Shown: piece after piece, positions 1 through 64,000 of the stretch
Layout of the letters: each line of letters opens with the position of its first letter
How positions within the stretch are numbered: the stretch's first letter is position 1
Assembly: GCA_022825885.1 (NCBI GenBank)
Contig: JAJDVY010000041.1
Location: forward strand, 1-64,000
DNA length: 64,000 nucleotides
Origin: Nitrospirales bacterium
GTDB lineage: Bacteria > Nitrospirota > Nitrospiria > Nitrospirales > UBA8639
Direction of reading: 5' to 3'
The notes under the pieces: model-generated
The model's input: the letters and a program-made list of their open reading frames with translations, nothing else
The model's database searches: none
Told to the model about the DNA's origin: nothing
Program-made: the position numbers and the translations under genes

Positions 1-1
1 A

Positions 2-127
2 GAAATGACCCACTGGTGGCGCCTCGACTACAACGAGCGCCGCCCTCATGATGCTCTCGGAGGGCGTACCCCTGCCGAGTGCATGAACCAAAACGCCGAA
101 TCCTCTACTTTTGAACTGTCTCCTTGA
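2..127 (+). CDS. IS3-family transposase OrfB, C-terminal end (partial)
   Basis: An open frame enters from the left edge and ends at a TGA after 41 codons. It contains WWRLDYNERRPHDALGG followed by RTPAE. This is the characteristic end of the rve integrase domain in IS3-type OrfB proteins, whose consensus is roughly YN..RPH..LG..TPAE. The rest of the element lies outside the window. The stop is only 41 bp before the first CRISPR repeat, so the right end of the insertion sequence must fall between about 128 and 168. The exact terminal inverted repeat cannot be fixed without the left end. Confidence 0.8.
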   Translation, partial: EMTHWWRLDYNERRPHDALGGRTPAECMNQNAESSTFELSP

Positions 128-168
128 CGGGGAAGCTTACGCTTACACACCTGTGCTTTACCAGACAC

Positions 169-778
169 GTAGCGCCCACCTTTAGAGGTGGGCGAGGATT
201 GAAACACTTAACCGTACATGTGATGACCCAACCGCTTTCGTAGCGCCCACCTTTAGAGGTGGGCGAGGATTGAAACAGTTAAATCTAACCAATTTGGCCC
301 AATTGACACTGTAGCGCCCACCTTTAGAGGTGGGCGAGGATTGAAACTACGAAAAAAGCTATCCAGCAAGCAAAACTAAAATGTAGCGCCCACCTTTAGA
401 GGTGGGCGAGGATTGAAACAGTGTAGCGGCGGCAGACCACGGTGGCGCTGGTGGTAGCGCCCACCTTTAGAGGTGGGCGAGGATTGAAACCTTTATCGCC
501 CAAATACGGCCGTGCGGGTGCCGCGTAGCGCCCACCTTTAGAGGTGGGCGAGGATTGAAACTCTTTCTTCTACGTTTGGTTCACCCGACACCCGCCGTAG
601 CGCCCACCTTTAGAGGTGGGCGAGGATTGAAACATGGCTACCCCATGGGCGTCGCGTAGGCGGCGATGGTAGCGCCCACCTTTAGAGGTGGGCGAGGATT
701 GAAACCGGCCAGGTCCACCCGATTTGTGTGGCGCTGTCGGCGTAGCGCCCACCTTTAGAGGTGGGCGAGGACTGAAAC
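169..778 (+). CRISPR. CRISPR array, 9 repeats and 8 spacers
   Basis: Nine 37-bp repeats start at 169, 240, 311, 383, 454, 525, 597, 669 and 742. They begin GTAGCGCCCACC and end GAGGATTGAAAC. Spacers are 34-36 bp. Each repeat contains a perfect 9-bp inverted repeat, CGCCCACCT / AGGTGGGCG around TTAG. The ninth repeat carries a T-to-C change (GACTGAAAC). A degenerate terminal repeat normally marks the leader-distal end, and the ATTGAAAC end normally gives the crRNA 5' handle. Both signs put the leader on the left and transcription rightward. No cas gene lies in the window, so the subtype is not assigned; repeats of this shape occur in type I and type III systems. Confidence 0.98.
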
Positions 779-835
779 CCAAGTGCTTTTTCTTCTCGTA
801 CGTGAAGCCCCTGCAGTGAAGCGAGCGCTGATTTT

Positions 836-1078
836 TCAGAGTAGTTTGACCAGTGCGACGACTAGCCCGGCTTGGGCGATGAGTGCCATGATGATCCACT
901 TCAAGAGGTCGAACTTCGCGGTGATGATTTCAGTGTGAAGATCATCTTTGGTGACAAGATTGGTTTTGAGAGCGCGAGAGGCTTGGCGCGCAAGGCATTC
1001 GGCTTCCGTGGGTTCAAATCCGGCGTCGATGGCGCCTTTGACAAATTCGTGAGTATCGAAGATGACGGAATCGCTCAT
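836..1078 (-). CDS. DUF1640/CCDC90-like small coiled-coil membrane protein
   Basis: The product is 80 residues. The N-terminal part (VIFDTHEFVKGAIDAGFEPTEAE) resembles the start of bacterial DUF1640/CCDC90-like proteins, which continue as a helical or coiled-coil segment and end in one membrane anchor. Here residues about 60-80 form a single hydrophobic segment. The start is set by AAGGAG 6 nt before the ATG; a longer upstream reading in the same frame has no such site. A possible -35 (TTGACA on the minus strand, 1120-1125) lies upstream. The gene ends 57 bp from the last CRISPR repeat and points toward the array. Function is unknown in bacteria. The family call rests on pattern only. Confidence 0.65.
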   Translation of the reverse strand: MSDSVIFDTHEFVKGAIDAGFEPTEAECLARQASRALKTNLVTKDDLHTEIITAKFDLLKWIIMALIAQAGLVVALVKLL

Positions 1079-1143
1079 GGTGTGTCTCCTTTTGTAAGCA
1101 TGTGACGTTAGGCAGGAATTGTCAAGCGCGCCGGCTCTTTTTC

Positions 1144-1167
1144 CCATGCGCCGTTTTTCCCGCATGG
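1144..1167. promoter_or_regulatory. Inverted repeat between divergent genes
   Basis: CCATGCG (1144-1150) and CGCATGG (1161-1167) form a perfect 7-bp inverted repeat with a 10-nt spacer containing TTTTT. It lies in the 111-bp divergent region between the coiled-coil gene and the DUF3108 gene. It could be an operator for one or both. A TACAAT hexamer follows at 1170-1175, close to the DUF3108 start. Confidence 0.3.
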
Positions 1168-1189
1168 TGTACAATCTTGAGGGAGACGT

Positions 1190-1963
1190 ATGCGCGCTCC
1201 ATTCAATCAACGTCAGTCGTCTGCGATTAGTGTGGCCGGCCTGCTCTTGGGGTTTCTGTGGGCAGTTGCGCTTCCATCGAACACGCTCGCCGTCCAGGAG
1301 AAGGAAGATTATCGCTATGGTGTTTCCTTGTGGGGCATCCCCGCCGGGCACGCGTACATGAAAACGGAAGACGTGACGGATACCGATGGGCATCCGGCCC
1401 GACGCCTGGTGACGACGATTCGATCGAATGATTTTATTTCTGCCTTTTTCCCGGTCAAGAACCACGTGGATTCGCTTGTCGATGCGGAGACCCTGCTCCC
1501 TCAGCATTTATTGTTTCAACGGCAAGAGGGCGATCGTCATGAACAATTTGACGTGACGTTCGATCGCGTCACGAACCAGGTCACGGTATTGAAAGACGGC
1601 ACCTCCTCGGTCCATGACGTTCCTCCCGGCACGCATGGTCCCTTGTCCTGTTTGTATTTTTTGCGCACGATACCGAACCTCGAACCGGATTCTTCCGTCT
1701 ATCTGAATATTCATCACGACCGGAAAAACTACAAGGTCGAGGTCAAAGTTGAGGCCATTGAATCGCTCAGCGGTTCCTGGGGCGAGGTCGAAACCATTCG
1801 CCTGTTGGCGATCATGCCGTTTCGGGGGATCTTTTTAAATGAAGGCAATATCAGGATTTGGATGACGAATACGCCGGAGCGGGTTCCCGTTATGATGGAA
1901 GCCCGTGTGATTGTCGGGTCGGCCAAAGCTGTAATTGAAAAATGGGTTCCGTCGCAGAATTGA
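1190..1963 (+). CDS. DUF3108 domain protein, exported
   Basis: The product is 257 residues. It starts with a signal-like hydrophobic stretch (about residues 14-32, ending in a small-residue region) and continues into a DUF3108 domain, recognisable from YRYGVSLWGIPAGHA near the start, then the pattern of paired strands around the ISAFFP and GIFLNEG segments. DUF3108 proteins are periplasmic or outer-membrane-associated beta-rich proteins of unknown function, related in fold to lipoprotein carriers. The ATG follows GAGGGAG at about 1180-1186. The gene is about 50 bp upstream of fbp on the same strand and may share a transcript with it. Function is not established. Confidence 0.75.
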   Translation: MRAPFNQRQSSAISVAGLLLGFLWAVALPSNTLAVQEKEDYRYGVSLWGIPAGHAYMKTEDVTDTDGHPARRLVTTIRSNDFISAFFPVKNHVDSLVDAETLLPQHLLFQRQEGDRHEQFDVTFDRVTNQVTVLKDGTSSVHDVPPGTHGPLSCLYFLRTIPNLEPDSSVYLNIHHDRKNYKVEVKVEAIESLSGSWGEVETIRLLAIMPFRGIFLNEGNIRIWMTNTPERVPVMMEARVIVGSAKAVIEKWVPSQN

Positions 1964-2014
1964 TTCTCGACTTTTTCACCAAAGGTCCTATAATGATTCC
2001 ATCCGTGGAACCCG

Positions 2015-2989
2015 ATGATGGTCTCTCTTACCCGCCATATTTTTGAACAACAGTGCTTGCAGCCTGACGGGACGGAAGAATTTTTCACCATCATGAACCG
2101 GATTGTCTCGGGCGGGAAACGCATTGCCCGGGCTTTGCGGGAGGCGGGCCTGACCGGCAGTCTCGGCGTGACCGATACGAAAAACGTCCATGGTGAACAG
2201 GTCCAGTACCTAGATGCCCGCGCCAACGAGTTTTTTGTCGAGGCTTTTCAGGACAGCGGGATTGTGCAACTCGTCGTGTCCGAAGAAATGGAAGAGCCGT
2301 TTCCCGTGGCTGCCGCAAAAGGAGCCGGCAAATATGCCGTGTTTTTCGATCCTTTGGACGGGTCTTCGAATATCGACGTCAACGCGCCGCTCGGGTCGAT
2401 TTTTTCCATCCATTGTCTGGACCCCAACGGCCGTTTCCTGAAGCCGGGGTGTGAGCAGGTGGCTGCCGGGTATTTGTTGTATGGCGCCGGCACCATTCTT
2501 GTGTATACGTGCGGGGCGGGCGTTCATCAGTTTACGCTTGACCCCATGGCGGGTGAATTTTTTCTGTCCGCCTCGAACGTGCAGATCCCTTCGCGCGGGA
2601 AAACTTACAGTGTTAATGAAGGAAATAGCTATAAGTGGTCGAAAGATATGAATGAAGCTGTCGTGTATTTTCGCAATGACGATAAGGCCACGGGACGACC
2701 GTATTCTTTACGGTATACGGGGTGTCTTGTGGCGGACGTTCATCGGGTCCTTGTCAAGGGCGGGCTCTATCTGTATCCCGGTGAAGTACAAAAGCCTGAG
2801 GGGAAATTGCGTTTGATGTATGAAGCCGCTCCGTTGAGTTTTGTTGTGGAACAGGCCGGCGGACTGGGCAGCACCGGCGTGGAACGGATCTCCACCATTC
2901 ATCCCAAGACGCCCCACCAGTGCGTTCCGCTGATCATTGGCAGTCGAGAAGACGTCGAAGTCGTTGAACGTTTTCTGAGTCGAGAGTAG
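2015..2989 (+). CDS. fbp: Fructose-1,6-bisphosphatase, class I
   Basis: This 324-residue protein hydrolyses fructose 1,6-bisphosphate to fructose 6-phosphate, the committed step of gluconeogenesis. The metal- and substrate-binding signature FDPLDGSSNID is at residues 111-121, and the preceding acidic SEEMEEP matches the class I family. Length is usual for bacterial class I enzymes (320-340). Two adjacent ATGs (2015 and 2018) are possible starts; a stop at 1994 closes the frame upstream. Only a weak GGA precedes them. Together with the class I aldolase at 6075 it supports a gluconeogenic carbon flow, as expected for an autotroph. Confidence 0.95.
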   Translation: MMVSLTRHIFEQQCLQPDGTEEFFTIMNRIVSGGKRIARALREAGLTGSLGVTDTKNVHGEQVQYLDARANEFFVEAFQDSGIVQLVVSEEMEEPFPVAAAKGAGKYAVFFDPLDGSSNIDVNAPLGSIFSIHCLDPNGRFLKPGCEQVAAGYLLYGAGTILVYTCGAGVHQFTLDPMAGEFFLSASNVQIPSRGKTYSVNEGNSYKWSKDMNEAVVYFRNDDKATGRPYSLRYTGCLVADVHRVLVKGGLYLYPGEVQKPEGKLRLMYEAAPLSFVVEQAGGLGSTGVERISTIHPKTPHQCVPLIIGSREDVEVVERFLSRE

Positions 2990-3077
2990 CACCACTTTGG
3001 ATTGTTTAGGCCATTGTTGCCTGGAATAATACCAGTAGCATGTATGTCTGGGCACGCACCACGCAGAAGGAGAGTTC

Positions 3078-4103
3078 ATGGCTCTGCGAGCCGGTTTTGT
3101 TGTCTTCAGCACCCTGCTCGGGTTCATGGCCGGATACGTTGCAGCAGATGGGAGCGCGTTCCACGTGGCTGCCGGCGGCGGATTCGGGGCCTTGTTCAGT
3201 GGGATACTGGTGTTTGTGGAGACGACGTTCATGGGACGTCTTCCTGCCCGTATGCTCGTGTACGGCGGTGCCGGTTTCAGCTTGGGGCTGCTCCTCTCGG
3301 GGATGTTCACGTTCTTCACGTTCTTCTTGAGTCCACATCCGGTTGTTCGATGGAGCGCGTTCGCCGCGCTTCTGATGTTTCCGTATCTCGGACTCACGAT
3401 GGGCGTCCGCTACGGCAGGGAGGATGACGAGGACGAGACAGCCGCGACCACGTTAAACCCCGCGGGACGATTTCGTACGCCCAAACTTCTGGATACGAGC
3501 GTGATTATCGACGGTCGTATTGCCGACCTGTGCGAAACCGGCTTTATGGAGGGTGAGTTTGTCATTCCTCAGTTCATTTTGCAGGAACTGCAGCACATTT
3601 CGGATTCGGGCGACTCGCTGAAACGCGCGCGTGGCCGGCGGGGGCTCGATATTCTCAACCATATTCAAAAGAACGACGCCGTGGTGGTGGAGATCGTTGA
3701 AGACGATTTCCCCAACATCAAGGAAGTTGACGCCAAGTTGGTGGAATTGGGCAAGAAGCTGGACGCCAAAATTCTGACCAACGATCTGAACCTGAACAAG
3801 GTTGCCGAACTGCAGGGCGTGCAAGTGCTGAACATCAACGAATTGTCCAACGCGCTCAAGCCGGTCGTCCTTCCCGGTGAGACAATGCGAGTCTTCGTGT
3901 TGAAAGAGGGCAAGGAGTCCGGGCAGGGTGTGGCGTACCTGGATGACGGGACGATGATCGTCGTCGATAATGCCAAACGCTACATCGGCAAGAACGTGGA
4001 CGTGGTCGTGACGAGTATCCTGCAAACAAGTGCGGGCCGGATGATCTTTACCCGTCTGCGGGAAGAAACCGACCGGGACGTGGTGAGTTTCGCCCGTGGG
4101 TGA
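3078..4103 (+). CDS. PIN and TRAM domain membrane protein (YacL-like)
   Basis: The 341-residue protein has about four membrane segments in residues 1-115. A PIN domain follows, beginning at LLDTSVIIDGRI (about 134-145) with its first metal-binding Asp, and with later conserved acids near DLNLN. A C-terminal TRAM domain covers about 270-330. This order matches the YacL family of predicted membrane-anchored RNases found in Firmicutes, Thermus and Nitrospirota. The likely role is RNA cleavage at the inner membrane, but no substrate is known. The start follows AGAAGGAGAG by 5 nt. The stop overlaps the GTG start of ispD, so the two are probably translationally coupled. Confidence 0.85.
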   Translation: MALRAGFVVFSTLLGFMAGYVAADGSAFHVAAGGGFGALFSGILVFVETTFMGRLPARMLVYGGAGFSLGLLLSGMFTFFTFFLSPHPVVRWSAFAALLMFPYLGLTMGVRYGREDDEDETAATTLNPAGRFRTPKLLDTSVIIDGRIADLCETGFMEGEFVIPQFILQELQHISDSGDSLKRARGRRGLDILNHIQKNDAVVVEIVEDDFPNIKEVDAKLVELGKKLDAKILTNDLNLNKVAELQGVQVLNINELSNALKPVVLPGETMRVFVLKEGKESGQGVAYLDDGTMIVVDNAKRYIGKNVDVVVTSILQTSAGRMIFTRLREETDRDVVSFARG

Positions 4104-4815
4104 ATGGGTTGCGGCGGTTATCCCGGCCGCGGGGTGCGGTGCTCGAATGGGAAGCGAGATCCCCAAACAGTTCCTTGAATTGGGTGACGTTCCGCTTCTC
4201 GTCCACGTCCTGCGGGTGTTCGAGTCAAGCCGGATGATTTCGGAAATCGTCGTGGTCGTTCCCCGGGACGCCGTGACGTTCTGCCGGGACGAACTCCTGC
4301 CTCCATACACCTTTTCCAAAATCAGCGTGGTCATCGCCGGTGGAGCCCGGAGACAGGATTCGGTTTGGAATGGATTACAAGCCGTCGATGAGCGGACGAC
4401 GATCGTCGTGGTCCATGATGCCGTGCGGCCGTTTCTGACGGGCGCGATGATCGAAGAAGCAGTTGCTGGTGCCAGGACCCATGGTGCGGCGATCGCGGCG
4501 ATTCCTCTTCACGATACGGTGAAGCGAGTGGCACAGGACGGGCTGATCGAAACCACACTCAACCGGCAGCGGCTCTGGTCTGCCCAAACTCCGCAAGCTT
4601 TTGATGCCGGGTTGCTGCGGGACGCGCACCGGTCGAGCCAAGAGGCCGGCGTGGACGCGACGGATGACGCGTTTCTGGTTGAGCGGACCGGACACCGGGT
4701 GGCCATCGTCAACGGAAGTCCGGACAACATCAAAATAACCCGCCCCGAAGACCTGGTCATGGGAGAAGCGGTCCTGGCCGCCCGTGAGAACCATCCTTTT
4801 CCCGAATCCCAGTGA
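4096..4815 (+). CDS. ispD: 2-C-methyl-D-erythritol 4-phosphate cytidylyltransferase
   Basis: The enzyme joins CTP and 2-C-methyl-D-erythritol 4-phosphate to give CDP-methylerythritol in the non-mevalonate isoprenoid pathway. The 239-residue product shows the N-terminal nucleotide loop AAVIPAAGCGARMG followed by PKQFLEL, the VVHDAVRPF motif in the middle, and QTPQAF toward the end, all diagnostic for IspD. It starts with GTG overlapping the last codons of the PIN/TRAM gene by 8 bp. ispF follows after 95 bp, a common arrangement. The pathway feeds the squalene/phytoene synthase encoded at 15229. Confidence 0.95.
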   Translation: MGEWVAAVIPAAGCGARMGSEIPKQFLELGDVPLLVHVLRVFESSRMISEIVVVVPRDAVTFCRDELLPPYTFSKISVVIAGGARRQDSVWNGLQAVDERTTIVVVHDAVRPFLTGAMIEEAVAGARTHGAAIAAIPLHDTVKRVAQDGLIETTLNRQRLWSAQTPQAFDAGLLRDAHRSSQEAGVDATDDAFLVERTGHRVAIVNGSPDNIKITRPEDLVMGEAVLAARENHPFPESQ

Positions 4816-4910
4816 CGGGACACGCCTCGTTTCCCTCCTTTTCACCGGTTGCCTTTTTCCTGTATCTTTACTAGTTTAAACGTCCGGATTGAAAAGGACG
4901 GACTTGGTAT

Positions 4911-5405
4911 ATGCGGGTAGGAATCGGGTATGACATTCATCAGTTGAGGGAAGGACGGCCGCTTATCCTGGGCGGGGTCCGGATTCCGCACACGCATGGA
5001 CTGGAGGGCCATTCCGATGCGGACGTGCTCACGCATGCGGTGTGCGACGCGTTGTTGGGAGCCATGGGGGAAGGGGATTTGGGCCGCTACTATCCCAGCA
5101 GTGATCCGCAATGGAAGGACATGAACAGTCTGGACATGCTGGAAGGCGTGTGCGCCAAACTCGCGGAGCGGGGGTTGCGTCTCGTCAACCTCGATACGGT
5201 CGTCGTGGCTCAAGCCCCTCGACTGGGAAAGTATTTGGTTGAGATGAGCGCACGGTTGGCCGGGGTTTTGCGGGCTGATCCGTCGCTGGTCAACGTGAAG
5301 TTCAAAAGCCATGATTCTCTTGGGGCACTCGGCCGGCAGGAAGGCATCGCCGCCCAGGCCGTCTGCCTTCTTGCCTCCGTGCCGTCTGACGAGAAAACGG
5401 TTTGA
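4911..5405 (+). CDS. ispF: 2-C-methyl-D-erythritol 2,4-cyclodiphosphate synthase
   Basis: IspF cyclises CDP-methylerythritol 2-phosphate to methylerythritol 2,4-cyclodiphosphate with loss of CMP. The 164-residue protein carries the metal-binding GYDIHQL at residues 6-12, GHSDADVLTHA around residues 41-51, and KFKSHDSLGALGRQEGIAA near the end, all standard for the trimeric family. Length is normal. The start ATG is preceded by a weak purine stretch. The gene is 95 bp after ispD and 3 bp before cysE, so it is part of the same transcription unit. Confidence 0.96.
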   Translation: MRVGIGYDIHQLREGRPLILGGVRIPHTHGLEGHSDADVLTHAVCDALLGAMGEGDLGRYYPSSDPQWKDMNSLDMLEGVCAKLAERGLRLVNLDTVVVAQAPRLGKYLVEMSARLAGVLRADPSLVNVKFKSHDSLGALGRQEGIAAQAVCLLASVPSDEKTV

Positions 5406-5408
5406 GCG

Positions 5409-6041
5409 ATGTTCAACGTGATTCGCCAGGATCTTCAGGCTGTTTTTGATCGTGACCCCGCGGCCAGGACCACGTTGGAAGTGTTTCTGACCTATGCCGG
5501 GTTTCAGGCGTTGTTGGCGTATCGCGTGGCGCACCGGTTGTGGAAGATGCGGCTTCGACTCCTGGGGCGGCTGGTTTCGCAAACCGCCCGTTGGGTAACG
5601 GGTGTGGAAATTCATCCCGGTGCGTCAATCGGGTACGGGTTTTTCATCGATCACGGCATGGGGGTGGTGATTGGCGAGACCGCGGAGGTCGGCGATTACG
5701 TCACGTTGTTTCAAGGGGTGACGTTGGGTGGAACGGGAAAAGAAAAAGGGAAGCGACATCCCACGTTGGGCAACCACGTGGTGGTGGGGTCGGGCGCCAA
5801 GGTCCTGGGCAACATTCGGATCGGGGATTCGGTGAAAATCGGGGCCAACTCGGTGGTGTTACGATCTGTCCCATCCAATTCCACGGTGACCGGCATTCCG
5901 GGTCGCATTGTCAAATCGACCGGAGCCCGGATGCCGGAAGAGTCCATGGACCATGCGAATATTCCAGACCCGATTGCCGAACGTTTTGACCTGATGGAGC
6001 GGGAACTGATCGACTTGCGGAAAAAATTGGAAAACGACTGA
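5409..6041 (+). CDS. cysE: Serine O-acetyltransferase
   Basis: CysE makes O-acetylserine from serine and acetyl-CoA, the first step of cysteine synthesis. The 210-residue protein has the short helical N-terminus seen in bacterial-type SATs, then a left-handed beta-helix of hexapeptide repeats with [19 protein letters not shown] and the acetyl-CoA region [13 protein letters not shown]. The catalytic His/Asp pair sits in FIDHGMG. It lies 3 bp downstream of ispF. The C-terminal tail after the helix (about 180-210) is polar and may be helical; the usual cysteine-feedback tail is not obvious. Confidence 0.94.
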
Positions 6042-6074
6042 TTCTCACCACGTGCATCAGAGGAGGAACGGCTT

Positions 6075-7016
6075 GTGAGTGGAGGTCCCAGAATCACCAA
6101 ACGCGTACAGGAAATCCTCGGATATTATCAAAGCGACGCGCCGAGCATTCGCGCGAATTTGGCCAGGTTGTTGATGAGCGGCCGGTTGGCCGGAACGGGC
6201 AAACTTCTTATCCTGCCGGTGGATCAGGGTTTTGAACATGGTCCGGCCCGCAGCTTTGCCACAAACCCTTCCGGGTATGATCCTCTCTACCACTTTGAAC
6301 TGGCGATTGACGCCGGCTGCAACGCCTATGCGGCTCCGTTGGGGTTTCTGGAGGCCGGCGCGGCGGAATATGCCGGACATATTCCATTAATCCTCAAGCT
6401 CAACAACAGCGACTCCTTGTTCGGTGGCGATGACTATAGTCAGGCCGTCACGGGCAGCGTCCAGGACGCGCTTCGGTTGGGGTGTTGTGCGGTCGGATAC
6501 ACGATCTATCCCGGGTCGTCGTACAGCCAGGACATGTACGAGAGTTTGCAGGAGATTGCCGCCGAAGCCAAATCCGTGGGACTCGCCGTTGTGGTCTGGT
6601 CGTATCCACGGGGAGGGAAATTACCCAAGGCCGGAGAAACGGCGATTGACGTGGTGTGTTATGCCGCCCAAATCGCCGCCCAATTGGGAGCCCATATCAT
6701 CAAGGTCAAGGTGCCGACGGAGCATATCGAACAAGCTGAAGCCAAAAAAGTCTACGAAGCCGAGAAGATTCCCATTGGCACCCCGGTCGAGCGAATTCGT
6801 CACGTCGTCCAAAGCGCGTTCAACGGGAGGCGCATTGTGATTTTCTCCGGTGGCGCCAAGGGCACGGATAAGGCCATTTTCGACGAAGTGCAGGCGATTC
6901 GCGATGGGGGTGGATTCGGTTCGATTATCGGCCGGAATTCGTTCCAGCGCTCGAAACCTGAGGCCCTGGCGTTTTTGGACACCTGCATGAAAATTTATGC
7001 GGGGGAGGAGGCGTAG
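6075..7016 (+). CDS. Class I fructose-bisphosphate aldolase, archaeal (DhnA) type
   Basis: The 313-residue protein belongs to the DhnA/FbaB family that interconverts fructose 1,6-bisphosphate with dihydroxyacetone phosphate and glyceraldehyde 3-phosphate by a Schiff-base lysine. Visible are LILPVDQGFEHGP at residues about 43-55, the YPRGGK loop, the AHIIKVKVPT segment that should carry the catalytic lysine, and IFSGGAKG near the phosphate-binding end. Translation probably starts at GTG 6075, preceded by AGAGGAGG at 6059-6066. It is 33 bp after cysE on the same strand. In Nitrospirota this enzyme type serves gluconeogenesis; pairing with fbp in this window fits. Confidence 0.92.
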   Translation: MSGGPRITKRVQEILGYYQSDAPSIRANLARLLMSGRLAGTGKLLILPVDQGFEHGPARSFATNPSGYDPLYHFELAIDAGCNAYAAPLGFLEAGAAEYAGHIPLILKLNNSDSLFGGDDYSQAVTGSVQDALRLGCCAVGYTIYPGSSYSQDMYESLQEIAAEAKSVGLAVVVWSYPRGGKLPKAGETAIDVVCYAAQIAAQLGAHIIKVKVPTEHIEQAEAKKVYEAEKIPIGTPVERIRHVVQSAFNGRRIVIFSGGAKGTDKAIFDEVQAIRDGGGFGSIIGRNSFQRSKPEALAFLDTCMKIYAGEEA

Positions 7017-7038
7017 AGGTATTCCCTTCGGTTTTTGT

Positions 7039-7076
7039 CTGTCATCCCCGACCTGATCGGGGGTCCAGTGTCTTTG
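7039..7076. repeat. REP-like intergenic repeat, half copy
   Basis: The segment TGTCATCCCCGACC...TCGGGGGTCCAGTGTC shares its core with the longer elements at 9044-9174, 10005-10158 and 20002-20087. CCCCGA (7046-7051) and TCGGGG (7057-7062) pair into a stem with a 5-nt loop. It lies between convergent genes and could also act as a terminator for both. Confidence 0.7.
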
Positions 7077-7084
7077 CTTTTCTC

Positions 7085-8341
7085 TTACGGATAGAGCCCG
7101 CGAGCGGTATGGGCCTGCGCGACCTGATCGATTCCGTTCATGAGGGCGGCCGTCCGCATCGTGGTGTTCTTCTTCTCGGCAAAATGAAGCGTCCGATGAA
7201 AAGCCGAAGTGATGATGGTATGAAGTCGCTGCCGGATGTCACGTTCGTTCCAGAAAAAGCGTTGGACGTCCTGGACCCATTCGAAATACGAAACAATCAC
7301 GCCCCCTGAATTGGCCAGGATGTCGGGAATGATGAAGACGTCCCGGTCGTTCAGAATCGCATCCGCCTCCATGGTCGTCGGCCCATTGGCTGCCTCCGTC
7401 AGAATCCGGCAGCGGAGGCGTTCGGCGTTGTTCCCGGTAATCTGTTCCGAGAGTGCGGCGGGAACCAGCACCGTACATTCCTGGGTGAGCAGTTCGTCGT
7501 TGGTCAGATGATCTCCGGCTTTGATGTCGCGCAGAGGCAAACCGGAGCGGCGGCGTTGAAGGACGTCGTCTATCGGCAATCCTTTCGGGTTGAAGAGGCC
7601 GCCCGTGACGTCACTGATGCCGATCACCCGGGCCCCGGCTTCGTTGAAGATTTTCGCGGTGTGTGAGCCGACGTTCCCGATGCCTTGGATGACGACGCTC
7701 GTGTCTTCCAGGTTGATCCCTTTCCGGCGGAGGGCTTCGATCGTGACGTTGACCACCCCTCGTCCGGTTGCTTCTTCCCGGCCCAGACTGCCTCCGATCG
7801 ACTGAGGTTTTCCGGTCACGGCGCCTGGAACCGCGAATCCCACCTGTTGGCTGTAGGTGTCCATGAACCACGCCATGACCTGCTGGTTCGTGCCGATATC
7901 CGTTGCCGGAATATCCTTGTCCGGGCCGATCAGCGGAAAGATTTCCGCTGCGTACCGGCGGGTGAGCCGTTCCAGTTCGGCGAGAGACAGGGTATGCGGA
8001 TCAACGGTCACGCCGCCCTTTGCCCCTCCATAGGGCAGTCCGGCCAAGGCGGTTTTCCAGGTCATCCACATGGCCAATGCCGCCACTTCGCCCAAGCTGA
8101 CGTCCTGATGGTACCGGAGCCCGCCCTTGGATGGCCCGCGGGCAGAGTCGTGCTGGACCCGGTAACCTTGAAAGACGCGAACGTTGCCGTCATCCATCCG
8201 GATCGGGAGCGCCACCAGCAAGGACCGCTGCGGCGTCTTCAGTCGTTCCCGTAAATTCGTATCCAGGTTCATGGCTTCCGCCACTTGGTCGAATTGAGCC
8301 ACGGCCAGGCGAAAGGTCGGGTGATCGAGTTCGGGAATCAT
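7085..8341 (-). CDS. Glutamate dehydrogenase (Glu/Leu/Phe/Val dehydrogenase family)
   Basis: The 418-residue protein catalyses reversible oxidative deamination of an amino acid, most likely glutamate to 2-oxoglutarate plus ammonium. The substrate-binding loop PYGGAKGGVTVDP and the upstream GPSKGGLRYH are present, and the Rossmann fold carries VIQGIGNVGSH. Length and C-terminus are typical of NAD-dependent hexameric enzymes. The start chosen is the ATG giving MIPELDHPTF; an in-frame extension of 50 residues upstream is low-complexity and unlike the family. It faces the class I aldolase convergently. It joins alanine dehydrogenase and glutamine synthetase as nitrogen-handling enzymes in this window. 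Glu versus Leu or Phe specificity cannot be settled by eye. Confidence 0.92.
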   Translation of the reverse strand: MIPELDHPTFRLAVAQFDQVAEAMNLDTNLRERLKTPQRSLLVALPIRMDDGNVRVFQGYRVQHDSARGPSKGGLRYHQDVSLGEVAALAMWMTWKTALAGLPYGGAKGGVTVDPHTLSLAELERLTRRYAAEIFPLIGPDKDIPATDIGTNQQVMAWFMDTYSQQVGFAVPGAVTGKPQSIGGSLGREEATGRGVVNVTIEALRRKGINLEDTSVVIQGIGNVGSHTAKIFNEAGARVIGISDVTGGLFNPKGLPIDDVLQRRRSGLPLRDIKAGDHLTNDELLTQECTVLVPAALSEQITGNNAERLRCRILTEAANGPTTMEADAILNDRDVFIIPDILANSGGVIVSYFEWVQDVQRFFWNERDIRQRLHTIITSAFHRTLHFAEKKNTTMRTAALMNGIDQVAQAHTARGLYP

Positions 8342-8481
8342 GAGATTGGTTCCATGTGGAGGGTGGGGGGCGTGCTTTCTTCCTGATACAATCTTACTCT
8401 TTGAGCATGGCCATGTCACTGCGGAGACGTCGAACCCTCTCAATCGTTGACAAAAGAAGGGCCAACGATAGAAGGTTCGAA

Positions 8482-8503
8482 GGGCAGGCACACAGGCCTG
8501 CCC
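8482..8503. repeat. Short hairpin repeat GGGCAGGC/GCCTGCCC
   Basis: GGGCAGGC (8482-8489) pairs with GCCTGCCC (8496-8503). The surrounding text, ending CCCCTACA, is a kind of dispersed intergenic repeat seen in many unrelated bacteria. It sits in the 252-bp divergent region between the dehydrogenase and cupredoxin genes. Confidence 0.55.
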
Positions 8504-8549
8504 CTACACCAGATTGAACCATGATCCCGTAGGGGACGACCGGAGCCCG

Positions 8550-8568
8550 TCCTGAGCTTGTCGAAGGA
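8550..8568. repeat. Dispersed repeat TCCTGAGCTTGTCGAAGGA
   Basis: This 19-bp near-palindrome (TCCT...AGGA, TTCGACAAGCTCAGG on the other strand) is repeated with one change at 19938-19956. The same word is widespread in intergenic DNA of many unrelated bacteria. It is immediately upstream of the cupredoxin ribosome-binding site. Confidence 0.8.
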
Positions 8569-8593
8569 TGTCGTCCCTGGAAAAAGGAGCAGT

Positions 8594-8977
8594 ATGGCCT
8601 TGAACCTTTTTTATCCCTTTCTCGGCTGGATGATGCTGTTTGTCCTGCTTCCGGTCGGCTTGAGTCAGGCCGGGAATTCTCCCATCCTTCTTTTGGACCG
8701 GAGGCCGTTTTATACGCCTTCGGTCATGACGATTCTTTCGGGGCAGTCTGTCCAGTGGTACAACCAGTCGATGCAGCCTCATACCGTGACGCACGACGGA
8801 TGCGGACGAGGCAGAAGATGCGCCTTTGCCTCCGAACACCTTCATCCCGGTGAACGATTCAGCGTGAGCGGGTTGTCGCCTGGACTGTATTCCTACCATT
8901 GCGAGATCCATCCGTTCATGCGCGGTCGCATTCAGGTCAAACGGATCGCGCAAAACCCGGGCGTCACGGAGTTGTAG
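8594..8977 (+). CDS. Cupredoxin (plastocyanin-like blue copper protein), exported
   Basis: The 127-residue protein begins with a signal peptide (LFYPFLGWMMLFVLLPVGLSQAG). A plastocyanin-type domain follows. The copper ligands are visible: His in QPHTVTHD, then Cys and His in YHCEIHPFM, and Met in the same loop, in the usual H...C-x3-H-x2-M order. It should be a periplasmic one-electron carrier. The start ATG at 8594 follows AAGGAGC; a longer frame would begin inside the dispersed repeat. No partner oxidase or reductase is adjacent, so its donor and acceptor are unknown. A second, different cupredoxin is encoded at 14807. Confidence 0.88.
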   Translation: MALNLFYPFLGWMMLFVLLPVGLSQAGNSPILLLDRRPFYTPSVMTILSGQSVQWYNQSMQPHTVTHDGCGRGRRCAFASEHLHPGERFSVSGLSPGLYSYHCEIHPFMRGRIQVKRIAQNPGVTEL

Positions 8978-9043
8978 CCTGTTCTTGACGTGCTTATCGA
9001 GGATCGGGGATTCAGTGTCGTTGGTGTTTCTTCATTCTCCTTC

Positions 9044-9174
9044 TGTCATCCTCGACGCTTGTCCCCGACTCGATCGGGGATCCAGATAATCTATTAGGAT
9101 CCAGTGTCTTTATTCTTCACGGACGAAGTGAAAAACAACGACCCTGGATCCCCGATCGGAGTCGGGGATGACAG
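9044..9174. repeat. MITE/REP-like element, complete copy
   Basis: The left end CTGTCATCCTCGACG and the right end GGGGATGACAG are inverted copies. Internal arms GATCGGGGATCCAG and CTGGATCCCCGATC also pair. The whole unit is 131 bp with no coding capacity. Related copies are at 7039, 10005 and 20002. Its symmetry and size suggest a small non-autonomous mobile element or a compound REP. Confidence 0.75.
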
Positions 9175-9199
9175 AAAGAAAGACGGGCGTCACGGAATT

Positions 9200-9227
9200 G
9201 TAGGGATCAACGATCGTTGATCCCTAC
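9200..9227. repeat. 28-bp perfect palindrome (copy 1)
   Basis: The half-site GTAGGGATCAACGA is followed at once by its exact reverse complement. The right end overlaps the truA stop codon (9224-9226), so the palindrome provides the last base triplet of that gene. The position between convergent genes suits a bidirectional terminator. Related copies are at 13590-13617 and 58345-58374. Confidence 0.9.
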
Positions 9228-9964
9228 GTTTTGTAATGGACGTGAAGAAGATACAGCCCTTGAGGGGGTGCCGTATACCCTGCTTGGCGGCGGTCGCGGG
9301 CTTCAAGAATTGCCGCCATGGCCTCGGGGTTTCTTTTGCCGTGACCGATTTCAACGAGAGTTCCGACTAAGGCCCGGACCATTTGTTTCAAAAAACGGTC
9401 GGCCCTGATCGTGAAACGGATCAGGGGGCCATCCTGGGACCAGTCAATGTGGTCGATGGTGCAGACGGGATTGTTGGTGCCGGCATTCGGGCCTTGAAAC
9501 GACGTACAGTCGTGTTGTCCCAGGACGTGACGTGACGCCGCACGCATCACGTTGACGTCAAGCGATCTGGCCACCTGCCACACGCGCTGACGGTCCAGCG
9601 CCGGCCGCGTCGGCTGGTTGAGGATACGGTATTCATACGTTTTGGCCTGCGCGTCGTAGCGGGCATGGAAGTCGTCGGTCGTGGTTTCCGTTCGGCGTAC
9701 GCTGATAGCTTGCGGCAGCACTCCGTTCAAGGCGCGAGTCCACTCATGGGGCAAGAACGGGCGGTCCGATCGAAAACAGACGACTTGCCCGAGCGCGTGT
9801 ACGCCCGCGTCCGTTCGACTGGCGGAGATGGTTGAGATCGACTGCCGGGTAATTTGGCGCAATGCGTCTTCAAGCACCCCTTGAATGGTCGGGCGGTCGG
9901 GCTGCCGTTGCCATCCGGCATACGTGGTCCCGTCATACTCGATCAGCAGCTTGTAGGTGGTCAT
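9224..9964 (-). CDS. truA: tRNA pseudouridine(38-40) synthase
   Basis: TruA isomerises uridines 38, 39 and 40 in the anticodon arm of several tRNAs. The 246-residue product opens with YKLLIEYDGTTYAGWQRQP, typical of the family, and contains the catalytic aspartate in SASRTDAGVHALGQV (about residues 48-62). The motif RFTIRADRFLKQMVR near residue 185 is the second conserved block. Length is normal. The final codon is the TAG supplied by the adjacent palindromic repeat, so the C-terminus (HVHYKT) may have been trimmed or set by that insertion. Confidence 0.96.
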   Translation of the reverse strand: MTTYKLLIEYDGTTYAGWQRQPDRPTIQGVLEDALRQITRQSISTISASRTDAGVHALGQVVCFRSDRPFLPHEWTRALNGVLPQAISVRRTETTTDDFHARYDAQAKTYEYRILNQPTRPALDRQRVWQVARSLDVNVMRAASRHVLGQHDCTSFQGPNAGTNNPVCTIDHIDWSQDGPLIRFTIRADRFLKQMVRALVGTLVEIGHGKRNPEAMAAILEARDRRQAGYTAPPQGLYLLHVHYKT

Positions 9965-10004
9965 AACCCGGTGCCGGATTGAGTGGCTCCATAGAACTTT
10001 CTCT

Positions 10005-10158
10005 TGTCATTCCCGACGCTTGTCCCCGACTTGATCGGGGATCCAGGCAATTTATAGGAATCCAGTGTCGTTCTCTTTACTGACAAAGAAAAAATTCTGG
10101 ATCCTCGATTAAAAATAGCCTGTCCTCGACGTTTGTAATCGGGGATCGAGGATGACAG
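10005..10158. repeat. MITE/REP-like element, second long copy
   Basis: It starts TGTCATTCCCGACGC and ends GAGGATGACAG, again with internal GATCGGGGATCCAG and a matching CTGGATCC arm. An extra inner segment resembling the copy at 20002 (GCCTGTCC, TCGATTAAAA) makes it longer than the 9044 copy. It fills most of the 282-bp gap between truA and the amidase gene, in which nothing else is seen. Confidence 0.75.
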
Positions 10159-10246
10159 AAAGGGAAAAAGCAGGTTCCTCGCTTTGCTCGGAATGACAAT
10201 TCTGATGCAGTCAACCTCTCATTGCTGCCTGTGAATGCATAAACGG

Positions 10247-11563
10247 TTACATGTTCTTCAGGTACGCTTGAATGCCTTGATAAATGCCTTCCGCCAGTTT
10301 TTGCTGAAAGGCTTTTGTCTTCAGCCGTTTCTCTTCCGTTGAGTTTGAGATAAATCCTACTTCAGCCAGGATGCTCGGCATGTTCGTGAAGCGCAGGACG
10401 TAAAATGGCGCGGTTTTGACGCCATGATTTTTGATTGTGTAATGCTTGCGCAAGGTGGCGATGATCGTATCATTGGCGGTCTTGGCAAAGGTCCGGGATT
10501 CCTGGAGCTTACGGTCAGTCAAAGTATCGGTAATAATGAACTGCCAGGCTGGAGAGTCGTTTTCCAGCTTCATACCGTTTTCACGAGCGGCCACTTCCAG
10601 GGCGCGAGGATCATTGGCCTTTCCAAAATGGTACATTTCCAGTCCATGGATTGATCGTTGCGGATGAGAGTTGACGTGAATGGAAATGAATAAACAGGTC
10701 CGCGACTTTTTCGTGGCGTCGACGTTCGAACCCATGTCCTTCCCACACCATTCCTGCTTTTTGGTATTGGCAAATCCCACGCGTTTTTCCAGATCGAGAA
10801 ATACGTCTTTTGTCCGGGTTAACAGGACTTCGGCCTCGTGACGTTTGCGAATCAGGTCGCGTAAATATTTCGAGATCTGCAAGACAATGGCTTTCTCCTT
10901 GGCTCCTGTTCGCCCGGTGGTTCCCGGGTCTCTTCCACCGTGCCCGGGGTCGATGATCACCAGAACGCCGGCGTGAGTGGTCGAACCGGAGGGGGGCGCC
11001 GGTGAAACGGGAGCGTCATCCCGCTGAACGGCCTCGGCGGGTTTGGTTGTCCTGGGTTTGGATTTTGCCGGAGCGGTCTTTTTCCCATAGAAGAGATCGA
11101 CCGCCACGCGGTCCGGGTTGTCGAGTGTAAGGATCCGGTAGGTCCGAAGGGCTTGTAAATCCAGAACGATATGAACGGTCTCGGCATCTCCCGGGATTAT
11201 GGAGATGGCTCGTGGAAAATTTTTCCCCTTGATGCGTTGCTGCGCACGCTTGCTCAGGCGGACGTTGGCCAGGGAGATCGTCTCTTTGCGAGAGTTTTTT
11301 GTTTTCTTGACGGCAACCCGGCCGGTCAGATCCAGGACGACGCGGGTATAGTTTTTATGGGCGTGATGCCGGATGCTCTTGACGGTACGCGGAGCCGTGA
11401 TTTGACCGGATGCGGGGTTTTTTTTGACCAAAAGAACCTGCGCCGGCAATGCTGTATTGGACAGGACAGGGTAGGGGGGAGACGCGAACGACGTTCCTGA
11501 TCCGGTTGCAGTCCACCAGACCACCGCACAAGAGATCAGGGCAAGGGCAAGGACGTTTTTCAT
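10247..11563 (-). CDS. N-acetylmuramoyl-L-alanine amidase with AMIN domain
   Basis: The 438-residue protein is exported (signal peptide about residues 1-28). An AMIN domain covers roughly 60-155 (TRVVLDLTGRVAV; VHIVLDLQALRTYRI) and targets peptidoglycan at the division site. A proline-rich linker follows. The Amidase_3 catalytic domain (about 205-435) has the zinc ligands in VIIDPGHGGRDPG, E in the FLDLEKRV region, H in FISIHVNSH, and the late catalytic E in ILAEVGFISN. It cleaves the amide bond between MurNAc and the stem peptide during daughter-cell separation (AmiC-like). It is monocistronic between a repeat cluster and the divergent NYN gene. Confidence 0.93.
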   Translation of the reverse strand: MKNVLALALISCAVVWWTATGSGTSFASPPYPVLSNTALPAQVLLVKKNPASGQITAPRTVKSIRHHAHKNYTRVVLDLTGRVAVKKTKNSRKETISLANVRLSKRAQQRIKGKNFPRAISIIPGDAETVHIVLDLQALRTYRILTLDNPDRVAVDLFYGKKTAPAKSKPRTTKPAEAVQRDDAPVSPAPPSGSTTHAGVLVIIDPGHGGRDPGTTGRTGAKEKAIVLQISKYLRDLIRKRHEAEVLLTRTKDVFLDLEKRVGFANTKKQEWCGKDMGSNVDATKKSRTCLFISIHVNSHPQRSIHGLEMYHFGKANDPRALEVAARENGMKLENDSPAWQFIITDTLTDRKLQESRTFAKTANDTIIATLRKHYTIKNHGVKTAPFYVLRFTNMPSILAEVGFISNSTEEKRLKTKAFQQKLAEGIYQGIQAYLKNM

Positions 11564-11662
11564 GAGAGTTGACGACGGGAAGATGACGTCGTTTCAGAAT
11601 ACCAAATTCTTCACGTCCTGTCATTGACAGTATTGAAGCGCTGGGATAGCGTGTCTCACCGT

Positions 11663-12211
11663 ATGCCATTTACCATCCTTATCGACGGATACAATGTATT
11701 GGGCGTTTTCGGCAAGCGGAGACCGGAACGGACACTCGAGGCCGGCGAGGCGCGGGAAGCCCTCATTGCTCGGCTTTCGTTGTACAGCCAACGCAAAGGA
11801 TATCCTGTGACCGTGGTGTTCGATGCCTGGCGTGAGCCAACGGGGTTTGAGCATCACGAGCACCGGAGCGGGGTGCAGGTGGTGTTTACCAAACGGGGAG
11901 AACGGGCAGATCAGGTCATTCAACGGTTGGCCCGTGAATATGGTCGGACCTGTGCCGTGGTGTCGTCGGATTTGGAGATTATCCAAACAGCCAAATCCCA
12001 CGGGGCCTTTGTAATGAAATCGCAAGAATTTCAAGTAAAACTTGAATCTTTGGGGAATGCAGCATCCCATGCGGGAGAGCGTGTCTCCCCTGTACAGCCT
12101 TGGGCCAAGCTTGAAGAAGAAATTCCCCCGGCGCGTTTGGATAAAAAAGGGAATCCTCGTAAGTTACCAAAAGCCGTCCGCAGCAGGAAGCGCCAACTCA
12201 GGGGATTCTGA
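11663..12211 (+). CDS. NYN domain protein (YacP/Rae1-like predicted RNase)
   Basis: The protein is about 182 residues. The NYN domain starts at FTILIDGYNVLG with the first active-site Asp, continues through VVFDAWREP, and includes RADQVIQRLARE and VVSSDLEI, matching the PIN-like YacP family. In Bacillus the homologue (Rae1) is a ribosome-associated endoribonuclease; that role is only inferred here. The C-terminal tail (about 150-182) is basic. I start at the ATG giving MPFTIL; an upstream TTG in frame would add 13 residues. Its last 14 bp overlap the convergent tatD gene. Confidence 0.82.
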   Translation: MPFTILIDGYNVLGVFGKRRPERTLEAGEAREALIARLSLYSQRKGYPVTVVFDAWREPTGFEHHEHRSGVQVVFTKRGERADQVIQRLAREYGRTCAVVSSDLEIIQTAKSHGAFVMKSQEFQVKLESLGNAASHAGERVSPVQPWAKLEEEIPPARLDKKGNPRKLPKAVRSRKRQLRGF

Positions 12212-12968
12212 AAAGCCGTTTGGTATTGTCCATGGTGGATCGTGCAATGGATTCGAGGGACCCGTTTCTACGGACTTCCGCCAAGGTTTCCGCCACGTAT
12301 TGCACGTAGGCGGGTTCATTCCGTTTCCCGCGATAGGGAACCGGTGTCAGGTAGGGACAATCCGTTTCGATCATGAGGCGGTCCAAGGGGACGGTCTTTG
12401 CGATGTCCCGTAGCATGGTCGCGTTCTTGAACGTCAGCACGCCGGAAAAAGAAAGATAAAAACCCAGGTCCAGCGCGTCCTTGGCGAGCCATGCGTCTCC
12501 TGAAAAACAATGGAAGACGCCGCCCAGATCCTTCGCTCCTTCTTCCCGAAGGATCGTCACGGTATCTTCCTGGGCTTCCCGCGTATGGATGACCAGGGGA
12601 AGGGCCAGTTCGCGCGCCAGGTGAATCTGTTCACGAAACCGTTCGCGTTGGACCTCGCGTGGAGAATGGTCATAATGATAGTCCAACCCGATTTCACCGT
12701 AAGCTACGACTTTGGGTTGCCGTGCGAGAGAGCGAAACGCTTCGTACCAGCCCTCTTTGATTTCCTTGGCTTCATGCGGATGCACGCCGATGGTCGCGAA
12801 AACCCGGGGATGGGCTTGGGCCAAGGTCACGGCAGCCCGGCTGGTTGCCAAATCGCACCCGATTGTGATCATGGCTTCAACCTCCGCGGCTTCGGCACGT
12901 TGAAGCACGGCGTTTCTATCGGTATCGTATCGCAGATCATCCAAATGTACGTGGCTGTCAATAAGCAT
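12198..12968 (-). CDS. tatD: TatD family metal-dependent DNase
   Basis: The 256-residue protein has the TatD hallmark metal ligands: HVHLDD at residues 6-11, VAYGEIGLDYHYD near residue 90, VIHTREA near 126, and ETDCPYLTPVPYRG around 202-215. Family members are magnesium-dependent 3'-5' exonucleases acting in DNA repair and turnover. Length is normal. The start ATG follows CGGAG at a good distance. It overlaps the NYN gene tail to tail by 14 bp. Confidence 0.93.
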   Translation of the reverse strand: MLIDSHVHLDDLRYDTDRNAVLQRAEAAEVEAMITIGCDLATSRAAVTLAQAHPRVFATIGVHPHEAKEIKEGWYEAFRSLARQPKVVAYGEIGLDYHYDHSPREVQRERFREQIHLARELALPLVIHTREAQEDTVTILREEGAKDLGGVFHCFSGDAWLAKDALDLGFYLSFSGVLTFKNATMLRDIAKTVPLDRLMIETDCPYLTPVPYRGKRNEPAYVQYVAETLAEVRRNGSLESIARSTMDNTKRLFRIP

Positions 12969-13040
12969 AACGTTTCTCCGTATTCGTCATAAGAAGGCAT
13001 CCTAGCATATCATCCGTCACCAAAGAAGACGGGGGAGTCA

Positions 13041-13571
13041 ATGGATTGGGATACGGCAGTGTTTTACGCCGTCAACGGGTGGGCCGGCCAGTCGGCTCCT
13101 TTGGATTGGCTGATGTTGCAATGTTCATCGGCCAGGAATCTCGTCCTGTTGATCGTGGTGTTTCTCTCCTGGCGCGCGTGGCTCGATTGGCGTCACGGTT
13201 TGCTGGTTGCTTCAGCCTTGGGTATCTCGATCGGGGTGGGGGATTTTGTCGGGACGCTAATCAAGTCTTGGATTGCCCGTCCGCGGCCGTGCCACGTTTT
13301 GCTGAACGTTCAGGAGCTGGCCGGATGCGGAAAAATGTTCAGCTTGCCTTCCAATCATGCGGTGAATGCGGCTACGGCCGTGGCCTTGCTTGGGGTCCTT
13401 TTTCCTTCAACCCGCTGGGTCGCGGGCACCTTTCTGCTTTTCGGCGGCATCTCCCGCGTGTATCTGGGCGCCCATTACCCGGCGGACGTACTCGCCGGCT
13501 GGTGCCTGGGTGGCATTTTGGGTGCCACGGCCGGGTATGTTATCGCGAAACGTTCTTCACTCTGGACTTGA
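13041..13571 (+). CDS. PAP2-family membrane phosphatase
   Basis: The 176-residue integral membrane protein has about five hydrophobic segments. The three PAP2 phosphatase motifs are present: K-x6-RP in KSWIARPRP (about 74-82), PSNH (103-106), and SR-x5-H in SRVYLGAHYPADVLAG (about 138-153). Proteins like this dephosphorylate undecaprenyl pyrophosphate, phosphatidylglycerol phosphate or lipid A. The substrate cannot be chosen from sequence alone. The ATG follows GACGGGGGAG. It is followed by a 28-bp palindrome that may end its transcript. Confidence 0.88.
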   Translation: MDWDTAVFYAVNGWAGQSAPLDWLMLQCSSARNLVLLIVVFLSWRAWLDWRHGLLVASALGISIGVGDFVGTLIKSWIARPRPCHVLLNVQELAGCGKMFSLPSNHAVNAATAVALLGVLFPSTRWVAGTFLLFGGISRVYLGAHYPADVLAGWCLGGILGATAGYVIAKRSSLWT

Positions 13572-13589
13572 TCTGAGGTAGAGGCACGT

Positions 13590-13617
13590 GTAGGGACCAA
13601 CGATCGTTGGTCCCTAC
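13590..13617. repeat. 28-bp perfect palindrome (copy 2)
   Basis: The half-site GTAGGGACCAACGA is followed by its exact reverse complement. It differs from the 9200 copy by one symmetric base-pair change, so the symmetry has been kept by compensating substitution. It lies between convergent PAP2 and htpX genes, where it could fold into a strong hairpin in either transcript. Confidence 0.92.
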
Positions 13618-13657
13618 AGGGTCATGGCCTGCAAAATCGGTACAACGGTTGCGACCG

Positions 13658-14542
13658 TTACAGTTTCTGTAAGGCCGCCACGCGGTCCTTGATGGGCGGA
13701 TGCGTCGAGAAGATCTGCATAAAACTGCGCGTTTGCCCCGAGATTTTCATGGTCGCCAGGGCGTCTTCGGTCTGGTATTGATATTCGACCCGATTGACCC
13801 ACCGGTTGATCGCGTGCAGCGCCGAAATCATGTGCTCCTTGCCGACGGTATTGGCTGCAAACTTGTCCGCGGAAAATTCCCTGCGACGTGACCACCAACT
13901 GATGGGAATCATCGCGAGGATAGACAGGACGATCTGGAGGAAGAAGTAGACGCCGAGGCCCAACATGGGATTGCGTTCGGCAACCTGGCGATACACGATT
14001 CGGCTGATGAAATAGACGAAGGTATTCATCAGGCCGGCCAGGATCGTGGTGGTAAACATGTCGCCGTTATACACGTGCCCCATTTCATGGGCCAGTACGG
14101 CCCGGACTTCTCCTTCGTTCAGGTTATTCAATAAGCCGGTTGAAACGGCCACCATCGAATTGTTCTTCGACGGCCCCGTGGCAAAGGCATTGGGGTCCGG
14201 TGAGTCATACATCCACACTTCCGGCATTTTGATGTTCAGCCGGCCGGAGATCTTTTGTACCGTTTCATAAACGAGTAATTCAGCCGCGTTCCGGGGTTGG
14301 GTAATCTGTGCGCAATCCAACATCATGCGCGCCATTTGCTTGGAAAAGGCCAGGCTGATGAACGCTCCGCCGAATCCGATGACAAAGGCCCATAAGAGGT
14401 CCTGTTGCACAAATGAGCCGCGAAGGTCGATCCCGAACGCGGGCAGGACCAGTTCCATGAGGATTGTGAAGGTGATGGACAGGGTGACAAAGATCAGAAT
14501 ATTGGACAAAAGCAGCAAGCCAATGCCTTTCAGCTTTTTCAT
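13658..14542 (-). CDS. htpX: Zinc metalloprotease HtpX
   Basis: The 294-residue M48 membrane protease degrades misfolded or damaged inner-membrane proteins. It has two N-terminal membrane segments (about 5-25 and 38-58), the zinc-binding motif LAHEMGHVYNGD near residue 140, two further hydrophobic segments, and the third zinc ligand region RREFSADKFA. The C-terminus FSTHPPIKDRVAALQ is typical. The start chosen follows GAGGAGG by 5 nt; a longer upstream frame does not resemble the family. A promoter-like TTGACT lies on the minus strand at 14693-14698. No CIRCE or other heat-shock operator was seen. Confidence 0.95.
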   Translation of the reverse strand: MKKLKGIGLLLLSNILIFVTLSITFTILMELVLPAFGIDLRGSFVQQDLLWAFVIGFGGAFISLAFSKQMARMMLDCAQITQPRNAAELLVYETVQKISGRLNIKMPEVWMYDSPDPNAFATGPSKNNSMVAVSTGLLNNLNEGEVRAVLAHEMGHVYNGDMFTTTILAGLMNTFVYFISRIVYRQVAERNPMLGLGVYFFLQIVLSILAMIPISWWSRRREFSADKFAANTVGKEHMISALHAINRWVNRVEYQYQTEDALATMKISGQTRSFMQIFSTHPPIKDRVAALQKL

Positions 14543-14806
14543 GCATTCCTCCTCTACAAAAACGTTTGTGATTTCCGGCGAATTCTGCTTGATGGACGGC
14601 CGCCATGGGCGCTTCGGGGCGTGTTCCTTGAAACCCTCAGGGGTCCACCCTATAGTCGGTTTACCATGATATAGTAATACCATATTTTTGTGAGTCAAGG
14701 CGGGGCAGGGGCTGACCACACCAGAATGGTCATCTTGAACGAAGGGAATCAACTGGTTTCAGCGGGAATCGTTAACGAATGGGCGAACACAGACAAGGAT
14801 TCACTG

Positions 14807-15232
14807 ATGAGAAATCAATCCTGGTTGGTTGTGGTATACTGTTGGGCCGCATTGATCTGTTTTTCCGGCGTTTCGTTTGGGGACGAAAATGAGGAGGTGC
14901 TGGTTCTTGAACCGGATGCGGAGGGGATCCAGCGGGCTTCCATCGTGCTGGATAGTTATGCGTATGCCCCCGCCCATATCAGCGTTCAGGCGGGTTTGCC
15001 CGTCGAATTTCGCCTGGAAAACCAGAGTTTCCTGACTCCTCATAATTTCATCATGGATCATCCGGACGTGGGTCTCCAACAGAACGTCAACGTAGACGCC
15101 GGAGATCACGTGACGATTCGGTTCATTGCAGAGACCCCGGGGACGTATATTTTTTATTGTGACAAACAATTGCTGTTTTTCCCCAGCCACCGCGAGGAAG
15201 GGATGGAAGGCCGCCTCGAAGTGCGGCCATGA
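14807..15232 (+). CDS. Cupredoxin domain protein, exported
   Basis: The 141-residue protein starts with a signal peptide (WLVVVYCWAALICFSGVSFG). A cupredoxin fold follows, with potential copper ligands His in TPHNFIMD, then Cys, His and Met in YCDKQLLFFPSHREEGMEG. The Cys-to-His spacing is longer than in plastocyanin and is more like nitrosocyanin or auracyanin-type and EfeO-like cupredoxins; the exact type is uncertain. It overlaps the next gene by ATGA, so translation is coupled to the squalene/phytoene synthase. That link between a copper protein and isoprenoid synthesis is unexplained. Confidence 0.82.
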   Translation: MRNQSWLVVVYCWAALICFSGVSFGDENEEVLVLEPDAEGIQRASIVLDSYAYAPAHISVQAGLPVEFRLENQSFLTPHNFIMDHPDVGLQQNVNVDAGDHVTIRFIAETPGTYIFYCDKQLLFFPSHREEGMEGRLEVRP

Positions 15233-16281
15233 AGTCGATGATGGATGAGAATTCCGTCGAGCAGTATTTGCTGCATGACGTGTTGAAGCAGGTGTCGCGT
15301 TCGTTTTACCTGACCTTGGCCGTGTTGCCCGGGTGTGTGGCCAAGCAAGTGGGACTGGCGTATTTGTTCGCGCGCGCGGCCGATACCATTGCGGATGCGG
15401 GCCGGATGGACCGCGGCGCCAGGGCCGCGCTGTTGGGGCAACTCAAGCTCCAATTTGTGGGGGAAACCTGTAATCAGGAGACCATCAGCACCATTCAGGC
15501 CCTGACGATTCCACGGCAGGAACATCCCGGCGAACGGACCTTGCTCGAACACCTCGACCGCTGTTTTCACGTATACGAAGACCTGTCGCCGGACGACCGG
15601 GCGGAGATCCGTCACGTGTTGCCGATTCTCATCAGCGGCATGGAAATGGATCTGGACCGTTTCCCCGGTGAATCCGGGGCGGCCCTCGCCGCGCTTCCCT
15701 CACTGGAGGATCTTGATGATTACACGTATAGGATTGCGGGCTGCGTCGGGGAGTTTTGGACTAATATCATGTATGCCCATCTGCCGCGCATCCGCCGGAC
15801 GTGGGACAGGGAAGCCAAAATCCGCACGGGCATCCGGTTCGGCAAAGGGCTGCAATTGACCAATATTTTGAAGGATCTGTCCACGGACCTGCGTCGCGGG
15901 CGATGTTACGTTCCCCTGGAGTTGTTGGCCCAGGCGGGCCTGACCCCGGCGGATTTATTGGATGCGCGTTCGATGTCCGGCTTCAGCCCGGTCCTGCACG
16001 CATTGGTGCAGACGGCGTTGGCCCATTTGGATCAGGGTTGGCTGTATGCTACGTCGATTCCACGACGCGACCTTCGTCTGCGTCTGGCGTGTATGTGGCC
16101 GATTCTCATCGCCCTGAAAACGCTGCATCTCCTGACCACGTGCGACAACCTTCTGGACCCCACACGGAAATTGAAGATTTCCCGGTGGGAGGTCTACCGG
16201 ATCATCGCGGCATCCACGCTGACCGGAACCACGTCGGCGGGTACGGCCTATTGGGGACACCTGCGCAAGGCCGTCGGGTAG
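15229..16281 (+). CDS. Squalene/phytoene synthase family protein
   Basis: The 350-residue protein belongs to the trans-isoprenyl head-to-head synthase family. It shows SRSFYLTLAVLP at residues 24-35, the first Asp-rich motif in RAADTIAD (about 52-59), YRIAGCVGEFW near 165, and the second Asp motif in NILKDLSTDLRRGRCYVP (about 211-228). It condenses two farnesyl or geranylgeranyl diphosphates to presqualene or phytoene. Hopanoid (HpnC/HpnD) versus carotenoid (CrtB) use cannot be decided here, as no desaturase or cyclase is next to it. Two ATGs, 15229 and 15238, are plausible starts. Confidence 0.9.
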   Translation: MKSMMDENSVEQYLLHDVLKQVSRSFYLTLAVLPGCVAKQVGLAYLFARAADTIADAGRMDRGARAALLGQLKLQFVGETCNQETISTIQALTIPRQEHPGERTLLEHLDRCFHVYEDLSPDDRAEIRHVLPILISGMEMDLDRFPGESGAALAALPSLEDLDDYTYRIAGCVGEFWTNIMYAHLPRIRRTWDREAKIRTGIRFGKGLQLTNILKDLSTDLRRGRCYVPLELLAQAGLTPADLLDARSMSGFSPVLHALVQTALAHLDQGWLYATSIPRRDLRLRLACMWPILIALKTLHLLTTCDNLLDPTRKLKISRWEVYRIIAASTLTGTTSAGTAYWGHLRKAVG

Positions 16282-16287
16282 AAGCGA

Positions 16288-16578
16288 TTACTCGGCCTGG
16301 GGAACGAGCAACTTTTCGCCTTTGCGAAACACTGCATAAATCGCTTGTGAAGGACAGGCATCGAGGCACATCCGGCACGTGTCCATGCACCGCGATTCGT
16401 CGAACTTATATGGGGGAGTGGATAGCCATGCCCCGGTGGGACAGACGGGAATACACACGGCCTTATGCGTGCAGCGGTCCGGGTGACGGACCAGGTGATC
16501 TCGAGATACCATCATGGGTTGCACTCCTTCGAACAGACCCCCGGAGAACATATCCAACATGTTTTCGGGACGTCGCAT
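16288..16578 (-). CDS. 4Fe-4S ferredoxin
   Basis: The 96-residue protein has two cysteine clusters. One is CTHKAVCIPVCP (about 36-47), with an unusual C-x5-C-x3-CP spacing. The other is CMDTCRMCLDACP (about 64-76), with four cysteines. That is enough for one or two [4Fe-4S] centres. An N-terminal extension of about 30 residues precedes the clusters and has no signal peptide, so it is cytoplasmic. It lies 1 bp downstream of a 138-residue hypothetical on the same strand, and a [2Fe-2S] ferredoxin gene is close upstream. The three probably form one electron-transfer operon. Confidence 0.85.
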   Translation of the reverse strand: MRRPENMLDMFSGGLFEGVQPMMVSRDHLVRHPDRCTHKAVCIPVCPTGAWLSTPPYKFDESRCMDTCRMCLDACPSQAIYAVFRKGEKLLVPQAE

Positions 16579-16579
16579 A

Positions 16580-16996
16580 TTATGAATTCCATTGCTTGAC
16601 GAGCGACCGAATCCGGTCCTTTAACTCGGGGATGTCGTCCATGTTGTTGTGAATGGCGCCCAGGATATTTTCCAATCGCGCCGTCCTGGTCGCTTCCCGG
16701 TCCCGTTGGGCGAGCGTTTCGTATTCTCGATAGGCTTCGGGATATAGGGCGCGGAGACGAGCTTCTGCGGCCTCTATCCCGTCCCGGAGTTGCTTCGGTT
16801 CCGGCGCCAGCGGCGGGACAATGGCGAACGTTCCGTTGTCGAACGTGAGAACCTTGGCCTTGCTTTGTTCGATTGCGGTCACGGAGGTGACGGTGCGGCC
16901 CTCTGCTTCATCCCAGGAGCCGAGCAGTCCGGGAAATTGTTTGAGGAACGCGACTTTTTCCTGATTCGCTTTCCATTTGACCTCGTTTGCCGACAT
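16580..16996 (-). CDS. Conserved-looking hypothetical protein, ferredoxin operon
   Basis: The protein is 138 residues, soluble, with no signal peptide or membrane segment. The middle (KVLTFDNGTFAIVPPLAP) looks like a small beta hairpin, and the C-terminal half (about 66-138) is charged and probably helical or coiled. No catalytic motif is recognised. It is encoded 1 bp before the 4Fe-4S ferredoxin and 66 bp after the [2Fe-2S] ferredoxin gene, so a role with those carriers is likely. The start is the ATG giving MSANEVKWK; the sequence before it has no strong ribosome-binding site. Confidence 0.6.
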   Translation of the reverse strand: MSANEVKWKANQEKVAFLKQFPGLLGSWDEAEGRTVTSVTAIEQSKAKVLTFDNGTFAIVPPLAPEPKQLRDGIEAAEARLRALYPEAYREYETLAQRDREATRTARLENILGAIHNNMDDIPELKDRIRSLVKQWNS

Positions 16997-17062
16997 GCGG
17001 GTCTCGCGTGTTGTGATCGTAAAAATTGAGGGTGACTCGTGTCACGCCATGGGACTGAACGT

Positions 17063-17428
17063 CTAAGAGGTCATGGGCGTGGCGCGGGATTCCAGTCGGA
17101 GCGGCGGAACGTTGTGCCCTGGCATGAGCAGGCGCTCGACCAATTCGCCCTTAATCACGTGTCGTTCCATAATTTCCGTGACGTCGGCTTCGTTCCCGAC
17201 CCAATACCAGACGCCTTCCGGATAAATGACGATGCTGGGACCATATTCGCAATGATCCAGACAACCGGCCTTGTTGGCCCGGACGATGCCCTTGAGTCCA
17301 AGCCGGTCGACTTCCCGTTTGAAGAATGCATGCAGTTCCACGGACCGGTTATCGGCACAGCACCCTCTCGGGTCGCCCTTGGGCCGTTGATTAATGCAAA
17401 TGAAAATATGATGCTTGAATCCACCCAT
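17063..17428 (-). CDS. [2Fe-2S] thioredoxin-like ferredoxin
   Basis: The 121-residue protein begins HHIFICINQRPKGDPRGCC and continues with KAGCLDHCEYGPSIVIYPEGVWY, the signature of the thioredoxin-like [2Fe-2S] ferredoxins related to the NuoE C-terminal domain and to Azotobacter Shethna-type proteins. Four cysteines (one after HIFI, one in GCC, and the C-x3-C pair) can hold the cluster. The start is set by GAGAGGCAAGC directly before ATG 17428; the frame is open far upstream but unlike any protein there. It is the first gene of a probable three-gene unit with 16580 and 16288. The electron partner is unknown. Confidence 0.88.
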   Translation of the reverse strand: MGGFKHHIFICINQRPKGDPRGCCADNRSVELHAFFKREVDRLGLKGIVRANKAGCLDHCEYGPSIVIYPEGVWYWVGNEADVTEIMERHVIKGELVERLLMPGHNVPPLRLESRATPMTS

Positions 17429-17519
17429 GCTTGCCTCTCTTAGCAGATTTTGCCGCGTGGCACAAAATAGTACAGGAGCGTTCTTTCTCGTGTCCAGTTT
17501 TATGCGATAATGGGAAGAG

Positions 17520-18629
17520 ATGAAGATTGGAATTCCCAAAGAAATCAAAGACCATGAATTCCGGGTGGCTCTGACTCCGGAGGGAGTGGATGAACTCGTC
17601 CGGAACGGCCATGAGGTATGGGTTGAGGCCACTGCCGGCGAGGGCGCAGGTTTATCCGATGATGCGTATCGCGCGGTGGGAGCACGAGTTGTCTCATCGG
17701 CGGAAGAACTCTTTGATCTGGTTGAATTGGTCTTGAAGGTCAAGGAACCGCTCGCGTCGGAGATCGCCTATTTGCAGCCCCGCCATACGTTGTTCACCTT
17801 TCTTCACTTGGCGTCCTCAAAGACCTTGACCGAGGCTTTAATGAAGTCCGGGTGTACGGCCATTGCGTACGAAACCATGGAAGACGAGAGGGGCCACCTG
17901 CCCATGTTGCAGCCCATGAGTCAGATTGCCGGGAAGCTGGCGGTGCAGATTGGCGCTCATTATCTCGAGCGGACGCACGGGGGGAAAGGGATTCTGCTCG
18001 GTGGTCTGCCGGGGGTGTCGCGAGGGCACGTCGTGATTCTTGGTGCCGGCGGGGTCGGCTCGTCTGCCGTGGAAATCGCGCTTGGGATCGGGGCGCGAGT
18101 CACCGTCATCGGTAACGATATCAGTCAACTGCAGAGATTGCAGGAGCGCTTTGGGAACAACCTGACGACGTTGGCTTCCCAAAGACTCGTGATTGCTGAA
18201 ACCGTGAAACGCGCGGACTTGTTGATCGGAGCCGTCATGGTCAGGGGTGCGAAAAGTCCGGTTCTGGTCTCCGGGTCCATGGTTGCGACAATGAAAACAG
18301 GCGCGTTGATCATGGATATTGCGGTCGACCAGGGAGGGTGCATTGAAACCACGAGGCCGACCACGCATGCCGACCCGATTTTTGAAATCGACGGGGTCCG
18401 GCATTACGGCGTGACAAATATTCCCGGAATTGTGCCACAAACCTCCACCTATGCCTTGACCCACGCAACCCTACCTTTTATAGTCCGGTTGGCCAATGGG
18501 GGTGTGGAAGCGGTTCTGCGTGATCAGGGTATGGCCCGGGGGGTGAACGTGTTTCATGGGGCGATCACGTATTCAGCAGTTGCTGAGGCGCATGGATTGC
18601 CCTGTGAGCCGCTGGTCAGTAAAAAGTAA
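17520..18629 (+). CDS. ald: Alanine dehydrogenase
   Basis: The 369-residue enzyme interconverts alanine with pyruvate, ammonium and NADH. It starts [20 protein letters not shown], the standard family opening with the substrate-binding Arg, has KVKEP around residue 73-77, and a Rossmann fold at [17 protein letters not shown] (about 170-186). [19 protein letters not shown] near 262-280 is also conserved. Length is typical. The start follows GGGAAGAG. It is divergent from the ferredoxin unit and precedes tRNA-Pro by 16 bp. Together with the dehydrogenase at 7085 it offers routes of direct ammonium incorporation. Confidence 0.96.
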
Positions 18630-18645
18630 ACGAAAGCAAGGCCGT

Positions 18646-18722
<77 letters not shown>

Positions 18723-18798
18723 GCCATGGCTTCCCGTTTTTCGCCCCTTCTTCGTCAGCATCCTCATCCATGCATGATGGTAACAGGAGTTTGATCCC

Positions 18799-19440
18799 GT
18801 GACGTTTCTGGCGATCATCGGGCTCGTCATTCTGGCCGGAGGGTTTGCGCTCACGTGGTGGCGTTTCAGATCTCTGGCACACACAGTCAAAGACCTTGCG
18901 CGTCAACAGTATGACGGCCGGAACGAGTCGAGGAAGATGGCCCGGCAACAGTCGGAGGCGTTGGCCGTCCTGCGATTGCAACTTGCCCAGTTGGCAGCGG
19001 GCCGGAAACTTGACGACACCCTGGTTCGGACTGGAACCCTGTATCGCCAAGCCGATGCCGGTGAAGCTTGGCAATTGGTGGAGCATCATGACGCAGAGGG
19101 CAACTCAGATCTGATTGTCGTGGACGTTCGTAGTCAAAAGGAATTTCTCCAAGGTCACGTCCCCGGGGCCAAACATATTCCGTTTGAAAATCTCGAAACA
19201 CGTTTCAGGCACGAAGTACCTCAAGAGACGAAAAATATTTTGGTGTACTGTTCTCAAGGTGAACGGAGTCGTCTCGCGTGTGACTTCCTGAGCCGGGAAG
19301 GATATACGACGCTCGTGAACATGCGGGGTGGTTTTCAAAAATGGACGGGCCCCGTTCTCGGCACGGGCAGTCCGGACCTGGTGCAAATTCAACCCATGGC
19401 TTCACGGAATGACGTCGTGCGGGAAAGGGCGCAGTTGTAA
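18799..19440 (+). CDS. Membrane-anchored rhodanese-domain protein
   Basis: The 213-residue protein has one N-terminal membrane segment (about 2-20), then a charged helical stretch (about 25-70), then a rhodanese domain (about 75-195). The domain shows [23 protein letters not shown] and the active-site loop CSQGERS, where the Cys would carry a persulfide. It may move sulfane sulfur or sense oxidants at the inner membrane. The start is GTG, preceded by AGGAG. Its stop overlaps the start of the next gene by one base (TAATG), indicating coupling. Confidence 0.85.
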
Positions 19441-19847
19441 TGGCTGATCCGTATACGATCATGAAGGTGATGGGGCCGTATCGCGAGCCCAGGGAATCCG
19501 CCTTGTCCTTCGATTATTCCGTCCAACGCCCGCATTGGGCGACTCCGCAGGGCGTTCGAGTCAAGATCGCTCTTGAAGAAGAATTGTATCTGCTCAAGAC
19601 GAAGATCTTACAGCTTTCAGGCGGAACGGTCGGCCAACAACTTCGCGTCAATCAACTTCTGGGACGCGCCATTGCGGATCGTAAACTTGAAATTGCCAAT
19701 GAGGAAAACCTGTTCAATGACCGCCGGGACGTCATGCTCGAACCCTTTACGGGCACGTGGGCCCACCTCTTTCCCCGTCTCGAAGCCTGGATGAACCATG
19801 AACGCGACAACCTCAGGCAGGAAATTCAGGAAAAAGTCGGCCTGTAA
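19440..19847 (+). CDS. Hypothetical protein coupled to rhodanese
   Basis: The 135-residue protein is soluble with no recognised motif. Residues about 40-135 are largely helical and charged, with a repeated Leu/Ile spacing (LYLLKTKILQLSGGTVGQQL) that suggests a helical bundle. The N-terminus (YTIMKVMGPYREPRE) is conserved-looking. The start overlaps the stop of the rhodanese gene, so the two are co-translated and probably work together. Nothing in the sequence gives a function. Confidence 0.6.
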   Translation: MADPYTIMKVMGPYREPRESALSFDYSVQRPHWATPQGVRVKIALEEELYLLKTKILQLSGGTVGQQLRVNQLLGRAIADRKLEIANEENLFNDRRDVMLEPFTGTWAHLFPRLEAWMNHERDNLRQEIQEKVGL

Positions 19848-19937
19848 CGTTTTTGGGTATTTGTAGCTGCGCCATCTTATGGCGCCACGTCCCGGCGTCA
19901 ATGGTTTTGGGTCCTTTTGCCGAAACAAAAGAGCCTG

Positions 19938-19956
19938 TCCTGAGCCTGTCGAAGGA
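19938..19956. repeat. Dispersed repeat TCCTGAGCCTGTCGAAGGA
   Basis: This is the second copy of the 19-bp repeat seen at 8550-8568, differing at one position. It lies in the 300-bp repeat-filled gap between the hypothetical at 19440 and the convergent gene at 20148. Confidence 0.8.
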
Positions 19957-20001
19957 ACCTCGTCGTGCGGGGACGAAACCCTGCCTGACAAAGCAAAGAC
20001 G

Positions 20002-20087
20002 CTGGATCCCCGATCGGGGCCTGTCCTTGATCCTCGATTAAGAACGTCAAGGACAGGCTATTTTAATCGAGGATCGGGGATGACGGA
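20002..20087. repeat. MITE/REP-like element, variant copy
   Basis: It begins CTGGATCCCCGATCGGGGCC and ends GATCGGGGATGACGG. A strong inner inverted repeat is visible: GCCTGTCCTTGA against TCAAGGACAGGC, with CCTCGATTAAGAACG between the arms. The ends match the copies at 9044 and 10005. Nothing else is seen in this gap. Confidence 0.75.
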
Positions 20088-20147
20088 AAGAGACAACGAA
20101 TCTTGTCAACGAATAAATGAACGCATGCGAGGATGACAGAAGGAAGG

Positions 20148-20780
20148 CTAGAACAACGGTTGATACCGTCGAGAGTACAGACCCGTCGCCTTTTCTCCGA
20201 ATCCCAGGGAAGCGTGTTCGGGTTGACTTTTCTGATTGAGATTGACGGCGTAATGTCCCCGCACGTGTTTCATGGCTATTTCGTAAGGAATGGAGCTCTG
20301 GTAGAAATCGCCCGGCGCATGGGCGCCCACCGATAAAATTTCAATGGCTTCGGGTACCGCGTATTGCGGGTCGGAAAAGATATACACGTCTGCGACGGCA
20401 AACTCCCCCAGGTCGTTTCCCGGCGTGGTTGCGGGAATCTGCGAAGCCAGGGAGCCGTTTATTCGTGACCGTCTGAGGTGATTGAGTAACGCCACGACCT
20501 GACTGTCGGTGGTCTGTTGCGGAACGAGCAGGCTCAGGGCATTCATCCCTTGCACGTGAGCCGTGACTTTCATCGAAGGCACCGGCGCCGATTCGGCTTC
20601 CTTCAGCAACAGGGCCAGTTGTTCAGATCGAACTTCATTGCCCTGTGGGGGCTGAATGTTTTTGGATTTTGGGATGATTGCCTGGATAAACAGCCAGAGT
20701 CCGATAATCACCCCAAAGAGGACGATCGCCGGATGCAGTCCGGCGCGCTTGCCCTGTTCCCGGGGTTCCGGGTCATTCAT
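20148..20780 (-). CDS. Hypothetical membrane-anchored protein
   Basis: The 210-residue protein has one membrane segment near the N-terminus (IVLFGVIIGLWLFIQAII, about 19-36) with a positively charged leader, so the bulk should face the periplasm. The remainder (about 50-210) is of mixed alpha/beta composition with SDPQYAVPEAIEILSVG and no known catalytic motif. Its start overlaps the end of mazG by 8 bp, so they are co-transcribed. No family was recognised. Confidence 0.6.
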   Translation of the reverse strand: MNDPEPREQGKRAGLHPAIVLFGVIIGLWLFIQAIIPKSKNIQPPQGNEVRSEQLALLLKEAESAPVPSMKVTAHVQGMNALSLLVPQQTTDSQVVALLNHLRRSRINGSLASQIPATTPGNDLGEFAVADVYIFSDPQYAVPEAIEILSVGAHAPGDFYQSSIPYEIAMKHVRGHYAVNLNQKSQPEHASLGFGEKATGLYSRRYQPLF

Positions 20781-21654
20781 GGTTCTGCTCCGGGTTTTCG
20801 AGCGTCACGGCAGTTTGGGGTCCGTCGGTTGCACGTTTGGCGGCCTCCCACAACGCATCCCATTCCTTGGCCGTCATTTCCCCCATGTCTTTGCTTTCTT
20901 GGGCCCCTTGACGTTCCATGTGCCGGAAACGTGCGGTGAAACGGTTGTTCGCCTTGCGAAGGGCTTCCTCCGGATTGATTTGTAAGAAACGCGCCACGTT
21001 GACGATGGTGAATAACACGTCCCCCAACTCGTGTTCAACGGCCGCATTCGCTTCCGTATCCCGGATGGGAGGCTCGGAGCCGGGGAGGCTGGAGGCTGCC
21101 GTTTGCAGTTCCTCCAGTTCTTCGTCCAGTTTTTCAAACACCTGTTCGGGCGTTTCCCAATCAAAGCCGACGCGTGACGCTCGTTTTTGAATCTGATGGG
21201 CTCGCAACAAGGAGGGAAGCGAAGCGGGAATGCCCGCCAGGATCGAGTCGGTTTGTGTTGAACGTTCGGCTCGTTTGATCGCCTCCCATTGAGTGACGAC
21301 CTGTTCGGAATCGAGCTCCCGAGCCTCACCGGACTTGGCCGAAAAGACATGGGGGTGCCTGCGGATGAGTTTGTGCGTCAGATCCGTGATGACGTCGTCA
21401 ATGGTGAATGCCTGCTTTTCGGATTCGATATGGGCATGCAGCAAGACCTGAAGCAGAAGATCCCCAAGCTCTTCTCGCAGGTGTTGGGGGTCTTGCATAT
21501 CGAGCGCCTCGAGGACTTCATAGGTTTCTTCTAAGAGAAACGGCTTGAGGGATTCGTGGGTCTGTTTGATGTCCCAGGGACATCCTTCGGGAGAACGAAG
21601 CCGGGTGACCACTTCGACAAGTTCGTGAAAGGGGTGAGTCATTCGTTTCTCCAT
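20773..21654 (-). CDS. mazG: Nucleoside triphosphate pyrophosphohydrolase MazG
   Basis: MazG hydrolyses NTPs and dNTPs to monophosphates and pyrophosphate, clearing aberrant nucleotides and lowering (p)ppGpp. Two MazG domains are visible. The first has GCPWDIKQTHESLKPFLLEE then LREELGDLLLQVLLHA; the second has GFDWETPEQVFEKLDEELEE and LGDVLFTIVNVAR. The E-E-x-x-E and E-x-x-D metal ligands are present in both. The product is about 293 residues, slightly longer than the Escherichia coli enzyme because of the C-terminal tail. ATGs at 21654 and 21642 are both supported by purine-rich sites. Confidence 0.93.
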   Translation of the reverse strand: MEKRMTHPFHELVEVVTRLRSPEGCPWDIKQTHESLKPFLLEETYEVLEALDMQDPQHLREELGDLLLQVLLHAHIESEKQAFTIDDVITDLTHKLIRRHPHVFSAKSGEARELDSEQVVTQWEAIKRAERSTQTDSILAGIPASLPSLLRAHQIQKRASRVGFDWETPEQVFEKLDEELEELQTAASSLPGSEPPIRDTEANAAVEHELGDVLFTIVNVARFLQINPEEALRKANNRFTARFRHMERQGAQESKDMGEMTAKEWDALWEAAKRATDGPQTAVTLENPEQNHE

Positions 21655-21781
21655 TGTCTCGCCTCGCATGTGTGACGTGACCAAGATAACCTGTTTTCCC
21701 GGCGGCTTCAATCGTCTTCTTATCTTGCGAGGCCGTTTGGATTGTGCTAATTTTGTTTTGGCGTCTGGATGAGTGAGGGGC

Positions 21782-22174
21782 ATGGCTGATAATCAAGAAT
21801 CGGGGTTCGTGATCCGCGACAAGCGCGGGCATTCGAGAGAAGAACCGGAGTCCCTTGAAGAACCGGTTTATTCTGCGGCCACGGCGCCTTCTCCATCACC
21901 CTCAGAATCTTCCCACGAAGGCCCGCCGCTCTCCTTTTCGACGTTTGTTCTTTCGTTAGGGACGTCGGCACTCATGTTGATGGGGGAGCAATTATCGCCC
22001 GAGAACCCCGCCCTTCCGGTCAACCTGCCGCAAGCCAAGGAAATCATCGATATTCTTCGCATCCTGGAAGAAAAAACCAAGGGCAATCTTACTGAAGAAG
22101 AGACGAGTGTGCTTCATGACATGTTGTACACGTTGCAGATGAAGTACGTTGAGTTGGCTTCGGGCTCCCCTTAA
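21782..22174 (+). CDS. DUF1844 domain protein
   Basis: The 130-residue protein has a polar, low-complexity N-terminus (about 1-50, rich in Ser, Pro and Glu) and a DUF1844 domain in the second half (SFSTFVLSLGTSALMLMGE, then QAKEIIDILRILEEKTKGNLT and LHDMLYTLQMKYVELA). The family is widespread in Nitrospirota, Deltaproteobacteria and Acidobacteria and has no known function. The start is the ATG after GAGGGGC. A 168-bp gap separates it from ntrY. Confidence 0.82.
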   Translation: MADNQESGFVIRDKRGHSREEPESLEEPVYSAATAPSPSPSESSHEGPPLSFSTFVLSLGTSALMLMGEQLSPENPALPVNLPQAKEIIDILRILEEKTKGNLTEEETSVLHDMLYTLQMKYVELASGSP

Positions 22175-22342
22175 TCGAATTTTCGTTGTTCCTGCCTTTT
22201 CTTTTCCGTACACTTGGGCATTACCGTGCCTATGTAATCCGTGGGATTCCCGGAGGCCATGAGAAACAGCGCCCCGGCTCCCTCCGTTCGTGAATGCGCA
22301 ACGCGTGCCTTCATGGTTGGAAGGTAACGTTCCGGTCACGTT

Positions 22343-24640
22343 ATGGCGACTTCCAAATTGTCATCACGTTTAACTCCTTCCTCAAAATTGAAGAAGCGGT
22401 TTGAGCGGGCCGATGAACCGACGCTCCAGGCCCGGCGTCTCCATTTGAGACCGGTCTGGATCGTCCTGTTTTTCCTCGTTCCTTGTTTGCTCTTAACGCT
22501 GTATTACGCACAGTATGGCGGATTCGGAGGACGGTCAGCCGATTCGCTTCTGCCCAGCCCCAGTTATGCCTTGGTTCTGTTTCTCATCTATTTGGACGTT
22601 GTCGGATTGGTCGTTCTGACCCTTCTCTTATCGCGTAATTTGATCAAAGTTTATTTCGAGAAACGACACCAGCGCTGGGGGTCCGGGTTTCGTGCGAAAT
22701 TGATTGCCGCATTCATTGGTTTTTCATTGATCCCAACCCTGTTATTGGCGGTGATGGCCAGTGAAGTGATCAATGAGGTCATGAAAGTCTGGTTTAATAA
22801 CCAGATCGAAGAGGTGCTGAAAGATTCCGAAGAGTTATCCAGGATGTATCATGAGGGACATATGTCCTTGGCCTTGCAGAGCGCAAGGGCCATCAGCAGG
22901 GAAATTTACCGGGAAGATTTTCTGCATCCCGACTATCGTGAATTATTGACCGCAGCCGTGGCGCGAAAACGCGAAGAATTCAACGTCGCAGGCGTGGAAG
23001 TCTTTTCGTCGAAATTGGAAATGCTCGTTCGCATGACGGCCCCGGAGGCAACCGACAGGACGTTCCAATTGCCGGTGGGGCAACTCGTTCGCCGGGTCCT
23101 GGATTCACAAGACGAGGTCACGTCGGTACAAGTCGCCCAGGCCGGTCGACTGATTCGTGCCGCGGTGCCGGTTGGCTCCAACGTCCAACCCGGAGGAATC
23201 GATGGGGTCGTGGTGGTCAATACCTACGTCTCGGAATCGATCCTGGCGAAGATGCAAGGCATAGCCAAACACTATACGGACTACCTGCAGATGAAGGCGT
23301 TGGAAAATCCCATTAAGGCCGGGGCCTATCTCTTCGTCGCCGTCGTCACGGTCTTGTTGCTGTTCAGCGCGACGTGGTTTGGGTTTTACGTGGCGCGAAG
23401 CATTACCGTACCGATTCAGAAATTGGCTGAAGGGACCAAAGCCGTCGCCCGCGGCGATCTCAACGTACGAATTCAAGTCAATGCCACCGACGAAATCGGG
23501 ACGTTGGTCGATTCGTTCAACCGGATGACCGAAGATTTGTCAAACAGCAAAGTCAAGCTGGAAGAGGCCAACTATTCTCTCATGCAATCGAACGTCGAAG
23601 TCGACCGCCGCCGGGCGTACACGGAAGCCGTGGTGGATACCATTGCCTCGGGCGTCATGTCGATTGATGCTCATGATACGGTCACCACGTTCAACCATTC
23701 GGCCGAGCGGATTTTAGCAGTGGAGGGTGACGCCATTCGCGGGCATTCGGTCTATGACGTGTTCAAATCCCATCAATTCACGTTGTTTCAGGAAGCCCAT
23801 GACAGGATCTTACTTGACGGTCTGGACAGTCTCGCCCTTGAAGGGCAAATGGAGGTGCAGGAAAAACTCCGCACCATAGGATTGAATCTTTCCCGCATGA
23901 AAAACGAGGCGGGCAAAAATTTGGGGTTTGTGTTTGTCTTCGAAGACCGGACTGAGTTGATCAAGGCACAAAAAGCCGCAGCATGGCAGGAAGTGGCACA
24001 ACGCGTCGCGCATGAAATCAAAAATCCCCTGACGCCCATTCAATTGGCGGCTCAACGGTTGCGAAAAAAGTTTTCTGAGGGGTCTGCGGATTTTCAAGCC
24101 ATTTTTGATGAATCAACGAACGTGATTATGAACGAAGTCGGAAGTTTGAAACGCATGGTTGATGAATTTTCCAAATTTGCCAGGCTGCCTGCTCCGCAGA
24201 TGTCCAAAGGATCCTTGCATGACGTCATTGAAAAGGTCGTCGCGCTGTATCGTGGAGGCCATCATGACGTTGAATTTGTTCAGGAGTTCGACTTTTCGTT
24301 GCCGGATATCAATCTCGACCGGGAACAGGTCCGTCGCGTCTTTGTGAATTTGTTTGACAATGCCATTCAGGCCATGAAGCATAAAGGGCGAATTTGGGTC
24401 GCCACGAAAATGGATTGGAAACATCACCGGGTTCACATTACGGTAGCCGACGAAGGGCCGGGCATTCCCCAGGAAGATCAGGAGAAATTGTTTATGCCGT
24501 ACTTTTCACGGAAACGAACGGGAACCGGACTCGGGCTTGCGATTGTTCATCGCATCGTGACGGATCACAACGGGACGATCCAAGCCTCGAATCGTTTTCC
24601 CCATGGGACCCTGTTTATGATAGAACTTCCCATCGCCTGA
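22343..24640 (+). CDS. NtrY-type sensor histidine kinase
   Basis: The 765-residue membrane kinase has about three to four membrane segments (first near 35-55, pair near 70-145, last near 325-350) bounding an extracytoplasmic region. A HAMP domain follows (ARSITVPIQKLAEGTKAVARGD, about 352-373), then a PAS domain (about 430-535), HisKA with phospho-accepting His in RVAHEIKNPLTPIQ (about 555-568), and HATPase with NLFDNAIQ, DEGPGIPQED and GTGLGLAI. This order is that of NtrY/PilS-like nitrogen or redox sensors. It is encoded 104 bp before its probable partner regulator. The signal is unknown. Confidence 0.9.
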   Translation: MATSKLSSRLTPSSKLKKRFERADEPTLQARRLHLRPVWIVLFFLVPCLLLTLYYAQYGGFGGRSADSLLPSPSYALVLFLIYLDVVGLVVLTLLLSRNLIKVYFEKRHQRWGSGFRAKLIAAFIGFSLIPTLLLAVMASEVINEVMKVWFNNQIEEVLKDSEELSRMYHEGHMSLALQSARAISREIYREDFLHPDYRELLTAAVARKREEFNVAGVEVFSSKLEMLVRMTAPEATDRTFQLPVGQLVRRVLDSQDEVTSVQVAQAGRLIRAAVPVGSNVQPGGIDGVVVVNTYVSESILAKMQGIAKHYTDYLQMKALENPIKAGAYLFVAVVTVLLLFSATWFGFYVARSITVPIQKLAEGTKAVARGDLNVRIQVNATDEIGTLVDSFNRMTEDLSNSKVKLEEANYSLMQSNVEVDRRRAYTEAVVDTIASGVMSIDAHDTVTTFNHSAERILAVEGDAIRGHSVYDVFKSHQFTLFQEAHDRILLDGLDSLALEGQMEVQEKLRTIGLNLSRMKNEAGKNLGFVFVFEDRTELIKAQKAAAWQEVAQRVAHEIKNPLTPIQLAAQRLRKKFSEGSADFQAIFDESTNVIMNEVGSLKRMVDEFSKFARLPAPQMSKGSLHDVIEKVVALYRGGHHDVEFVQEFDFSLPDINLDREQVRRVFVNLFDNAIQAMKHKGRIWVATKMDWKHHRVHITVADEGPGIPQEDQEKLFMPYFSRKRTGTGLGLAIVHRIVTDHNGTIQASNRFPHGTLFMIELPIA

Positions 24641-24744
24641 CGGCTATCGATGGTGCATGACGCAACGCAATCTGGCCCGGTCTATTCGCGAAGACAATTT
24701 ATTGCCATGAAACGTATGATGTTACACGCCTTGGAGGAATAAGC

Positions 24745-26106
24745 ATGTCCGGTACGATCTGCGTCGTCGATGATGAGCCATCCATCTTGAATACCCTGAG
24801 CAGTATTTTGGAAGACGAGGGGTATCAGGTTACGCTCGCGAAAAACGGCGCCGAGGCCCTGAAAATTATTCAAACGGAGCTGCCGGACGTCGTGATTCTG
24901 GATATTTGGATGCCGGAGTTGGATGGTTTGGAAGTGTTAACGCGGGTCCGTGAACTCTTTCCCAGTATGATGGTCATTATGATGTCAGGACACGGCTCCG
25001 TTGAAACCGCGGTGAAGGCCACGAAGCTGGGCGCCTATGACTACCTGGAAAAACCGTTGGACCTTGAGAAAACCACCATTCTGGTCCGGAATGCCTTAAA
25101 CCAACGCAAACTGGAGGAAGAAAATGTCAACCTTCGCATCAAGGTTGAGCGGCATTCACAACTCGTTGGGGCCTCGGCCGTGATGGAGAAGCTGCGACAG
25201 CAAATCGCGGCTGCGGCCCCTACGCACAGTCGCGTGCTGATTTCCGGGGAAAACGGCACCGGGAAGGAATTGGTGGCAAGGGCCATCCACCTGCAAAGCC
25301 CCCGCCATAATCGTTCGTTTGTCGAAGTCAATTGTGCGGCGATTCCCGAGACGCTGATTGAGACGGAATTGTTCGGGCATGAACGCGGTGCGTTTACGGG
25401 AGCCGTTGCTCAAAAACGCGGGAAATTCGACTTTGCCAACGGCGGCACCCTGTTTCTCGACGAAATAGGCGATATGAGTCTGGCGACCCAAGCCAAGGTG
25501 CTTCGCGTCCTGGAAGAGCAACAGTTTACGCGGGTCGGAGGCGGAAAATTGATTAAGGTCAACGTCCGCGTGCTTGCAGCTTCCAATAAGGATTTTCAGC
25601 AGGCAATTGAAAAAGGCAACTTTCGCGAAGATCTGTTTTACCGGTTAAACGTGTTGCCGATAGAAATCCCGCCGCTTCGTTCACGACGTGAGGATATTCC
25701 GGCCCTCACCCGGCACTTTTTGAAAATTCACGCGGAAGAGCAGGGAGTGAAGTTGAAAGACATCACCTCAGATGCATTGGGCGTCCTAGCACGCCATGAT
25801 TGGCCGGGCAATATACGAGAACTTCGCAATCAAGTCGAGCGTTTGATGATTATGGTCCCGAAAAACACCATTGAGGTCGGCGACGTCTTGCCGTTTATGC
25901 CGAGAGGATTCAACCGTGTCAATCCGATGGATGCGTACGATTCCCTGCGTGAGGCCCGTAACGCTTTTGAACGCGAATATATTGCCGTCCGTTTGCGGGG
26001 AAACAATTGGAACGTCTCAAAGACTGCGGACGACCTGAAGATTGAGCGCAGTCATCTTCATCGAAAAATTAAGCTATTGAAGGTGGAACTTCGTTCGGAA
26101 CATTGA
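24745..26106 (+). CDS. NtrX-type sigma-54-dependent response regulator
   Basis: The 453-residue protein has a receiver domain (DDE near 9-11, phospho-Asp in VILDIWMPELDG, K in LEKPLD), a sigma-54 AAA+ domain with Walker A GENGTGKE, the sigma-54 contact loop GAFTGA, Walker B GGTLFLDEIGD and the WPGNIREL sensor, and a Fis-type helix-turn-helix at the end (NWNVSKTADDLKIERSHLHRKI). It would activate sigma-54 promoters when phosphorylated by the kinase at 22343. Its start follows GGAGGAATAAGC. No clear sigma-54 promoter was found before the nitrogen genes downstream, so its targets are open. Confidence 0.93.
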   Translation: MSGTICVVDDEPSILNTLSSILEDEGYQVTLAKNGAEALKIIQTELPDVVILDIWMPELDGLEVLTRVRELFPSMMVIMMSGHGSVETAVKATKLGAYDYLEKPLDLEKTTILVRNALNQRKLEEENVNLRIKVERHSQLVGASAVMEKLRQQIAAAAPTHSRVLISGENGTGKELVARAIHLQSPRHNRSFVEVNCAAIPETLIETELFGHERGAFTGAVAQKRGKFDFANGGTLFLDEIGDMSLATQAKVLRVLEEQQFTRVGGGKLIKVNVRVLAASNKDFQQAIEKGNFREDLFYRLNVLPIEIPPLRSRREDIPALTRHFLKIHAEEQGVKLKDITSDALGVLARHDWPGNIRELRNQVERLMIMVPKNTIEVGDVLPFMPRGFNRVNPMDAYDSLREARNAFEREYIAVRLRGNNWNVSKTADDLKIERSHLHRKIKLLKVELRSEH

Positions 26107-27416
26107 TGACTCAATCTTTCACTATTGAACGCGTGGTTGCCGGTGGCTGGGGCCTCTCCCGGTCGGATTCCATGGTGACGTTCGTCCGGGGTGGATTGCC
26201 GGGCGAAGTGGTCACGGCTGTCCCCGGCGACCGGCGTTCCGATTACCAGTTCGCCACTCTCAAAGAAGTTCACGAAGCGTCACCCCATCGCGTGCAGGCT
26301 CCATGTGCCGTCTATGAAGACTGTGGGGGCTGCCAATTTCAACATGTTCGCTATGAGGCACAATTACAGTATAAGCAGGACATGTTGGAAGAAGCGTTTT
26401 TGCGTATCGGCCGGATCGGGCAGGCGGTCTTCAAGGATCCCGTTCCGTCTCCCTTACCCTATGAATACCGGCGAAGGGTTCGTTTCAGGGTGTTTCAACG
26501 TCACGGAACGTTTCACCTGGGATTCGTTCGTGAACGGTCGCACAGCCCGGTCAACGGAGCGGGCTGCCTGTTGGTTTCAAAGGCCATGGCACTGGTGATT
26601 GAAATCATCGAAGAACGGTTGGCACATCTGCGCAAACTTCCCGCGTTTCTCTCACACGTGGAAATTCGATCCTCCGACGCGTTCGAGACACACCTGATCC
26701 TCTGCACGGTGCCTCGTGCGTCGCCACACCAGGCACACGGCCTGCTGGCATTGTTTGAAGACGTTCCTTCCGTGGTTGGCTGCGTCCTGACCTCCTCGTC
26801 CGTGACGGCATCTCAAAGCCGACACGTGAGGCGAGTCGTCAGGGGAGAGCCGCATCTGTTTGAACGCTTCCAGGATCTGGTTGTTCGAATCAGTGACCGG
26901 TCCTTCATGCAGGCAAATTGGGCGGTTTATTCGATCATCTTCCAAACGGTCGTCGATTGGCTCAATTCGGAGGATGGGCCGGTTCGCGTGCTTGAACTCT
27001 ATGCCGGAGTCGGATGCCTGGGATTGGGTTTGGCAAAAAACGGAGCGTTGGTCACGGAAATCGAGGAAAATCCTTATGCCGTGGCCGATGCCAAACGATC
27101 GGCCTCTCACAACCACGTCGGTCGTTACCGTATCCGCACGGCCAAAGTCGAGGACTTTTTAGAGACGGTGGCCACGGACGAATACGACGTGATCGTGATG
27201 GACCCGCCGCGCGCGGGGTTGAGTCGACAATGCGCCGAGTCCCTGGAGCGTATCCGGGTGCCCCGCATGCTGTATCTTTCCTGTGACGCTTCCTCTTTGG
27301 CTCGAGATCTCAACCGTCTGTGTGCGAACCAATACCGCGTCGGGCGAGTTCAGGCATTTGATATGTTCCCTCAGACCGCGCAAATCGAAACCCTGGTCGA
27401 ACTTGTTCGTACGTAA
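26106..27416 (+). CDS. rlmD: 23S rRNA (uracil-5-)-methyltransferase RlmD/RumA-like
   Basis: The 436-residue enzyme methylates C5 of a uracil in RNA (23S U1939 in Escherichia coli; tRNA in some relatives) using S-adenosylmethionine. It has an N-terminal TRAM-like beta barrel (about 1-60), the [4Fe-4S] cluster motif C-x5-C-x2-C in CAVYEDCGGC, the SAM site LELYAGVGCLGLGLA, the DPPRAG loop and the catalytic Cys in YLSCDASSLARDL. All key residues are present. The ATG overlaps the ntrX stop by one base, so it is coupled to that gene, though no functional link is apparent. Confidence 0.9.
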   Translation: MTQSFTIERVVAGGWGLSRSDSMVTFVRGGLPGEVVTAVPGDRRSDYQFATLKEVHEASPHRVQAPCAVYEDCGGCQFQHVRYEAQLQYKQDMLEEAFLRIGRIGQAVFKDPVPSPLPYEYRRRVRFRVFQRHGTFHLGFVRERSHSPVNGAGCLLVSKAMALVIEIIEERLAHLRKLPAFLSHVEIRSSDAFETHLILCTVPRASPHQAHGLLALFEDVPSVVGCVLTSSSVTASQSRHVRRVVRGEPHLFERFQDLVVRISDRSFMQANWAVYSIIFQTVVDWLNSEDGPVRVLELYAGVGCLGLGLAKNGALVTEIEENPYAVADAKRSASHNHVGRYRIRTAKVEDFLETVATDEYDVIVMDPPRAGLSRQCAESLERIRVPRMLYLSCDASSLARDLNRLCANQYRVGRVQAFDMFPQTAQIETLVELVRT

Positions 27417-27461
27417 GACGGGTTGTTGAATCAGTGAGTCGTTAGGTATGGAGATGTCGTC

Positions 27462-28088
27462 ATGAGTGTGCTCCGGCTCGGCGTCCTTGTTTCAGGGAGA
27501 GGCTCCAATCTTCAAGCCATCATTAATGAGATTGAAGCAGGAACGCTCAAAGCCGAGATCGCGGTCGTCATCAGTAACAAACACGGTGTCCCGGCCTTGG
27601 ATCGCGCTGAACGTCATGGGCTCAACGCCGTTTTTCTCGATCCGAAAGCCGTGGCGGATACGCCGGACCCTCGGCAGACCTATGATCAAATATTGCTGGA
27701 GACCTTGCAGCGTCACCAGGTCCAGTTGGTCGTGTTGGCGGGCTACATGAAAATGATCACTTCCATTCTCATCGATTCGTATGAATTGCGAATCATGAAC
27801 ATTCATCCTTCACTGCTTCCGAGTTTTCCCGGCTTGCACGCCCAACGGCAGGCTTTGCACCATGGGGTGAAAGTCGCCGGTTGTACGGTTCATTTTGTGA
27901 CGGAAGGCATGGATACGGGCCCCATCATTCTGCAACAAGCCGTGCCCGTGGAAGAAGGCGATACGGAAGAGGATTTGTCGGAACGAATCCTGAAAGTGGA
28001 GCATGACCTGTTCCCCAGGGCCATCCGTTTGTTTGCGGAGGGGCGATTGCGTGTGACGGGTCGGACCGTCCGGCTAAGCGATGCTTGA
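27462..28088 (+). CDS. purN: Phosphoribosylglycinamide formyltransferase
   Basis: PurN transfers a formyl group from 10-formyltetrahydrofolate to GAR, the third step of purine synthesis. The 208-residue product has the N-terminal phosphate loop VSGRGSNLQAI, the catalytic triad region with NIHPSLLPSFPGLHA, the following conserved His in CTVHFVTEG and Asp in MDTGPII. Length is normal. purL and purF are about 31 kb further along, so the pathway genes are scattered. tRNA-Ala follows at 43 bp. Confidence 0.96.
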   Translation: MSVLRLGVLVSGRGSNLQAIINEIEAGTLKAEIAVVISNKHGVPALDRAERHGLNAVFLDPKAVADTPDPRQTYDQILLETLQRHQVQLVVLAGYMKMITSILIDSYELRIMNIHPSLLPSFPGLHAQRQALHHGVKVAGCTVHFVTEGMDTGPIILQQAVPVEEGDTEEDLSERILKVEHDLFPRAIRLFAEGRLRVTGRTVRLSDA

Positions 28089-28131
28089 TTTGATTGCAGG
28101 GCACCGCCCCTTTTGGTAGAGTGCGAGACGT

Positions 28132-28207
28132 GGGGGGCTAGCTCAGTTGGGAGAGCACAACGTTCGCAACGTTGGGGTCGGGGGTTCAAGTCCCCTGCCC
28201 TCCACCA
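28132..28207 (+). tRNA. tRNA-Ala(CGC)
   Basis: A 76-nt cloverleaf: acceptor GGGGGGC (28132-28138) pairs with GCCCTCC (28197-28203) with one G-U, D arm GCTCAGTTGGGAGAGC, anticodon stem CAACG/CGTTG around TTCGCAA with anticodon CGC, and T loop TTCAAGT. Discriminator A and CCA are encoded. Confidence 0.97.
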
Positions 28208-28262
28208 AATTCCGTTTTTGCCCGCGGCGCCGGATGTGTGACCGCCACGGCGGTGGAGTTGG

Positions 28263-28325
28263 TTGACAAGAGAGGAAAATTTTTTTCGATAATTCTTAAC
28301 AAAGTTTCTAAACATTTAGAAGAAT
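28263..28325 (+). promoter_or_regulatory. Promoter and candidate Rrf2 operator
   Basis: TTGACA at 28263-28268 is a perfect -35, with GATAAT at 28288-28293 as a possible -10 (19-nt spacing, longer than ideal). Downstream, TTCTAAACATTTAGAA at 28306-28321 is a perfect 7-bp inverted repeat with a 2-nt centre. It ends 4 nt before the ATG and covers where the ribosome-binding site would be. It is a natural site for autoregulation by the Rrf2 protein. Confidence 0.6.
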
Positions 28326-28814
28326 ATGAAGCTTTCGAGAAAAAGCGAATACGGATTGCGAGCCTTGCTTGAGTTGACCAAGGCGTACGATCAGCCGGCG
28401 TTGCGACGGTCTGACATTGCGGAAGCCCAACAAATTCCCGTGGGGTTTTTGGAAACGATTCTGTTGGAATTGAAGCGGGCGGGGATCCTGGGAAGTCGTC
28501 CCGGCGTTCAGGGGGGGTACAAGTTGATTAAGCATCCGGAGGACGTGTCCCTGGGACAGGTGATTCGCATCCTGGACGGTCCTCTTGCACCGATTGCCTG
28601 TGTGAGTCAGACGGCTTATCAAACGTGTCAGGATTGTCCGTATTCCGGGGACAGGGAATGTCCGATTCAAGAAGTCATGTTCGAAGTCAGGAATGCCGTT
28701 GCCAACGTGTTGGACCGGTACACGTTGAAAGCATTTTACAACCGGGAGCGAAGTCGTCGACTCGGGAAATCCTCGAAGCATCGAAAGGGGAGCGCGCCGA
28801 GCAGGATTCAATAA
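28326..28814 (+). CDS. Rrf2-family transcriptional regulator
   Basis: The 162-residue protein begins MKLSRKSEYGLRALLELTKAY, the standard Rrf2 winged-helix opening, with the recognition helix around PVGFLETILLELKRAG. After the DNA-binding half it has four cysteines: CVSQ near residue 92, then CQDCPYSGDREC. These could hold an Fe-S cluster as in IscR, NsrR or RirA, although the spacing is its own. The C-terminal 25 residues are strongly basic. Together with DUF2061 immediately downstream it may sense sulfur or redox status. A perfect palindrome precedes the gene. Confidence 0.9.
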   Translation: MKLSRKSEYGLRALLELTKAYDQPALRRSDIAEAQQIPVGFLETILLELKRAGILGSRPGVQGGYKLIKHPEDVSLGQVIRILDGPLAPIACVSQTAYQTCQDCPYSGDRECPIQEVMFEVRNAVANVLDRYTLKAFYNRERSRRLGKSSKHRKGSAPSRIQ

Positions 28815-28824
28815 GGAGTGGTCT

Positions 28825-29046
28825 ATGGATACACATCTTCGAAGCGTGGTCAAAGGTATCAGTTGGCGGATCCTGGCGACCATGGTCACCACGACCGTTG
28901 TGTTTCTGTATTCGGGTGAATTGGCGGCGGCGGCTATCGTCGGCTCTCTCGACGCCCTGGTTAAAATCGTCCTGTACTGGGGGCATGAACGTGTATGGCA
29001 ATGGGTCACGTGGGGCCGTATCCTCCCCACGGTTACCTCGCCCTAG
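28825..29046 (+). CDS. DUF2061 small membrane protein
   Basis: The 73-residue protein has two membrane segments (about 15-32 and 36-52) and the DUF2061 pattern: SVVKGISWRILATMVTTTVV at the start and YWGHERVWQWVTWG near the end. The family is found in many bacteria beside sulfate-assimilation genes, but its function is not known. It is 10 bp after the Rrf2 regulator with AAGGAG before the ATG, so they form one operon. The 155 bp after it hold nothing recognisable. Confidence 0.88.
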   Translation: MDTHLRSVVKGISWRILATMVTTTVVFLYSGELAAAAIVGSLDALVKIVLYWGHERVWQWVTWGRILPTVTSP

Positions 29047-29201
29047 TAGGGATAGCCGCCGAATCCTGTACGAGTTTCAATGCTCCTGACCGGATTTTTT
29101 GCCGTTGTTTCGTCAGTCCCGCCTGTCCGGTTTGAACGTTGCGTTCCTTCCCTTCACCGTTTTCAGGCAATGGATTGTTTGTCTCGCGATCTTTTGTGGT
29201 G

Positions 29202-30038
29202 CTAGCGCCCAATCTCTCCCAGGGGCTGTTCCGTGACGAGAGAGGCTCCTCTTGGGTTTTGACTGAAGGTGTTACAGGACAGGAGTTGGTCAAGCTCCGG
29301 CGTTGACTTGGAGTCGGGGGTCATGACCAGTCCCCAGTGGCAGTTGTCGTAACATGCATTTTCCAGGATCAACGCCTGGGCTCCATGGAACAGGAGCATG
29401 CCGCTGAGCATATTGTGACGGCAGACGTTCTTGAGAAAATCCGGCCGCGTTCCATCGTCCCTGACAGCCAAGCCAAAATGGTGATTTTCAAAGCAGATGT
29501 TTTGGGCCAGATAGGGTTGTGCGCCGGCGAAACAGAAAATGCCTGATTCACGATTCCGGCATACCTCGTTTTCGATAAGGGACGGCCGGCAGTTTGGGCC
29601 ATAAATCACGATTCCCGAGAGAAGGCCTTCGGTGGCCCGGCATTGGGTAATCGTACAGGTGGAGTCAAAGATATTGATCGCGGAATGCTGGTCACTTCCG
29701 ACGTAACGAAACGTGATGCCGGTAATGCGTCCGCTGGGAACCTGTTGCAAATACAAGGGACCGCTTCGGCGGCTGAAGATTTGGACGTGGTCCCGCCCGG
29801 CCCCGATCAAGTGAATGGGGTGTTGCGTGCCGAAGAGACGGTCTTCATAGATGCCCGGACGAACGAAAATCTGGTCTTCCGGTCCCGCATCTTTCAAGGC
29901 CGCACTTGGGCGTGGATAACAGGCGGGGTCGGCGTGATCCACAATAAAAGTTTTGCCGCCCTCGGGATTCGGAGGCGGTTCGCTGAGTACGGGTGGATTC
30001 CGGAAGGAATCCGAAGGTGACGAGCGGTCTTCAGGCAT
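29202..30038 (-). CDS. Right-handed parallel beta-helix repeat protein
   Basis: The 278-residue protein has the repeated turn pattern of pectin-lyase-like beta helices (SAINIFDSTCTITQC, GIVIYGPNCRPSLIENEVC, GIFCFAGAQPYLAQNICF, GLAVRDDGTRPDFLKNVC, GMLLFHGAQALILENACY), each coil 22-24 residues. The pattern matches NosD/CASH-type helices. No signal peptide is seen. No carbohydrate-active residues can be assigned, so it may be a structural or binding protein. Several coils carry Asn-x-Cys, suggesting an internal Cys/Asn ladder. It is divergent from the porin gene. Confidence 0.82.
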   Translation of the reverse strand: MPEDRSSPSDSFRNPPVLSEPPPNPEGGKTFIVDHADPACYPRPSAALKDAGPEDQIFVRPGIYEDRLFGTQHPIHLIGAGRDHVQIFSRRSGPLYLQQVPSGRITGITFRYVGSDQHSAINIFDSTCTITQCRATEGLLSGIVIYGPNCRPSLIENEVCRNRESGIFCFAGAQPYLAQNICFENHHFGLAVRDDGTRPDFLKNVCRHNMLSGMLLFHGAQALILENACYDNCHWGLVMTPDSKSTPELDQLLSCNTFSQNPRGASLVTEQPLGEIGR

Positions 30039-30137
30039 GACGATAAATTCTATAACACAGCCTGCTTGTGAGATTCAGCATATCATTCCAGCAATTTTGT
30101 CTTGACTGTCCCCCTGACTTGTTGTAAAAAACCGACA

Positions 30138-30233
30138 TTGCTGAGACATCGGCGTCTCGGCAGTACAATTTTTGTATTCAAAGGACGATGAAGTCCTCAG
30201 CCACGTAAAAAGGGGTTGGGGGCTTTTTTTTTT
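30138..30233 (+). promoter_or_regulatory. Structured leader with terminator-like end before the porin-amt genes
   Basis: Three hairpins stand in a row: TGCTGAGAC/GTCTCGGCA (30138-30161, 9 bp with one G-U), TACAA/TTGTA (30163-30175) and AGGAC/GTCCT (30182-30197). They are followed by AGCC...GGCT and a run of ten T (30224-30233). This resembles an attenuator or riboswitch ending in an intrinsic terminator, 113 bp before the porin start. The remaining parts of this 308-bp divergent gap (30039-30346) show no further feature. It did not match any riboswitch I know. Confidence 0.45.
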
Positions 30234-30346
30234 GGTTTCGTGGTGGACGAGCAGAAGCCAAAGCTTTTTATTCACGAAGAAATGGCGCGGGGAGTGAGCC
30301 GCATAATTCAGGTGTCAATGACGAATTTGCAAAAGGAGAACCGACA

Positions 30347-31513
30347 ATGCCTAAACAGATGATGACACATGTGGTTTTGTTTGTTTTCAGTATTGCGGTC
30401 GTTGGGTGGTTTCTCATGTCGCCAATGACTTCCGTCGCGCTGGCTGACGATGAATTGGCAGACAAACTCAACCTGTCGCTGTACGGCTACGTGGAAACGT
30501 CGTATACGCAGAATTTCAACAATCCTTCCACTGGCGTGAACAACAATCGGAGTTTTGACGGAGACGCGAATTCCTTTCGGCCCAACATGGCGCAACTTGT
30601 TCTGGAGAAAGTCGCGAGTCCCGGAGGGGCCTTGACTGACAGGGCAGGGTTCCGGCTCAAACTGAATTTCGGGGAAGACGCCAAGTTTACCGGTGGTACA
30701 GGCAACGACGACTTTGACTTTCAGGAAGCCTACGTCCAATACATGCCGGCGGATAATTTCACGCTACAAGCGGGGCGTATGAATACGCTGATCGGATATG
30801 AAGTGATCGAAAGTCCGCTCAACCCGAATTTTTCCCGTTCGTTCCTGTTCGGTATCGGGGAACCGTTTACCGTGACGGGGCTTCGCGCCTCTATTGATTT
30901 CTCGGAATCCGCCTCGTTGGCCGTCAGCGCGATTAATTCCTTTAAAGGGCTGCAAAGAGATGAGAACAACGGCAAGTCGGTTGAGGCCCTTCTTTCTCTT
31001 ACACCCCAGGATAACGTTGGGGTTTCCATATTCGGCTTCTGGGGGCCTGAGGATAGCTCTTTTGGAGAAGAAAGTGCGGATCGCATGCAGGTCGGAGGCA
31101 TCCTCGACGTGCAGGCCACCGATCAACTGGAACTCGTGTTGGAGGGCTACTATGGGAATCAGGCAGTTCCTGGTCAGCAGAATGCCCGGTGGAACGGCGT
31201 GGCAGGCTACGCTATTTATGACTTCAACGACCAGTGGGGACTGCATGCCCGGGCAGAAGTGTTTGAGGACCCAGCCGGTTACTTCTCTTGCTTTGGCGAT
31301 GAAACGATAAGCAATGCCCAGGTTTGTCCTGCCGGAGCCGCCGATCAAACGTTGTGGGAGACCACGTGGACCCTGCAATACAAGCCGGTTCCCAATCTCA
31401 TTACCCGTGCTGAATTCCGTTACGACAGGTCAGACAGAAACACCTTTAGTGATGGTGACGGTGTGACAGACAGTCAATCAACTTTGGCAGGAGAGATGAT
31501 CTTCCTCTTTTAG
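30347..31513 (+). CDS. Outer-membrane porin, OmpL-like (bbp2 type)
   Basis: The 388-residue protein has a signal peptide ending near ALA-DD (about residue 34) and a body of alternating strands with aromatic girdles. LNLSLYGYVETSYTQNFNNP near the start, FQEAYVQYMPADNFTLQAGRM and GYEVIESPLNPNFSRSFLFG in the middle, and a C-terminal Phe (MIFLF) fit the bbp2/OmpL-like porin family. Members of this family are often encoded next to ammonium transporters, as here. It may let ammonium or small nitrogen compounds cross the outer membrane. AAAAGGAGAAC precedes the ATG. Confidence 0.85.
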   Translation: MPKQMMTHVVLFVFSIAVVGWFLMSPMTSVALADDELADKLNLSLYGYVETSYTQNFNNPSTGVNNNRSFDGDANSFRPNMAQLVLEKVASPGGALTDRAGFRLKLNFGEDAKFTGGTGNDDFDFQEAYVQYMPADNFTLQAGRMNTLIGYEVIESPLNPNFSRSFLFGIGEPFTVTGLRASIDFSESASLAVSAINSFKGLQRDENNGKSVEALLSLTPQDNVGVSIFGFWGPEDSSFGEESADRMQVGGILDVQATDQLELVLEGYYGNQAVPGQQNARWNGVAGYAIYDFNDQWGLHARAEVFEDPAGYFSCFGDETISNAQVCPAGAADQTLWETTWTLQYKPVPNLITRAEFRYDRSDRNTFSDGDGVTDSQSTLAGEMIFLF

Positions 31514-31556
31514 AGAAATTTAGAGAAATTTTCAAACATTGATGGGGAGGGAGAAA

Positions 31557-32861
31557 ATGAAAGACAAGATGATTTCATTAAAATATATAAGTATTTTATT
31601 CTCAGCATTAATACTTTGTTTCATTGCCGGGTCGGCTTTGGCTGACGAAGGCACCGCAGCGATCAGCGCAGGGGACACGAGTTGGCTCCTGACTTCTTCC
31701 GCGTTGGTGCTTGCCATGATTATTCCGGGTCTGGCCCTTTTTTATGGAGGGATGGTGCGCGACAAGAACGTGCTGAGCACCATGATGTACAGTTTTATCT
31801 CGGTGTGCGTGGTCAGCGTAGTCTGGGTCATGTGGGGCTATACCATCGCTTTTGGCACGGACGTGGGAGGCATCGTCGGCAGTTTCGAGTTTCTGTGGTC
31901 GAATGGCGTCGGGCCGGAGGCCTTTCCGGGCACGGCCGTCCCGCACCTGGCTTTCATGGTGTTCCAACTCATGTTCGCCGGGATTACGGTGGCTCTGATC
32001 AGCGGGGCCATTGCGGAACGTATGAAGTTCGGTGCGTTCGTCCTTTTTGCGGTCCTGTGGGTGACCTTGATCTATGCGCCGCTTGCCCATTGGGTCTGGG
32101 GCGGCGGATGGTTGGGTGAATTGGGAGCCTTGGATTTTGCCGGCGGCACCGTCGTCCACATCAGTTCGGGCGTGGCGGCCTTGGCCGCGGCGTTGGTCCT
32201 TGGAAAACGGCATGGCTATGGGACGGAAAAGATGGCTCCCCATAACCTGCCTTTTACCGTGGTTGGGGCGGCTTTGTTATGGGTCGGATGGTTCGGGTTC
32301 AACGCGGGGAGCGCGTTGGCGGCCGATGGGGTTGCCGCAGGGGCTTTTGTCGCCACCCACGTGGCCACGTCTGCCGGTGTCCTGGGGTGGCTCGCGGTGG
32401 AATGGATGTACACCGGCAAGCCAACGGCCCTGGGTGGGGCAAGTGGTGCCATTGCCGGGTTGGTGGCGATCACGCCCGCGGCGGGTTTTGTCGGCCCGAT
32501 TTCCTCTATTTGGATCGGTTTCGTCGCCGGGGTGGTCTGTTATTTAGCCGTAGTATGGAAATCCAAATTCGGCTATGATGATGCCCTCGACGTCCTGGGT
32601 ATTCACGGCATCGGAGGCACGTGGGGGGCCATTGCCACGGGACTCTTTGCCAGTGTTGGTGGGGCCACCGGCCTGTTTTTCGGTAATCCGGGACAAGTGT
32701 TTATTCAAGCCGTGGGCGTCGGAGCCACTTGGGTCTTTTCGTTTGTAGGGACCTTTATTCTGTTGAAAGTGTTGGATGCGGTGATCGGCCTTCGCGTAGG
32801 CAGGGAAGAAGAAATCATAGGACTTGACCTGAGTGAACACAGCGAACGCGCATATACTTAG
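31557..32861 (+). CDS. amtB: Ammonium transporter Amt (first copy)
   Basis: The 434-residue protein has a signal peptide (about 1-29) and eleven membrane helices. Family marks are DTSWLLTSSALVLAMIIPGLALFYGGMVR at the first helix, the conserved twin-His pore region (ITVALISGAIAERMKF, later HISSGVAALAAALVLG and IHGIGGTWGAIATGLFA) and the Asp in GLDLSEHSERAYT at the cytoplasmic tail that binds PII. It is the first of two Amt genes with glnB between. The ATG follows GGGGAGGGAG. The first 75 bp are much richer in A/T than the rest. Confidence 0.96.
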   Translation: MKDKMISLKYISILFSALILCFIAGSALADEGTAAISAGDTSWLLTSSALVLAMIIPGLALFYGGMVRDKNVLSTMMYSFISVCVVSVVWVMWGYTIAFGTDVGGIVGSFEFLWSNGVGPEAFPGTAVPHLAFMVFQLMFAGITVALISGAIAERMKFGAFVLFAVLWVTLIYAPLAHWVWGGGWLGELGALDFAGGTVVHISSGVAALAAALVLGKRHGYGTEKMAPHNLPFTVVGAALLWVGWFGFNAGSALAADGVAAGAFVATHVATSAGVLGWLAVEWMYTGKPTALGGASGAIAGLVAITPAAGFVGPISSIWIGFVAGVVCYLAVVWKSKFGYDDALDVLGIHGIGGTWGAIATGLFASVGGATGLFFGNPGQVFIQAVGVGATWVFSFVGTFILLKVLDAVIGLRVGREEEIIGLDLSEHSERAYT

Positions 32862-32880
32862 ACTCCGGATCAATTCATGA

Positions 32881-33300
<420 letters not shown>

Positions 33301-33464
33301 CCGGGTTTTTCAAAACCATTTGAACGCCCCGCCATGGAGTAGGGGCCGTTATTGAAATATCCGGGGGTGGCTTCAAGTTCTGAATGCCCCGGCAACGGAT
33401 TGTTTGTGACGGTTTGCATGTCCGGCCGCGCCGGTTCATATAACTCTTAACCTGAGGTGGAACC

Positions 33465-34763
33465 GTGAAGCACTCGACCTTCTCATTGATGTGGCTATTG
33501 GTTGTGATTCTGAGCGTATCGTGCGGGCCGGCGACCGGATGGGCCCAGGACGGTACTCCGGGAGCTATTGATACCGGCGATACGGCGTGGATCCTGGTGT
33601 CGTCTGCATTCGTGTTATGCATGACTTTGCCGGGGCTGGCACTGTTTTACGGCGGCCTCGTCCGGAGCAAGAACGTACTTGGGACGCTTGCGCATACCGC
33701 CGTCATCCTGTGCCTGATCAGCATCGTGTGGGTGCTGATCGGCTATTCACTGGCATTCGGGACTGACGTTGGCGGGATGATCGGCAGCTTGGAATTTCTC
33801 GGCTTGATGGGTGTGGGACAGGAGGCGTTTCCCGGTACGGGCATCCCACATCTGGTTTTTATGGTGTTTCAACTCATGTTCGCGGCCATCACCGTGGCCC
33901 TGATCACCGGCAGCTTTGCCGAGAGGATGAAGTTCACGGCGTTGCTCCTGTTCGCCGTGCTTTGGTCAGTCCTGATTTATTCGCCTCTTGCCCACTGGGT
34001 CTGGGGAGGCGGGTGGCTGGCAGAGATGGGCGCATTGGACTTTGCCGGAGGCGCCGTGGTGCACATCAGTTCGGGCTTCGCCGCGCTCGTCTGCGCGTTG
34101 GTGTTGGGAGCGCGGAAGGGCTACGGGGTTGAATCCATGTTGCCGCACAATCTGCCCATGACGGTCCTGGGAACGGGCCTGCTGTGGTTCGGGTGGTTTG
34201 GGTTCAACGCAGGGAGCGCCTTGGGCGCCAATGGGGGCGCGGCGACGGCTTTTGTGGCCACCCATATTGCGGCGTGTGCCGGCGGGTGTAGTTGGATGGC
34301 AGCGGAATGGTTTCGCACGGGCAAACCCACCATGCTTGGCGTGGCCAGCGGCATTATCGCAGGCCTGGCGACCGTCACCCCCGGTGCCGGATTCCTTTCG
34401 CCCTTGTCGGCGTTACTGATTGGACTCGTGGCGGGCGTTCTCTGTTACGCCGGAGTTGTCTTGAAAATCAGACTCGGGTACGATGACTCGCTTGACGTGG
34501 TGGCTATCCACGGGTTGGGAGGATTTACCGGAATCCTGGCCACCGGGCTGTTTGCCTCGGTCGGAGCCCAGGGGTTGTTTTTTGGAAACCCGGGCCAATT
34601 CATGGTGCAAGTCGTGTTGGCCTTTTCCACGCTCGTGTTTGTCTTGGTGGGAACGTTTGTGATTTTGAAAATCGTCGACGTTCTGGTCGGCCTTCGAGTT
34701 TCACCTGAAGACGAAGAAGTCGGGCTCGATTTGAGCCAGCATAGTGAGCGCGCCTATTCCTGA
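33465..34763 (+). CDS. amtB: Ammonium transporter Amt (second copy)
   Basis: The 432-residue Amt starts at GTG (GAGGTGG upstream) with a signal peptide (about 1-28). It carries the same pore and helix marks as the first copy, including FGTDVGGMIGSLEF, PHLVFMVFQLMFAAITVALI, the later His region and the C-terminal GLDLSQHSERAYS that contacts PII. The two copies are clearly paralogous but differ enough to be an old duplication. The different N-termini and inner segments might give different affinity for ammonium. It is followed closely by glnA. Confidence 0.95.
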   Translation: MKHSTFSLMWLLVVILSVSCGPATGWAQDGTPGAIDTGDTAWILVSSAFVLCMTLPGLALFYGGLVRSKNVLGTLAHTAVILCLISIVWVLIGYSLAFGTDVGGMIGSLEFLGLMGVGQEAFPGTGIPHLVFMVFQLMFAAITVALITGSFAERMKFTALLLFAVLWSVLIYSPLAHWVWGGGWLAEMGALDFAGGAVVHISSGFAALVCALVLGARKGYGVESMLPHNLPMTVLGTGLLWFGWFGFNAGSALGANGGAATAFVATHIAACAGGCSWMAAEWFRTGKPTMLGVASGIIAGLATVTPGAGFLSPLSALLIGLVAGVLCYAGVVLKIRLGYDDSLDVVAIHGLGGFTGILATGLFASVGAQGLFFGNPGQFMVQVVLAFSTLVFVLVGTFVILKIVDVLVGLRVSPEDEEVGLDLSQHSERAYS

Positions 34764-34822
34764 AGAAGTCTTCGTATTGGCGCTGTACAACAAAACCTAT
34801 TGTGTGAAGAAGGAGGTATGGA

Positions 34823-36232
34823 ATGACTCCGCGTGAAGTCTTGGATTTTGCGAAAAAGAACAAAGTGGAAATGGTCGATCTCAAGTTTGTGGACCTAGTC
34901 GGGACGTGGCAGCATTTTTCCGTCCCGACTTCCGAACTGAACCTCGATTTGTTTAAGGATGGAGCAGGCTTTGACGGATCATCCATCCGCGGATGGAAGG
35001 CCATTCAGAACAGCGACATGCTGGTATTTCCTGACCCGAATTCCGCCCGGATGGACCCGTTTACCGAATTGCCGACTCTCAGTATGGTGTGTAACGTGCA
35101 AGATCCGATCACGCGCGCCGTCTACGAGCGGGACCCGCGGGGCGTGGCTCAACGGGCGGAGCAATACTTGAAGAGTACGAGAATCGGCGACGTTTCCTAT
35201 TGGGGGCCTGAAGCCGAGTTTTTCGTGTTTGACCATGCAAGTTACGACCAAACGAGTAATTCGGGCTATTATTTTATTGACTCCGAAGAAGGGATTTGGA
35301 ATTCAGGCGACGACGGTCACAACTTGGGGTCGCGGCCCCGGCACAAGGAGGGCTATTTCCCCGTTCCTCCGACGGATACGCAACAGGACATACGTACCGA
35401 AATGGTCAGGGAAATGGAAAAGGCCGGGATTCACGTTGAAAAACATCACCATGAGGTGGCCACGGGAGGTCAAGCCGAAATAGATCTTCGCTTTGATTCC
35501 TTGCTGAGCATGGCCGACAAGATGATGTTGTACAAATACATCGTCAAAAACGTGGCCAGGCGGCACGGCAAAACCGCGACGTTTATGCCGAAACCGTTGT
35601 TCCAGGATAACGGGACGGGCATGCATACCCATCAAAGTATCTGGAAAGACGGAAAACCGGCGTTCGCCGGCAAAGAATACGCGGGCGTGTCTAAAGCGTG
35701 CCTGCATTATATTGGCGGCGTGCTGAAGCATGCTTCGGCCCTAGCGGCGTTCACGAATCCGACGACCAATTCCTATAAGCGGTTGACACCGGGCTTTGAG
35801 GCTCCCGTGTTGTTGGCCTATTCGAGCCGGAACCGGTCGGCGGGCATTCGAATCCCGATGTATTCGACCAGCCCGAAAGCCAAACGGATCGAAGTCAGAT
35901 TTCCAGACCCCTCGGCCAATTTTTACCTGGCGTTCAGCGCCATGCTGATGGCCGGACTCGATGGGATTCAAAACAAGATCGACCCGGGCGAAGCCATGGA
36001 CAAAAATCTTTACGATTTGGCGCCGGAGGAAGCTTCAAATATCCCAACCGTGCCTTCGAGCCTGGATGAAGCACTCGACAACCTGGAGAACGACCATCAG
36101 TTCCTGTTAAAAGGCGGGGTCTTTAGTGAAGATCTGGTGGAATCCTGGATAAGCTATAAACGGGAAAACGAAGCCGATGAGGTTCGCATTCGTCCTCATC
36201 CCCATGAATTTTTCTTGTACTATGATATTTAG
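34823..36232 (+). CDS. glnA: Glutamine synthetase type I
   Basis: The 469-residue dodecameric enzyme makes glutamine from glutamate, ammonium and ATP. It has [14 protein letters not shown], the [10 protein letters not shown] loop, the metal motif [11 protein letters not shown], the ATP region [16 protein letters not shown], the substrate segment [11 protein letters not shown] and the adenylylation Tyr in [10 protein letters not shown]. The Tyr implies GSI-beta type control by GlnE, and GlnE-like genes lie next to it. AAGAAGGAGGT precedes the ATG. It ends at a terminator hairpin (36264-36298). Confidence 0.97.
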
Positions 36233-36263
36233 TGCGATGGGGCTTCGAGTTCCATTTGGAATC

Positions 36264-36306
36264 ACGGCGTCTTTCCGCTTCAATCGGGGAGACGCCGTTT
36301 TCTTTT
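36264..36306 (+). terminator. Intrinsic terminator after glnA
   Basis: ACGGCGTCT (36264-36272) and AGACGCCGT (36290-36298) are a perfect 9-bp inverted repeat with a 17-nt loop, followed by TTTTCTTTT. The second arm lies inside the end of the convergent adenylyltransferase gene, whose last codons it encodes. Confidence 0.75.
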
Positions 36307-38574
36307 GCCGGAAGGCGTTTGACAAAAGAGTTTAATGAATATGGCGTGTGTCCGGTGCATGCGTTGTTGCAACTCGCGTTCAAAGGCTTGTGTGCCTTCT
36401 TGCCAGATATCGGTCATGTACCCGAGTCTTCTTGCCAGATAGGTCATGTCGTCGGAACCGGATTCCGGAAGGACCAGGTCCTTGGCATTTCCCCGAACGA
36501 TACGCAATCCATCGATCACTTTTCTCAGAAACTGATAGTCTTCCGCCAGGATGGTTGCGTCGTGATTTGAGAGAAACGTTGTCGTTTGAAGGGCCTCAAG
36601 TGCGTCCAGAGTATTGGGTGTATGGAGGGAAATATCGCGGTGTCCATGCTGTATTTGAAGGTACTGAATCGTGTATTCAACGTCGATGAGTCCGCCCGGA
36701 CTGTATTTCACGTGGATGGCGCCCTTGGGAACCAATTCCCTGATTTGCCTGCGACGCAAATGGAGCGCGGTATTCAACGGCCAGGGAGTTTGGTTATACA
36801 CGAACTCGTCACGGTAGCGCTCGATGCGACGGCCCAGCGTCATATCTCCCGCGACGTGTCGCAGCTTGATTAACGCCTGTCGTTCAAAGGGCGCAGCAGG
36901 TCCTCCCGTTTGGTAATAACGTTTAACGTCGTCAAAGGAATTGGCCAGCAGACCTTTTTCTCCATAAGGTCGAAGTCGGATATCGAGTTGAAAGATGCCT
37001 TCTTCTTTCGCTTCGATCCAATGGAGGAATTCCTGGACAAGACGCTCGAAGTATTCGCTGGTGACAAAGCTGGGGACCCTGGATGTCCTGGGTGACGCCC
37101 CATAGACAAAGAGGATCTCGATATCGGAAGCGTAGCCCAACTCTCGCCCACCTAACTTGCCCAATCCGCAGATGCTGAACGGGAGCGGATTTTTTGCCGA
37201 GGAGAACGGCTGCGGATGTTTCCGGTTGACCACTGATTGGGCCTCGACGAGAGCTTGTGCTAGAATCACTTCAGCCAGGGTGGTGAGCGATTCGGAGAAC
37301 GAGGGGAGGGACGTTTTGTTGAGAATATGATGCATGTCGATACGAAACAATTCCTGATCTTTAAACCGATTCAAGATCGTTTTTCTGCTTTCCGGATTTC
37401 GATTCTTTCCAAGTGCGGTCTTCAACGCCTTAGTGAGAGCGGTTTTTGATGAGTGGGCCTGGGGTTGGTGGAACGTTTCGACAATGGGCAGAAGGTTGAC
37501 GTGTTGCCGGCGAAGGAAGTCTTCCCATAAAAAATCGCTTGTACCGAATAACCGGGCGAGGTTGGTCAACGAATCTTTTTTCGTGAGCCAGCCGATCTGT
37601 TTTTTGCTGAGACGATGTTCCAGCAACTGATCCAGGAAATGACTGAAATGATTCAACGCCTTGCCGGGATCCGGTGCCCACGTGAGGAAATGGGTAAATT
37701 CCTTGATGAGGGCGGCGGCAACGGTCAGTTCCTGTTGTTCTTGTGCCGAGACAATTTTCTTGCCGTGTCGATCCCTGACAAAAAATCGGTTGCGGACTCT
37801 GATACCGTCTCCATCAATCACGGCTTTTGAAAAATACAGTCCTCTCATGGCTAACGCATTTGTAAAGGCGTATAAGAAAGCCGGAGAATCCGTGCCTCTG
37901 ATATCGATGACGGTATCTCGTGTGGAACACGCATTGTTGAAAAATATTTCCACCGGATGCACGAGCGCGGAAGCCGCTGCTTTTCTTTGGTCAAGCGTTT
38001 CCACCAATTTGCGATTTACGTAATTGCGGACCTCCTGGAGCTTCCGGGATTCGAGCAAACAAATCATGCGGGACAAGTCCCGGCTCAATTTCTGCTCCAT
38101 TGCCGCATCGAATAGAGTCCCTTGGAGAAGGTGAACCTGAAAGACGTCCACAACTTTTCTTTTGAAGAGGTTCGGTCGTTGACGGGGACGCCGGATCGGC
38201 CATTTGAGGGCTTGCATGCGACGTAAAGGTTTCGACGCAGAAGCGGGGTCGTCATGGTACGTGAAAATAAGGGCTTCGCGTATGTCGAAGCCATAGGCGG
38301 ACAACAGGCCGCAAATCGTGGCAAATTCCGCAAAATAGTCGTAAGCGACGATCGTGAGCCGGTACCGATTCGCACCGTTTGCCGGTTGAACAAGGAGTGT
38401 GCAGGGATTTTCCAAGGTCAGGGTGTTGGCCAGGGTCACGTGTTCCGCTACGGTCTGGGTTGAAAATTCCAAGAAATAATCCGGATCCATGCGATCCAGA
38501 AAATCTTTGATGGTCGTCGCGTCGATGTGGGGGCACAGCCTTTCCAATTCCATCGAGTCGAATGCGTTTTTCAT
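36280..38574 (-). CDS. GlnE-type adenylyltransferase core fused to a GlnD-like ACT module
   Basis: The 764-residue protein combines two parts. Residues about 20-60 (RMDPDYFLEFSTQTVAEH) resemble the segment leading into the ACT repeats of GlnD. Two ACT-like units follow: about 70-175 (LTIVAYDYFAEFATICGLL; FDIREALIFTYHDD; VVDVFQVHLLQG) and 222-300 (VIDIRGTDSPAFLYAFTNAL; FFVRDRHGKKI). The C-terminal part (about 435-764) is a GlnE nucleotidyltransferase core with GLGKLGGRELGYASDIE at 470-486 and the third acid in QLDIRLRPYG. The second metal acid is Glu, not Asp. By its ERQALIKLRHVAGD block it resembles the AT half of GlnE. It would modify glutamine synthetase, with glutamine sensed by the ACT units. 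Function is inferred. Confidence 0.75.
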   Translation of the reverse strand: MKNAFDSMELERLCPHIDATTIKDFLDRMDPDYFLEFSTQTVAEHVTLANTLTLENPCTLLVQPANGANRYRLTIVAYDYFAEFATICGLLSAYGFDIREALIFTYHDDPASASKPLRRMQALKWPIRRPRQRPNLFKRKVVDVFQVHLLQGTLFDAAMEQKLSRDLSRMICLLESRKLQEVRNYVNRKLVETLDQRKAAASALVHPVEIFFNNACSTRDTVIDIRGTDSPAFLYAFTNALAMRGLYFSKAVIDGDGIRVRNRFFVRDRHGKKIVSAQEQQELTVAAALIKEFTHFLTWAPDPGKALNHFSHFLDQLLEHRLSKKQIGWLTKKDSLTNLARLFGTSDFLWEDFLRRQHVNLLPIVETFHQPQAHSSKTALTKALKTALGKNRNPESRKTILNRFKDQELFRIDMHHILNKTSLPSFSESLTTLAEVILAQALVEAQSVVNRKHPQPFSSAKNPLPFSICGLGKLGGRELGYASDIEILFVYGASPRTSRVPSFVTSEYFERLVQEFLHWIEAKEEGIFQLDIRLRPYGEKGLLANSFDDVKRYYQTGGPAAPFERQALIKLRHVAGDMTLGRRIERYRDEFVYNQTPWPLNTALHLRRRQIRELVPKGAIHVKYSPGGLIDVEYTIQYLQIQHGHRDISLHTPNTLDALEALQTTTFLSNHDATILAEDYQFLRKVIDGLRIVRGNAKDLVLPESGSDDMTYLARRLGYMTDIWQEGTQAFERELQQRMHRTHAIFIKLFCQTPSGKRKRRLPD

Positions 38575-38651
38575 GGTACGTTAGTATACCGTAACCTTTT
38601 ATGATTGGAAGGGCGGGTTGCTCGTTGATCCCCGAACGGAAGGGATTTCAG

Positions 38652-40253
38652 ATGCCCATGATAAACACGCCATCCCCCGGCTTCGACCCGCATTTGCTCT
38701 TGCTTTCGCCGGATTTGGCGTCTTCGGATGTGGCGAAGCTGTTGGCTCCGTATGGATTCCAGGATTGGAAGCAAGCTGACGCGAATTTGCAAAGTATGGC
38801 CGGCAATCCTCGAGACCGAAAACTGTTGGCCAAGATTCTGCCTGATCTTTTGCACGCCGTTTCAGGAACGGCCGATCCGGATCAAGCCTTACGTGAATGG
38901 GTGCGATACATGGATGCCGGCAATGCCAGAGCCCAGGTATTCGAGTTTTTGGCACAGGTGCCGCACGTCCTGCAATTGCTTTGCGTCTTGTTTGGAAACA
39001 GTCCTGCAATGGCGGAAACGCTTGTTCGAGACCCGATGTTAATTTATTGGATCGAGGGCGAGCATATCCTGAAATCCCGTTCCACTCCCAAACGCCTTCA
39101 GAGGGCGTTATCCGAAACCCTTGGCCTCGTGCAAGCTTATGAACATAAGCTCGACGCTCTCCGTCGCTTTTATCGCCGTGAAATGCTACGCATCGGCGCG
39201 CGTGATCTTTTTCGGGTTTCGTCCGCCGCGGAAACCGCACAATCTCTATCCCGACTTGTGGATCTGGTGATCCATGCCGCGTATCAACTTGTTAACAAGA
39301 AACTACGGGAAAAATACGGCATGTTCTGTCAACAAAGACCAGGATGGGCAACGAGTGAAACGGGATTTGTGGTGTTGGGAATGGGGAAATTGGGCGGACG
39401 CGAATTGAATTACAGCTCCGACGTCGATCTCATCTATGTGTATGCATCGAACCAAAAAGAAAATAGGGTCGCAAAAGACGAAATTAGCCTTGGGGAGTTT
39501 TTTCAGTTGGTCGCGAGAGAACTCACGCGGGTCCTGTCGATTGCCACTTCGGAAGGATGTTTGTTTCGCGTGGACTTGCGGTTGCGGCCCGAGGGAGTAG
39601 CCGGACCGTTGGCATGGTCGAACCGGCAAGCCGTGCAATACTACCAAACGCGGGGGAGGACTTGGGAGCGGCTGGCATTGTTAAGGGCTCGACCCATAGC
39701 AGGGCAACGATCCTTGGGGCAGGCTTTTCTCAGGCAAATCCGGCCCTTTGTCATGGGAGGAGAAGACCCGGCTCACCAAAATCTTATCGAGACGGTTCAT
39801 AAACTCAGGACGGAGATTCATCGCAAAGTCCTAAGGAAAAAGGAGCATGAGCGCAACGTCAAACTCAGCCCCGGAGGAATCCGAGACATTGAATTCATAG
39901 CCCAGACGCTTCAATTACTGCACGTTGTCACCCACCCGCAGTTGCTTGAGTCGAATACGATCACGGCGCTTCAATATCTCCAGGCTCTCAACCTCCTGCA
40001 AGCCGCTGACGGAAAATTTCTCGAGGAAGCCTACCTGTTCTTGCGTGACATCGAACATAAGCTGCAAATGGTTCATGAACTGCAAACTCATACCTTGCCG
40101 AATGACCGTTCTGAATTGACCAAATGTGCCATCCGCATGGGCTATACAGACCAACCTCCTTCTTCCGCAACGACAAAGTTTCTTGCTCACTACGAATCCA
40201 TCAGAACCCGGGTCCAAGCCATCTACGCACGGACATTATCTTGGCCGGGTTGA
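38652..40253 (+). CDS. GlnE-type adenylyl-removing-like protein, single core
   Basis: The product is about 533 residues. It has one GlnE nucleotidyltransferase core with GMGKLGGRELNYSSDVD (about 243-259), the third acid in RVDLRLRPEGVAGPLAW, and YYQTRGRTWERLALLRARPIAG, then a helical domain with KLSPGGIRDIEFIAQTLQLLH. These blocks resemble the N-terminal AR (deadenylylating) half of canonical GlnE, which normally carries two cores in about 950 residues. The second core is absent here and appears on the divergent neighbour. GGAAGGG precedes ATG 38652; an ATG at 38601 has no such site. The GlnE assignment is firm for the fold; the AR role is an inference. Confidence 0.78.
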   Translation: MPMINTPSPGFDPHLLLLSPDLASSDVAKLLAPYGFQDWKQADANLQSMAGNPRDRKLLAKILPDLLHAVSGTADPDQALREWVRYMDAGNARAQVFEFLAQVPHVLQLLCVLFGNSPAMAETLVRDPMLIYWIEGEHILKSRSTPKRLQRALSETLGLVQAYEHKLDALRRFYRREMLRIGARDLFRVSSAAETAQSLSRLVDLVIHAAYQLVNKKLREKYGMFCQQRPGWATSETGFVVLGMGKLGGRELNYSSDVDLIYVYASNQKENRVAKDEISLGEFFQLVARELTRVLSIATSEGCLFRVDLRLRPEGVAGPLAWSNRQAVQYYQTRGRTWERLALLRARPIAGQRSLGQAFLRQIRPFVMGGEDPAHQNLIETVHKLRTEIHRKVLRKKEHERNVKLSPGGIRDIEFIAQTLQLLHVVTHPQLLESNTITALQYLQALNLLQAADGKFLEEAYLFLRDIEHKLQMVHELQTHTLPNDRSELTKCAIRMGYTDQPPSSATTKFLAHYESIRTRVQAIYARTLSWPG

Positions 40254-40312
40254 GCGTTCGAAAAGAACAGACGCTCAAACTTCCTTTTACCGGATCTTTC
40301 AGTCTGCACGCC

Positions 40313-40340
40313 TTGATTTTCGAGGGTTGATGATTATCTT
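40313..40340 (+). promoter_or_regulatory. Candidate clpB promoter
   Basis: TTGATT (40313-40318) and TATCTT (40335-40340) are separated by 16 bp, 57 bp before the clpB start. This fits a vegetative sigma factor. No CIRCE or HAIR-like repeat was found near it. Confidence 0.3.
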
Positions 40341-40396
40341 TATCTGTGAAACTTGGCCATTCAGCAAATTGAACGAGGAACGGGGAATCTGAAATC

Positions 40397-42991
40397 ATGG
40401 ATATGAATCGCATGACGCTCAAAGTCCAGGAGGCGCTGCAAGCCGCGTCTGCCCTTGCCATGCACCGCAATCATCAGGGCATCGACGTCGAGCACGTGCT
40501 GGCGGCGTTATTGGAGCAAGTTGACGGATCTGCCGGTCCGATCCTGGAACACAGCGGAGTGTCAGGTTCCGCCGTGAAAGCCAAGACCGAGCAACGACTC
40601 GCAAAAGTGCCCCAAGTCAGTGGCACGGGAGCCGCGCCCGGTCAGCTTCACTTGACTCAACGCACGGCCTCGCTGCTGGCTCGTGCCGAAGATGAAAAGC
40701 AATCCTTGAAGGACGAATACATCAGTGTCGAGCATCTCCTGTTAGCCATGGCAGCCCGGGACGGCGCGTTACAGGATCTGGGGGTGACGCGAGATACGCT
40801 GTTGGCCGGATTGCAGCAGGTTCGCGGCAATCAACGAGTGACCAGTCAGGATCCTGAAGGGACGTTTCAGGCGCTGGACAAATATGGCCGGGATTTGACC
40901 CGTTTGGCGAGCCAGGGGAAACTGGACCCGGTAATCGGGCGTGACGACGAAATCAGGCGGACCATTCAAATTTTATCGAGACGGACGAAAAATAATCCCG
41001 TACTCATCGGCGAGCCCGGAGTTGGGAAAACGGCAATCGTCGAAGGATTGGCTCAACGGATTATCAAAGGGGACGTGCCGGAAGGGTTGAAACGGAAACG
41101 CGTGGTCGTCCTCGACATGGGAGCCTTGGTGGCTGGAGCCAAATTCCGTGGGGAGTTTGAGGAACGCTTGAAGGCCGTCTTAAAAGAAATTCAGTCGTCG
41201 CAAGGAGACATTCTGTTGTTTATCGATGAATTGCATACTGTCGTTGGTACGGGAGCAGCGGAAGGAGCCATGGATGCCGCCAATTTGCTGAAACCCATGC
41301 TGGCGAGAGGGGAACTTCACTTGATTGGAGCTACGACCTTGAATGAATATCGCAAGCACGTTGAAAAAGACGCGGCGCTCGAACGCCGATTCCAGCCCGT
41401 GCTTGTGGAACAACCGTCGGTGGCCAATACGATTTCAATTTTGCGGGGACTCAAGGAGCGATATGAAGTTCATCATGGGGTCCGTATTAAAGACGCGGCT
41501 TTGGTTGCGGCCGCACGACTTTCCCATCGCTATGTCGGCGACCGGTTCCTTCCGGACAAGGCCATTGATCTCGTTGATGAATCCGCTGCACGACTGCGTA
41601 CGGAAATCGACAGCATGCCCGCGGAATTGGACGAAGTGTCCCGAAAGGTTTTGCAACTCGAAATTGAACGGGAAGCCCTCAAAAAAGAAGAGGATCCGGG
41701 CAGTCAGGCGAGGCTTGAAACGTTGGAAGGTGAACTTGAGGACAAACACCGGGAGTTTGCCGAATTGAAGCGGCGGTGGGAAGCGGAGAAATCCGCGGTC
41801 GGGCGCTTGCGGCAGATTCGACAGCACATTGAAGATTTGAAGCACCAGATTGAAAAAGCCGAACGCGACTATGATCTCAATCGCGTTGCGGAGCTTCGCT
41901 ATGGAACAATGCCCAGGCTGGAGAGGGAACTTCAGGCTGAAGAAGCGCATCTGGACCGTCAGGAAGGAGAGTCGCGTCTCTTGAAAGAGGAAGTGGACGA
42001 AGAAGATATTGCGTCAGTCGTCAGTCGTTGGACGGGCATTCCGATGAGCCGGCTCCTCCAAGGGGAAATGGAAAAACTTATGCAACTGGGAGTTTTACTT
42101 CATCAACGCGTGGTTGGCCAGGATGAAGGCGTTCAAGCCGTTGCCGACGCCGTCCTTCGAGCACGATCGGGCATCAAGGACCCCAACCGGCCGATCGGCT
42201 CGTTTTTGTTCCTTGGTCCGACCGGCGTCGGAAAAACCGAATTGGCTCGATCATTGGCGCACGTCCTGTTTGACGACGAAGCCAATCTGATACGGATTGA
42301 TCTGTCGGAATACATGGAAAAGCATGCCGTGGCGCGACTTATTGGCGCCCCGCCCGGTTACGTCGGTTATGAAGAGGGAGGCCAATTGACTGAAGCCGTG
42401 AGGCGCCGTCCTTTCTGCGTCATCCTTTTGGATGAGATCGAGAAAGCCCATCATGACGTGTTCAACATCCTGCTTCAGGTTCTCGATGACGGCCGGTTGA
42501 CCGATTCCCAGGGACGAACCGTTGATTTCAAGAATACGGTCCTGATTATGACGTCAAATATTGGCAGTCAGGAAGTTCTTGAGGCGCAGGAACGTCAACA
42601 GACCTATGAAGAATTACAAGCCATGATCTTGAACGTGGTCAAACGACACTTCCGCCCGGAATTTTTGAATCGTATCGATGAAACGGTCGTGTTTCATCCG
42701 CTGCGTTCGGATGAGGTTGGTCGAATCGCGGACATTCAACTGAAACGATTACAGGCAAGGCTGGAGGACCGGAGAATCCGGTTGGAGGTGACCGACGAGG
42801 CGCTGTCGAACTTGGGGTCTCGAGGCTACAGTCCCATCTATGGCGCTCGGCCGTTGAAACGCCTGATCCAACACGACGTGGAAACGCCATTGTCAAAGCT
42901 GTTGGTTACGGGAGAGATAAAAGACGGCGACGCGGTGACGGTCGATTACAAAGACGGAGAGATGATGATCGTTCCCACCATTCGGAAATAG
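40397..42991 (+). CDS. clpB: ATP-dependent disaggregase ClpB
   Basis: The 864-residue Hsp100 chaperone rescues aggregated proteins together with DnaK. The N-domain (about 1-145) is followed by AAA-1 with Walker A GEPGVGKT and Walker B FIDELH, the long coiled-coil M domain (about 400-530, rich in Glu/Lys/Arg), AAA-2 with Walker A GPTGVGKT, and the conserved tail with [11 protein letters not shown]. Length and order are those of canonical ClpB. It stands alone, 143 bp after the AR-like gene. A sigma-70-type promoter is plausible. Confidence 0.97.
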
Positions 42992-43043
42992 TCGTGCCTA
43001 CCTCCCATTGTGTTGCGACTCATGCTCCCGCAAGAATCCGCAT

Positions 43044-43763
43044 TTATTTGGTCGCCGTCGCAATGGCTTTGCGAAGACCGGCTGAATGTTCGTTGTTGAC
43101 GGATTTGATAACAAGAATGTCAACGGGACGAACCTTTTTCCCGTAATAGGCTTTGTTGGCTTCATCGTTGACGTGGATGATCGACCCTTCCAGGGAGATG
43201 CCGGCATAGACGCCTTTGGAACGTGAAAATGAGAGAAAATCAGCGTTCAAATTGGCCGAGGTCGCTCCTTCGGCTCCGGCTCCGTAGGGTCCGGCTGCAA
43301 CGGCGGCATCCCCACCGATTTTAAAGGATGAGGCATAGAGTTTTTCAACTGCGCCCTGTGTCCTGGCCATGATGATGACTTCCGAGGCTTCGCCGCCGAA
43401 TTGAAATCCAAAGCTGACTCCTCCTAAGTTATAAAAGACCGGTTCGCTCCAATCTCCGGTTTCTGCGTCACGTGCGACCAATACTCCGCTTCCTCCATCC
43501 ACGCCAACCCAGAAGGCAGCCTTCAATTGTTGTGGAATGATCAAAAGGGCTTTGGCATCTTTGACGTGATCCTGAAACCACGTGAAATTTGGATCTTCCA
43601 TAAAACTTTCAAGGGTATGCTTGGATTTTTCAACGAGTTGTTGTTGATCCAGGCTGTCAGCCCAAGCGGGGGTCCAACACAAGCAAGAAAAAAGAAAGGC
43701 TGTCATCCACAAGAACAACGGGTTTTTGTGTCGCTGTTGGTCGTCTGGGTTTTTTTGTATCAT
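43044..43763 (-). CDS. SYLF (Ysc84-like) lipid-binding domain protein
   Basis: The 239-residue exported protein has a signal peptide (about 15-36, ending AWA). The rest is a SYLF domain: AKALLIIPQQLKAAFWVG, GSGVLVARD, SEPVFYNLGGVSFGFQFGGEASEVIIMA, and GVYAGISLEGSIIHV. Eukaryotic relatives bind phosphoinositides; the bacterial ones are periplasmic with unknown partners, perhaps in envelope lipid handling. It is convergent with clpB and precedes a 179-bp gap with no gene I accept. Confidence 0.85.
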   Translation of the reverse strand: MIQKNPDDQQRHKNPLFLWMTAFLFSCLCWTPAWADSLDQQQLVEKSKHTLESFMEDPNFTWFQDHVKDAKALLIIPQQLKAAFWVGVDGGSGVLVARDAETGDWSEPVFYNLGGVSFGFQFGGEASEVIIMARTQGAVEKLYASSFKIGGDAAVAAGPYGAGAEGATSANLNADFLSFSRSKGVYAGISLEGSIIHVNDEANKAYYGKKVRPVDILVIKSVNNEHSAGLRKAIATATK

Positions 43764-43942
43764 GGATTATCCCCTCCGCGAAGGCATGATGAAAGAAGCT
43801 CTGTCCCCTCCCGTCCTCTGGTTTATTGTCTCCTATTTTCTAAAAAAAGCAAGAAAGATCTCTCGGTTCATGGGTTTCCGTGCTTTGGAAACGGTTGCTC
43901 GAAAGAAGGTGTCTCCCAAGTTGGTCTGACGTGTATCCAGGC

Positions 43943-44365
43943 TCACTCGCCCATCACTTGGACGACGATCTCCCGAGAGCGTGCCCGGGTATCAAAATCG
44001 AGAATGACGATTTCTTGCCAAGTTCCCAAAAGTAATTGGTTGTCGGCAAAGGGAACGGTGAGTGATTGGCCCTGGATTTGGCTTCGCAAGTGACTGTGAC
44101 CATTGTTTTCACCGGGATTTCTCACGTTATGCTGCCAGGCAGAGGTCGCCGGAATCAGGTTGTCCCAGGCGGTTTTGGTATCGGCGCGCAAGCCCGGTTC
44201 ATCTTCGATAATAAGAACAGAAGCCGTGGTATGTTTTACGAAGATTGTGACAATGCCGGCTTGTATGGATGTGGCGGCAAGGAACTGCCGGACACGGTCG
44301 GAGATATTCTCGATCTGTGAATGGCCTTGCATCGTAACCGAGAAGTAATGGGTCAAGACAGGCAT
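43943..44365 (-). CDS. YjbQ (UPF0047) family protein
   Basis: The 140-residue protein has the YjbQ fold signature: FVKHTTASVLIIEDEPGL (conserved His and Glu), NNGHSHLRSQIQGQSLTVPF with the second and third His, and LGTWQEIVILDFDTRAR at the end. YjbQ homologues have been described with thiamine phosphate synthase activity in trans assays; the true role is unclear. It is separated from the HD-domain gene by 17 bp, same strand, so the two are co-transcribed. Confidence 0.88.
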   Translation of the reverse strand: MPVLTHYFSVTMQGHSQIENISDRVRQFLAATSIQAGIVTIFVKHTTASVLIIEDEPGLRADTKTAWDNLIPATSAWQHNVRNPGENNGHSHLRSQIQGQSLTVPFADNQLLLGTWQEIVILDFDTRARSREIVVQVMGE

Positions 44366-44382
44366 CGGCTCATTTCTCTTGT

Positions 44383-45258
44383 CTATTGGAGGGACCGAAG
44401 AAATTGTTGTTCGGACCGTGAGACGGTTCCCCCTCGGGCGGCTTTGAGGATGGAATCAAAGATTCCGGAAGCTGTCAATTGTCGAACCGCTTTGACGACC
44501 CTCGTCCGCAATCGTCCCTGTCGTTTTAACGAGTCGAGATAGCCAAAGGCCTCGTGAAAGCTTTCATTCGAACGCGCGTAGTAATCGGTTCCTCGTCGAC
44601 GATTGCTATAGGCTTCCAACTGCTCACAAGCGACCAGGATTTCTCCGAGTTCTCTGACCCAGTCAGGAGATTGCGCCAGTTTTTCAGGGTAATAATAATA
44701 ACACGTGACTTGCTCCATCCACGGCAACCAGCGAACGTCCAGGCTTGCCAAGAGAGGGGCGACTCTTTTGAGTTGCCGACGATGGCGGCGAGCAAATCCC
44801 AACCGCATCTCAATGTGTTCGCATACCCATTCGGTGAGCGGCAATCCTTGTTCGGCCAATGCTTTTCGATACGTCTTCACAAACGCTTCGGTTTCCCTTC
44901 CATAACTCGAATCAGGGTGTTGCAACCGCCATTCGGCAGGTCTCGTGGGAATATTCTGGCTGCGCGCCCATGACCATATTTTGCCAAAAAGCTGACGCTC
45001 AAGTCCTGCTCTTCCCAAATCATGCAACAGACAGGCAATTTGAAATTGACGGACGCGTGGGCGTTCATACGAAAGGTGTTGGGCAACGACCGCACACATT
45101 TTCGCCGTTCGAAAGGCATGAGCCTTGTCGTAACCTCTGATAATGCCCCGTGGTTTATGCGGGTGAGGGTAGTCATAACATTTCAGCAATGCGACGGCTA
45201 CGGACCGGGGTACGAGAAGTAGCGTGTATGAACGTGGAACAGAGGACGTTGCTCTCAT
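44383..45258 (-). CDS. HD-domain protein, predicted phosphohydrolase
   Basis: The 291-residue soluble protein has an HD motif in CLLHDLGRAG (HD at residues 79-80) with a preceding His (KAHAFRTAK) and a later His in VCEHIEMRLG, enough for a metal-binding HD site. The C-terminal half is helical and rich in Arg and Tyr. Family members hydrolyse nucleotides or act on cyclic dinucleotides; no substrate can be named. It is co-directional with yjbQ and divergent from the AsmA gene across an inverted repeat at 45281. Confidence 0.75.
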   Translation of the reverse strand: MRATSSVPRSYTLLLVPRSVAVALLKCYDYPHPHKPRGIIRGYDKAHAFRTAKMCAVVAQHLSYERPRVRQFQIACLLHDLGRAGLERQLFGKIWSWARSQNIPTRPAEWRLQHPDSSYGRETEAFVKTYRKALAEQGLPLTEWVCEHIEMRLGFARRHRRQLKRVAPLLASLDVRWLPWMEQVTCYYYYPEKLAQSPDWVRELGEILVACEQLEAYSNRRRGTDYYARSNESFHEAFGYLDSLKRQGRLRTRVVKAVRQLTASGIFDSILKAARGGTVSRSEQQFLRSLQ

Positions 45259-45280
45259 GGCCTGGAAACTGCCGATAGAA

Positions 45281-45300
45281 TAACGAATGCACTTTCGTTA
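45281..45300. promoter_or_regulatory. Inverted repeat between HD and AsmA genes
   Basis: TAACGAA (45281-45287) and TTCGTTA (45294-45300) flank TGCACT. It lies 22 bp upstream of the HD gene start on the divergent side, where a repressor could bind. The remaining part of this 186-bp gap shows nothing clear. Confidence 0.35.
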
Positions 45301-45444
45301 GAATGGGGGAGGACCATAGCGGTGAATTCCTTAGACTGTCAAGAAGACGCCATAATAACGATTGATACGCCCAAACGGACCTCAGCGAAACACCAATTGG
45401 TCTAACCCCAAAACGTTACGACTCTTAAGACAGGGAATGAAGAC

Positions 45445-48400
45445 ATGGCTTTCAAGCGCAAGCGGCTGATTTCCATCCTGCTTCTGGTCATGATTCTTGG
45501 CGTTATGGGCGTCGTGTATATTGCGACATTTCACGTTGAGGATATGCAAGTGGTCGCTCGAGAGCTTGTCACAAGATCCATGGGCGATCACGTCGCCATC
45601 GAACACGTACGGGTAGGGTTGTTTCCCTATCCCCATGTGGAACTGGTAGACGTCAGTATTCAAACTCCGGATCAAGACACGCCGGTTCTTCAAGCTGCGC
45701 ACATTCAACTGGACTTGAATTTCTTGTCCTTGTTGCAGGATGTACCCATGCCGCATGCCCTGATCATCGAAAACGCCTTCTTTAACCTCAAACGAGACGA
45801 AAACGGGCAATGGAATTACCGAAACGTTCTTCAAGAGGAATCATCCGATCAGGTAAAAATAGGGAGCTGGCTCTTGGGGCGTTCATTGAAATTGACCAGC
45901 GGCACAGTCCATCTGGAGGATCGATATCGCCGTGAATCCACGCTTGTCATCCACGTAGAAGACATAGAACTGCAAGTTGAGCAACTCGTGTGGGATGGCC
46001 CCACGGAAATATTTCTGTCTGCGCGACTTTCCGAAGGGGACGTGGGGTCCGTGTTCTCTTCTTATGGGACGATTCAGGATATCGGAGGATTTTTCGGAAA
46101 GGGTACGACAAGAGGCCGCGACGCATCGCCTCAATTCGATCTCCATACTCGTATGGATCTTGATCGCAAGGCGCTTGTGCAGTTGGCCGATCTTTTCGAA
46201 GTCCCTGAAGTGCCGATTGGATTGCAAGGTCGAACCAAGGTCCAAGGACACCTCCATTTTGCTCACGGTGTTGAGGGCTATGATCTCTTGGTATCCGATC
46301 TCGTGGTTTTAACCGACAGCATTGATCTGAATTCAGAAGTAACCGTGACGGGGTTAGGGCGGTCTGAACCGCCAACCTTCTCGGGGCACTGGTCTAGCGC
46401 ACCTGTCGCCATTCAACATTTATCGCAATTATTACCCAAAGCGTTGTTTCCGTCTGAACTTTCCGAGGCCATTCACCGTCAGTCCATCAGTGGGAAAATT
46501 CAAACGATTTCAGCAACATTTACGGGTTCCACCCGCAAGGAATCCGGCTATGCGTTGACGGGAAAATTTCAGCTTTCGGAAGGAAGACTGAACTTGGGTT
46601 CCAAGTTTGGGCATGCCAAAGAGCTCACTTGCGCCATCGATATTGGGGTTGATGAAATTCGATTCTTTGACCTTCGTGGTCAATATAACGAACTGTCCGT
46701 TACTCAAGGCGAAGGGATGGTTGTCTTCGCCGAACAAGGACCTTGGTTGACCACGGAGTTTGGAGGGGAGATCTCGGCTAAAAAAATTATCGATCTTATG
46801 CAGACCATTGCCGGGTGGAACGTACCAAAACGACCGGAACAAACTTTGCAGGGCAAGGCCGGAAGCGGATTGTTGACTCTGCGATTTGCCGGACCGCTGA
46901 ACGATCCTCAATCCATCGCGTTCCAAAGTGCTCAATACCATCCTGACCAAGTCGCTCTGCAACTGCCCGGGCTGCGCGCGCCTCTTACCCAGGTAAAGGG
47001 TTTGATTGCCTTTTCTGAAAACAATCTTCACTTCGAAGACGTCACGGGGCTCTTCGGAGAAAGCGATTTTCAAGTCCAAGGGACGATTGCCCTTGAAGAT
47101 CAACCCTATGCCGATGAATTGAGAATTCAAGGTCGTATCACCGACAACGATCTGGCACGCCTTTTGTCCGCTCCAACAATTCAGGATCATGAAATTGTTT
47201 CAGGCAAGACGGACTATTTCATGATGGTTTCAGGCCGGCTGCGAAACCCTGTGGTGAAAGGGAGGGTGGCCTTGCAAGGATTGGAAATCCTTTTGCCCGG
47301 TATTCTTTACAAACCTGCGAGCCTTGCCGGCAATATGGATTTTCACGTTCGAGTGGGCAAGAAGCATCAATTCGCGTTTGAACGCATGCTCCTGAATCTT
47401 CCCTCGGTTCGCGTTGCCGGAAAAGGTGAATTGCATTATGACCAGACGTTGACCTTCAATGCCTCGCTGACGGCCGGACCGATACACTTCGAGTCGTTGC
47501 CGCCGGACCTGAGATTATTTGAGAAAATCATTTCTTCAGGGACCATGGAAGGGTCCATCAATCTTCGAGGAACAGGAAATGATTGGCGATCATGGAGCAA
47601 ATCGGGACGGGTGACTTTGACAAATGGAGTCGTCAACATCGAAGGGGTTCGGTCGCCGCTTTCTCAAGTGGCGTTTCAGGTGAAACTGAATGGCCATGCC
47701 GCCCACCTGAGAGATCTCCGCTGGAATCTCGAAAACAGTCAAACTCAGGCTCAAGGAATGATTCTAGCGTGGGACAGCAAGCCAGACGTGACACTGGCAC
47801 TGACTGCGTCTCAATTCAACATCGATCTTTTGCTGCCAAAAGACAACCAACGTTCTCCTCTTCGGGTGTTTTTGGAAAAAATTGCCGACACGGCCAAAGT
47901 CTCCGGAAAATTTCGATTCAATCATGCCTTGTACCGTCACTTGAATATTCAGAAATTATCCGGTGAATTGAACATCGAGAACGGCGTCATCCGCGTCGAT
48001 CGTATTCGGGGAAAAGCCGACGACGGGACGATTCAAGGTCGACTGTTGGTCAATCTCCCCGTGCAACAACCAGCCACGATGAAAACGTGGTTTCAGATCA
48101 ACTCGATTCCTTTGTTGAGCCTGAAAAAAACTTTTCTCGACAAGAAAACACTCGATACACGTCTGGTGACGGGCTTGATGTCCGCGGAAGGCACAATGCA
48201 GGGACATGGTAGAAATCCTTTGGGCGTACTTCCGACTCTCAAAGGAACATTGAAACTTTCGGTCAAAGACGCCCGGATCAAACGAGGAGTCGTGATCCCA
48301 AAAATTTTAGCCATCATGAACTTGCCGAATATGTTGCAGGGAAAGATTGATCTTGAAAAAGACGGGTATCCCTTTGACCGGCAAACGGGAACGTTCACCG

Positions 48401-48837
48401 TTGCCGATGGCCGGATTGTCTCGACGGATATCGTGATGGAAGGACCCGTTGTGAAAATGACGGCTGCAGGGCAATACAACCTGGTGAACGATGATTTGGA
48501 TGTGGTGATCGCGGTCAGCCCTTTGGGTTCGTATTTCAAGCTTCTCAAAGAAATTCCATTGGTGCATCTCCTGCTTGACGGTGAAGAGCAGGGAATCGAT
48601 TTGGCCATGTTTTCTGTCAAAGGACCGTTTCAGGATCCGGTCGTAGAGACTCTGACCGTGGAGTCCGTGGCGTTTGGATTAAAGGGATTCGCTGAATTGG
48701 CATTGTCGATTCTGAAAAATACGGTCACGTTGCCACAGAAAATTCTGTTCCCTGATGACCATAAAGCATCCGAGCCTCCATTACACGAGCCAACAGAGCA
48801 GGAATCCGAGGATGCGTCGATGGAGGAAACGTACTGA
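45445..48837 (+). CDS. AsmA-like protein
   Basis: The 1130-residue protein has a single membrane anchor (about 9-29) and a very long periplasmic beta-rich body. AsmA domain features appear at both ends: the N-terminal VEDMQVVARELVTRSMGDHVAIEHVRVGLFPYPHVELVDVSI and the C-terminal AsmA_2 stretch (VADGRIVSTDIVMEGPVVKMTAAGQYNLVNDDLDVVIAVSPL). Such proteins (AsmA, YhdP, TamB relatives) bridge inner and outer membranes and carry phospholipids. The last 30 residues are acidic and polar. The ATG lies beside weak purines. It is followed after 123 bp by archease. Confidence 0.9.
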   Translation: MAFKRKRLISILLLVMILGVMGVVYIATFHVEDMQVVARELVTRSMGDHVAIEHVRVGLFPYPHVELVDVSIQTPDQDTPVLQAAHIQLDLNFLSLLQDVPMPHALIIENAFFNLKRDENGQWNYRNVLQEESSDQVKIGSWLLGRSLKLTSGTVHLEDRYRRESTLVIHVEDIELQVEQLVWDGPTEIFLSARLSEGDVGSVFSSYGTIQDIGGFFGKGTTRGRDASPQFDLHTRMDLDRKALVQLADLFEVPEVPIGLQGRTKVQGHLHFAHGVEGYDLLVSDLVVLTDSIDLNSEVTVTGLGRSEPPTFSGHWSSAPVAIQHLSQLLPKALFPSELSEAIHRQSISGKIQTISATFTGSTRKESGYALTGKFQLSEGRLNLGSKFGHAKELTCAIDIGVDEIRFFDLRGQYNELSVTQGEGMVVFAEQGPWLTTEFGGEISAKKIIDLMQTIAGWNVPKRPEQTLQGKAGSGLLTLRFAGPLNDPQSIAFQSAQYHPDQVALQLPGLRAPLTQVKGLIAFSENNLHFEDVTGLFGESDFQVQGTIALEDQPYADELRIQGRITDNDLARLLSAPTIQDHEIVSGKTDYFMMVSGRLRNPVVKGRVALQGLEILLPGILYKPASLAGNMDFHVRVGKKHQFAFERMLLNLPSVRVAGKGELHYDQTLTFNASLTAGPIHFESLPPDLRLFEKIISSGTMEGSINLRGTGNDWRSWSKSGRVTLTNGVVNIEGVRSPLSQVAFQVKLNGHAAHLRDLRWNLENSQTQAQGMILAWDSKPDVTLALTASQFNIDLLLPKDNQRSPLRVFLEKIADTAKVSGKFRFNHALYRHLNIQKLSGELNIENGVIRVDRIRGKADDGTIQGRLLVNLPVQQPATMKTWFQINSIPLLSLKKTFLDKKTLDTRLVTGLMSAEGTMQGHGRNPLGVLPTLKGTLKLSVKDARIKRGVVIPKILAIMNLPNMLQGKIDLEKDGYPFDRQTGTFTVADGRIVSTDIVMEGPVVKMTAAGQYNLVNDDLDVVIAVSPLGSYFKLLKEIPLVHLLLDGEEQGIDLAMFSVKGPFQDPVVETLTVESVAFGLKGFAELALSILKNTVTLPQKILFPDDHKASEPPLHEPTEQESEDASMEETY

Positions 48838-48960
48838 ACGGTGTCCATGACGGCGCGTTCCGTTTCTTCAGAGGGCTGAAATTTCATTCTTTTTCAGCCA
48901 TGGTTCTTCCGGAAGGCTGTAAAAGAAAACATGTTTCTCTGATTTTCATTGGCAAACAAT

Positions 48961-49401
48961 ATGGGAAAAGCATACCGGTTTCTCGATAAGATTGCCTTGG
49001 GGGATCTTGCCTTTGAAGCCACCGGTGATTCGTTGTCGGAGTTGTTTGCCACGGCGGCTTTGGCTTTGATTGAAGCCATGGCGGACCCACTAACCGTAGG
49101 GACCAATTGGACGCAGGATTGTCGACTTTCAGAAAGTGCAATAGATGATTTGTTCTTCGAGTGGTTGAATGCCATTGTGTATATCAAAGATGCTGAAAGT
49201 GTTGTCTTTCATGATGCCCTTGCCACCGTAAAATTTGACGGGGAGAGCAACCTCTGGCACCTCGATGCCACACTCATCGGTGACCACGTTGATGCTATTC
49301 GGCAAGATCTAAGGGCGGACGTGAAAGCCGTAACAAAGCATTTATATGCCATCAGATCAAACGAAGATAGTTGGCATGCTCGCGTCGTCTTGGATGTTTG
49401 A
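48961..49401 (+). CDS. Archease
   Basis: The 146-residue protein starts YRFLDKIALGDLAFEATGDSLSELFATAALALIEAM and continues VYIKDAESVVFHDA, the pattern of archease. It activates the RNA ligase RtcB by promoting guanylylation and broadening substrates. The conserved metal-site Asp in the FLDK and DLAFE segments appears intact. It is encoded 98 bp before rtcB on the same strand. An upstream in-frame TTG would add four residues; I prefer the ATG. Confidence 0.92.
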   Translation: MGKAYRFLDKIALGDLAFEATGDSLSELFATAALALIEAMADPLTVGTNWTQDCRLSESAIDDLFFEWLNAIVYIKDAESVVFHDALATVKFDGESNLWHLDATLIGDHVDAIRQDLRADVKAVTKHLYAIRSNEDSWHARVVLDV

Positions 49402-49499
49402 GATTTAATTTTTTCAATAAAAATATTTTATTTTCAATTAGTTATAAATAAAATATAAATGTGTAATTTAATTTTTAAAAATTGAAGATTTCTACTGCC
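49402..49499. other. AT-rich spacer before rtcB
   Basis: This 98-bp stretch is almost pure A and T, far from its surroundings. It could be an UP-element-rich promoter for rtcB or an H-NS-like binding site. A similar island precedes purL (59331-59407). No exact -10/-35 pair was chosen. Confidence 0.5.
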
Positions 49500-50933
49500 A
49501 TGCAAGTGAATCGACTTGCCGATGCTGTCTGGGAAATTCCTGAAACGGAAAAATCTGGCATGCTGGTTCCTGCCAGAATTTATGGAACGGAAAAGATTCT
49601 CGGGGCAATGGACGCCGGCGTATTTGAGCAAGTCACGAACGTGGCGTGTTTGCCCGGCGTTCAACGGTATGCTCTGTGCATGCCGGATGGACATTGGGGC
49701 TATGGATTTCCCATCGGAGGCGTTGCGGCGTTTGACGTTCACAACGGTATTATTTCTCCAGGCGGCGTGGGATATGACATCAATTGCGGGATACGGCTGA
49801 TCCGCACGGATTTAACGCTCTCCGACGTGAAACCGCGCTTGGATGCCCTGATGACGGAATTGTTTCGCACGGTGCCTGCAGGGGTCGGAGCAAAAGGTTT
49901 CGTGAAGCTGTCCCGGCGTACTTTTCAGGACGTGATGCGTCAAGGAGCAAGGTGGAGCGTGGAACAGGGATATGGATGGGATAGTGATCTCATTCATACG
50001 GAAGAGCAGGGTTGTTTGTCCGGGGCTGACCCTGAACACGTTTCGGAGCACGCCTGCCAACGGGGAATGGGGCAATTGGGAACGTTGGGATCGGGAAATC
50101 ATTATCTTGAAATCCAAGTGGTCAGGAATGACCGTATTTTTGACCGGCACGTGGCTGGACAGTTTGACATCCACGGGCATGACCAGGTTGTCGTCATGGT
50201 TCATTGCGGGTCTCGAGGTCTCGGGCACCAGGTCGGCACCGATTACGTTCGAATCTTTGAAAAGGCCATGAAACGTTACGGCATCAGCGTGAAAGATCAA
50301 CAATTGGCCTGTGCGCCGTATCAATCACCGGAGGGGCAGCGCTATTACTCGGCCATGAATTGTGCGGCGAACACGGCTTTTGCCAATAGACAGGTTATTA
50401 CTCATCAAATTCGTGAAGCCTTTTGTCGAGTATTCAGGGAATCTCCCGAGCGACTTGGTATGCGGCAGGTTTATGACGTAGCCCATAATATCGCCAAGGT
50501 CGAACGATACGACAAGCAGGAACTCCTGATCCATCGTAAAGGCGCGACCCGGGCGTTTGGCCCGGGGAGCCCCGATGTTCCTGAACCGTTCCGAACAGTC
50601 GGTCAGCCGGTGATCTGCGGCGGCTCCATGGAGACCGGGTCCTACCTGCTGGTAGGGACGCCGCAAGCCAATACGGAATCCTTTGGATCGACGATGCACG
50701 GCGCCGGACGGACGATGTCCCGTGCTCAAGCCAAACGAACGGTCCACGGGGCCACTCTTCAGCAAGCCATGGCGCAACGGGGCATCCTGGTAAAAGCGGT
50801 CTCGATGTCGGGATTGGCCGAAGAAGCCGGAATCGCGTATAAAAATATATCCGACGTCGTGGAGTCGGTGCATGCTGCGGGGATCACCAGAAAAGTCGCC
50901 GAATTATTGCCGATAGGAAACATCAAAGGTTAA
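49500..50933 (+). CDS. rtcB: tRNA-splicing/repair ligase RtcB
   Basis: The 477-residue enzyme joins RNA 2',3'-cyclic phosphate or 3'-phosphate ends to 5'-OH ends using GTP. It shows CMPDGHWGYGFPIGGV, GVGYDINCGIRL with the metal-binding Asp and Cys, GTLGSGNHYLEIQ, MVHCGSRGLGHQV, GSMETGSYLLVG and the GMP-accepting His region HGAGRTMSR near the end. Length matches the archaeal/long bacterial type. A TTG at 49482 is another possible start. Archease immediately upstream makes a working pair likely; mtnA is the next gene. Confidence 0.96.
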   Translation: MQVNRLADAVWEIPETEKSGMLVPARIYGTEKILGAMDAGVFEQVTNVACLPGVQRYALCMPDGHWGYGFPIGGVAAFDVHNGIISPGGVGYDINCGIRLIRTDLTLSDVKPRLDALMTELFRTVPAGVGAKGFVKLSRRTFQDVMRQGARWSVEQGYGWDSDLIHTEEQGCLSGADPEHVSEHACQRGMGQLGTLGSGNHYLEIQVVRNDRIFDRHVAGQFDIHGHDQVVVMVHCGSRGLGHQVGTDYVRIFEKAMKRYGISVKDQQLACAPYQSPEGQRYYSAMNCAANTAFANRQVITHQIREAFCRVFRESPERLGMRQVYDVAHNIAKVERYDKQELLIHRKGATRAFGPGSPDVPEPFRTVGQPVICGGSMETGSYLLVGTPQANTESFGSTMHGAGRTMSRAQAKRTVHGATLQQAMAQRGILVKAVSMSGLAEEAGIAYKNISDVVESVHAAGITRKVAELLPIGNIKG

Positions 50934-50971
50934 GCATTCCAGTTCTTGAGCAACCCTGAAAGGTTTGGGAT

Positions 50972-52003
50972 ATGATTCCTACCGTGGAATGGAGAGAAGG
51001 GAGCGTGTGGCTTCTTGATCAAAGCCTGTTGCCCGGCCGGACCGAACTGCTTGAGTGTAAAGACGTTGCTGCCGTGGCATCGGCCATTCAAAAGCTGAAG
51101 GTGCGGGGGGCACCGGCCATTGGTATAACTGCCGCCATGGGGGTTGCGTTGGGAGCGCAATCCCTATCCGTGGACGATATGTTGACGTTTGAACGGCACG
51201 TTTTCGCCATTTGTGATCAGTTAGCCTCGACTCGCCCCACGGCCGTGAATCTTTTTTGGGCCCTGACGCGCATGAAGGAGGTTGTGCGGGAAAATCGTGA
51301 CTGTACGGTAGCCGAGATCCAATCCCGGCTCGTACGGGAAGCCTTGACGATTCAACGCGAAGATCTTGCAATGTGTAAGGCCCTGGGCCAACAAGGAGCC
51401 GGTCTGATCAAGGATGGACACAACGTCTTAACGCACTGTAATGCCGGAGCCTTGGCCACTGCCGGATATGGTACGGCCTTGGGCGTGGTGAGGGCGGCGG
51501 CGGGGCAGGGGAAAAACGTACACGTTTTTGCGAATGAAACCCGGCCCGTTCTTCAGGGAGCCCGGTTGACGGCGTGGGAATTGATGGAAGACGGCATTCC
51601 CGTCACCCTGATCACGGATAGCATGGCCGCAGTGGTGATGCGGCAAGGTAAAGTCAATCTGTGCGTAGTCGGCGCCGACCGCATCGCCGCCAACGGAGAC
51701 GTAGCCAATAAAATCGGGACGTATGCCGTTGCGGTACTCGCCAAGGCCCATCATATCCCTTTTTACGTGGCGGCGCCTTCTTCGACCATTGATATTTCAA
51801 CGCCATCCGGTTCCGCTATTCCTATTGAAGAGCGTCCCGGCCATGAAGTGACGACCATGAATGGAGAGACATGGATTGCCCCAAAAGGCGTGGATGTCTT
51901 TAACCCGGCCTTTGACGTGACGCCTGCGAAATACGTCACAGGAATTATTACCGAGCAGGGGGTCGTATCTCCGGAGCGGATCGCAGACACGTTTGAGCGT
52001 TAG
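50972..52003 (+). CDS. mtnA: Methylthioribose-1-phosphate isomerase
   Basis: MtnA converts methylthioribose 1-phosphate to methylthioribulose 1-phosphate in the methionine salvage pathway. The 343-residue protein has KVRGAPAIGITAAMG, the catalytic Cys in HCNAGALATAGYGTALGV, and the Asp in GADRIAANGDVANKIGTY, then FYVAAPSSTID. These fit MtnA rather than an eIF2B subunit. It is 38 bp after rtcB. No further salvage genes are adjacent, so the pathway is not complete here. Confidence 0.92.
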   Translation: MIPTVEWREGSVWLLDQSLLPGRTELLECKDVAAVASAIQKLKVRGAPAIGITAAMGVALGAQSLSVDDMLTFERHVFAICDQLASTRPTAVNLFWALTRMKEVVRENRDCTVAEIQSRLVREALTIQREDLAMCKALGQQGAGLIKDGHNVLTHCNAGALATAGYGTALGVVRAAAGQGKNVHVFANETRPVLQGARLTAWELMEDGIPVTLITDSMAAVVMRQGKVNLCVVGADRIAANGDVANKIGTYAVAVLAKAHHIPFYVAAPSSTIDISTPSGSAIPIEERPGHEVTTMNGETWIAPKGVDVFNPAFDVTPAKYVTGIITEQGVVSPERIADTFER

Positions 52004-52032
52004 GTGGACTGCCTGAGGCCCAGGATCGGAAT

Positions 52033-52416
52033 ATGAGCAACGACGGTCATGGTCAAACACGGTCAGGATGTCTGATTTACGACTCCCATTGCCGTCTTTG
52101 CGTAGCCGTGAAACGAAAATTGGAGCGGCGCTCCACGACTGTGCAGTTTTTTCCCTATGACAGTCGAGAGGCGGCCGAATATCTGGGAAGCCTCCATCAG
52201 GCAGACTCTCGGCCTTCCATGGCCTATTGGATTGATGAGAAGGGGATGGTTGTCGGCGGGCTTGAGGCGTTTTTCCCGTTTCTTTACGGCCTGACTGGCG
52301 GGAAACTGGTCATGTTTTTCTGGAAGTTTTCCCTGTGCCGTCAGGCCATGGTCGCTGTCTACGAATTTGCGGCCAGATATCGCTATCGTTGTTTTGGTGC
52401 GATTGAAGAGCCCTGA
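52033..52416 (+). CDS. DCC-family thiol-disulfide oxidoreductase-like protein (DUF393)
   Basis: The 127-residue protein has the DCC motif: D-S-H-C-R-L-C near residue 17-23, followed by a predicted thioredoxin-like fold, R-P-S-M-A-Y, and a short hydrophobic stretch. The C-x2-C is the likely redox site. The family is widespread and uncharacterised. The 3' end folds into a hairpin with the tail-to-tail neighbour, such that its TGA lies in the left arm (52408-52416). It may be in one unit with mtnA. Confidence 0.85.
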   Translation: MSNDGHGQTRSGCLIYDSHCRLCVAVKRKLERRSTTVQFFPYDSREAAEYLGSLHQADSRPSMAYWIDEKGMVVGGLEAFFPFLYGLTGGKLVMFFWKFSLCRQAMVAVYEFAARYRYRCFGAIEEP

Positions 52417-52440
52417 CAAGGAGGTCCTGTATCAGGGCTC
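52408..52440. terminator. Hairpin shared by two convergent stops
   Basis: GAGCCCTGA (52408-52416) pairs perfectly with TCAGGGCTC (52432-52440) around a 15-nt loop. The left arm contains the DUF393 stop (52414-52416). The right arm contains two bases of the stop of the opposing lipoprotein gene (52439-52441). It is probably a bidirectional terminator, though T-runs are lacking. Confidence 0.6.
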
Positions 52441-53062
52441 AAGAGGCTTGCTCAGGAAGACGAAACTTCAGGACCTCTCCTTGAACTTCCACCTTTTCAA
52501 GAAATTCTTCGAAACCCTGAGTGAGGACTTCCGCGATCAGCTTTTCCAGATCCTTTTCATTGAAGAACACATCATGATCTGTTCCGCCGACTCCAATCGA
52601 AATTCGAACGGTACTTTCGTCGGCTGCATTATGGACGGTGAATGCCATGATTGTGTCGACTTCGAAGTGGGTAGCCAACGCTTCATCGATCGCCCCCACC
52701 TTGAATTTTTGAATGGCAGGCTCAATTCTTACATTGGCGGAACCGGCGCCATTGGCCGGTGCTGCGGAAAATCCCGCCTGGTTCAGGAAATCGACGAAAG
52801 AGTTTGTGACGCGTTGACTCAACGTGCCGTCCATCACGTCAAAATAGGTCTTACTTCCTCCGCCACGATATCGCATGCCCAAGTGCTCTGACGTTGGTCG
52901 TTTATCATCGAAAGGAGATACGGCGACCGTAAGGGGCGACTCGTTGGATTCACGTGCGGACTCGACATGCTGGATGCGTAATTTGATAATTTGTCCAGGC
53001 GCTTGACATCCGGAAATGAATAGAACGGCCATAAGAAATCCCGTGAGACACCATGGTTTCAT
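52439..53062 (-). CDS. Putative lipoprotein
   Basis: The 207-residue protein has a type II signal with lipobox FISGC (Cys at residue 19). The body shows LTVAVSPFDDKRPTSEHLGMR, loosely like the YajG-type lipoproteins, and a helical C-terminus from about 165. No enzyme motif is seen. AAAAAAGGAGTG precedes the ATG. Subcellular place is the periplasmic face of either membrane; there is no Asp at +2 to argue for retention at the inner membrane. Confidence 0.78.
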   Translation of the reverse strand: MKPWCLTGFLMAVLFISGCQAPGQIIKLRIQHVESARESNESPLTVAVSPFDDKRPTSEHLGMRYRGGGSKTYFDVMDGTLSQRVTNSFVDFLNQAGFSAAPANGAGSANVRIEPAIQKFKVGAIDEALATHFEVDTIMAFTVHNAADESTVRISIGVGGTDHDVFFNEKDLEKLIAEVLTQGFEEFLEKVEVQGEVLKFRLPEQAS

Positions 53063-53198
53063 GAGGCGACACTCCTTTTTTATGTGGTTCGATAAGTGGT
53101 GCTGTATATCTCATGAGCGCCTCCCATAGGACAATCCCGGCGCCCAATATTCGAAGAGAGTTTTATCCGGTAACACTATGACAAGCTGACAAGAAAAT

Positions 53199-53278
53199 AC
53201 AAGAGTTATCTTGTGCAAGAAGCCGTCATTTGACTTTCCTGTCTGCTCCTTGCCACTATGAGGTCACACTCTGTGACC
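53199..53278. promoter_or_regulatory. Two dyads upstream of 53258 hypothetical
   Basis: ACAAGA-GTTA-TCTTGT (53199-53214) and GGTCACACTCTGTGACC (53262-53278) are both perfect inverted repeats, the second with a 3-nt centre. They lie in the divergent region between the lipoprotein gene and the small gene at 53258. The second overlaps the upstream end of that frame, which argues for a later start codon. Confidence 0.4.
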
Positions 53279-53665
53279 CCTTTCTCTTTCCTCATGTGGA
53301 ATCGAAATTTTCTCTTCCGGGCCCATGAAGCCGTGCCGTTGCCTCAAACGGAGAATGAGGTGTTTCATGAAACGGATCCGGCAATGGACAGCTCGGGATT
53401 AACCATGGACAAATATCTATCGGTTTGGCTCCAAGGGGAGGGGGAGAATGATGATCCCTTGTCATATACGAATATTTATGTACGTACAGCTACACTCGAT
53501 CCGGTCAAAAAAGTCGGGTTTTTACAACCCTTGCAAGGCCGTTCCCACCAAATCAAGCAAATGCTCTCGCCTGAACAGAAAACGTTCTTGAAAGATTGGC
53601 TGAAAAAGACGAACCCTGCCGCATGGGAAGAAGCCGATGAGCATTTCCAAAAAATATTTGACTAG
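53258..53665 (+). CDS. Small hypothetical protein
   Basis: The frame is 135 codons. No family was recognised. The C-terminal 85 residues (from MDKYLSVWLQGEGENDDP) are soluble-looking and end in a helix rich in Lys, Glu and Trp (FLKDWLKKTNPAAWEEADEHF). The first 40 residues are less protein-like and overlap a palindrome, so translation more likely starts at 53384 (ATG in GGCAATGGAC) or 53405. Neither has a strong ribosome-binding site. It may be real, but with low certainty. Confidence 0.4.
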   Translation: MRSHSVTPFSFLMWNRNFLFRAHEAVPLPQTENEVFHETDPAMDSSGLTMDKYLSVWLQGEGENDDPLSYTNIYVRTATLDPVKKVGFLQPLQGRSHQIKQMLSPEQKTFLKDWLKKTNPAAWEEADEHFQKIFD

Positions 53666-53726
53666 GGGGCTTGCCCGGGAATTCTATTCCTGAGCCGTTC
53701 GTTTCGCTTCTTTCTCCTTGTTTCGT

Positions 53727-54998
53727 ATGGACATACACGTTGACGTCGTGGTGGTCGGTGCCGGGGGGGGAGGAGCGGTCCTGGGGCTCTTGCTTGCCAG
53801 GAAAGGTATTCGGACCATTGTCCTCGAACAAGCCTCAGGTCCTCCGCACGGCATACGAGGAGAAATCCTCCAGCCAAACGGGCAAAAAATTTTGGACGAT
53901 TTGGGCTTGTTGGATCAATTGCCGAAAAACGCGGTGCAGCCCGTTCGGCACTTTCATTTTCGGCACATTAGGGGGGAGCGGCTGTGTTCGATTGATTACG
54001 ACGAATTGCCTCCTCCCTATAATCGCGCGCTTGTCACTTTGCCACACGTCGCGCATCGGACGGTGCTCGACGCGTTGGAAAAACAGAATCCCGAGGGCTT
54101 GTGGTATAACGCGTCGTTTGCCGATGTCATAAAAAAAGGCAACCACGTCGTCGGAGTCGAAGCAAAGGTTCAAGATAGGCCTGTACGTATTGCCGCGAAA
54201 TTGGTCGTTGGGGCCGATGGACCGGCCTCGAAAGTTCGCGACGCACTCGACATTCCAACCAAACTGTATCGCTATCCCGAAAGCTATCTCGTTGCCATCC
54301 TGGACTGTCCCGAGAAGTTGGAGGAAGCGCAGTATTTTCTCGGAAAAAAAGAAATTCTTGGTTTATTCCCGGCCGCCAAAGAGAAAATCTATCTCGTCTA
54401 CCTGATCAAGGCAGCATCAAAAGACAGCATATGCGCCGCCGGAGTAGCCCCCCTTCATAAACGCTGGTCTGCCATTTACCCTGAACTGTCGGCTACGTTT
54501 CAAGGATTCACGGGTTGGGAGCAAACAGCGGTTATGCCCACGGGGCGTACCCGTGCGCAAACGTGGGTGACCGATGGAGCCGTGCTGATCGGAGATGCCG
54601 CCCATGGAATGAATCCTCATGCCTCTCAAGGACGCATGCAGGCCATGGTCGATGCCACGGTCTTGGCGGATCTGATTCCTGCATGTCTGGCAGAAGACAA
54701 TTTTCAAACATCGCGTTTGAAAACGTTCGAAAAACAGCGTCGTCCCAAAGTCGAAATGCTACAGCGACTTGCCGATGAAGAAGCCTTTTTTTGGAATACG
54801 GGGAATCCGGCACTCGCGTGGCTGCGCAACCGGGTCTTTTCCACCATCGATCAGAATCGGCGGCTGAAATATCGAGTCTTAACGGCAACCGCCGGACTTC
54901 GTGAAACTCCACCGTTCGGGCCCTTGGATCGTTTCCTGGCCTTGGGTCTGGTGCCTGATCCTCGCGCAGACCAACGACCACCTCATGCACTTTCATAA
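53727..54998 (+). CDS. FAD-dependent monooxygenase (UbiH/PHBH fold)
   Basis: The 423-residue flavoprotein has the N-terminal dinucleotide site VVVVGAGGGGAVLGLLLARKG with the E after IVLEQ, the mid-protein DG motif (VVGADGPASKVRDAL) and the C-terminal GD motif (AVLIGDAAHGMNPHASQG). It is a para-hydroxybenzoate-hydroxylase-type enzyme. Candidates are quinone-ring hydroxylation or prenyl-group reduction; sequence alone cannot choose. The ATG at 53727 has no clear ribosome-binding site; a TTG 9 bp upstream is the alternative. The 55038 gene follows closely. Confidence 0.88.
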   Translation: MDIHVDVVVVGAGGGGAVLGLLLARKGIRTIVLEQASGPPHGIRGEILQPNGQKILDDLGLLDQLPKNAVQPVRHFHFRHIRGERLCSIDYDELPPPYNRALVTLPHVAHRTVLDALEKQNPEGLWYNASFADVIKKGNHVVGVEAKVQDRPVRIAAKLVVGADGPASKVRDALDIPTKLYRYPESYLVAILDCPEKLEEAQYFLGKKEILGLFPAAKEKIYLVYLIKAASKDSICAAGVAPLHKRWSAIYPELSATFQGFTGWEQTAVMPTGRTRAQTWVTDGAVLIGDAAHGMNPHASQGRMQAMVDATVLADLIPACLAEDNFQTSRLKTFEKQRRPKVEMLQRLADEEAFFWNTGNPALAWLRNRVFSTIDQNRRLKYRVLTATAGLRETPPFGPLDRFLALGLVPDPRADQRPPHALS

Positions 54999-55037
54999 AA
55001 TCAATGATCACGACGCATTACGGATGAGGCCGTAAGA

Positions 55038-55802
55038 ATGTCCACCAATTCACCCTGGGCACAGTTACAGGAAGAGACGCACGACCCGCTGCGCGGTTTT
55101 CTCCGTTCCATCAAAAAACAAAAGGACCTGAAATTTGAAGCCATCCTTGTCTATGGCAGCGCGGCGAGAGGTGAGTTCCTGCCGGGATATTCCAACATCA
55201 ACGTCCTGATCATCCTCGAACACATTACGCAACCTATTCTTCAACAATGGAGCGGTATCCACAAACAATGGGCCAGGGAAAAGATTGTCGCCCCGTTGTT
55301 TCTCACGCATAGGGATCTTCAACAATCATCGGACGCGTTTCCATTGGAATTTCTGGGTATCAAGGAACAACGCGTCCTCCTGGAAGGACGTGATCCGTTT
55401 CCGGAACTGCACGTCAATACCACGAACCTGTTTCTCCAATGCCGGCAGGAAATCCATGCCAACCTCTTGCGTGTCCGTCAGAATTACGTCGAAGGATGGG
55501 GCAGGATCGAAGCCATCCAAACCTTGTTACCCCTCTCGTTAACCTCGCTGCTTCCGTGTCTCCGCGGCCTGTACCGCCTGCTGGATCGTCCATCGAACAT
55601 GAAATCCCCGGAAGTGCTGGAAGAATTGCAAACCACGTTAAATGTGGATCCTTCAGTGTTCCAGGAAGTCTGGCGCCTGAAGCGCGGTCTCAGTACTCCC
55701 GGAAAACATGAACTGCCCAAGCTGTTGGAGCGTTATCTTGTCGGATTTGGACAACTGGTGGACCGGGTTGATTTGCTGAAACAGGATGAGCGATTTCAAT
55801 GA
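55038..55802 (+). CDS. Nucleotidyltransferase-fold protein with altered acid pair
   Basis: The 254-residue protein has an NTase domain (about 33-120) with GSAARGEFLPGYSNIN. In active enzymes the last part is S-D-x-D, with both acids binding magnesium. Here it is S-N-I-N, so catalysis is doubtful. The C-terminal half is helical. The family resembles the minimal nucleotidyltransferases of the MNT/KNTase type. It may be a regulatory or binding relic. No HEPN partner is adjacent. It is 40 bp after the FAD enzyme. Confidence 0.7.
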   Translation: MSTNSPWAQLQEETHDPLRGFLRSIKKQKDLKFEAILVYGSAARGEFLPGYSNINVLIILEHITQPILQQWSGIHKQWAREKIVAPLFLTHRDLQQSSDAFPLEFLGIKEQRVLLEGRDPFPELHVNTTNLFLQCRQEIHANLLRVRQNYVEGWGRIEAIQTLLPLSLTSLLPCLRGLYRLLDRPSNMKSPEVLEELQTTLNVDPSVFQEVWRLKRGLSTPGKHELPKLLERYLVGFGQLVDRVDLLKQDERFQ

Positions 55803-55862
55803 GTGGAGCAAGAAGGTCCAAAATGTATCATTAGGAAAATGGTTTGACCTTATATTCATGGA

Positions 55863-55902
55863 GCCCTAATATAGGGTCTCAATATAGGGCCTTGATATGG
55901 GG
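55863..55902. promoter_or_regulatory. Candidate toxin-antitoxin operator
   Basis: Three phased boxes (AATATAGGG at 55868 and 55881, TGATATGGG at 55893) are spaced 13 and 12 bp. The first is also part of CCCTA-ATA-TAGGG (55864-55876). They end 18 bp before the antitoxin start and may bind the RHH antitoxin. Confidence 0.5.
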
Positions 55903-55919
55903 TTATTCTGGGGGCCATC

Positions 55920-56153
55920 ATGATTCAAGCCAAATTCAGTCTTGAAGAATCGCACATCCAATTTCTCGAACAACGCAAGCAGTATGGATTTAAAGATAAG
56001 AGCGACGTTGTCCGGACTGCTTTGGATCACTTGCATGCCGAATTAGCCCGGCAACGCTTGCGCGAATCGGCTGATCTGTATGCTGAAACCTACGAGAAGG
56101 ATGATGAAACGCAAGAATGGACAGATACGGCACTCTCGAAGTGGCCGACATGA
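55920..56153 (+). CDS. Ribbon-helix-helix antitoxin
   Basis: The 77-residue protein has an N-terminal beta strand and helix-turn-helix (MIQAKFSLEESHIQFLEQRKQYGFKDKSDVVRTALDHLHAEL) of the CopG/MetJ fold, and an acidic disordered tail (about 50-77) that would bind the toxin. Its stop overlaps the ATG of mazF (ATGA), a hallmark of type II toxin-antitoxin pairs. Phased repeats upstream suggest autoregulation. It lies between the NTase-fold gene and a TPM protein. Confidence 0.85.
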   Translation: MIQAKFSLEESHIQFLEQRKQYGFKDKSDVVRTALDHLHAELARQRLRESADLYAETYEKDDETQEWTDTALSKWPT

Positions 56154-56506
56154 GTGTGTTAAAGCGGGGGATGGTCATCGACGTCAATCTTAATCCCACC
56201 AAGGGGTCGGAGACCGGAAAAATTAGGCCATGTGTGATCGTCATGAACGATACGTATAATGCGCGTGTCCCGGTTATCCAAGTCGTGCCGTTAACGGCAT
56301 GGCATGAGAAGAAAACACGCGTGATAACCAATGTGAAAATTGTGCCGTCTTCCCGCAACGGATTGACCAAACAATCAGTGGCAGATTGCCTGCAGACCCG
56401 CCCAATTGATCACCGTACTCGATTAGTCAAGATACGTGGTGAGCTTGAAGCTCAGGATATGGTCAAAATTGGCGATGCCTTAAAAATTGTTTTTGACATC
56501 ACGTAG
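56150..56506 (+). CDS. MazF/PemK-family toxin (endoribonuclease)
   Basis: The 118-residue protein starts VLKRGMVIDVNLNPTKGSETGKIRPCVIVMNDTYN, the MazF/PemK signature with the RP-x-V-I segment, and carries VPLTAW and SVADCLQTRPID, where the Thr/Ser/Gln site residues fall. It cleaves mRNA at short sequences when the antitoxin is lost. The overlapping ATGA start with the antitoxin favours coordinated translation. An earlier in-frame ATG at 56117 lies within the antitoxin gene and is less likely. Confidence 0.9.
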   Translation: MSVLKRGMVIDVNLNPTKGSETGKIRPCVIVMNDTYNARVPVIQVVPLTAWHEKKTRVITNVKIVPSSRNGLTKQSVADCLQTRPIDHRTRLVKIRGELEAQDMVKIGDALKIVFDIT

Positions 56507-56660
56507 TGCATGAGGCTGCGACCTTCCCTCAAGAGTAAAGCTGGAGCCATGTGGAACATGGATGGCGTCTAAAGATTACCTGCAAGCAAGGTTACGTCTT
56601 TCATGTTGCGTTTGACTATGGCGTGGCCCAATGGAGCAGACATTGCTCCTGAGGCGCTAT

Positions 56661-57419
56661 ATGAGAAAATTGCTGACTGACAAGATACTGTGGCGTTCAG
56701 CGTCTCTATTCTTTCTTTTTGTTCTGTTTGCGTGCGTGTCTCCAGAAGGAGCCAGTGCCGCCGGGGGAGAGAAGAAACCTGCTTTCCCGAAGCCGCTTGG
56801 CTACGTCAGTGATTACGCGGATTTGATGGAAGCCGATTGGCAGAATCGCATTCGGCTGGTCTGCAAAGAACTGGAAGACCGTACGGGGATTGAAATGATC
56901 GTCGTTGCGATCGAAACAGCCAGCCCGCACTCACATACACGGGCATATGCAGAAGGGTTGTATAAGGAGTGGCATATCGGCGCGGCCCAGCAGGAGCGGG
57001 GCATGTTGTTGCTCGCTTCCTTGAAAGAGCGGCAAGCCGTCGTGGTCCTCGGACGTAGCTTGCTCTCGGCAGTCGGAAAACCGAAGCTGGATGAATTATC
57101 CGAGCAATATCTCATCCCCATGTTCCAAAATACCCGGTACGGTGAATCCCTGTACCGGACCGCGGTAGGCCTGGCCTCGGCGTCGGGCAGTGCGATCCAA
57201 GCGGCCGCTGAACCCAAACGCTCGTCGAGCGCGGGGTTTTGGATGAACCTGGCCGTAGCGTTGGCCATGCTGTTTGCCCTCTGGCGATTCACCCGCCCGG
57301 AACGGCGGCATCCTTTTCAACGTTGGCGACGGGGTGGGTATTGGAGTACAGGCCAGGGTGGATTCAAAGGTAACTTCGGCGGGTTCGGCGGAAGTACGAG
57401 AGGGCAGGGGTTGTCGTAA
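56661..57419 (+). CDS. TPM-domain protein (YgcG-like)
   Basis: The 252-residue protein has an N-terminal membrane segment or signal (about 10-30) and a TPM domain (about 40-180: LGYVSDYADLMEADWQNRIRLVCKELEDRTGIEMIVVAI, then SLYRTAVGLASA). A second hydrophobic segment (about 193-208) is followed by a basic, Gly-rich tail (GGFKGNFGGFGGS). TPM proteins are periplasmic with a single C-terminal anchor; some are linked to repair or phosphatase activity. An alternative start at 56631 would add ten residues. GAGGCG precedes the chosen ATG. Confidence 0.8.
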   Translation: MRKLLTDKILWRSASLFFLFVLFACVSPEGASAAGGEKKPAFPKPLGYVSDYADLMEADWQNRIRLVCKELEDRTGIEMIVVAIETASPHSHTRAYAEGLYKEWHIGAAQQERGMLLLASLKERQAVVVLGRSLLSAVGKPKLDELSEQYLIPMFQNTRYGESLYRTAVGLASASGSAIQAAAEPKRSSSAGFWMNLAVALAMLFALWRFTRPERRHPFQRWRRGGYWSTGQGGFKGNFGGFGGSTRGQGLS

Positions 57420-57460
57420 CGCATGCCGTAGATCCGGGAAATCCCTCTACCTCCCCTTGG

Positions 57461-57481
57461 CCCCTCCTTACAAAGGAGGGG
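57461..57481. terminator. Hairpin CCCCTCCTT-ACA-AAGGAGGGG
   Basis: A perfect 9-bp inverted repeat between the convergent TPM and DUF3386 genes, after a pyrimidine-rich stretch. The same hairpin kind is a well-known dispersed repeat in many bacteria. It probably ends both transcripts. Confidence 0.65.
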
Positions 57482-57568
57482 AAGGGAAAATAGGCAGTGG
57501 AATTCATCTGCGAATGAACGAACTGCTGGAATCCTGGCTAGGCGGACAACCTTTCCTCATTTTCACTT

Positions 57569-58240
57569 CTACAGCGGCTTGTGGTTTTCAAACGTGATCG
57601 TACGCGTCACCGTGGCGCCTTTTTCATACGAAATGATGCGGCGGGTTGCAGGCAGGTCCGCATGGCCCACTCTGGTGTGAGAATCCGAAAAACTCTCCAC
57701 GTTGGCCAGTGATCCGTCCTTGGGCGAGTAGTAATACACGGTATAGCGGGTCGTCAGATATTTTTCGTCCTGCGTCAGCGCGCTGTCTTCGACGTTAATC
57801 GTAAAGGCCACGTGCGGCATCTTCCGATTAATTTGGGTGATGCGGTCGTCTTTGATGCGATAGCTGGAGCCCATGGAATCGCCCAACCCGATGCGGGGCC
57901 CCTGAGGATGATTTTCCTCACCCTCAAAGGATAGATTGTATTTTCCATCGGATTCCTCGAAACTTCGCGGCCCACGATGCGTGGCGATCATCGAAATTTG
58001 ACCTTGAGCCCATTGTTGGAGTTCTTCATTCGGAAGAGATACTTCGACTTCCTTTGAGGATTTCACCGTGACTTTTCCTGCGGTTTCTTCCCCATTCACG
58101 TTGATGCGCAGGTCGGCTTCGAACCCTCCAAAGTTCTCAGGCCACCGTGAGGTTTTTGTAAATGCACGTCGCAAGAGTTCGCGAGCCTTGGTATCATCAG
58201 CAATTTCGGTTTTGCCTTCTTCACGTGTATACGTTTCCAT
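57569..58240 (-). CDS. DUF3386 family protein
   Basis: The 223-residue protein matches the DUF3386 family known from cyanobacteria and Nitrospirota: ARELLRRAFTKTSRWPENFGGFEADLRI near the start, repeated antiparallel strand segments in the middle (NLSFEGEENHPQGPRIGLGDSMGSSYRIKDDRITQINR) and GATVTRTITFENHKPL at the end. It is soluble with no signal peptide. Function is unknown. AAGGAAGGAGCG precedes the ATG; a longer frame upstream lacks support. Confidence 0.85.
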   Translation of the reverse strand: METYTREEGKTEIADDTKARELLRRAFTKTSRWPENFGGFEADLRINVNGEETAGKVTVKSSKEVEVSLPNEELQQWAQGQISMIATHRGPRSFEESDGKYNLSFEGEENHPQGPRIGLGDSMGSSYRIKDDRITQINRKMPHVAFTINVEDSALTQDEKYLTTRYTVYYYSPKDGSLANVESFSDSHTRVGHADLPATRRIISYEKGATVTRTITFENHKPL

Positions 58241-58344
58241 TCGAGAGACGCTCCTTCCTTCTAAAAACCGGACGTGAGTAAATTTGAAAACAATCGTTAT
58301 CATATCATAGAAAATTCACCGGAAGAGGACAACTGAAGCTCGCA

Positions 58345-58374
58345 GGCAGGGAACAATGAGCGTTGTTCCCTGCC
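58345..58374. repeat. 30-bp near-palindrome (copy 3)
   Basis: GGCAGGGAACAA (58345-58356) and TTGTTCCCTGCC (58363-58374) flank TGAGCG. The frame of the sequence (AGGGA-N-CAA...TTG-N-TCCCT) matches the perfect palindromes at 9200 and 13590, with the centre drifted. It lies between divergent genes, so a terminator role is less obvious here. Confidence 0.7.
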
Positions 58375-58472
58375 AAGGTTTTCCCTTATGATGCAAATTT
58401 GTTCTCCCGGACGATGTTGCACCCCGATCTTTCACGATCAATCAATTCGCATTGAAGCAAAGGATTTGTTTG

Positions 58473-59330
58473 ATGCAAAGAGTGCGTAAGCGGACCAGGA
58501 AACGTCCGACCATGGCTGACCGGGCCGACCCTCATGTTCTATATCAGAAAAGTGTCCAAAGTCCGGATTTCGACATTCCGTTTTTTGCCGAATATTTTGA
58601 GAACTATACGGGGCATCCCTTGCGCTCATTGCGGGAAGATTTTTGTGGCACCGCGGCGTTGTCGACGTATTTTGTGACGCAACACCCTGAGAATCACGCT
58701 ATCGGGATCGACCTGGATTGGCCAACGCTCAATTGGGGCATCAAACATAACGTATCGCCCTTGACCGTGGATCAGCAAGACAGGCTGACGCTCATTCACG
58801 GCAACGTGCTGGACGCTCATCCTTCACGCGTACAATTGGCAATGGCGTTGAATTTCAGCTATATGGTCTTTAAGGATCGTCCCACGCTCCTGCAATACTT
58901 CAAAAGAGCAAAAGAAGCGATAGCGCCGGGCGGCATGTTTCTCCTGGACATCTGGGGAGGCAGTGAAAGTCAGGTTTTACAGGAAGAACCGCGTGACATC
59001 GATAACTCCGACGATGACAAGATAGGCGATTTTACCTATATTTGGGATCAGGACGCTTTCGACCCCGCCACGTATTTTTGTACAATGCGCATGCATTTTG
59101 CTTTTCAAGACGGCAGTGAACTCCGCAACGCCTTTGTCTATGACTGGCGCATGTGGACCATGCCTGAAGTCATGGAATTATTGAACGAGGCCGGATTCCG
59201 AGATGTGCATTTTCTTTGGGAAGGTACCAATCGAAAAACGAACGAAGGAACAGGCACCTACCACCGGGCGGAGAGCGGTGAACCCGATTCGGCATGGGTG
59301 ACGTATATTCTTGGCGTCAATCCCAATTGA
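58473..59330 (+). CDS. Class I SAM-dependent methyltransferase
   Basis: The 285-residue protein has a Rossmann-like SAM site around REDFCGTAALSTYF and AIGIDLDWPTLN, then GNVLDAH and a later helix with APGGMFLLDIWGG, typical of class I methyltransferases. The C-terminal part (TNRKTNEGTGTYHRAESGEPDSAWVTYIL) is family-specific. The acceptor is unknown. AAAGGA lies before ATG 58473, giving a basic N-terminal leader; a second ATG at 58512 (MADRADP) is also possible. An A/T-rich gap follows, then purL. Confidence 0.85.
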   Translation: MQRVRKRTRKRPTMADRADPHVLYQKSVQSPDFDIPFFAEYFENYTGHPLRSLREDFCGTAALSTYFVTQHPENHAIGIDLDWPTLNWGIKHNVSPLTVDQQDRLTLIHGNVLDAHPSRVQLAMALNFSYMVFKDRPTLLQYFKRAKEAIAPGGMFLLDIWGGSESQVLQEEPRDIDNSDDDKIGDFTYIWDQDAFDPATYFCTMRMHFAFQDGSELRNAFVYDWRMWTMPEVMELLNEAGFRDVHFLWEGTNRKTNEGTGTYHRAESGEPDSAWVTYILGVNPN

Positions 59331-59407
59331 CGAAATACACAATGATAAAATAAAAATAATATTTTCATGTATTTCTATGTTTTAATTGAACTAAAAGTTT
59401 AATTGTT
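59331..59407. other. AT-rich spacer before purL
   Basis: A 77-bp island almost entirely A and T, like that before rtcB. purL has no Shine-Dalgarno sequence, so either the leader is unusual or translation uses an unstructured AT-rich site. A PurR-like box was not found. Confidence 0.45.
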
Positions 59408-61651
59408 ATGGATCAATCGTCCATCAACGTCACACCTGAAGTGATTCAACGACACGGCCTGACGGAAGAGGAATATGGGCAGATCCTCAAGCACTTGGGC
59501 CGTGAACCGAACCTGACGGAACTCGGGATCTTTTCGGTGATGTGGAGCGAACATTGTTCGTATAAGAGTTCCCGTGTTCATTTGAAACGGTTTCCCACAG
59601 AAGGGGAGTGGGTAGTCCAAGGACCTGGCGAGAATGCCGGGGCTGTGGATATCGGCGACGGCCTTTCCGTGGTCTTTAAAATGGAATCCCATAATCATCC
59701 GTCGTTCATCGAACCGTTTCAAGGGGCGGCGACCGGAGTCGGCGGGATTTTACGCGACATATTCACGATGGGCGCACGACCTATTGCCTTATTGGATTCC
59801 CTCAGGTTCGGCGAGCTGGATCTTCCAAGGAATCGTCATCTGTTAAAGGGCGTGGTTTCCGGCATTTCCTGGTACGGGAACTGTATTGGCGTCCCCACGG
59901 TCGGCGGTGAAATCGCCTTTAACGACATTTATGCCAAAAACCCCCTGGTGAACGTCTTTTGCCTGGGCATCGTCAAAACCAATGAGTTGCTTCGAGGCCG
60001 TGCCGGCGGTGTCGGTAATCCGGTCTTGTATATCGGCGCCAAAACCGGTCGTGACGGCATCCACGGGGCCACGATGGCTTCAGACAGTTTCGATGATACT
60101 TCTGAACAGAAGCGACCCAACGTTCAGGTTGGCGACCCTTTTTTGGAAAAATTGCTCCTGGAAGCCTGCCTGGAATTTCTGGACCAACGTCTTCTCGTCG
60201 GCATTCAGGACATGGGCGCAGCCGGTCTCACGAGTTCATCATGTGAAATGGCCTCACGAGCCGGGACGGGCATTGAACTGGAACTAGCCGACGTACCCCG
60301 TCGTGAGCCAAACATGACGCCTTACGAATTGATGCTGTCGGAATCCCAGGAACGCATGTTACTCGTGGCCGGTGCCGGCAAAGAAGAGCAGGTCATTGCC
60401 ATTTGCCGAAAATGGGGGATTGATGCCGCTGTGATCGGAAAAGTCACGGATGACGGGTTTATCCGCATCAAGGAACAGGGAACCGTGGTGGCGGAAATGC
60501 CGGCCAAAGCCCTGGTCGATGAGAGTCCGAAGTATGAGCGTCCGGCCAAGCCTCCCGAATACCAGGATCTCCTGCAATCCCTGACGATTGAAAATCTGCC
60601 TGACGTCCAGGATGCGGAGAACGTTTTGCTTCGCTTACTGGATTCGCCGACGATTGCCAGCAAGGCCTGGGTCTATCGACAATACGACCACATGGTGGGC
60701 ATCGATACCCTTGTCCGTCCGGGTTCGGATGCGGCCGTGATGCGCATCAAAGACACAAACAAGGCCTTGGCCGTTGCAACGGACGGCAACAGCCGGTACT
60801 GTCTCTTGAACCCGTACGTGGGCGGCACCTTGACCGTGGCGGAAGCAGCCCGGAACCTCGTGTGCTCGGGGGCGCAACCCATCGGGGTCACGGATTGCCT
60901 GAATTTCGGCAACCCCGAGCGGCAGGACATCATGTGGCAGTTCGTATTGGCTGTCGAAGGCATTGCCGATGCCTGCCGAACTTTCGGCATCCCCGTTGTC
61001 AGCGGCAACGTTAGCCTGTATAACGAAACCAACGGTCTGTCGATTTATCCCACGCCGATTATCGGCATGGTCGGGCTCATCGAGCCGGCCGACCGCATGG
61101 TTACCCAGTGGTTTAAAAGTCCCGATGATTGCGTTATTCTTTTGGGTGAAACCCAGGAAGATTTGGGTGGAACCGAATACTTGAAAGTCGTACATTATCG
61201 TGAGCAGGGAGCTCCTCCATGGCTCAATCTCGATGCGGAAAAGACCTTGCACGATTGCATGCTCCGCTTGACGGCGGAGGGCTTGGTGCAATCCGCTCAT
61301 GATTGTTCAGACGGTGGATTGGCCGTGACCTTGGCGGAATGCTGTTTTTCCCCTCAGGTCGCTCAGGACAAGCGGTTGGGTGCGACAATTCAACTGAATT
61401 CAAACAGCCTTCGTACTGACGCCTTGCTCTTCGGAGAAAGCCCCTCACGAATCATTCTTTCGGCATCACCCGGACAGGTCGAGCGCGTGCTGGCCATTGC
61501 CCGGGAGTATGAGGTGCCCGCCAGGGGTATTGGTACGGTCGGCGGTGACCGTTTGACTGTGCATGTGGATGACTGCCCCACGATCGACGTGCCGGTTTCC
61601 GCACTCTTCGAACAATGGAGCCGAAGTCTGGAATCCAAGCTGTCGGCTTGA
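59408..61651 (+). CDS. purL: Phosphoribosylformylglycinamidine synthase II
   Basis: PurL converts FGAR and glutamine-derived ammonia to FGAM in purine synthesis. The 747-residue protein is the bacterial small PurL (no glutaminase domain), with [49 protein letters not shown] and [14 protein letters not shown]. It therefore needs separate PurQ and PurS, which are not seen. Length is normal. A lipoprotein gene interrupts the route to purF, which is not the usual order. Confidence 0.96.
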
Positions 61652-61799
61652 GTGAAGGCAAGACACGATTGACGACGTTCAGATACAAGGGGATTTATGG
61701 CGTCAGGTTCTCCTGATCCAACGGCCCGTTATCTGAACGATGCCACGTTTTGGTTGCATGAAGGAACCCATGAGCGAACAGCAGAAAGGAATCAATCTG

Positions 61800-62828
61800 A
61801 TGAGAGGGCAGCGAATGCTGATAATGGGCATGGCGGGCTGGATCATGGTCCTCAGTGGATGTTTGGGGAGCGGCGGGTCGCTGCCTGATATCCCCATCCC
61901 CACGCTCACGCCCGTCCCTCAACCGTTTCGGACAGAGACCACCTTTGTCGACGGTGTCCTCAGTATCGACGTGCGTTACCCTGACGGCCGTACCCGCACC
62001 CTCAATACCGTCCGGCACGTGGAACGGTCGTGGGGGCTGTACCTTCCCCGCCCCGTGCAACCCAATTTTTCCAGCCGCGAATGGTTACTCTCGGAGAACC
62101 ACTATGACGGCAGGATTATGGCCTATGTCGCCGCTTCGTGGAACGACGCCGATGAGACGGATTACCTTGCGGGAGGATGGTGGCTGATCTACCCACCTGG
62201 TGTTCCCTATACGGATTTCGATTCTGCCACACGGGGGATCTTTGCCGATGGACCGGAACTCGACCCTGCGAGACCGCCAGATCTCCCCCTCACAGGCACG
62301 GCTGCTTATGTCGGAGGGATGAGCGGTTTATACACGTATCACTATGGTCGTGCGTGGGGTGAGTTGGCCGAGACTTCCGAGCTCACGGAGTTTGTGGGGC
62401 CCATGTCGCTGACCGCCGACTTCAACCAGAATCGTCTCACGGGGTGCCTTGGGTGTGAAGGGTCAATTGAAACCGCAGCAGGTCGCTACCTCTACCCACT
62501 CGTGCCATGGCAAGGAGACGATCCTGAGGCGTTGCCGACCGACTACGAACTGCACTTTGCCTCATCCTTTGGCGCGAACGGCACATTCGAGGATACAGCC
62601 ATCACCGTGACGCATTCCGAACGCACCATCACGCATGCTGCCGGGACGTGGCAGGGTCAGTTCTCGAACGTGCCGGACGTGGACGGCAATCCCCGCCGTG
62701 TGGTCGGCTCGACCGATGTGCATTTCGCGGAAGACGATGGCTCGCAAGGGCAGTTTACGGGGTTCTTTGATGCGCTGACGCCCGCCACGCTGACACCTCC
62801 TGGGGGCCGTGCAGGTAATACGGAATGA
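61800..62828 (+). CDS. Surface-type lipoprotein
   Basis: The 342-residue protein has lipobox VLSGC (Cys near residue 20) and a large beta-rich body with aromatic and Gly-rich strands: GTAAYVGGMSGLYTYHYGRAWGELAE, TADFNQNRLTGCLGCEGSIE, FGANGTFEDTAITV, and a closing GSQGQFTGFFDAL. That pattern resembles the barrel domain of TbpB-like or Slam-type surface lipoproteins. AAAGGAATC precedes ATG 61800; starts at 61770 and 61740 are longer. It lies between purL and purF, which is unexpected. Function is unknown. Confidence 0.7.
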   Translation: MRGQRMLIMGMAGWIMVLSGCLGSGGSLPDIPIPTLTPVPQPFRTETTFVDGVLSIDVRYPDGRTRTLNTVRHVERSWGLYLPRPVQPNFSSREWLLSENHYDGRIMAYVAASWNDADETDYLAGGWWLIYPPGVPYTDFDSATRGIFADGPELDPARPPDLPLTGTAAYVGGMSGLYTYHYGRAWGELAETSELTEFVGPMSLTADFNQNRLTGCLGCEGSIETAAGRYLYPLVPWQGDDPEALPTDYELHFASSFGANGTFEDTAITVTHSERTITHAAGTWQGQFSNVPDVDGNPRRVVGSTDVHFAEDDGSQGQFTGFFDALTPATLTPPGGRAGNTE

Positions 62829-62889
62829 AACGTGACGCCGCTCAGTCGAGCAATCCATTTGGAAGGAGAGGGGAGGTGGAGAGCGGTAT

Positions 62890-64000
62890 ATGAATAACTC
62901 GTCGAAAGAGAGAAGCGCGCCTTTGCATGTGGTTGCCCCGGACAAATTTCAGGATGAATGTGCGGTATTCGGGATTTACGGGCATCGAGAGGCTTCGAAC
63001 TTTACCTACCTGGGGTTATACGCGTTACAGCATCGCGGGCAAGAAGGGTCCGGAATCGTCTCGTCCGATGAACGGAATTTTTACACGGAAAAAGGCATAG
63101 GATTGGTATCGGATATTTTTACAAAAAAAGAAATTCGCCGGTTGCGCGGGAATAAAGCCATCGGACACAACCGGTATTCCACCGCCGGAGACAGCCACCT
63201 GCGCAACGTCCAACCGCTCACCGTGAATTTCGCATTCGGAAACCTGGCCGTGGCGCATAACGGCAATCTCACCAACGCCTGGATGCTGCGCAGTGAACTC
63301 GAAGCCTACGGTGCGATTTTTCAATCCGATTCCGATACGGAAGTGATCATCCACCTGATTGCCCATTCCAAAGGCGATACGTTACTCGACCGGTTGACCG
63401 AAGCGCTTTCCCTGGTTCGTGGGGCTTACTCGCTGGTGCTGTTGACCGATCACGCCTTGATTGCCGTGCGGGATCCTTATGGGTTCCGGCCCCTATGTTT
63501 GGGAAAATTCAAAGACGCCTGGATGGTCGCGTCGGAAACCTGTGCGTTCGATCTTATGGGCGGCGAGTTCGTGCGGGAAGTCGAGCCCGGAGAACTCATT
63601 ATCATCAACGACGACGGGATGACGTCACATCAGCCGTTTGTCCTTCCCGAAAAGCCTGCGAAATGCGTGTTTGAATACGTCTATTTTGCGAGACCGGATT
63701 CCAAAATATTCGGCGATCACGCCGTCTATCCCATTCGGAAAGCTTTGGGCCGGCAACTGGCCAAGGAAGCGTACGTGCCCGCCGACGTAGTCATTCCCGT
63801 GCCGGACTCCGGAGTGCCCGCGGCCCTGGGATATGCGGAAGGGACGGGGATTCGGTTTGAAATCGGGCTCACTCGCAACCATTACATCGGCCGGACGTTT
63901 ATCGAACCCGAACAATCCATCCGGCATTTCGGCGTGAAATTGAAATTGAACGTCGTCCCTGAAGTCCTCAAGGGACGTCGCGTCGTTGTCGTGGATGATT
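62890..64000 (+). CDS. purF: Amidophosphoribosyltransferase, 3' end beyond the window
   Basis: The open frame runs from ATG 62890 to the right edge (370 codons) with no stop. It starts MNNSSKERSAPLHVV and then DECAVFGIYGH, where Cys follows a short propeptide as in PurF; the exposed Cys is the glutaminase nucleophile. LQHRGQEGSGIV, GHNRYSTAG, GNLTN, and the PRPP-binding KGRRVVVVDD at the end are conserved. It makes phosphoribosylamine from PRPP and glutamine, the first step of purine synthesis. GGAGAGC precedes the ATG. Confidence 0.96.
   Translation, partial: MNNSSKERSAPLHVVAPDKFQDECAVFGIYGHREASNFTYLGLYALQHRGQEGSGIVSSDERNFYTEKGIGLVSDIFTKKEIRRLRGNKAIGHNRYSTAGDSHLRNVQPLTVNFAFGNLAVAHNGNLTNAWMLRSELEAYGAIFQSDSDTEVIIHLIAHSKGDTLLDRLTEALSLVRGAYSLVLLTDHALIAVRDPYGFRPLCLGKFKDAWMVASETCAFDLMGGEFVREVEPGELIIINDDGMTSHQPFVLPEKPAKCVFEYVYFARPDSKIFGDHAVYPIRKALGRQLAKEAYVPADVVIPVPDSGVPAALGYAEGTGIRFEIGLTRNHYIGRTFIEPEQSIRHFGVKLKLNVVPEVLKGRRVVVVDD

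Follow-up and report, generated by a model that had tools for sequence, protein, structure and literature searches.

How is the adenylylation of glutamine synthetase (GS) controlled when the adenylylating and deadenylylating cores of GlnE reside on different proteins and one of them carries the sensory module of GlnD? This question is raised by a nitrogen-assimilation locus of a Nitrospirales bacterium (GenBank assembly GCA_022825885.1), which we studied within a window of 64,000 nucleotides (contig JAJDVY010000041.1, positions 1 to 64,000). Nitrospira are nitrifiers, comammox members included, and the textbook bicyclic cascade for GS adenylylation runs from GlnD via PII and GlnE to GS. Canonical GlnE is a single chain in which an N core, a central regulatory region and a C core follow each other, and it has PII as its partner (PMC12409994). 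The locus contains the following features:

31539..32861, plus strand: amtB, first ammonium transporter, identified from sequence (order conserved in L068 and L070)
32956..33300, plus strand: glnK (PII), with T-loop Tyr51 (YRGTEY)
33465..34763, plus strand: amtB, second ammonium transporter
34823..36232, plus strand: glnA, type I glutamine synthetase
36011-36013, plus strand: adenylylation tyrosine of GlnA (NLYDL)
36264..36298, plus strand: weak terminator-like stem-loop between the convergent ends of glnA and ACT-glnE
36280..38574, minus strand: ACT-GlnE (AT-like half), 764 aa, with one GlnE core and, N-terminal to it, a module of the GlnD C-terminal type
36325..37668, minus strand: GlnE nucleotidyltransferase and helical core, residues 303-750 (PF03710 at 337-585, PF08335 at 620-750)
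36982..36984, minus strand: D531, third catalytic acid, invariant
37117..37125, minus strand: catalytic motif D484-I-E486 (GAT ATC GAG) of the ACT-linked core
37693..37956, minus strand: ACT2, residues 207-294
38050..38403, minus strand: ACT1, residues 58-175
38404..38553, minus strand: pre-ACT helical segment, residues 8-57; by HHalign a homologue of the stretch that follows the HD domain in GlnD
38575..38651, no strand: divergent intergenic region, 77 bp
38601..40253, plus strand: GlnE-N, a single-core, AR-like GlnE half; likely start ATG at 38652
39420..39428, plus strand: catalytic motif D-V-D of the AR-like core

Both reading frames lie where the first-pass annotation of this DNA had placed them, and the 77 bp that it gave for the distance between the two divergent genes follow from the likely start at 38652, which is preceded by the Shine-Dalgarno-like GGAAGGGA. 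The stem-loop is a weak assignment, four terminator-like sites being seen against 3.7 expected in shuffled sequences. A sigma-54 promoter scan gave no excess over shuffles, and a sigma-70 scan over both genes yielded one weak site and none at the divergent gap.

Each of the two proteins contains one GlnE-type core, as had been proposed from the letters, with a single PF03710 and a single PF08335 match in the minus-strand protein (142 and 57 bits) and in the plus-strand protein (228 and 108 bits), all above the Pfam cut-offs. With scores of 203.6 and 336 bits, the two stay below the NCBIfam equivalog cut-offs for the full-length enzyme (487-724), which is expected for halves. In a phylogenetic tree, the plus-strand core groups with the deadenylylating N cores of canonical GlnE and the minus-strand core with the adenylylating C cores (support 92/86). 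Alternative topologies were rejected at p-AU values of 0.001 and 0.044, the latter value meaning that the canN+actC alternative is barely rejected, and the earlier assignment of an AR-like and an AT-like core is thereby upheld; a profile of the ACT-linked cores gave equal scores for both E. coli cores. N- and C-type cores are consequently both present, spread over two genes. The simple vertical splitting of an N-ACT-C enzyme is weakened as an origin of this arrangement, since the N halves of ACT systems do not form one clade (p-AU 0.011). Elsewhere in the source genome, which is 95.5% complete, no two-core GlnE was found, in agreement with the split system that had been postulated. A third GlnE-like core, on contig C25 (C25:41187), is degenerate and lacks the catalytic motif.

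The N-terminal module of the minus-strand protein shares with the C-terminal module of GlnD its pre-ACT helices, ACT1 and ACT2 in identical order. Its Pfam match is marginal (ACT_ACR9_3rd, E 0.075), but HHalign aligns it with eleven GlnD tails at 99.9% (E 5.3e-35) over 239 columns, pre-ACT segment included, and the NCBIfam GlnD models match it as well (PRK05092, E 4.6e-26; TIGR01693, positions 605-842). An AlphaFold model of the protein (pLDDT 89.6, pTM 0.87) resembles the E. coli GlnE (GS-ATase) cores with Z scores of 40.1 (1v4a) and 37.7 (3k7d), and amino-acid-binding tandem ACT domains with Z scores of 9-11. The first-pass annotation had recognized two ACT units and a pre-ACT segment like those of GlnD and had made its reading depend on the repeats being ACT domains; NCBIfam, HHalign and the predicted fold concur on this. 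Neither Pfam nor NCBIfam detected an HD domain, so the protein is not a whole GlnD; it also lacks the uridylyltransferase domain and has a GlnE core attached instead. It further differs from the GlnD module in an extra, variable and poorly predicted insert in ACT1 (residues 106-139) and in its altered ligand loops. In the AlphaFold model, the ACT domains and the C core form one confident unit, and in a model of a single-chain N-ACT-C enzyme a disordered hinge (453-472) lies between the N core and the ACT domains; the models thus suggest that the ACT module belongs with the AT core and that the split falls at the hinge.

The ligand loops of the window protein read DYFAEF and DSPAFL in place of the DRPG-type motif of GlnD. 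The glycine of this motif is gone from both loops, and the ligand may therefore differ or its binding may be weak; DTPGFL is retained by some other families of the class, and Chloroflexota enzymes keep the loop glycine (DYPGEL, DTxGFL). Mean identity within the class is 0.79 and 0.82 for the ACT ligand loops, as against 0.72 for the nucleotidyltransferase part, and this higher conservation of the loops suggests that the putative binding site is in use.

The codons confirm that the AT-like core carries D-I-E where D-x-D had been expected. Canonical GlnE possesses D-x-D in both cores and is devoid of ACT domains, whereas the minus-strand protein lacks D-x-D in its adenylylating core. This is not decay, since D-x-E is a signature of the entire family: it occurs in 33 of 33 ACT-linked cores, as against D-x-D in 19 of 19 canonical C cores, and its Glu is invariant in all 63 aligned ACT-linked cores. 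Across the class, the three catalytic acids, like the ACT loops, vary little or not at all. Active nucleotidyltransferases with Glu as the second acid exist, E52 of ANT-4 being such a residue. The ANT-4 structures 6p01 and 6p06 are those of E52D mutants, so that the wild type has Glu.

The split pair is found throughout the class Nitrospiria (about 100 of the 117 genomes). The cores lie on separate genes in 19 of the 20 class regions fetched, the remaining one being cut by a contig end, and the 19 complete pairs are divergent in 14 cases and convergent in five; class-wide conservation and the two gene orders exclude an assembly or frameshift artefact. Both halves are retained or lost together; two metagenome-assembled genomes (MAGs) have a solitary ACT-AT gene and no N half. 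GlnD is present in 21 of 21 Nitrospiria genomes, so a replacement of GlnD by ACT-GlnE fails as a general rule, and the class retains PII with Tyr51 as well. The same applies to the source genome, which encodes a full GlnD on another contig, out of sight of the first-pass annotation, in addition to the PII protein with Tyr51 at the locus. In this genome, the sensor consequently adds to the PII/GlnD cascade and does not replace it.

ACT-linked GlnE is not a peculiarity of Nitrospira but a multi-phylum family, whose members occur as single chains in the order N-ACT-C or ACT-C-N, or are split. Fusion to an N core prevails in most other phyla, and the N-ACT-C chain is found in Chloroflexota, Planctomycetes, Acidobacteria and Verrucomicrobia. 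Nine Chloroflexota genomes, including that of Anaerolinea thermolimosa, possess ACT-GlnE and neither GlnD nor a GlnB/GlnK-type PII protein; the Anaerolinea enzyme matches PRK05092 at E 2.4e-46. In seven of the nine, glnA lies within the same stretch examined, and the adenylylation tyrosine is retained in all eight GSs found. ACT-GlnE neighbours glnA in Fibrobacterota as well. PII is present in 20 of 20 canonical-GlnE genomes examined, a contrast that ignores kinship, is based mostly on MAGs, and coexists with weak PII-like matches in the PII-less genomes. Absence of GlnD is a weak mark of ACT-GlnE, since GlnD is also missing from seven of the 20 canonical-GlnE genomes (Nitrospirota). The nine Chloroflexota genomes lend indirect support to direct amino-acid sensing, and the occurrence of ACT-GlnE in phyla some of whose members lack PII and GlnD suggests that the enzyme may read the nitrogen signal itself. 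One acidobacterial MAG has the run glnD-PII-amtB-glnA-glnE(N), with ACT-AT on another contig. Among the matches listed in a phage search, only partial GlnE-core-type matches appeared (about 24-27% identity).

We favour, with a probability of about 0.5, a two-gene GlnE-type system of GS adenylylation in which the ACT-AT half responds directly to an amino acid, probably glutamine, and the AR half depends on PII. The minus-strand protein would supply the adenylylating (AT) core, to which the GlnD-type pre-ACT/ACT1/ACT2 module is permanently fused. At high glutamine levels, this amino acid, or one closely linked to it, would bind between the ACT domains and switch on the rigidly attached AT core, which would adenylylate Tyr397 of the neighbouring GlnA and thereby lower GS activity. 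When nitrogen is short, the plus-strand protein, as the separate deadenylylating (AR) core, would strip off AMP under the influence of PII/PII-UMP as set by GlnD; the AR core of the pair groups with the N core of the PII-dependent canonical enzyme. In this way, glutamine would act on one protein and the PII/2-oxoglutarate signal on the other. Only tentatively do we extend this to a widespread class of GS adenylyltransferases that may sense glutamine via GlnD-derived ACT domains and run without PII and GlnD, and that in Nitrospira might have been brought together, through recombination, with a PII-dependent AR half of canonical type. No description of an ACT-bearing GlnE was found in the open-access literature searched.

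The same enzyme might respond to a different cue, with the ACT pair reading another amino acid or metabolite, or mainly dimerizing or relaying the PII signal. We consider these readings rather unlikely, even though the divergent loops of the Nitrospiria proteins, the retention of PII and GlnD in the class, and the range of ligands that ACT folds accept, such as Ile in 9d2r and Arg in CASTOR1, are consistent with them; the module is most closely related to GlnD tails, and GlnD itself is governed by a single glutamine site (PMC4285133). Furthermore, passing on a PII signal cannot be its sole role throughout the family, as the module exists in genomes without GlnD and GlnB/GlnK-type PII. The D-x-E signature could also be taken to mean that the ACT-linked core is not the GS-adenylylating half and serves another target, such as PII, or another reaction direction, and the split pair is indeed not constantly near glnA (nine of the 49 stretches examined). 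Its orthology to canonical C cores, its fusion with an N core in most other phyla, the glnA adjacency in Chloroflexota and Fibrobacterota and the Glu of wild-type ANT-4 make this improbable, and PII is excluded as the substrate where it is absent.

A vestigial ACT-AT half, with GS adenylylation effectively lost, is very improbable given the conservation of catalytic acids and ACT loops and the retention or loss of the halves as a pair. The function is dispensable, since the streamlined Nitrospira genomes G183 and G218 have lost the pair entirely, and glnE is reported to be absent from NspiraGL (PMC9239080).

If the favoured two-gene system with an amino-acid-gated AT half is correct, the placement of GlnD's sensor on the adenylylating half would shorten the path that this signal takes, and nitrogen control in Nitrospira would have been rewired through the transfer of a domain and the splitting of a gene. 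It would also account for an adenylylatable GS in Chloroflexota without GlnD or GlnB/GlnK-type PII. Since glutamine already activates the canonical GlnE of E. coli, direct glutamine reading would not be wholly new, but a dedicated GlnD-type sensor would. With a different catalytic output attached to them, the ACT domains of ACT-GlnE offer a direct way to find out which ligands the GlnD type of ACT domain binds. Plant ACR proteins are composed of ACT repeats without a nucleotidyltransferase core, and the ACR9-like model ACT_ACR9_3rd is the best Pfam ACT match in 20 of 22 members of the family studied here. ACR11, another such ACT-repeat protein, reportedly binds chloroplast GS, with the effect of ACR proteins on GS being disputed in the same paper (PMC12702975).

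The first-pass annotation described two divergent genes, each encoding a single GlnE-type core, and both open reading frames are present:

36280-38574, minus strand: pre-ACT segment, ACT1, ACT2 and one GlnE core (ACT-linked half)
38601-40253, plus strand: one GlnE core (N half)

In domain searches each protein had a single GlnE nucleotidyltransferase core and a single GlnD_UR_UTase helical domain, scoring 142 and 57 bits in the minus-strand protein (764 amino acids) and 228 and 108 bits in the plus-strand protein (550 amino acids with the longest start, about 533 with the likely start at 38652). The AlphaFold model of the minus-strand protein is a confident single unit (pLDDT 89.6, pTM 0.87); its core matches the N and C domains of the E. 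coli GlnE with Z-scores of 40.1 and 37.7. The N-terminal part of the model is similar in fold to the amino-acid-binding tandem ACT domains of aspartate kinase (Z 11.5) and of threonine deaminase with isoleucine (Z 9.3).

In the minus-strand protein, the first 285 residues are nearly silent in Pfam (E 0.075) and are matched by the NCBIfam GlnD models (PRK05092, E 4.6e-26). An alignment of 12 ACT-module regions compared with one of 11 GlnD tails gave a probability of 99.9% (E 5.3e-35) over 239 columns, which span the pre-ACT helices, ACT1 and ACT2 in the same order. The proposed resemblance to the GlnD C-terminus is thereby upheld, and the repeats score as ACT.

Phylogenetic analysis separated the N cores, from canonical and ACT-system enzymes alike, from the C cores, both canonical and ACT-linked (support 92/86), in agreement with the assignment of the plus-strand core as AR-like and the minus-strand core as AT-like. 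The ACT-linked cores form a single clade (100/100), and the N halves of the Nitrospiria cluster with canonical N cores and not with those of the three-module enzymes (99/98). A grouping of the two ACT-system cores was rejected (p-AU 0.001), as was a single clade of all ACT-system N halves (p 0.011); joining the ACT-linked core with canonical N cores was marginally rejected (0.044). The two halves therefore differ in history: the Nitrospiria pair combines a canonical-type N half with an ACT-linked C half common to other phyla, and either half may be the transferred one. The D-I-E reported for the AT-like core recurs as D-x-E in 33/33 ACT-linked cores of the tree set (E486 is invariant in 63 sequences), and D-x-D is found in 19/19 canonical C cores and in all N cores; D-x-E is a signature of the family. 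In ANT-4, an active nucleotidyltransferase of the same fold, this position is Glu, as shown by PDB entries described as E52D mutants.

The ACT-linked half occurs in about 100 of the 117 genomes of the class (105 nominal matches, five weak ones being left out). The halves are adjacent in 19 of 20 regions (14 divergent, five convergent), and the 20th ends at a contig edge. Other classes of the phylum possess an ordinary two-core GlnE of 930-1170 amino acids. Those class genomes without the ACT half that were re-checked yielded at most a weak match, as from a GlnD nucleotidyltransferase domain, which agrees with a published remark on streamlined Nitrospira without glnE (PMC9239080).

A scan of named genomes, which beyond the class are mostly MAGs, recovered the same ACT-linked core from Chloroflexota, Planctomycetes (including Kuenenia-labelled MAGs), Acidobacteriota, Verrucomicrobiota, Fibrobacterota, Spirochaetota, Omnitrophota, Entotheonella and others, in three arrangements: a single N-ACT-C chain (25 loci), a single ACT-C-N chain (six loci) and separate genes. 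The separate genes of Entotheonella and of locus L106 lie in tandem on one strand, the second gene of L106 having its own Shine-Dalgarno-like site. The ACT-C-N loci (L145, L146, L150, L123, L136, L156) belong to Fibrobacterota, Spirochaetota, a Deltaproteobacteria-labelled MAG and Omnitrophota; glnA lies immediately upstream in four of them. The Anaerolinea single-chain model, with an overall pTM too low (0.55) to fix the arrangement of modules, shows residues 453-472 as a disordered hinge joining the N core to ACT; in the window protein, ACT and C core are modelled as one rigid body. Together, the models indicate that the sensor belongs to the adenylylating core and that the split falls at the hinge. 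A lone ACT-AT protein, with no N half found anywhere in the genome, occurs in a Glassbacteria MAG (G230, L119) and a Chloroflexi MAG (G241, L130), reflecting either MAG gaps or one-way enzymes. A Pelobacter MAG (G245, L135) encodes a lone ACT-AT in addition to a canonical two-core GlnE.

The evidence for a working sensor is indirect. Within the class, conservation is higher in the two ACT ligand loops (means 0.79 and 0.82) than in the nucleotidyltransferase part of the protein (0.72). Nine Chloroflexota genomes, one being the isolate Anaerolinea thermolimosa, encode the ACT enzyme without GlnD and without a GlnB/GlnK-type PII; a lax threshold leaves only distant PII-like matches, the alignable ones without the YRG-x-EY T loop. 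In seven of the nine, glnA shares the DNA stretch of the ACT enzyme, and all eight glutamine synthetases found keep the adenylylation tyrosine. A tenth genome in the PII test, a planctomycete, has a borderline PII match (3.8e-10). PII is present in 20/20 canonical-GlnE genomes (20/0 vs 16/10, Fisher p 0.0024, uncorrected for kinship); GlnD absence alone is not specific to the ACT enzyme. GlnD-lacking ACT-GlnE genomes of Glassbacteria, Verrucomicrobia and Spirochaetes contain PII without the Tyr51 motif (L221, L223, L224, L226; e.g., YRSHKEAGS, YRGVMQEVN). In an acidobacterial MAG, glnD, the PII gene, amtB, a possible membrane-protein gene, glnA and the N half of glnE follow one another in the same direction (L303, 1674-10312), with the ACT-AT gene on another contig; this agrees with an AR half that would be PII-linked and an AT half that would sense for itself. 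The ACT loops of the window protein (DYFAEF, DSPAFL) have another residue where those of Chloroflexota keep the glycine of the DRPG-type motif, so glutamine is a conjectural ligand, proposed from the relationship of the module to GlnD.

The observation made in the first-pass annotation is hence confirmed, and its interpretation, direct glutamine reading by the modifying enzyme, is supported in part. Glutamine directly stimulates the E. coli GlnE as well; the novelty therefore lies in the sensor and its placement, not in glutamine control as an idea. The control scheme proposed for the split ACT-GlnE is unusual and testable. A search of the window's own genome revealed no two-core GlnE. It encodes a full-length GlnD on another contig, a PII with Tyr51 in the adjoining amtB-glnK-amtB-glnA run, and a GlnA that keeps the adenylylation tyrosine; all parts of the classical cascade are therefore present. 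The glnK gene lies between two amtB genes, all co-directional with glnA (31539-34763), an order kept in loci L068 and L070. The same genome contains a third, degenerate GlnE-like core of 379 amino acids (L272, 8903-10042; C25:41187-41753; PF03710, 41 bits), which lacks a D-x-D/E motif and overlaps the end of an AlkB-like hydroxylase gene.
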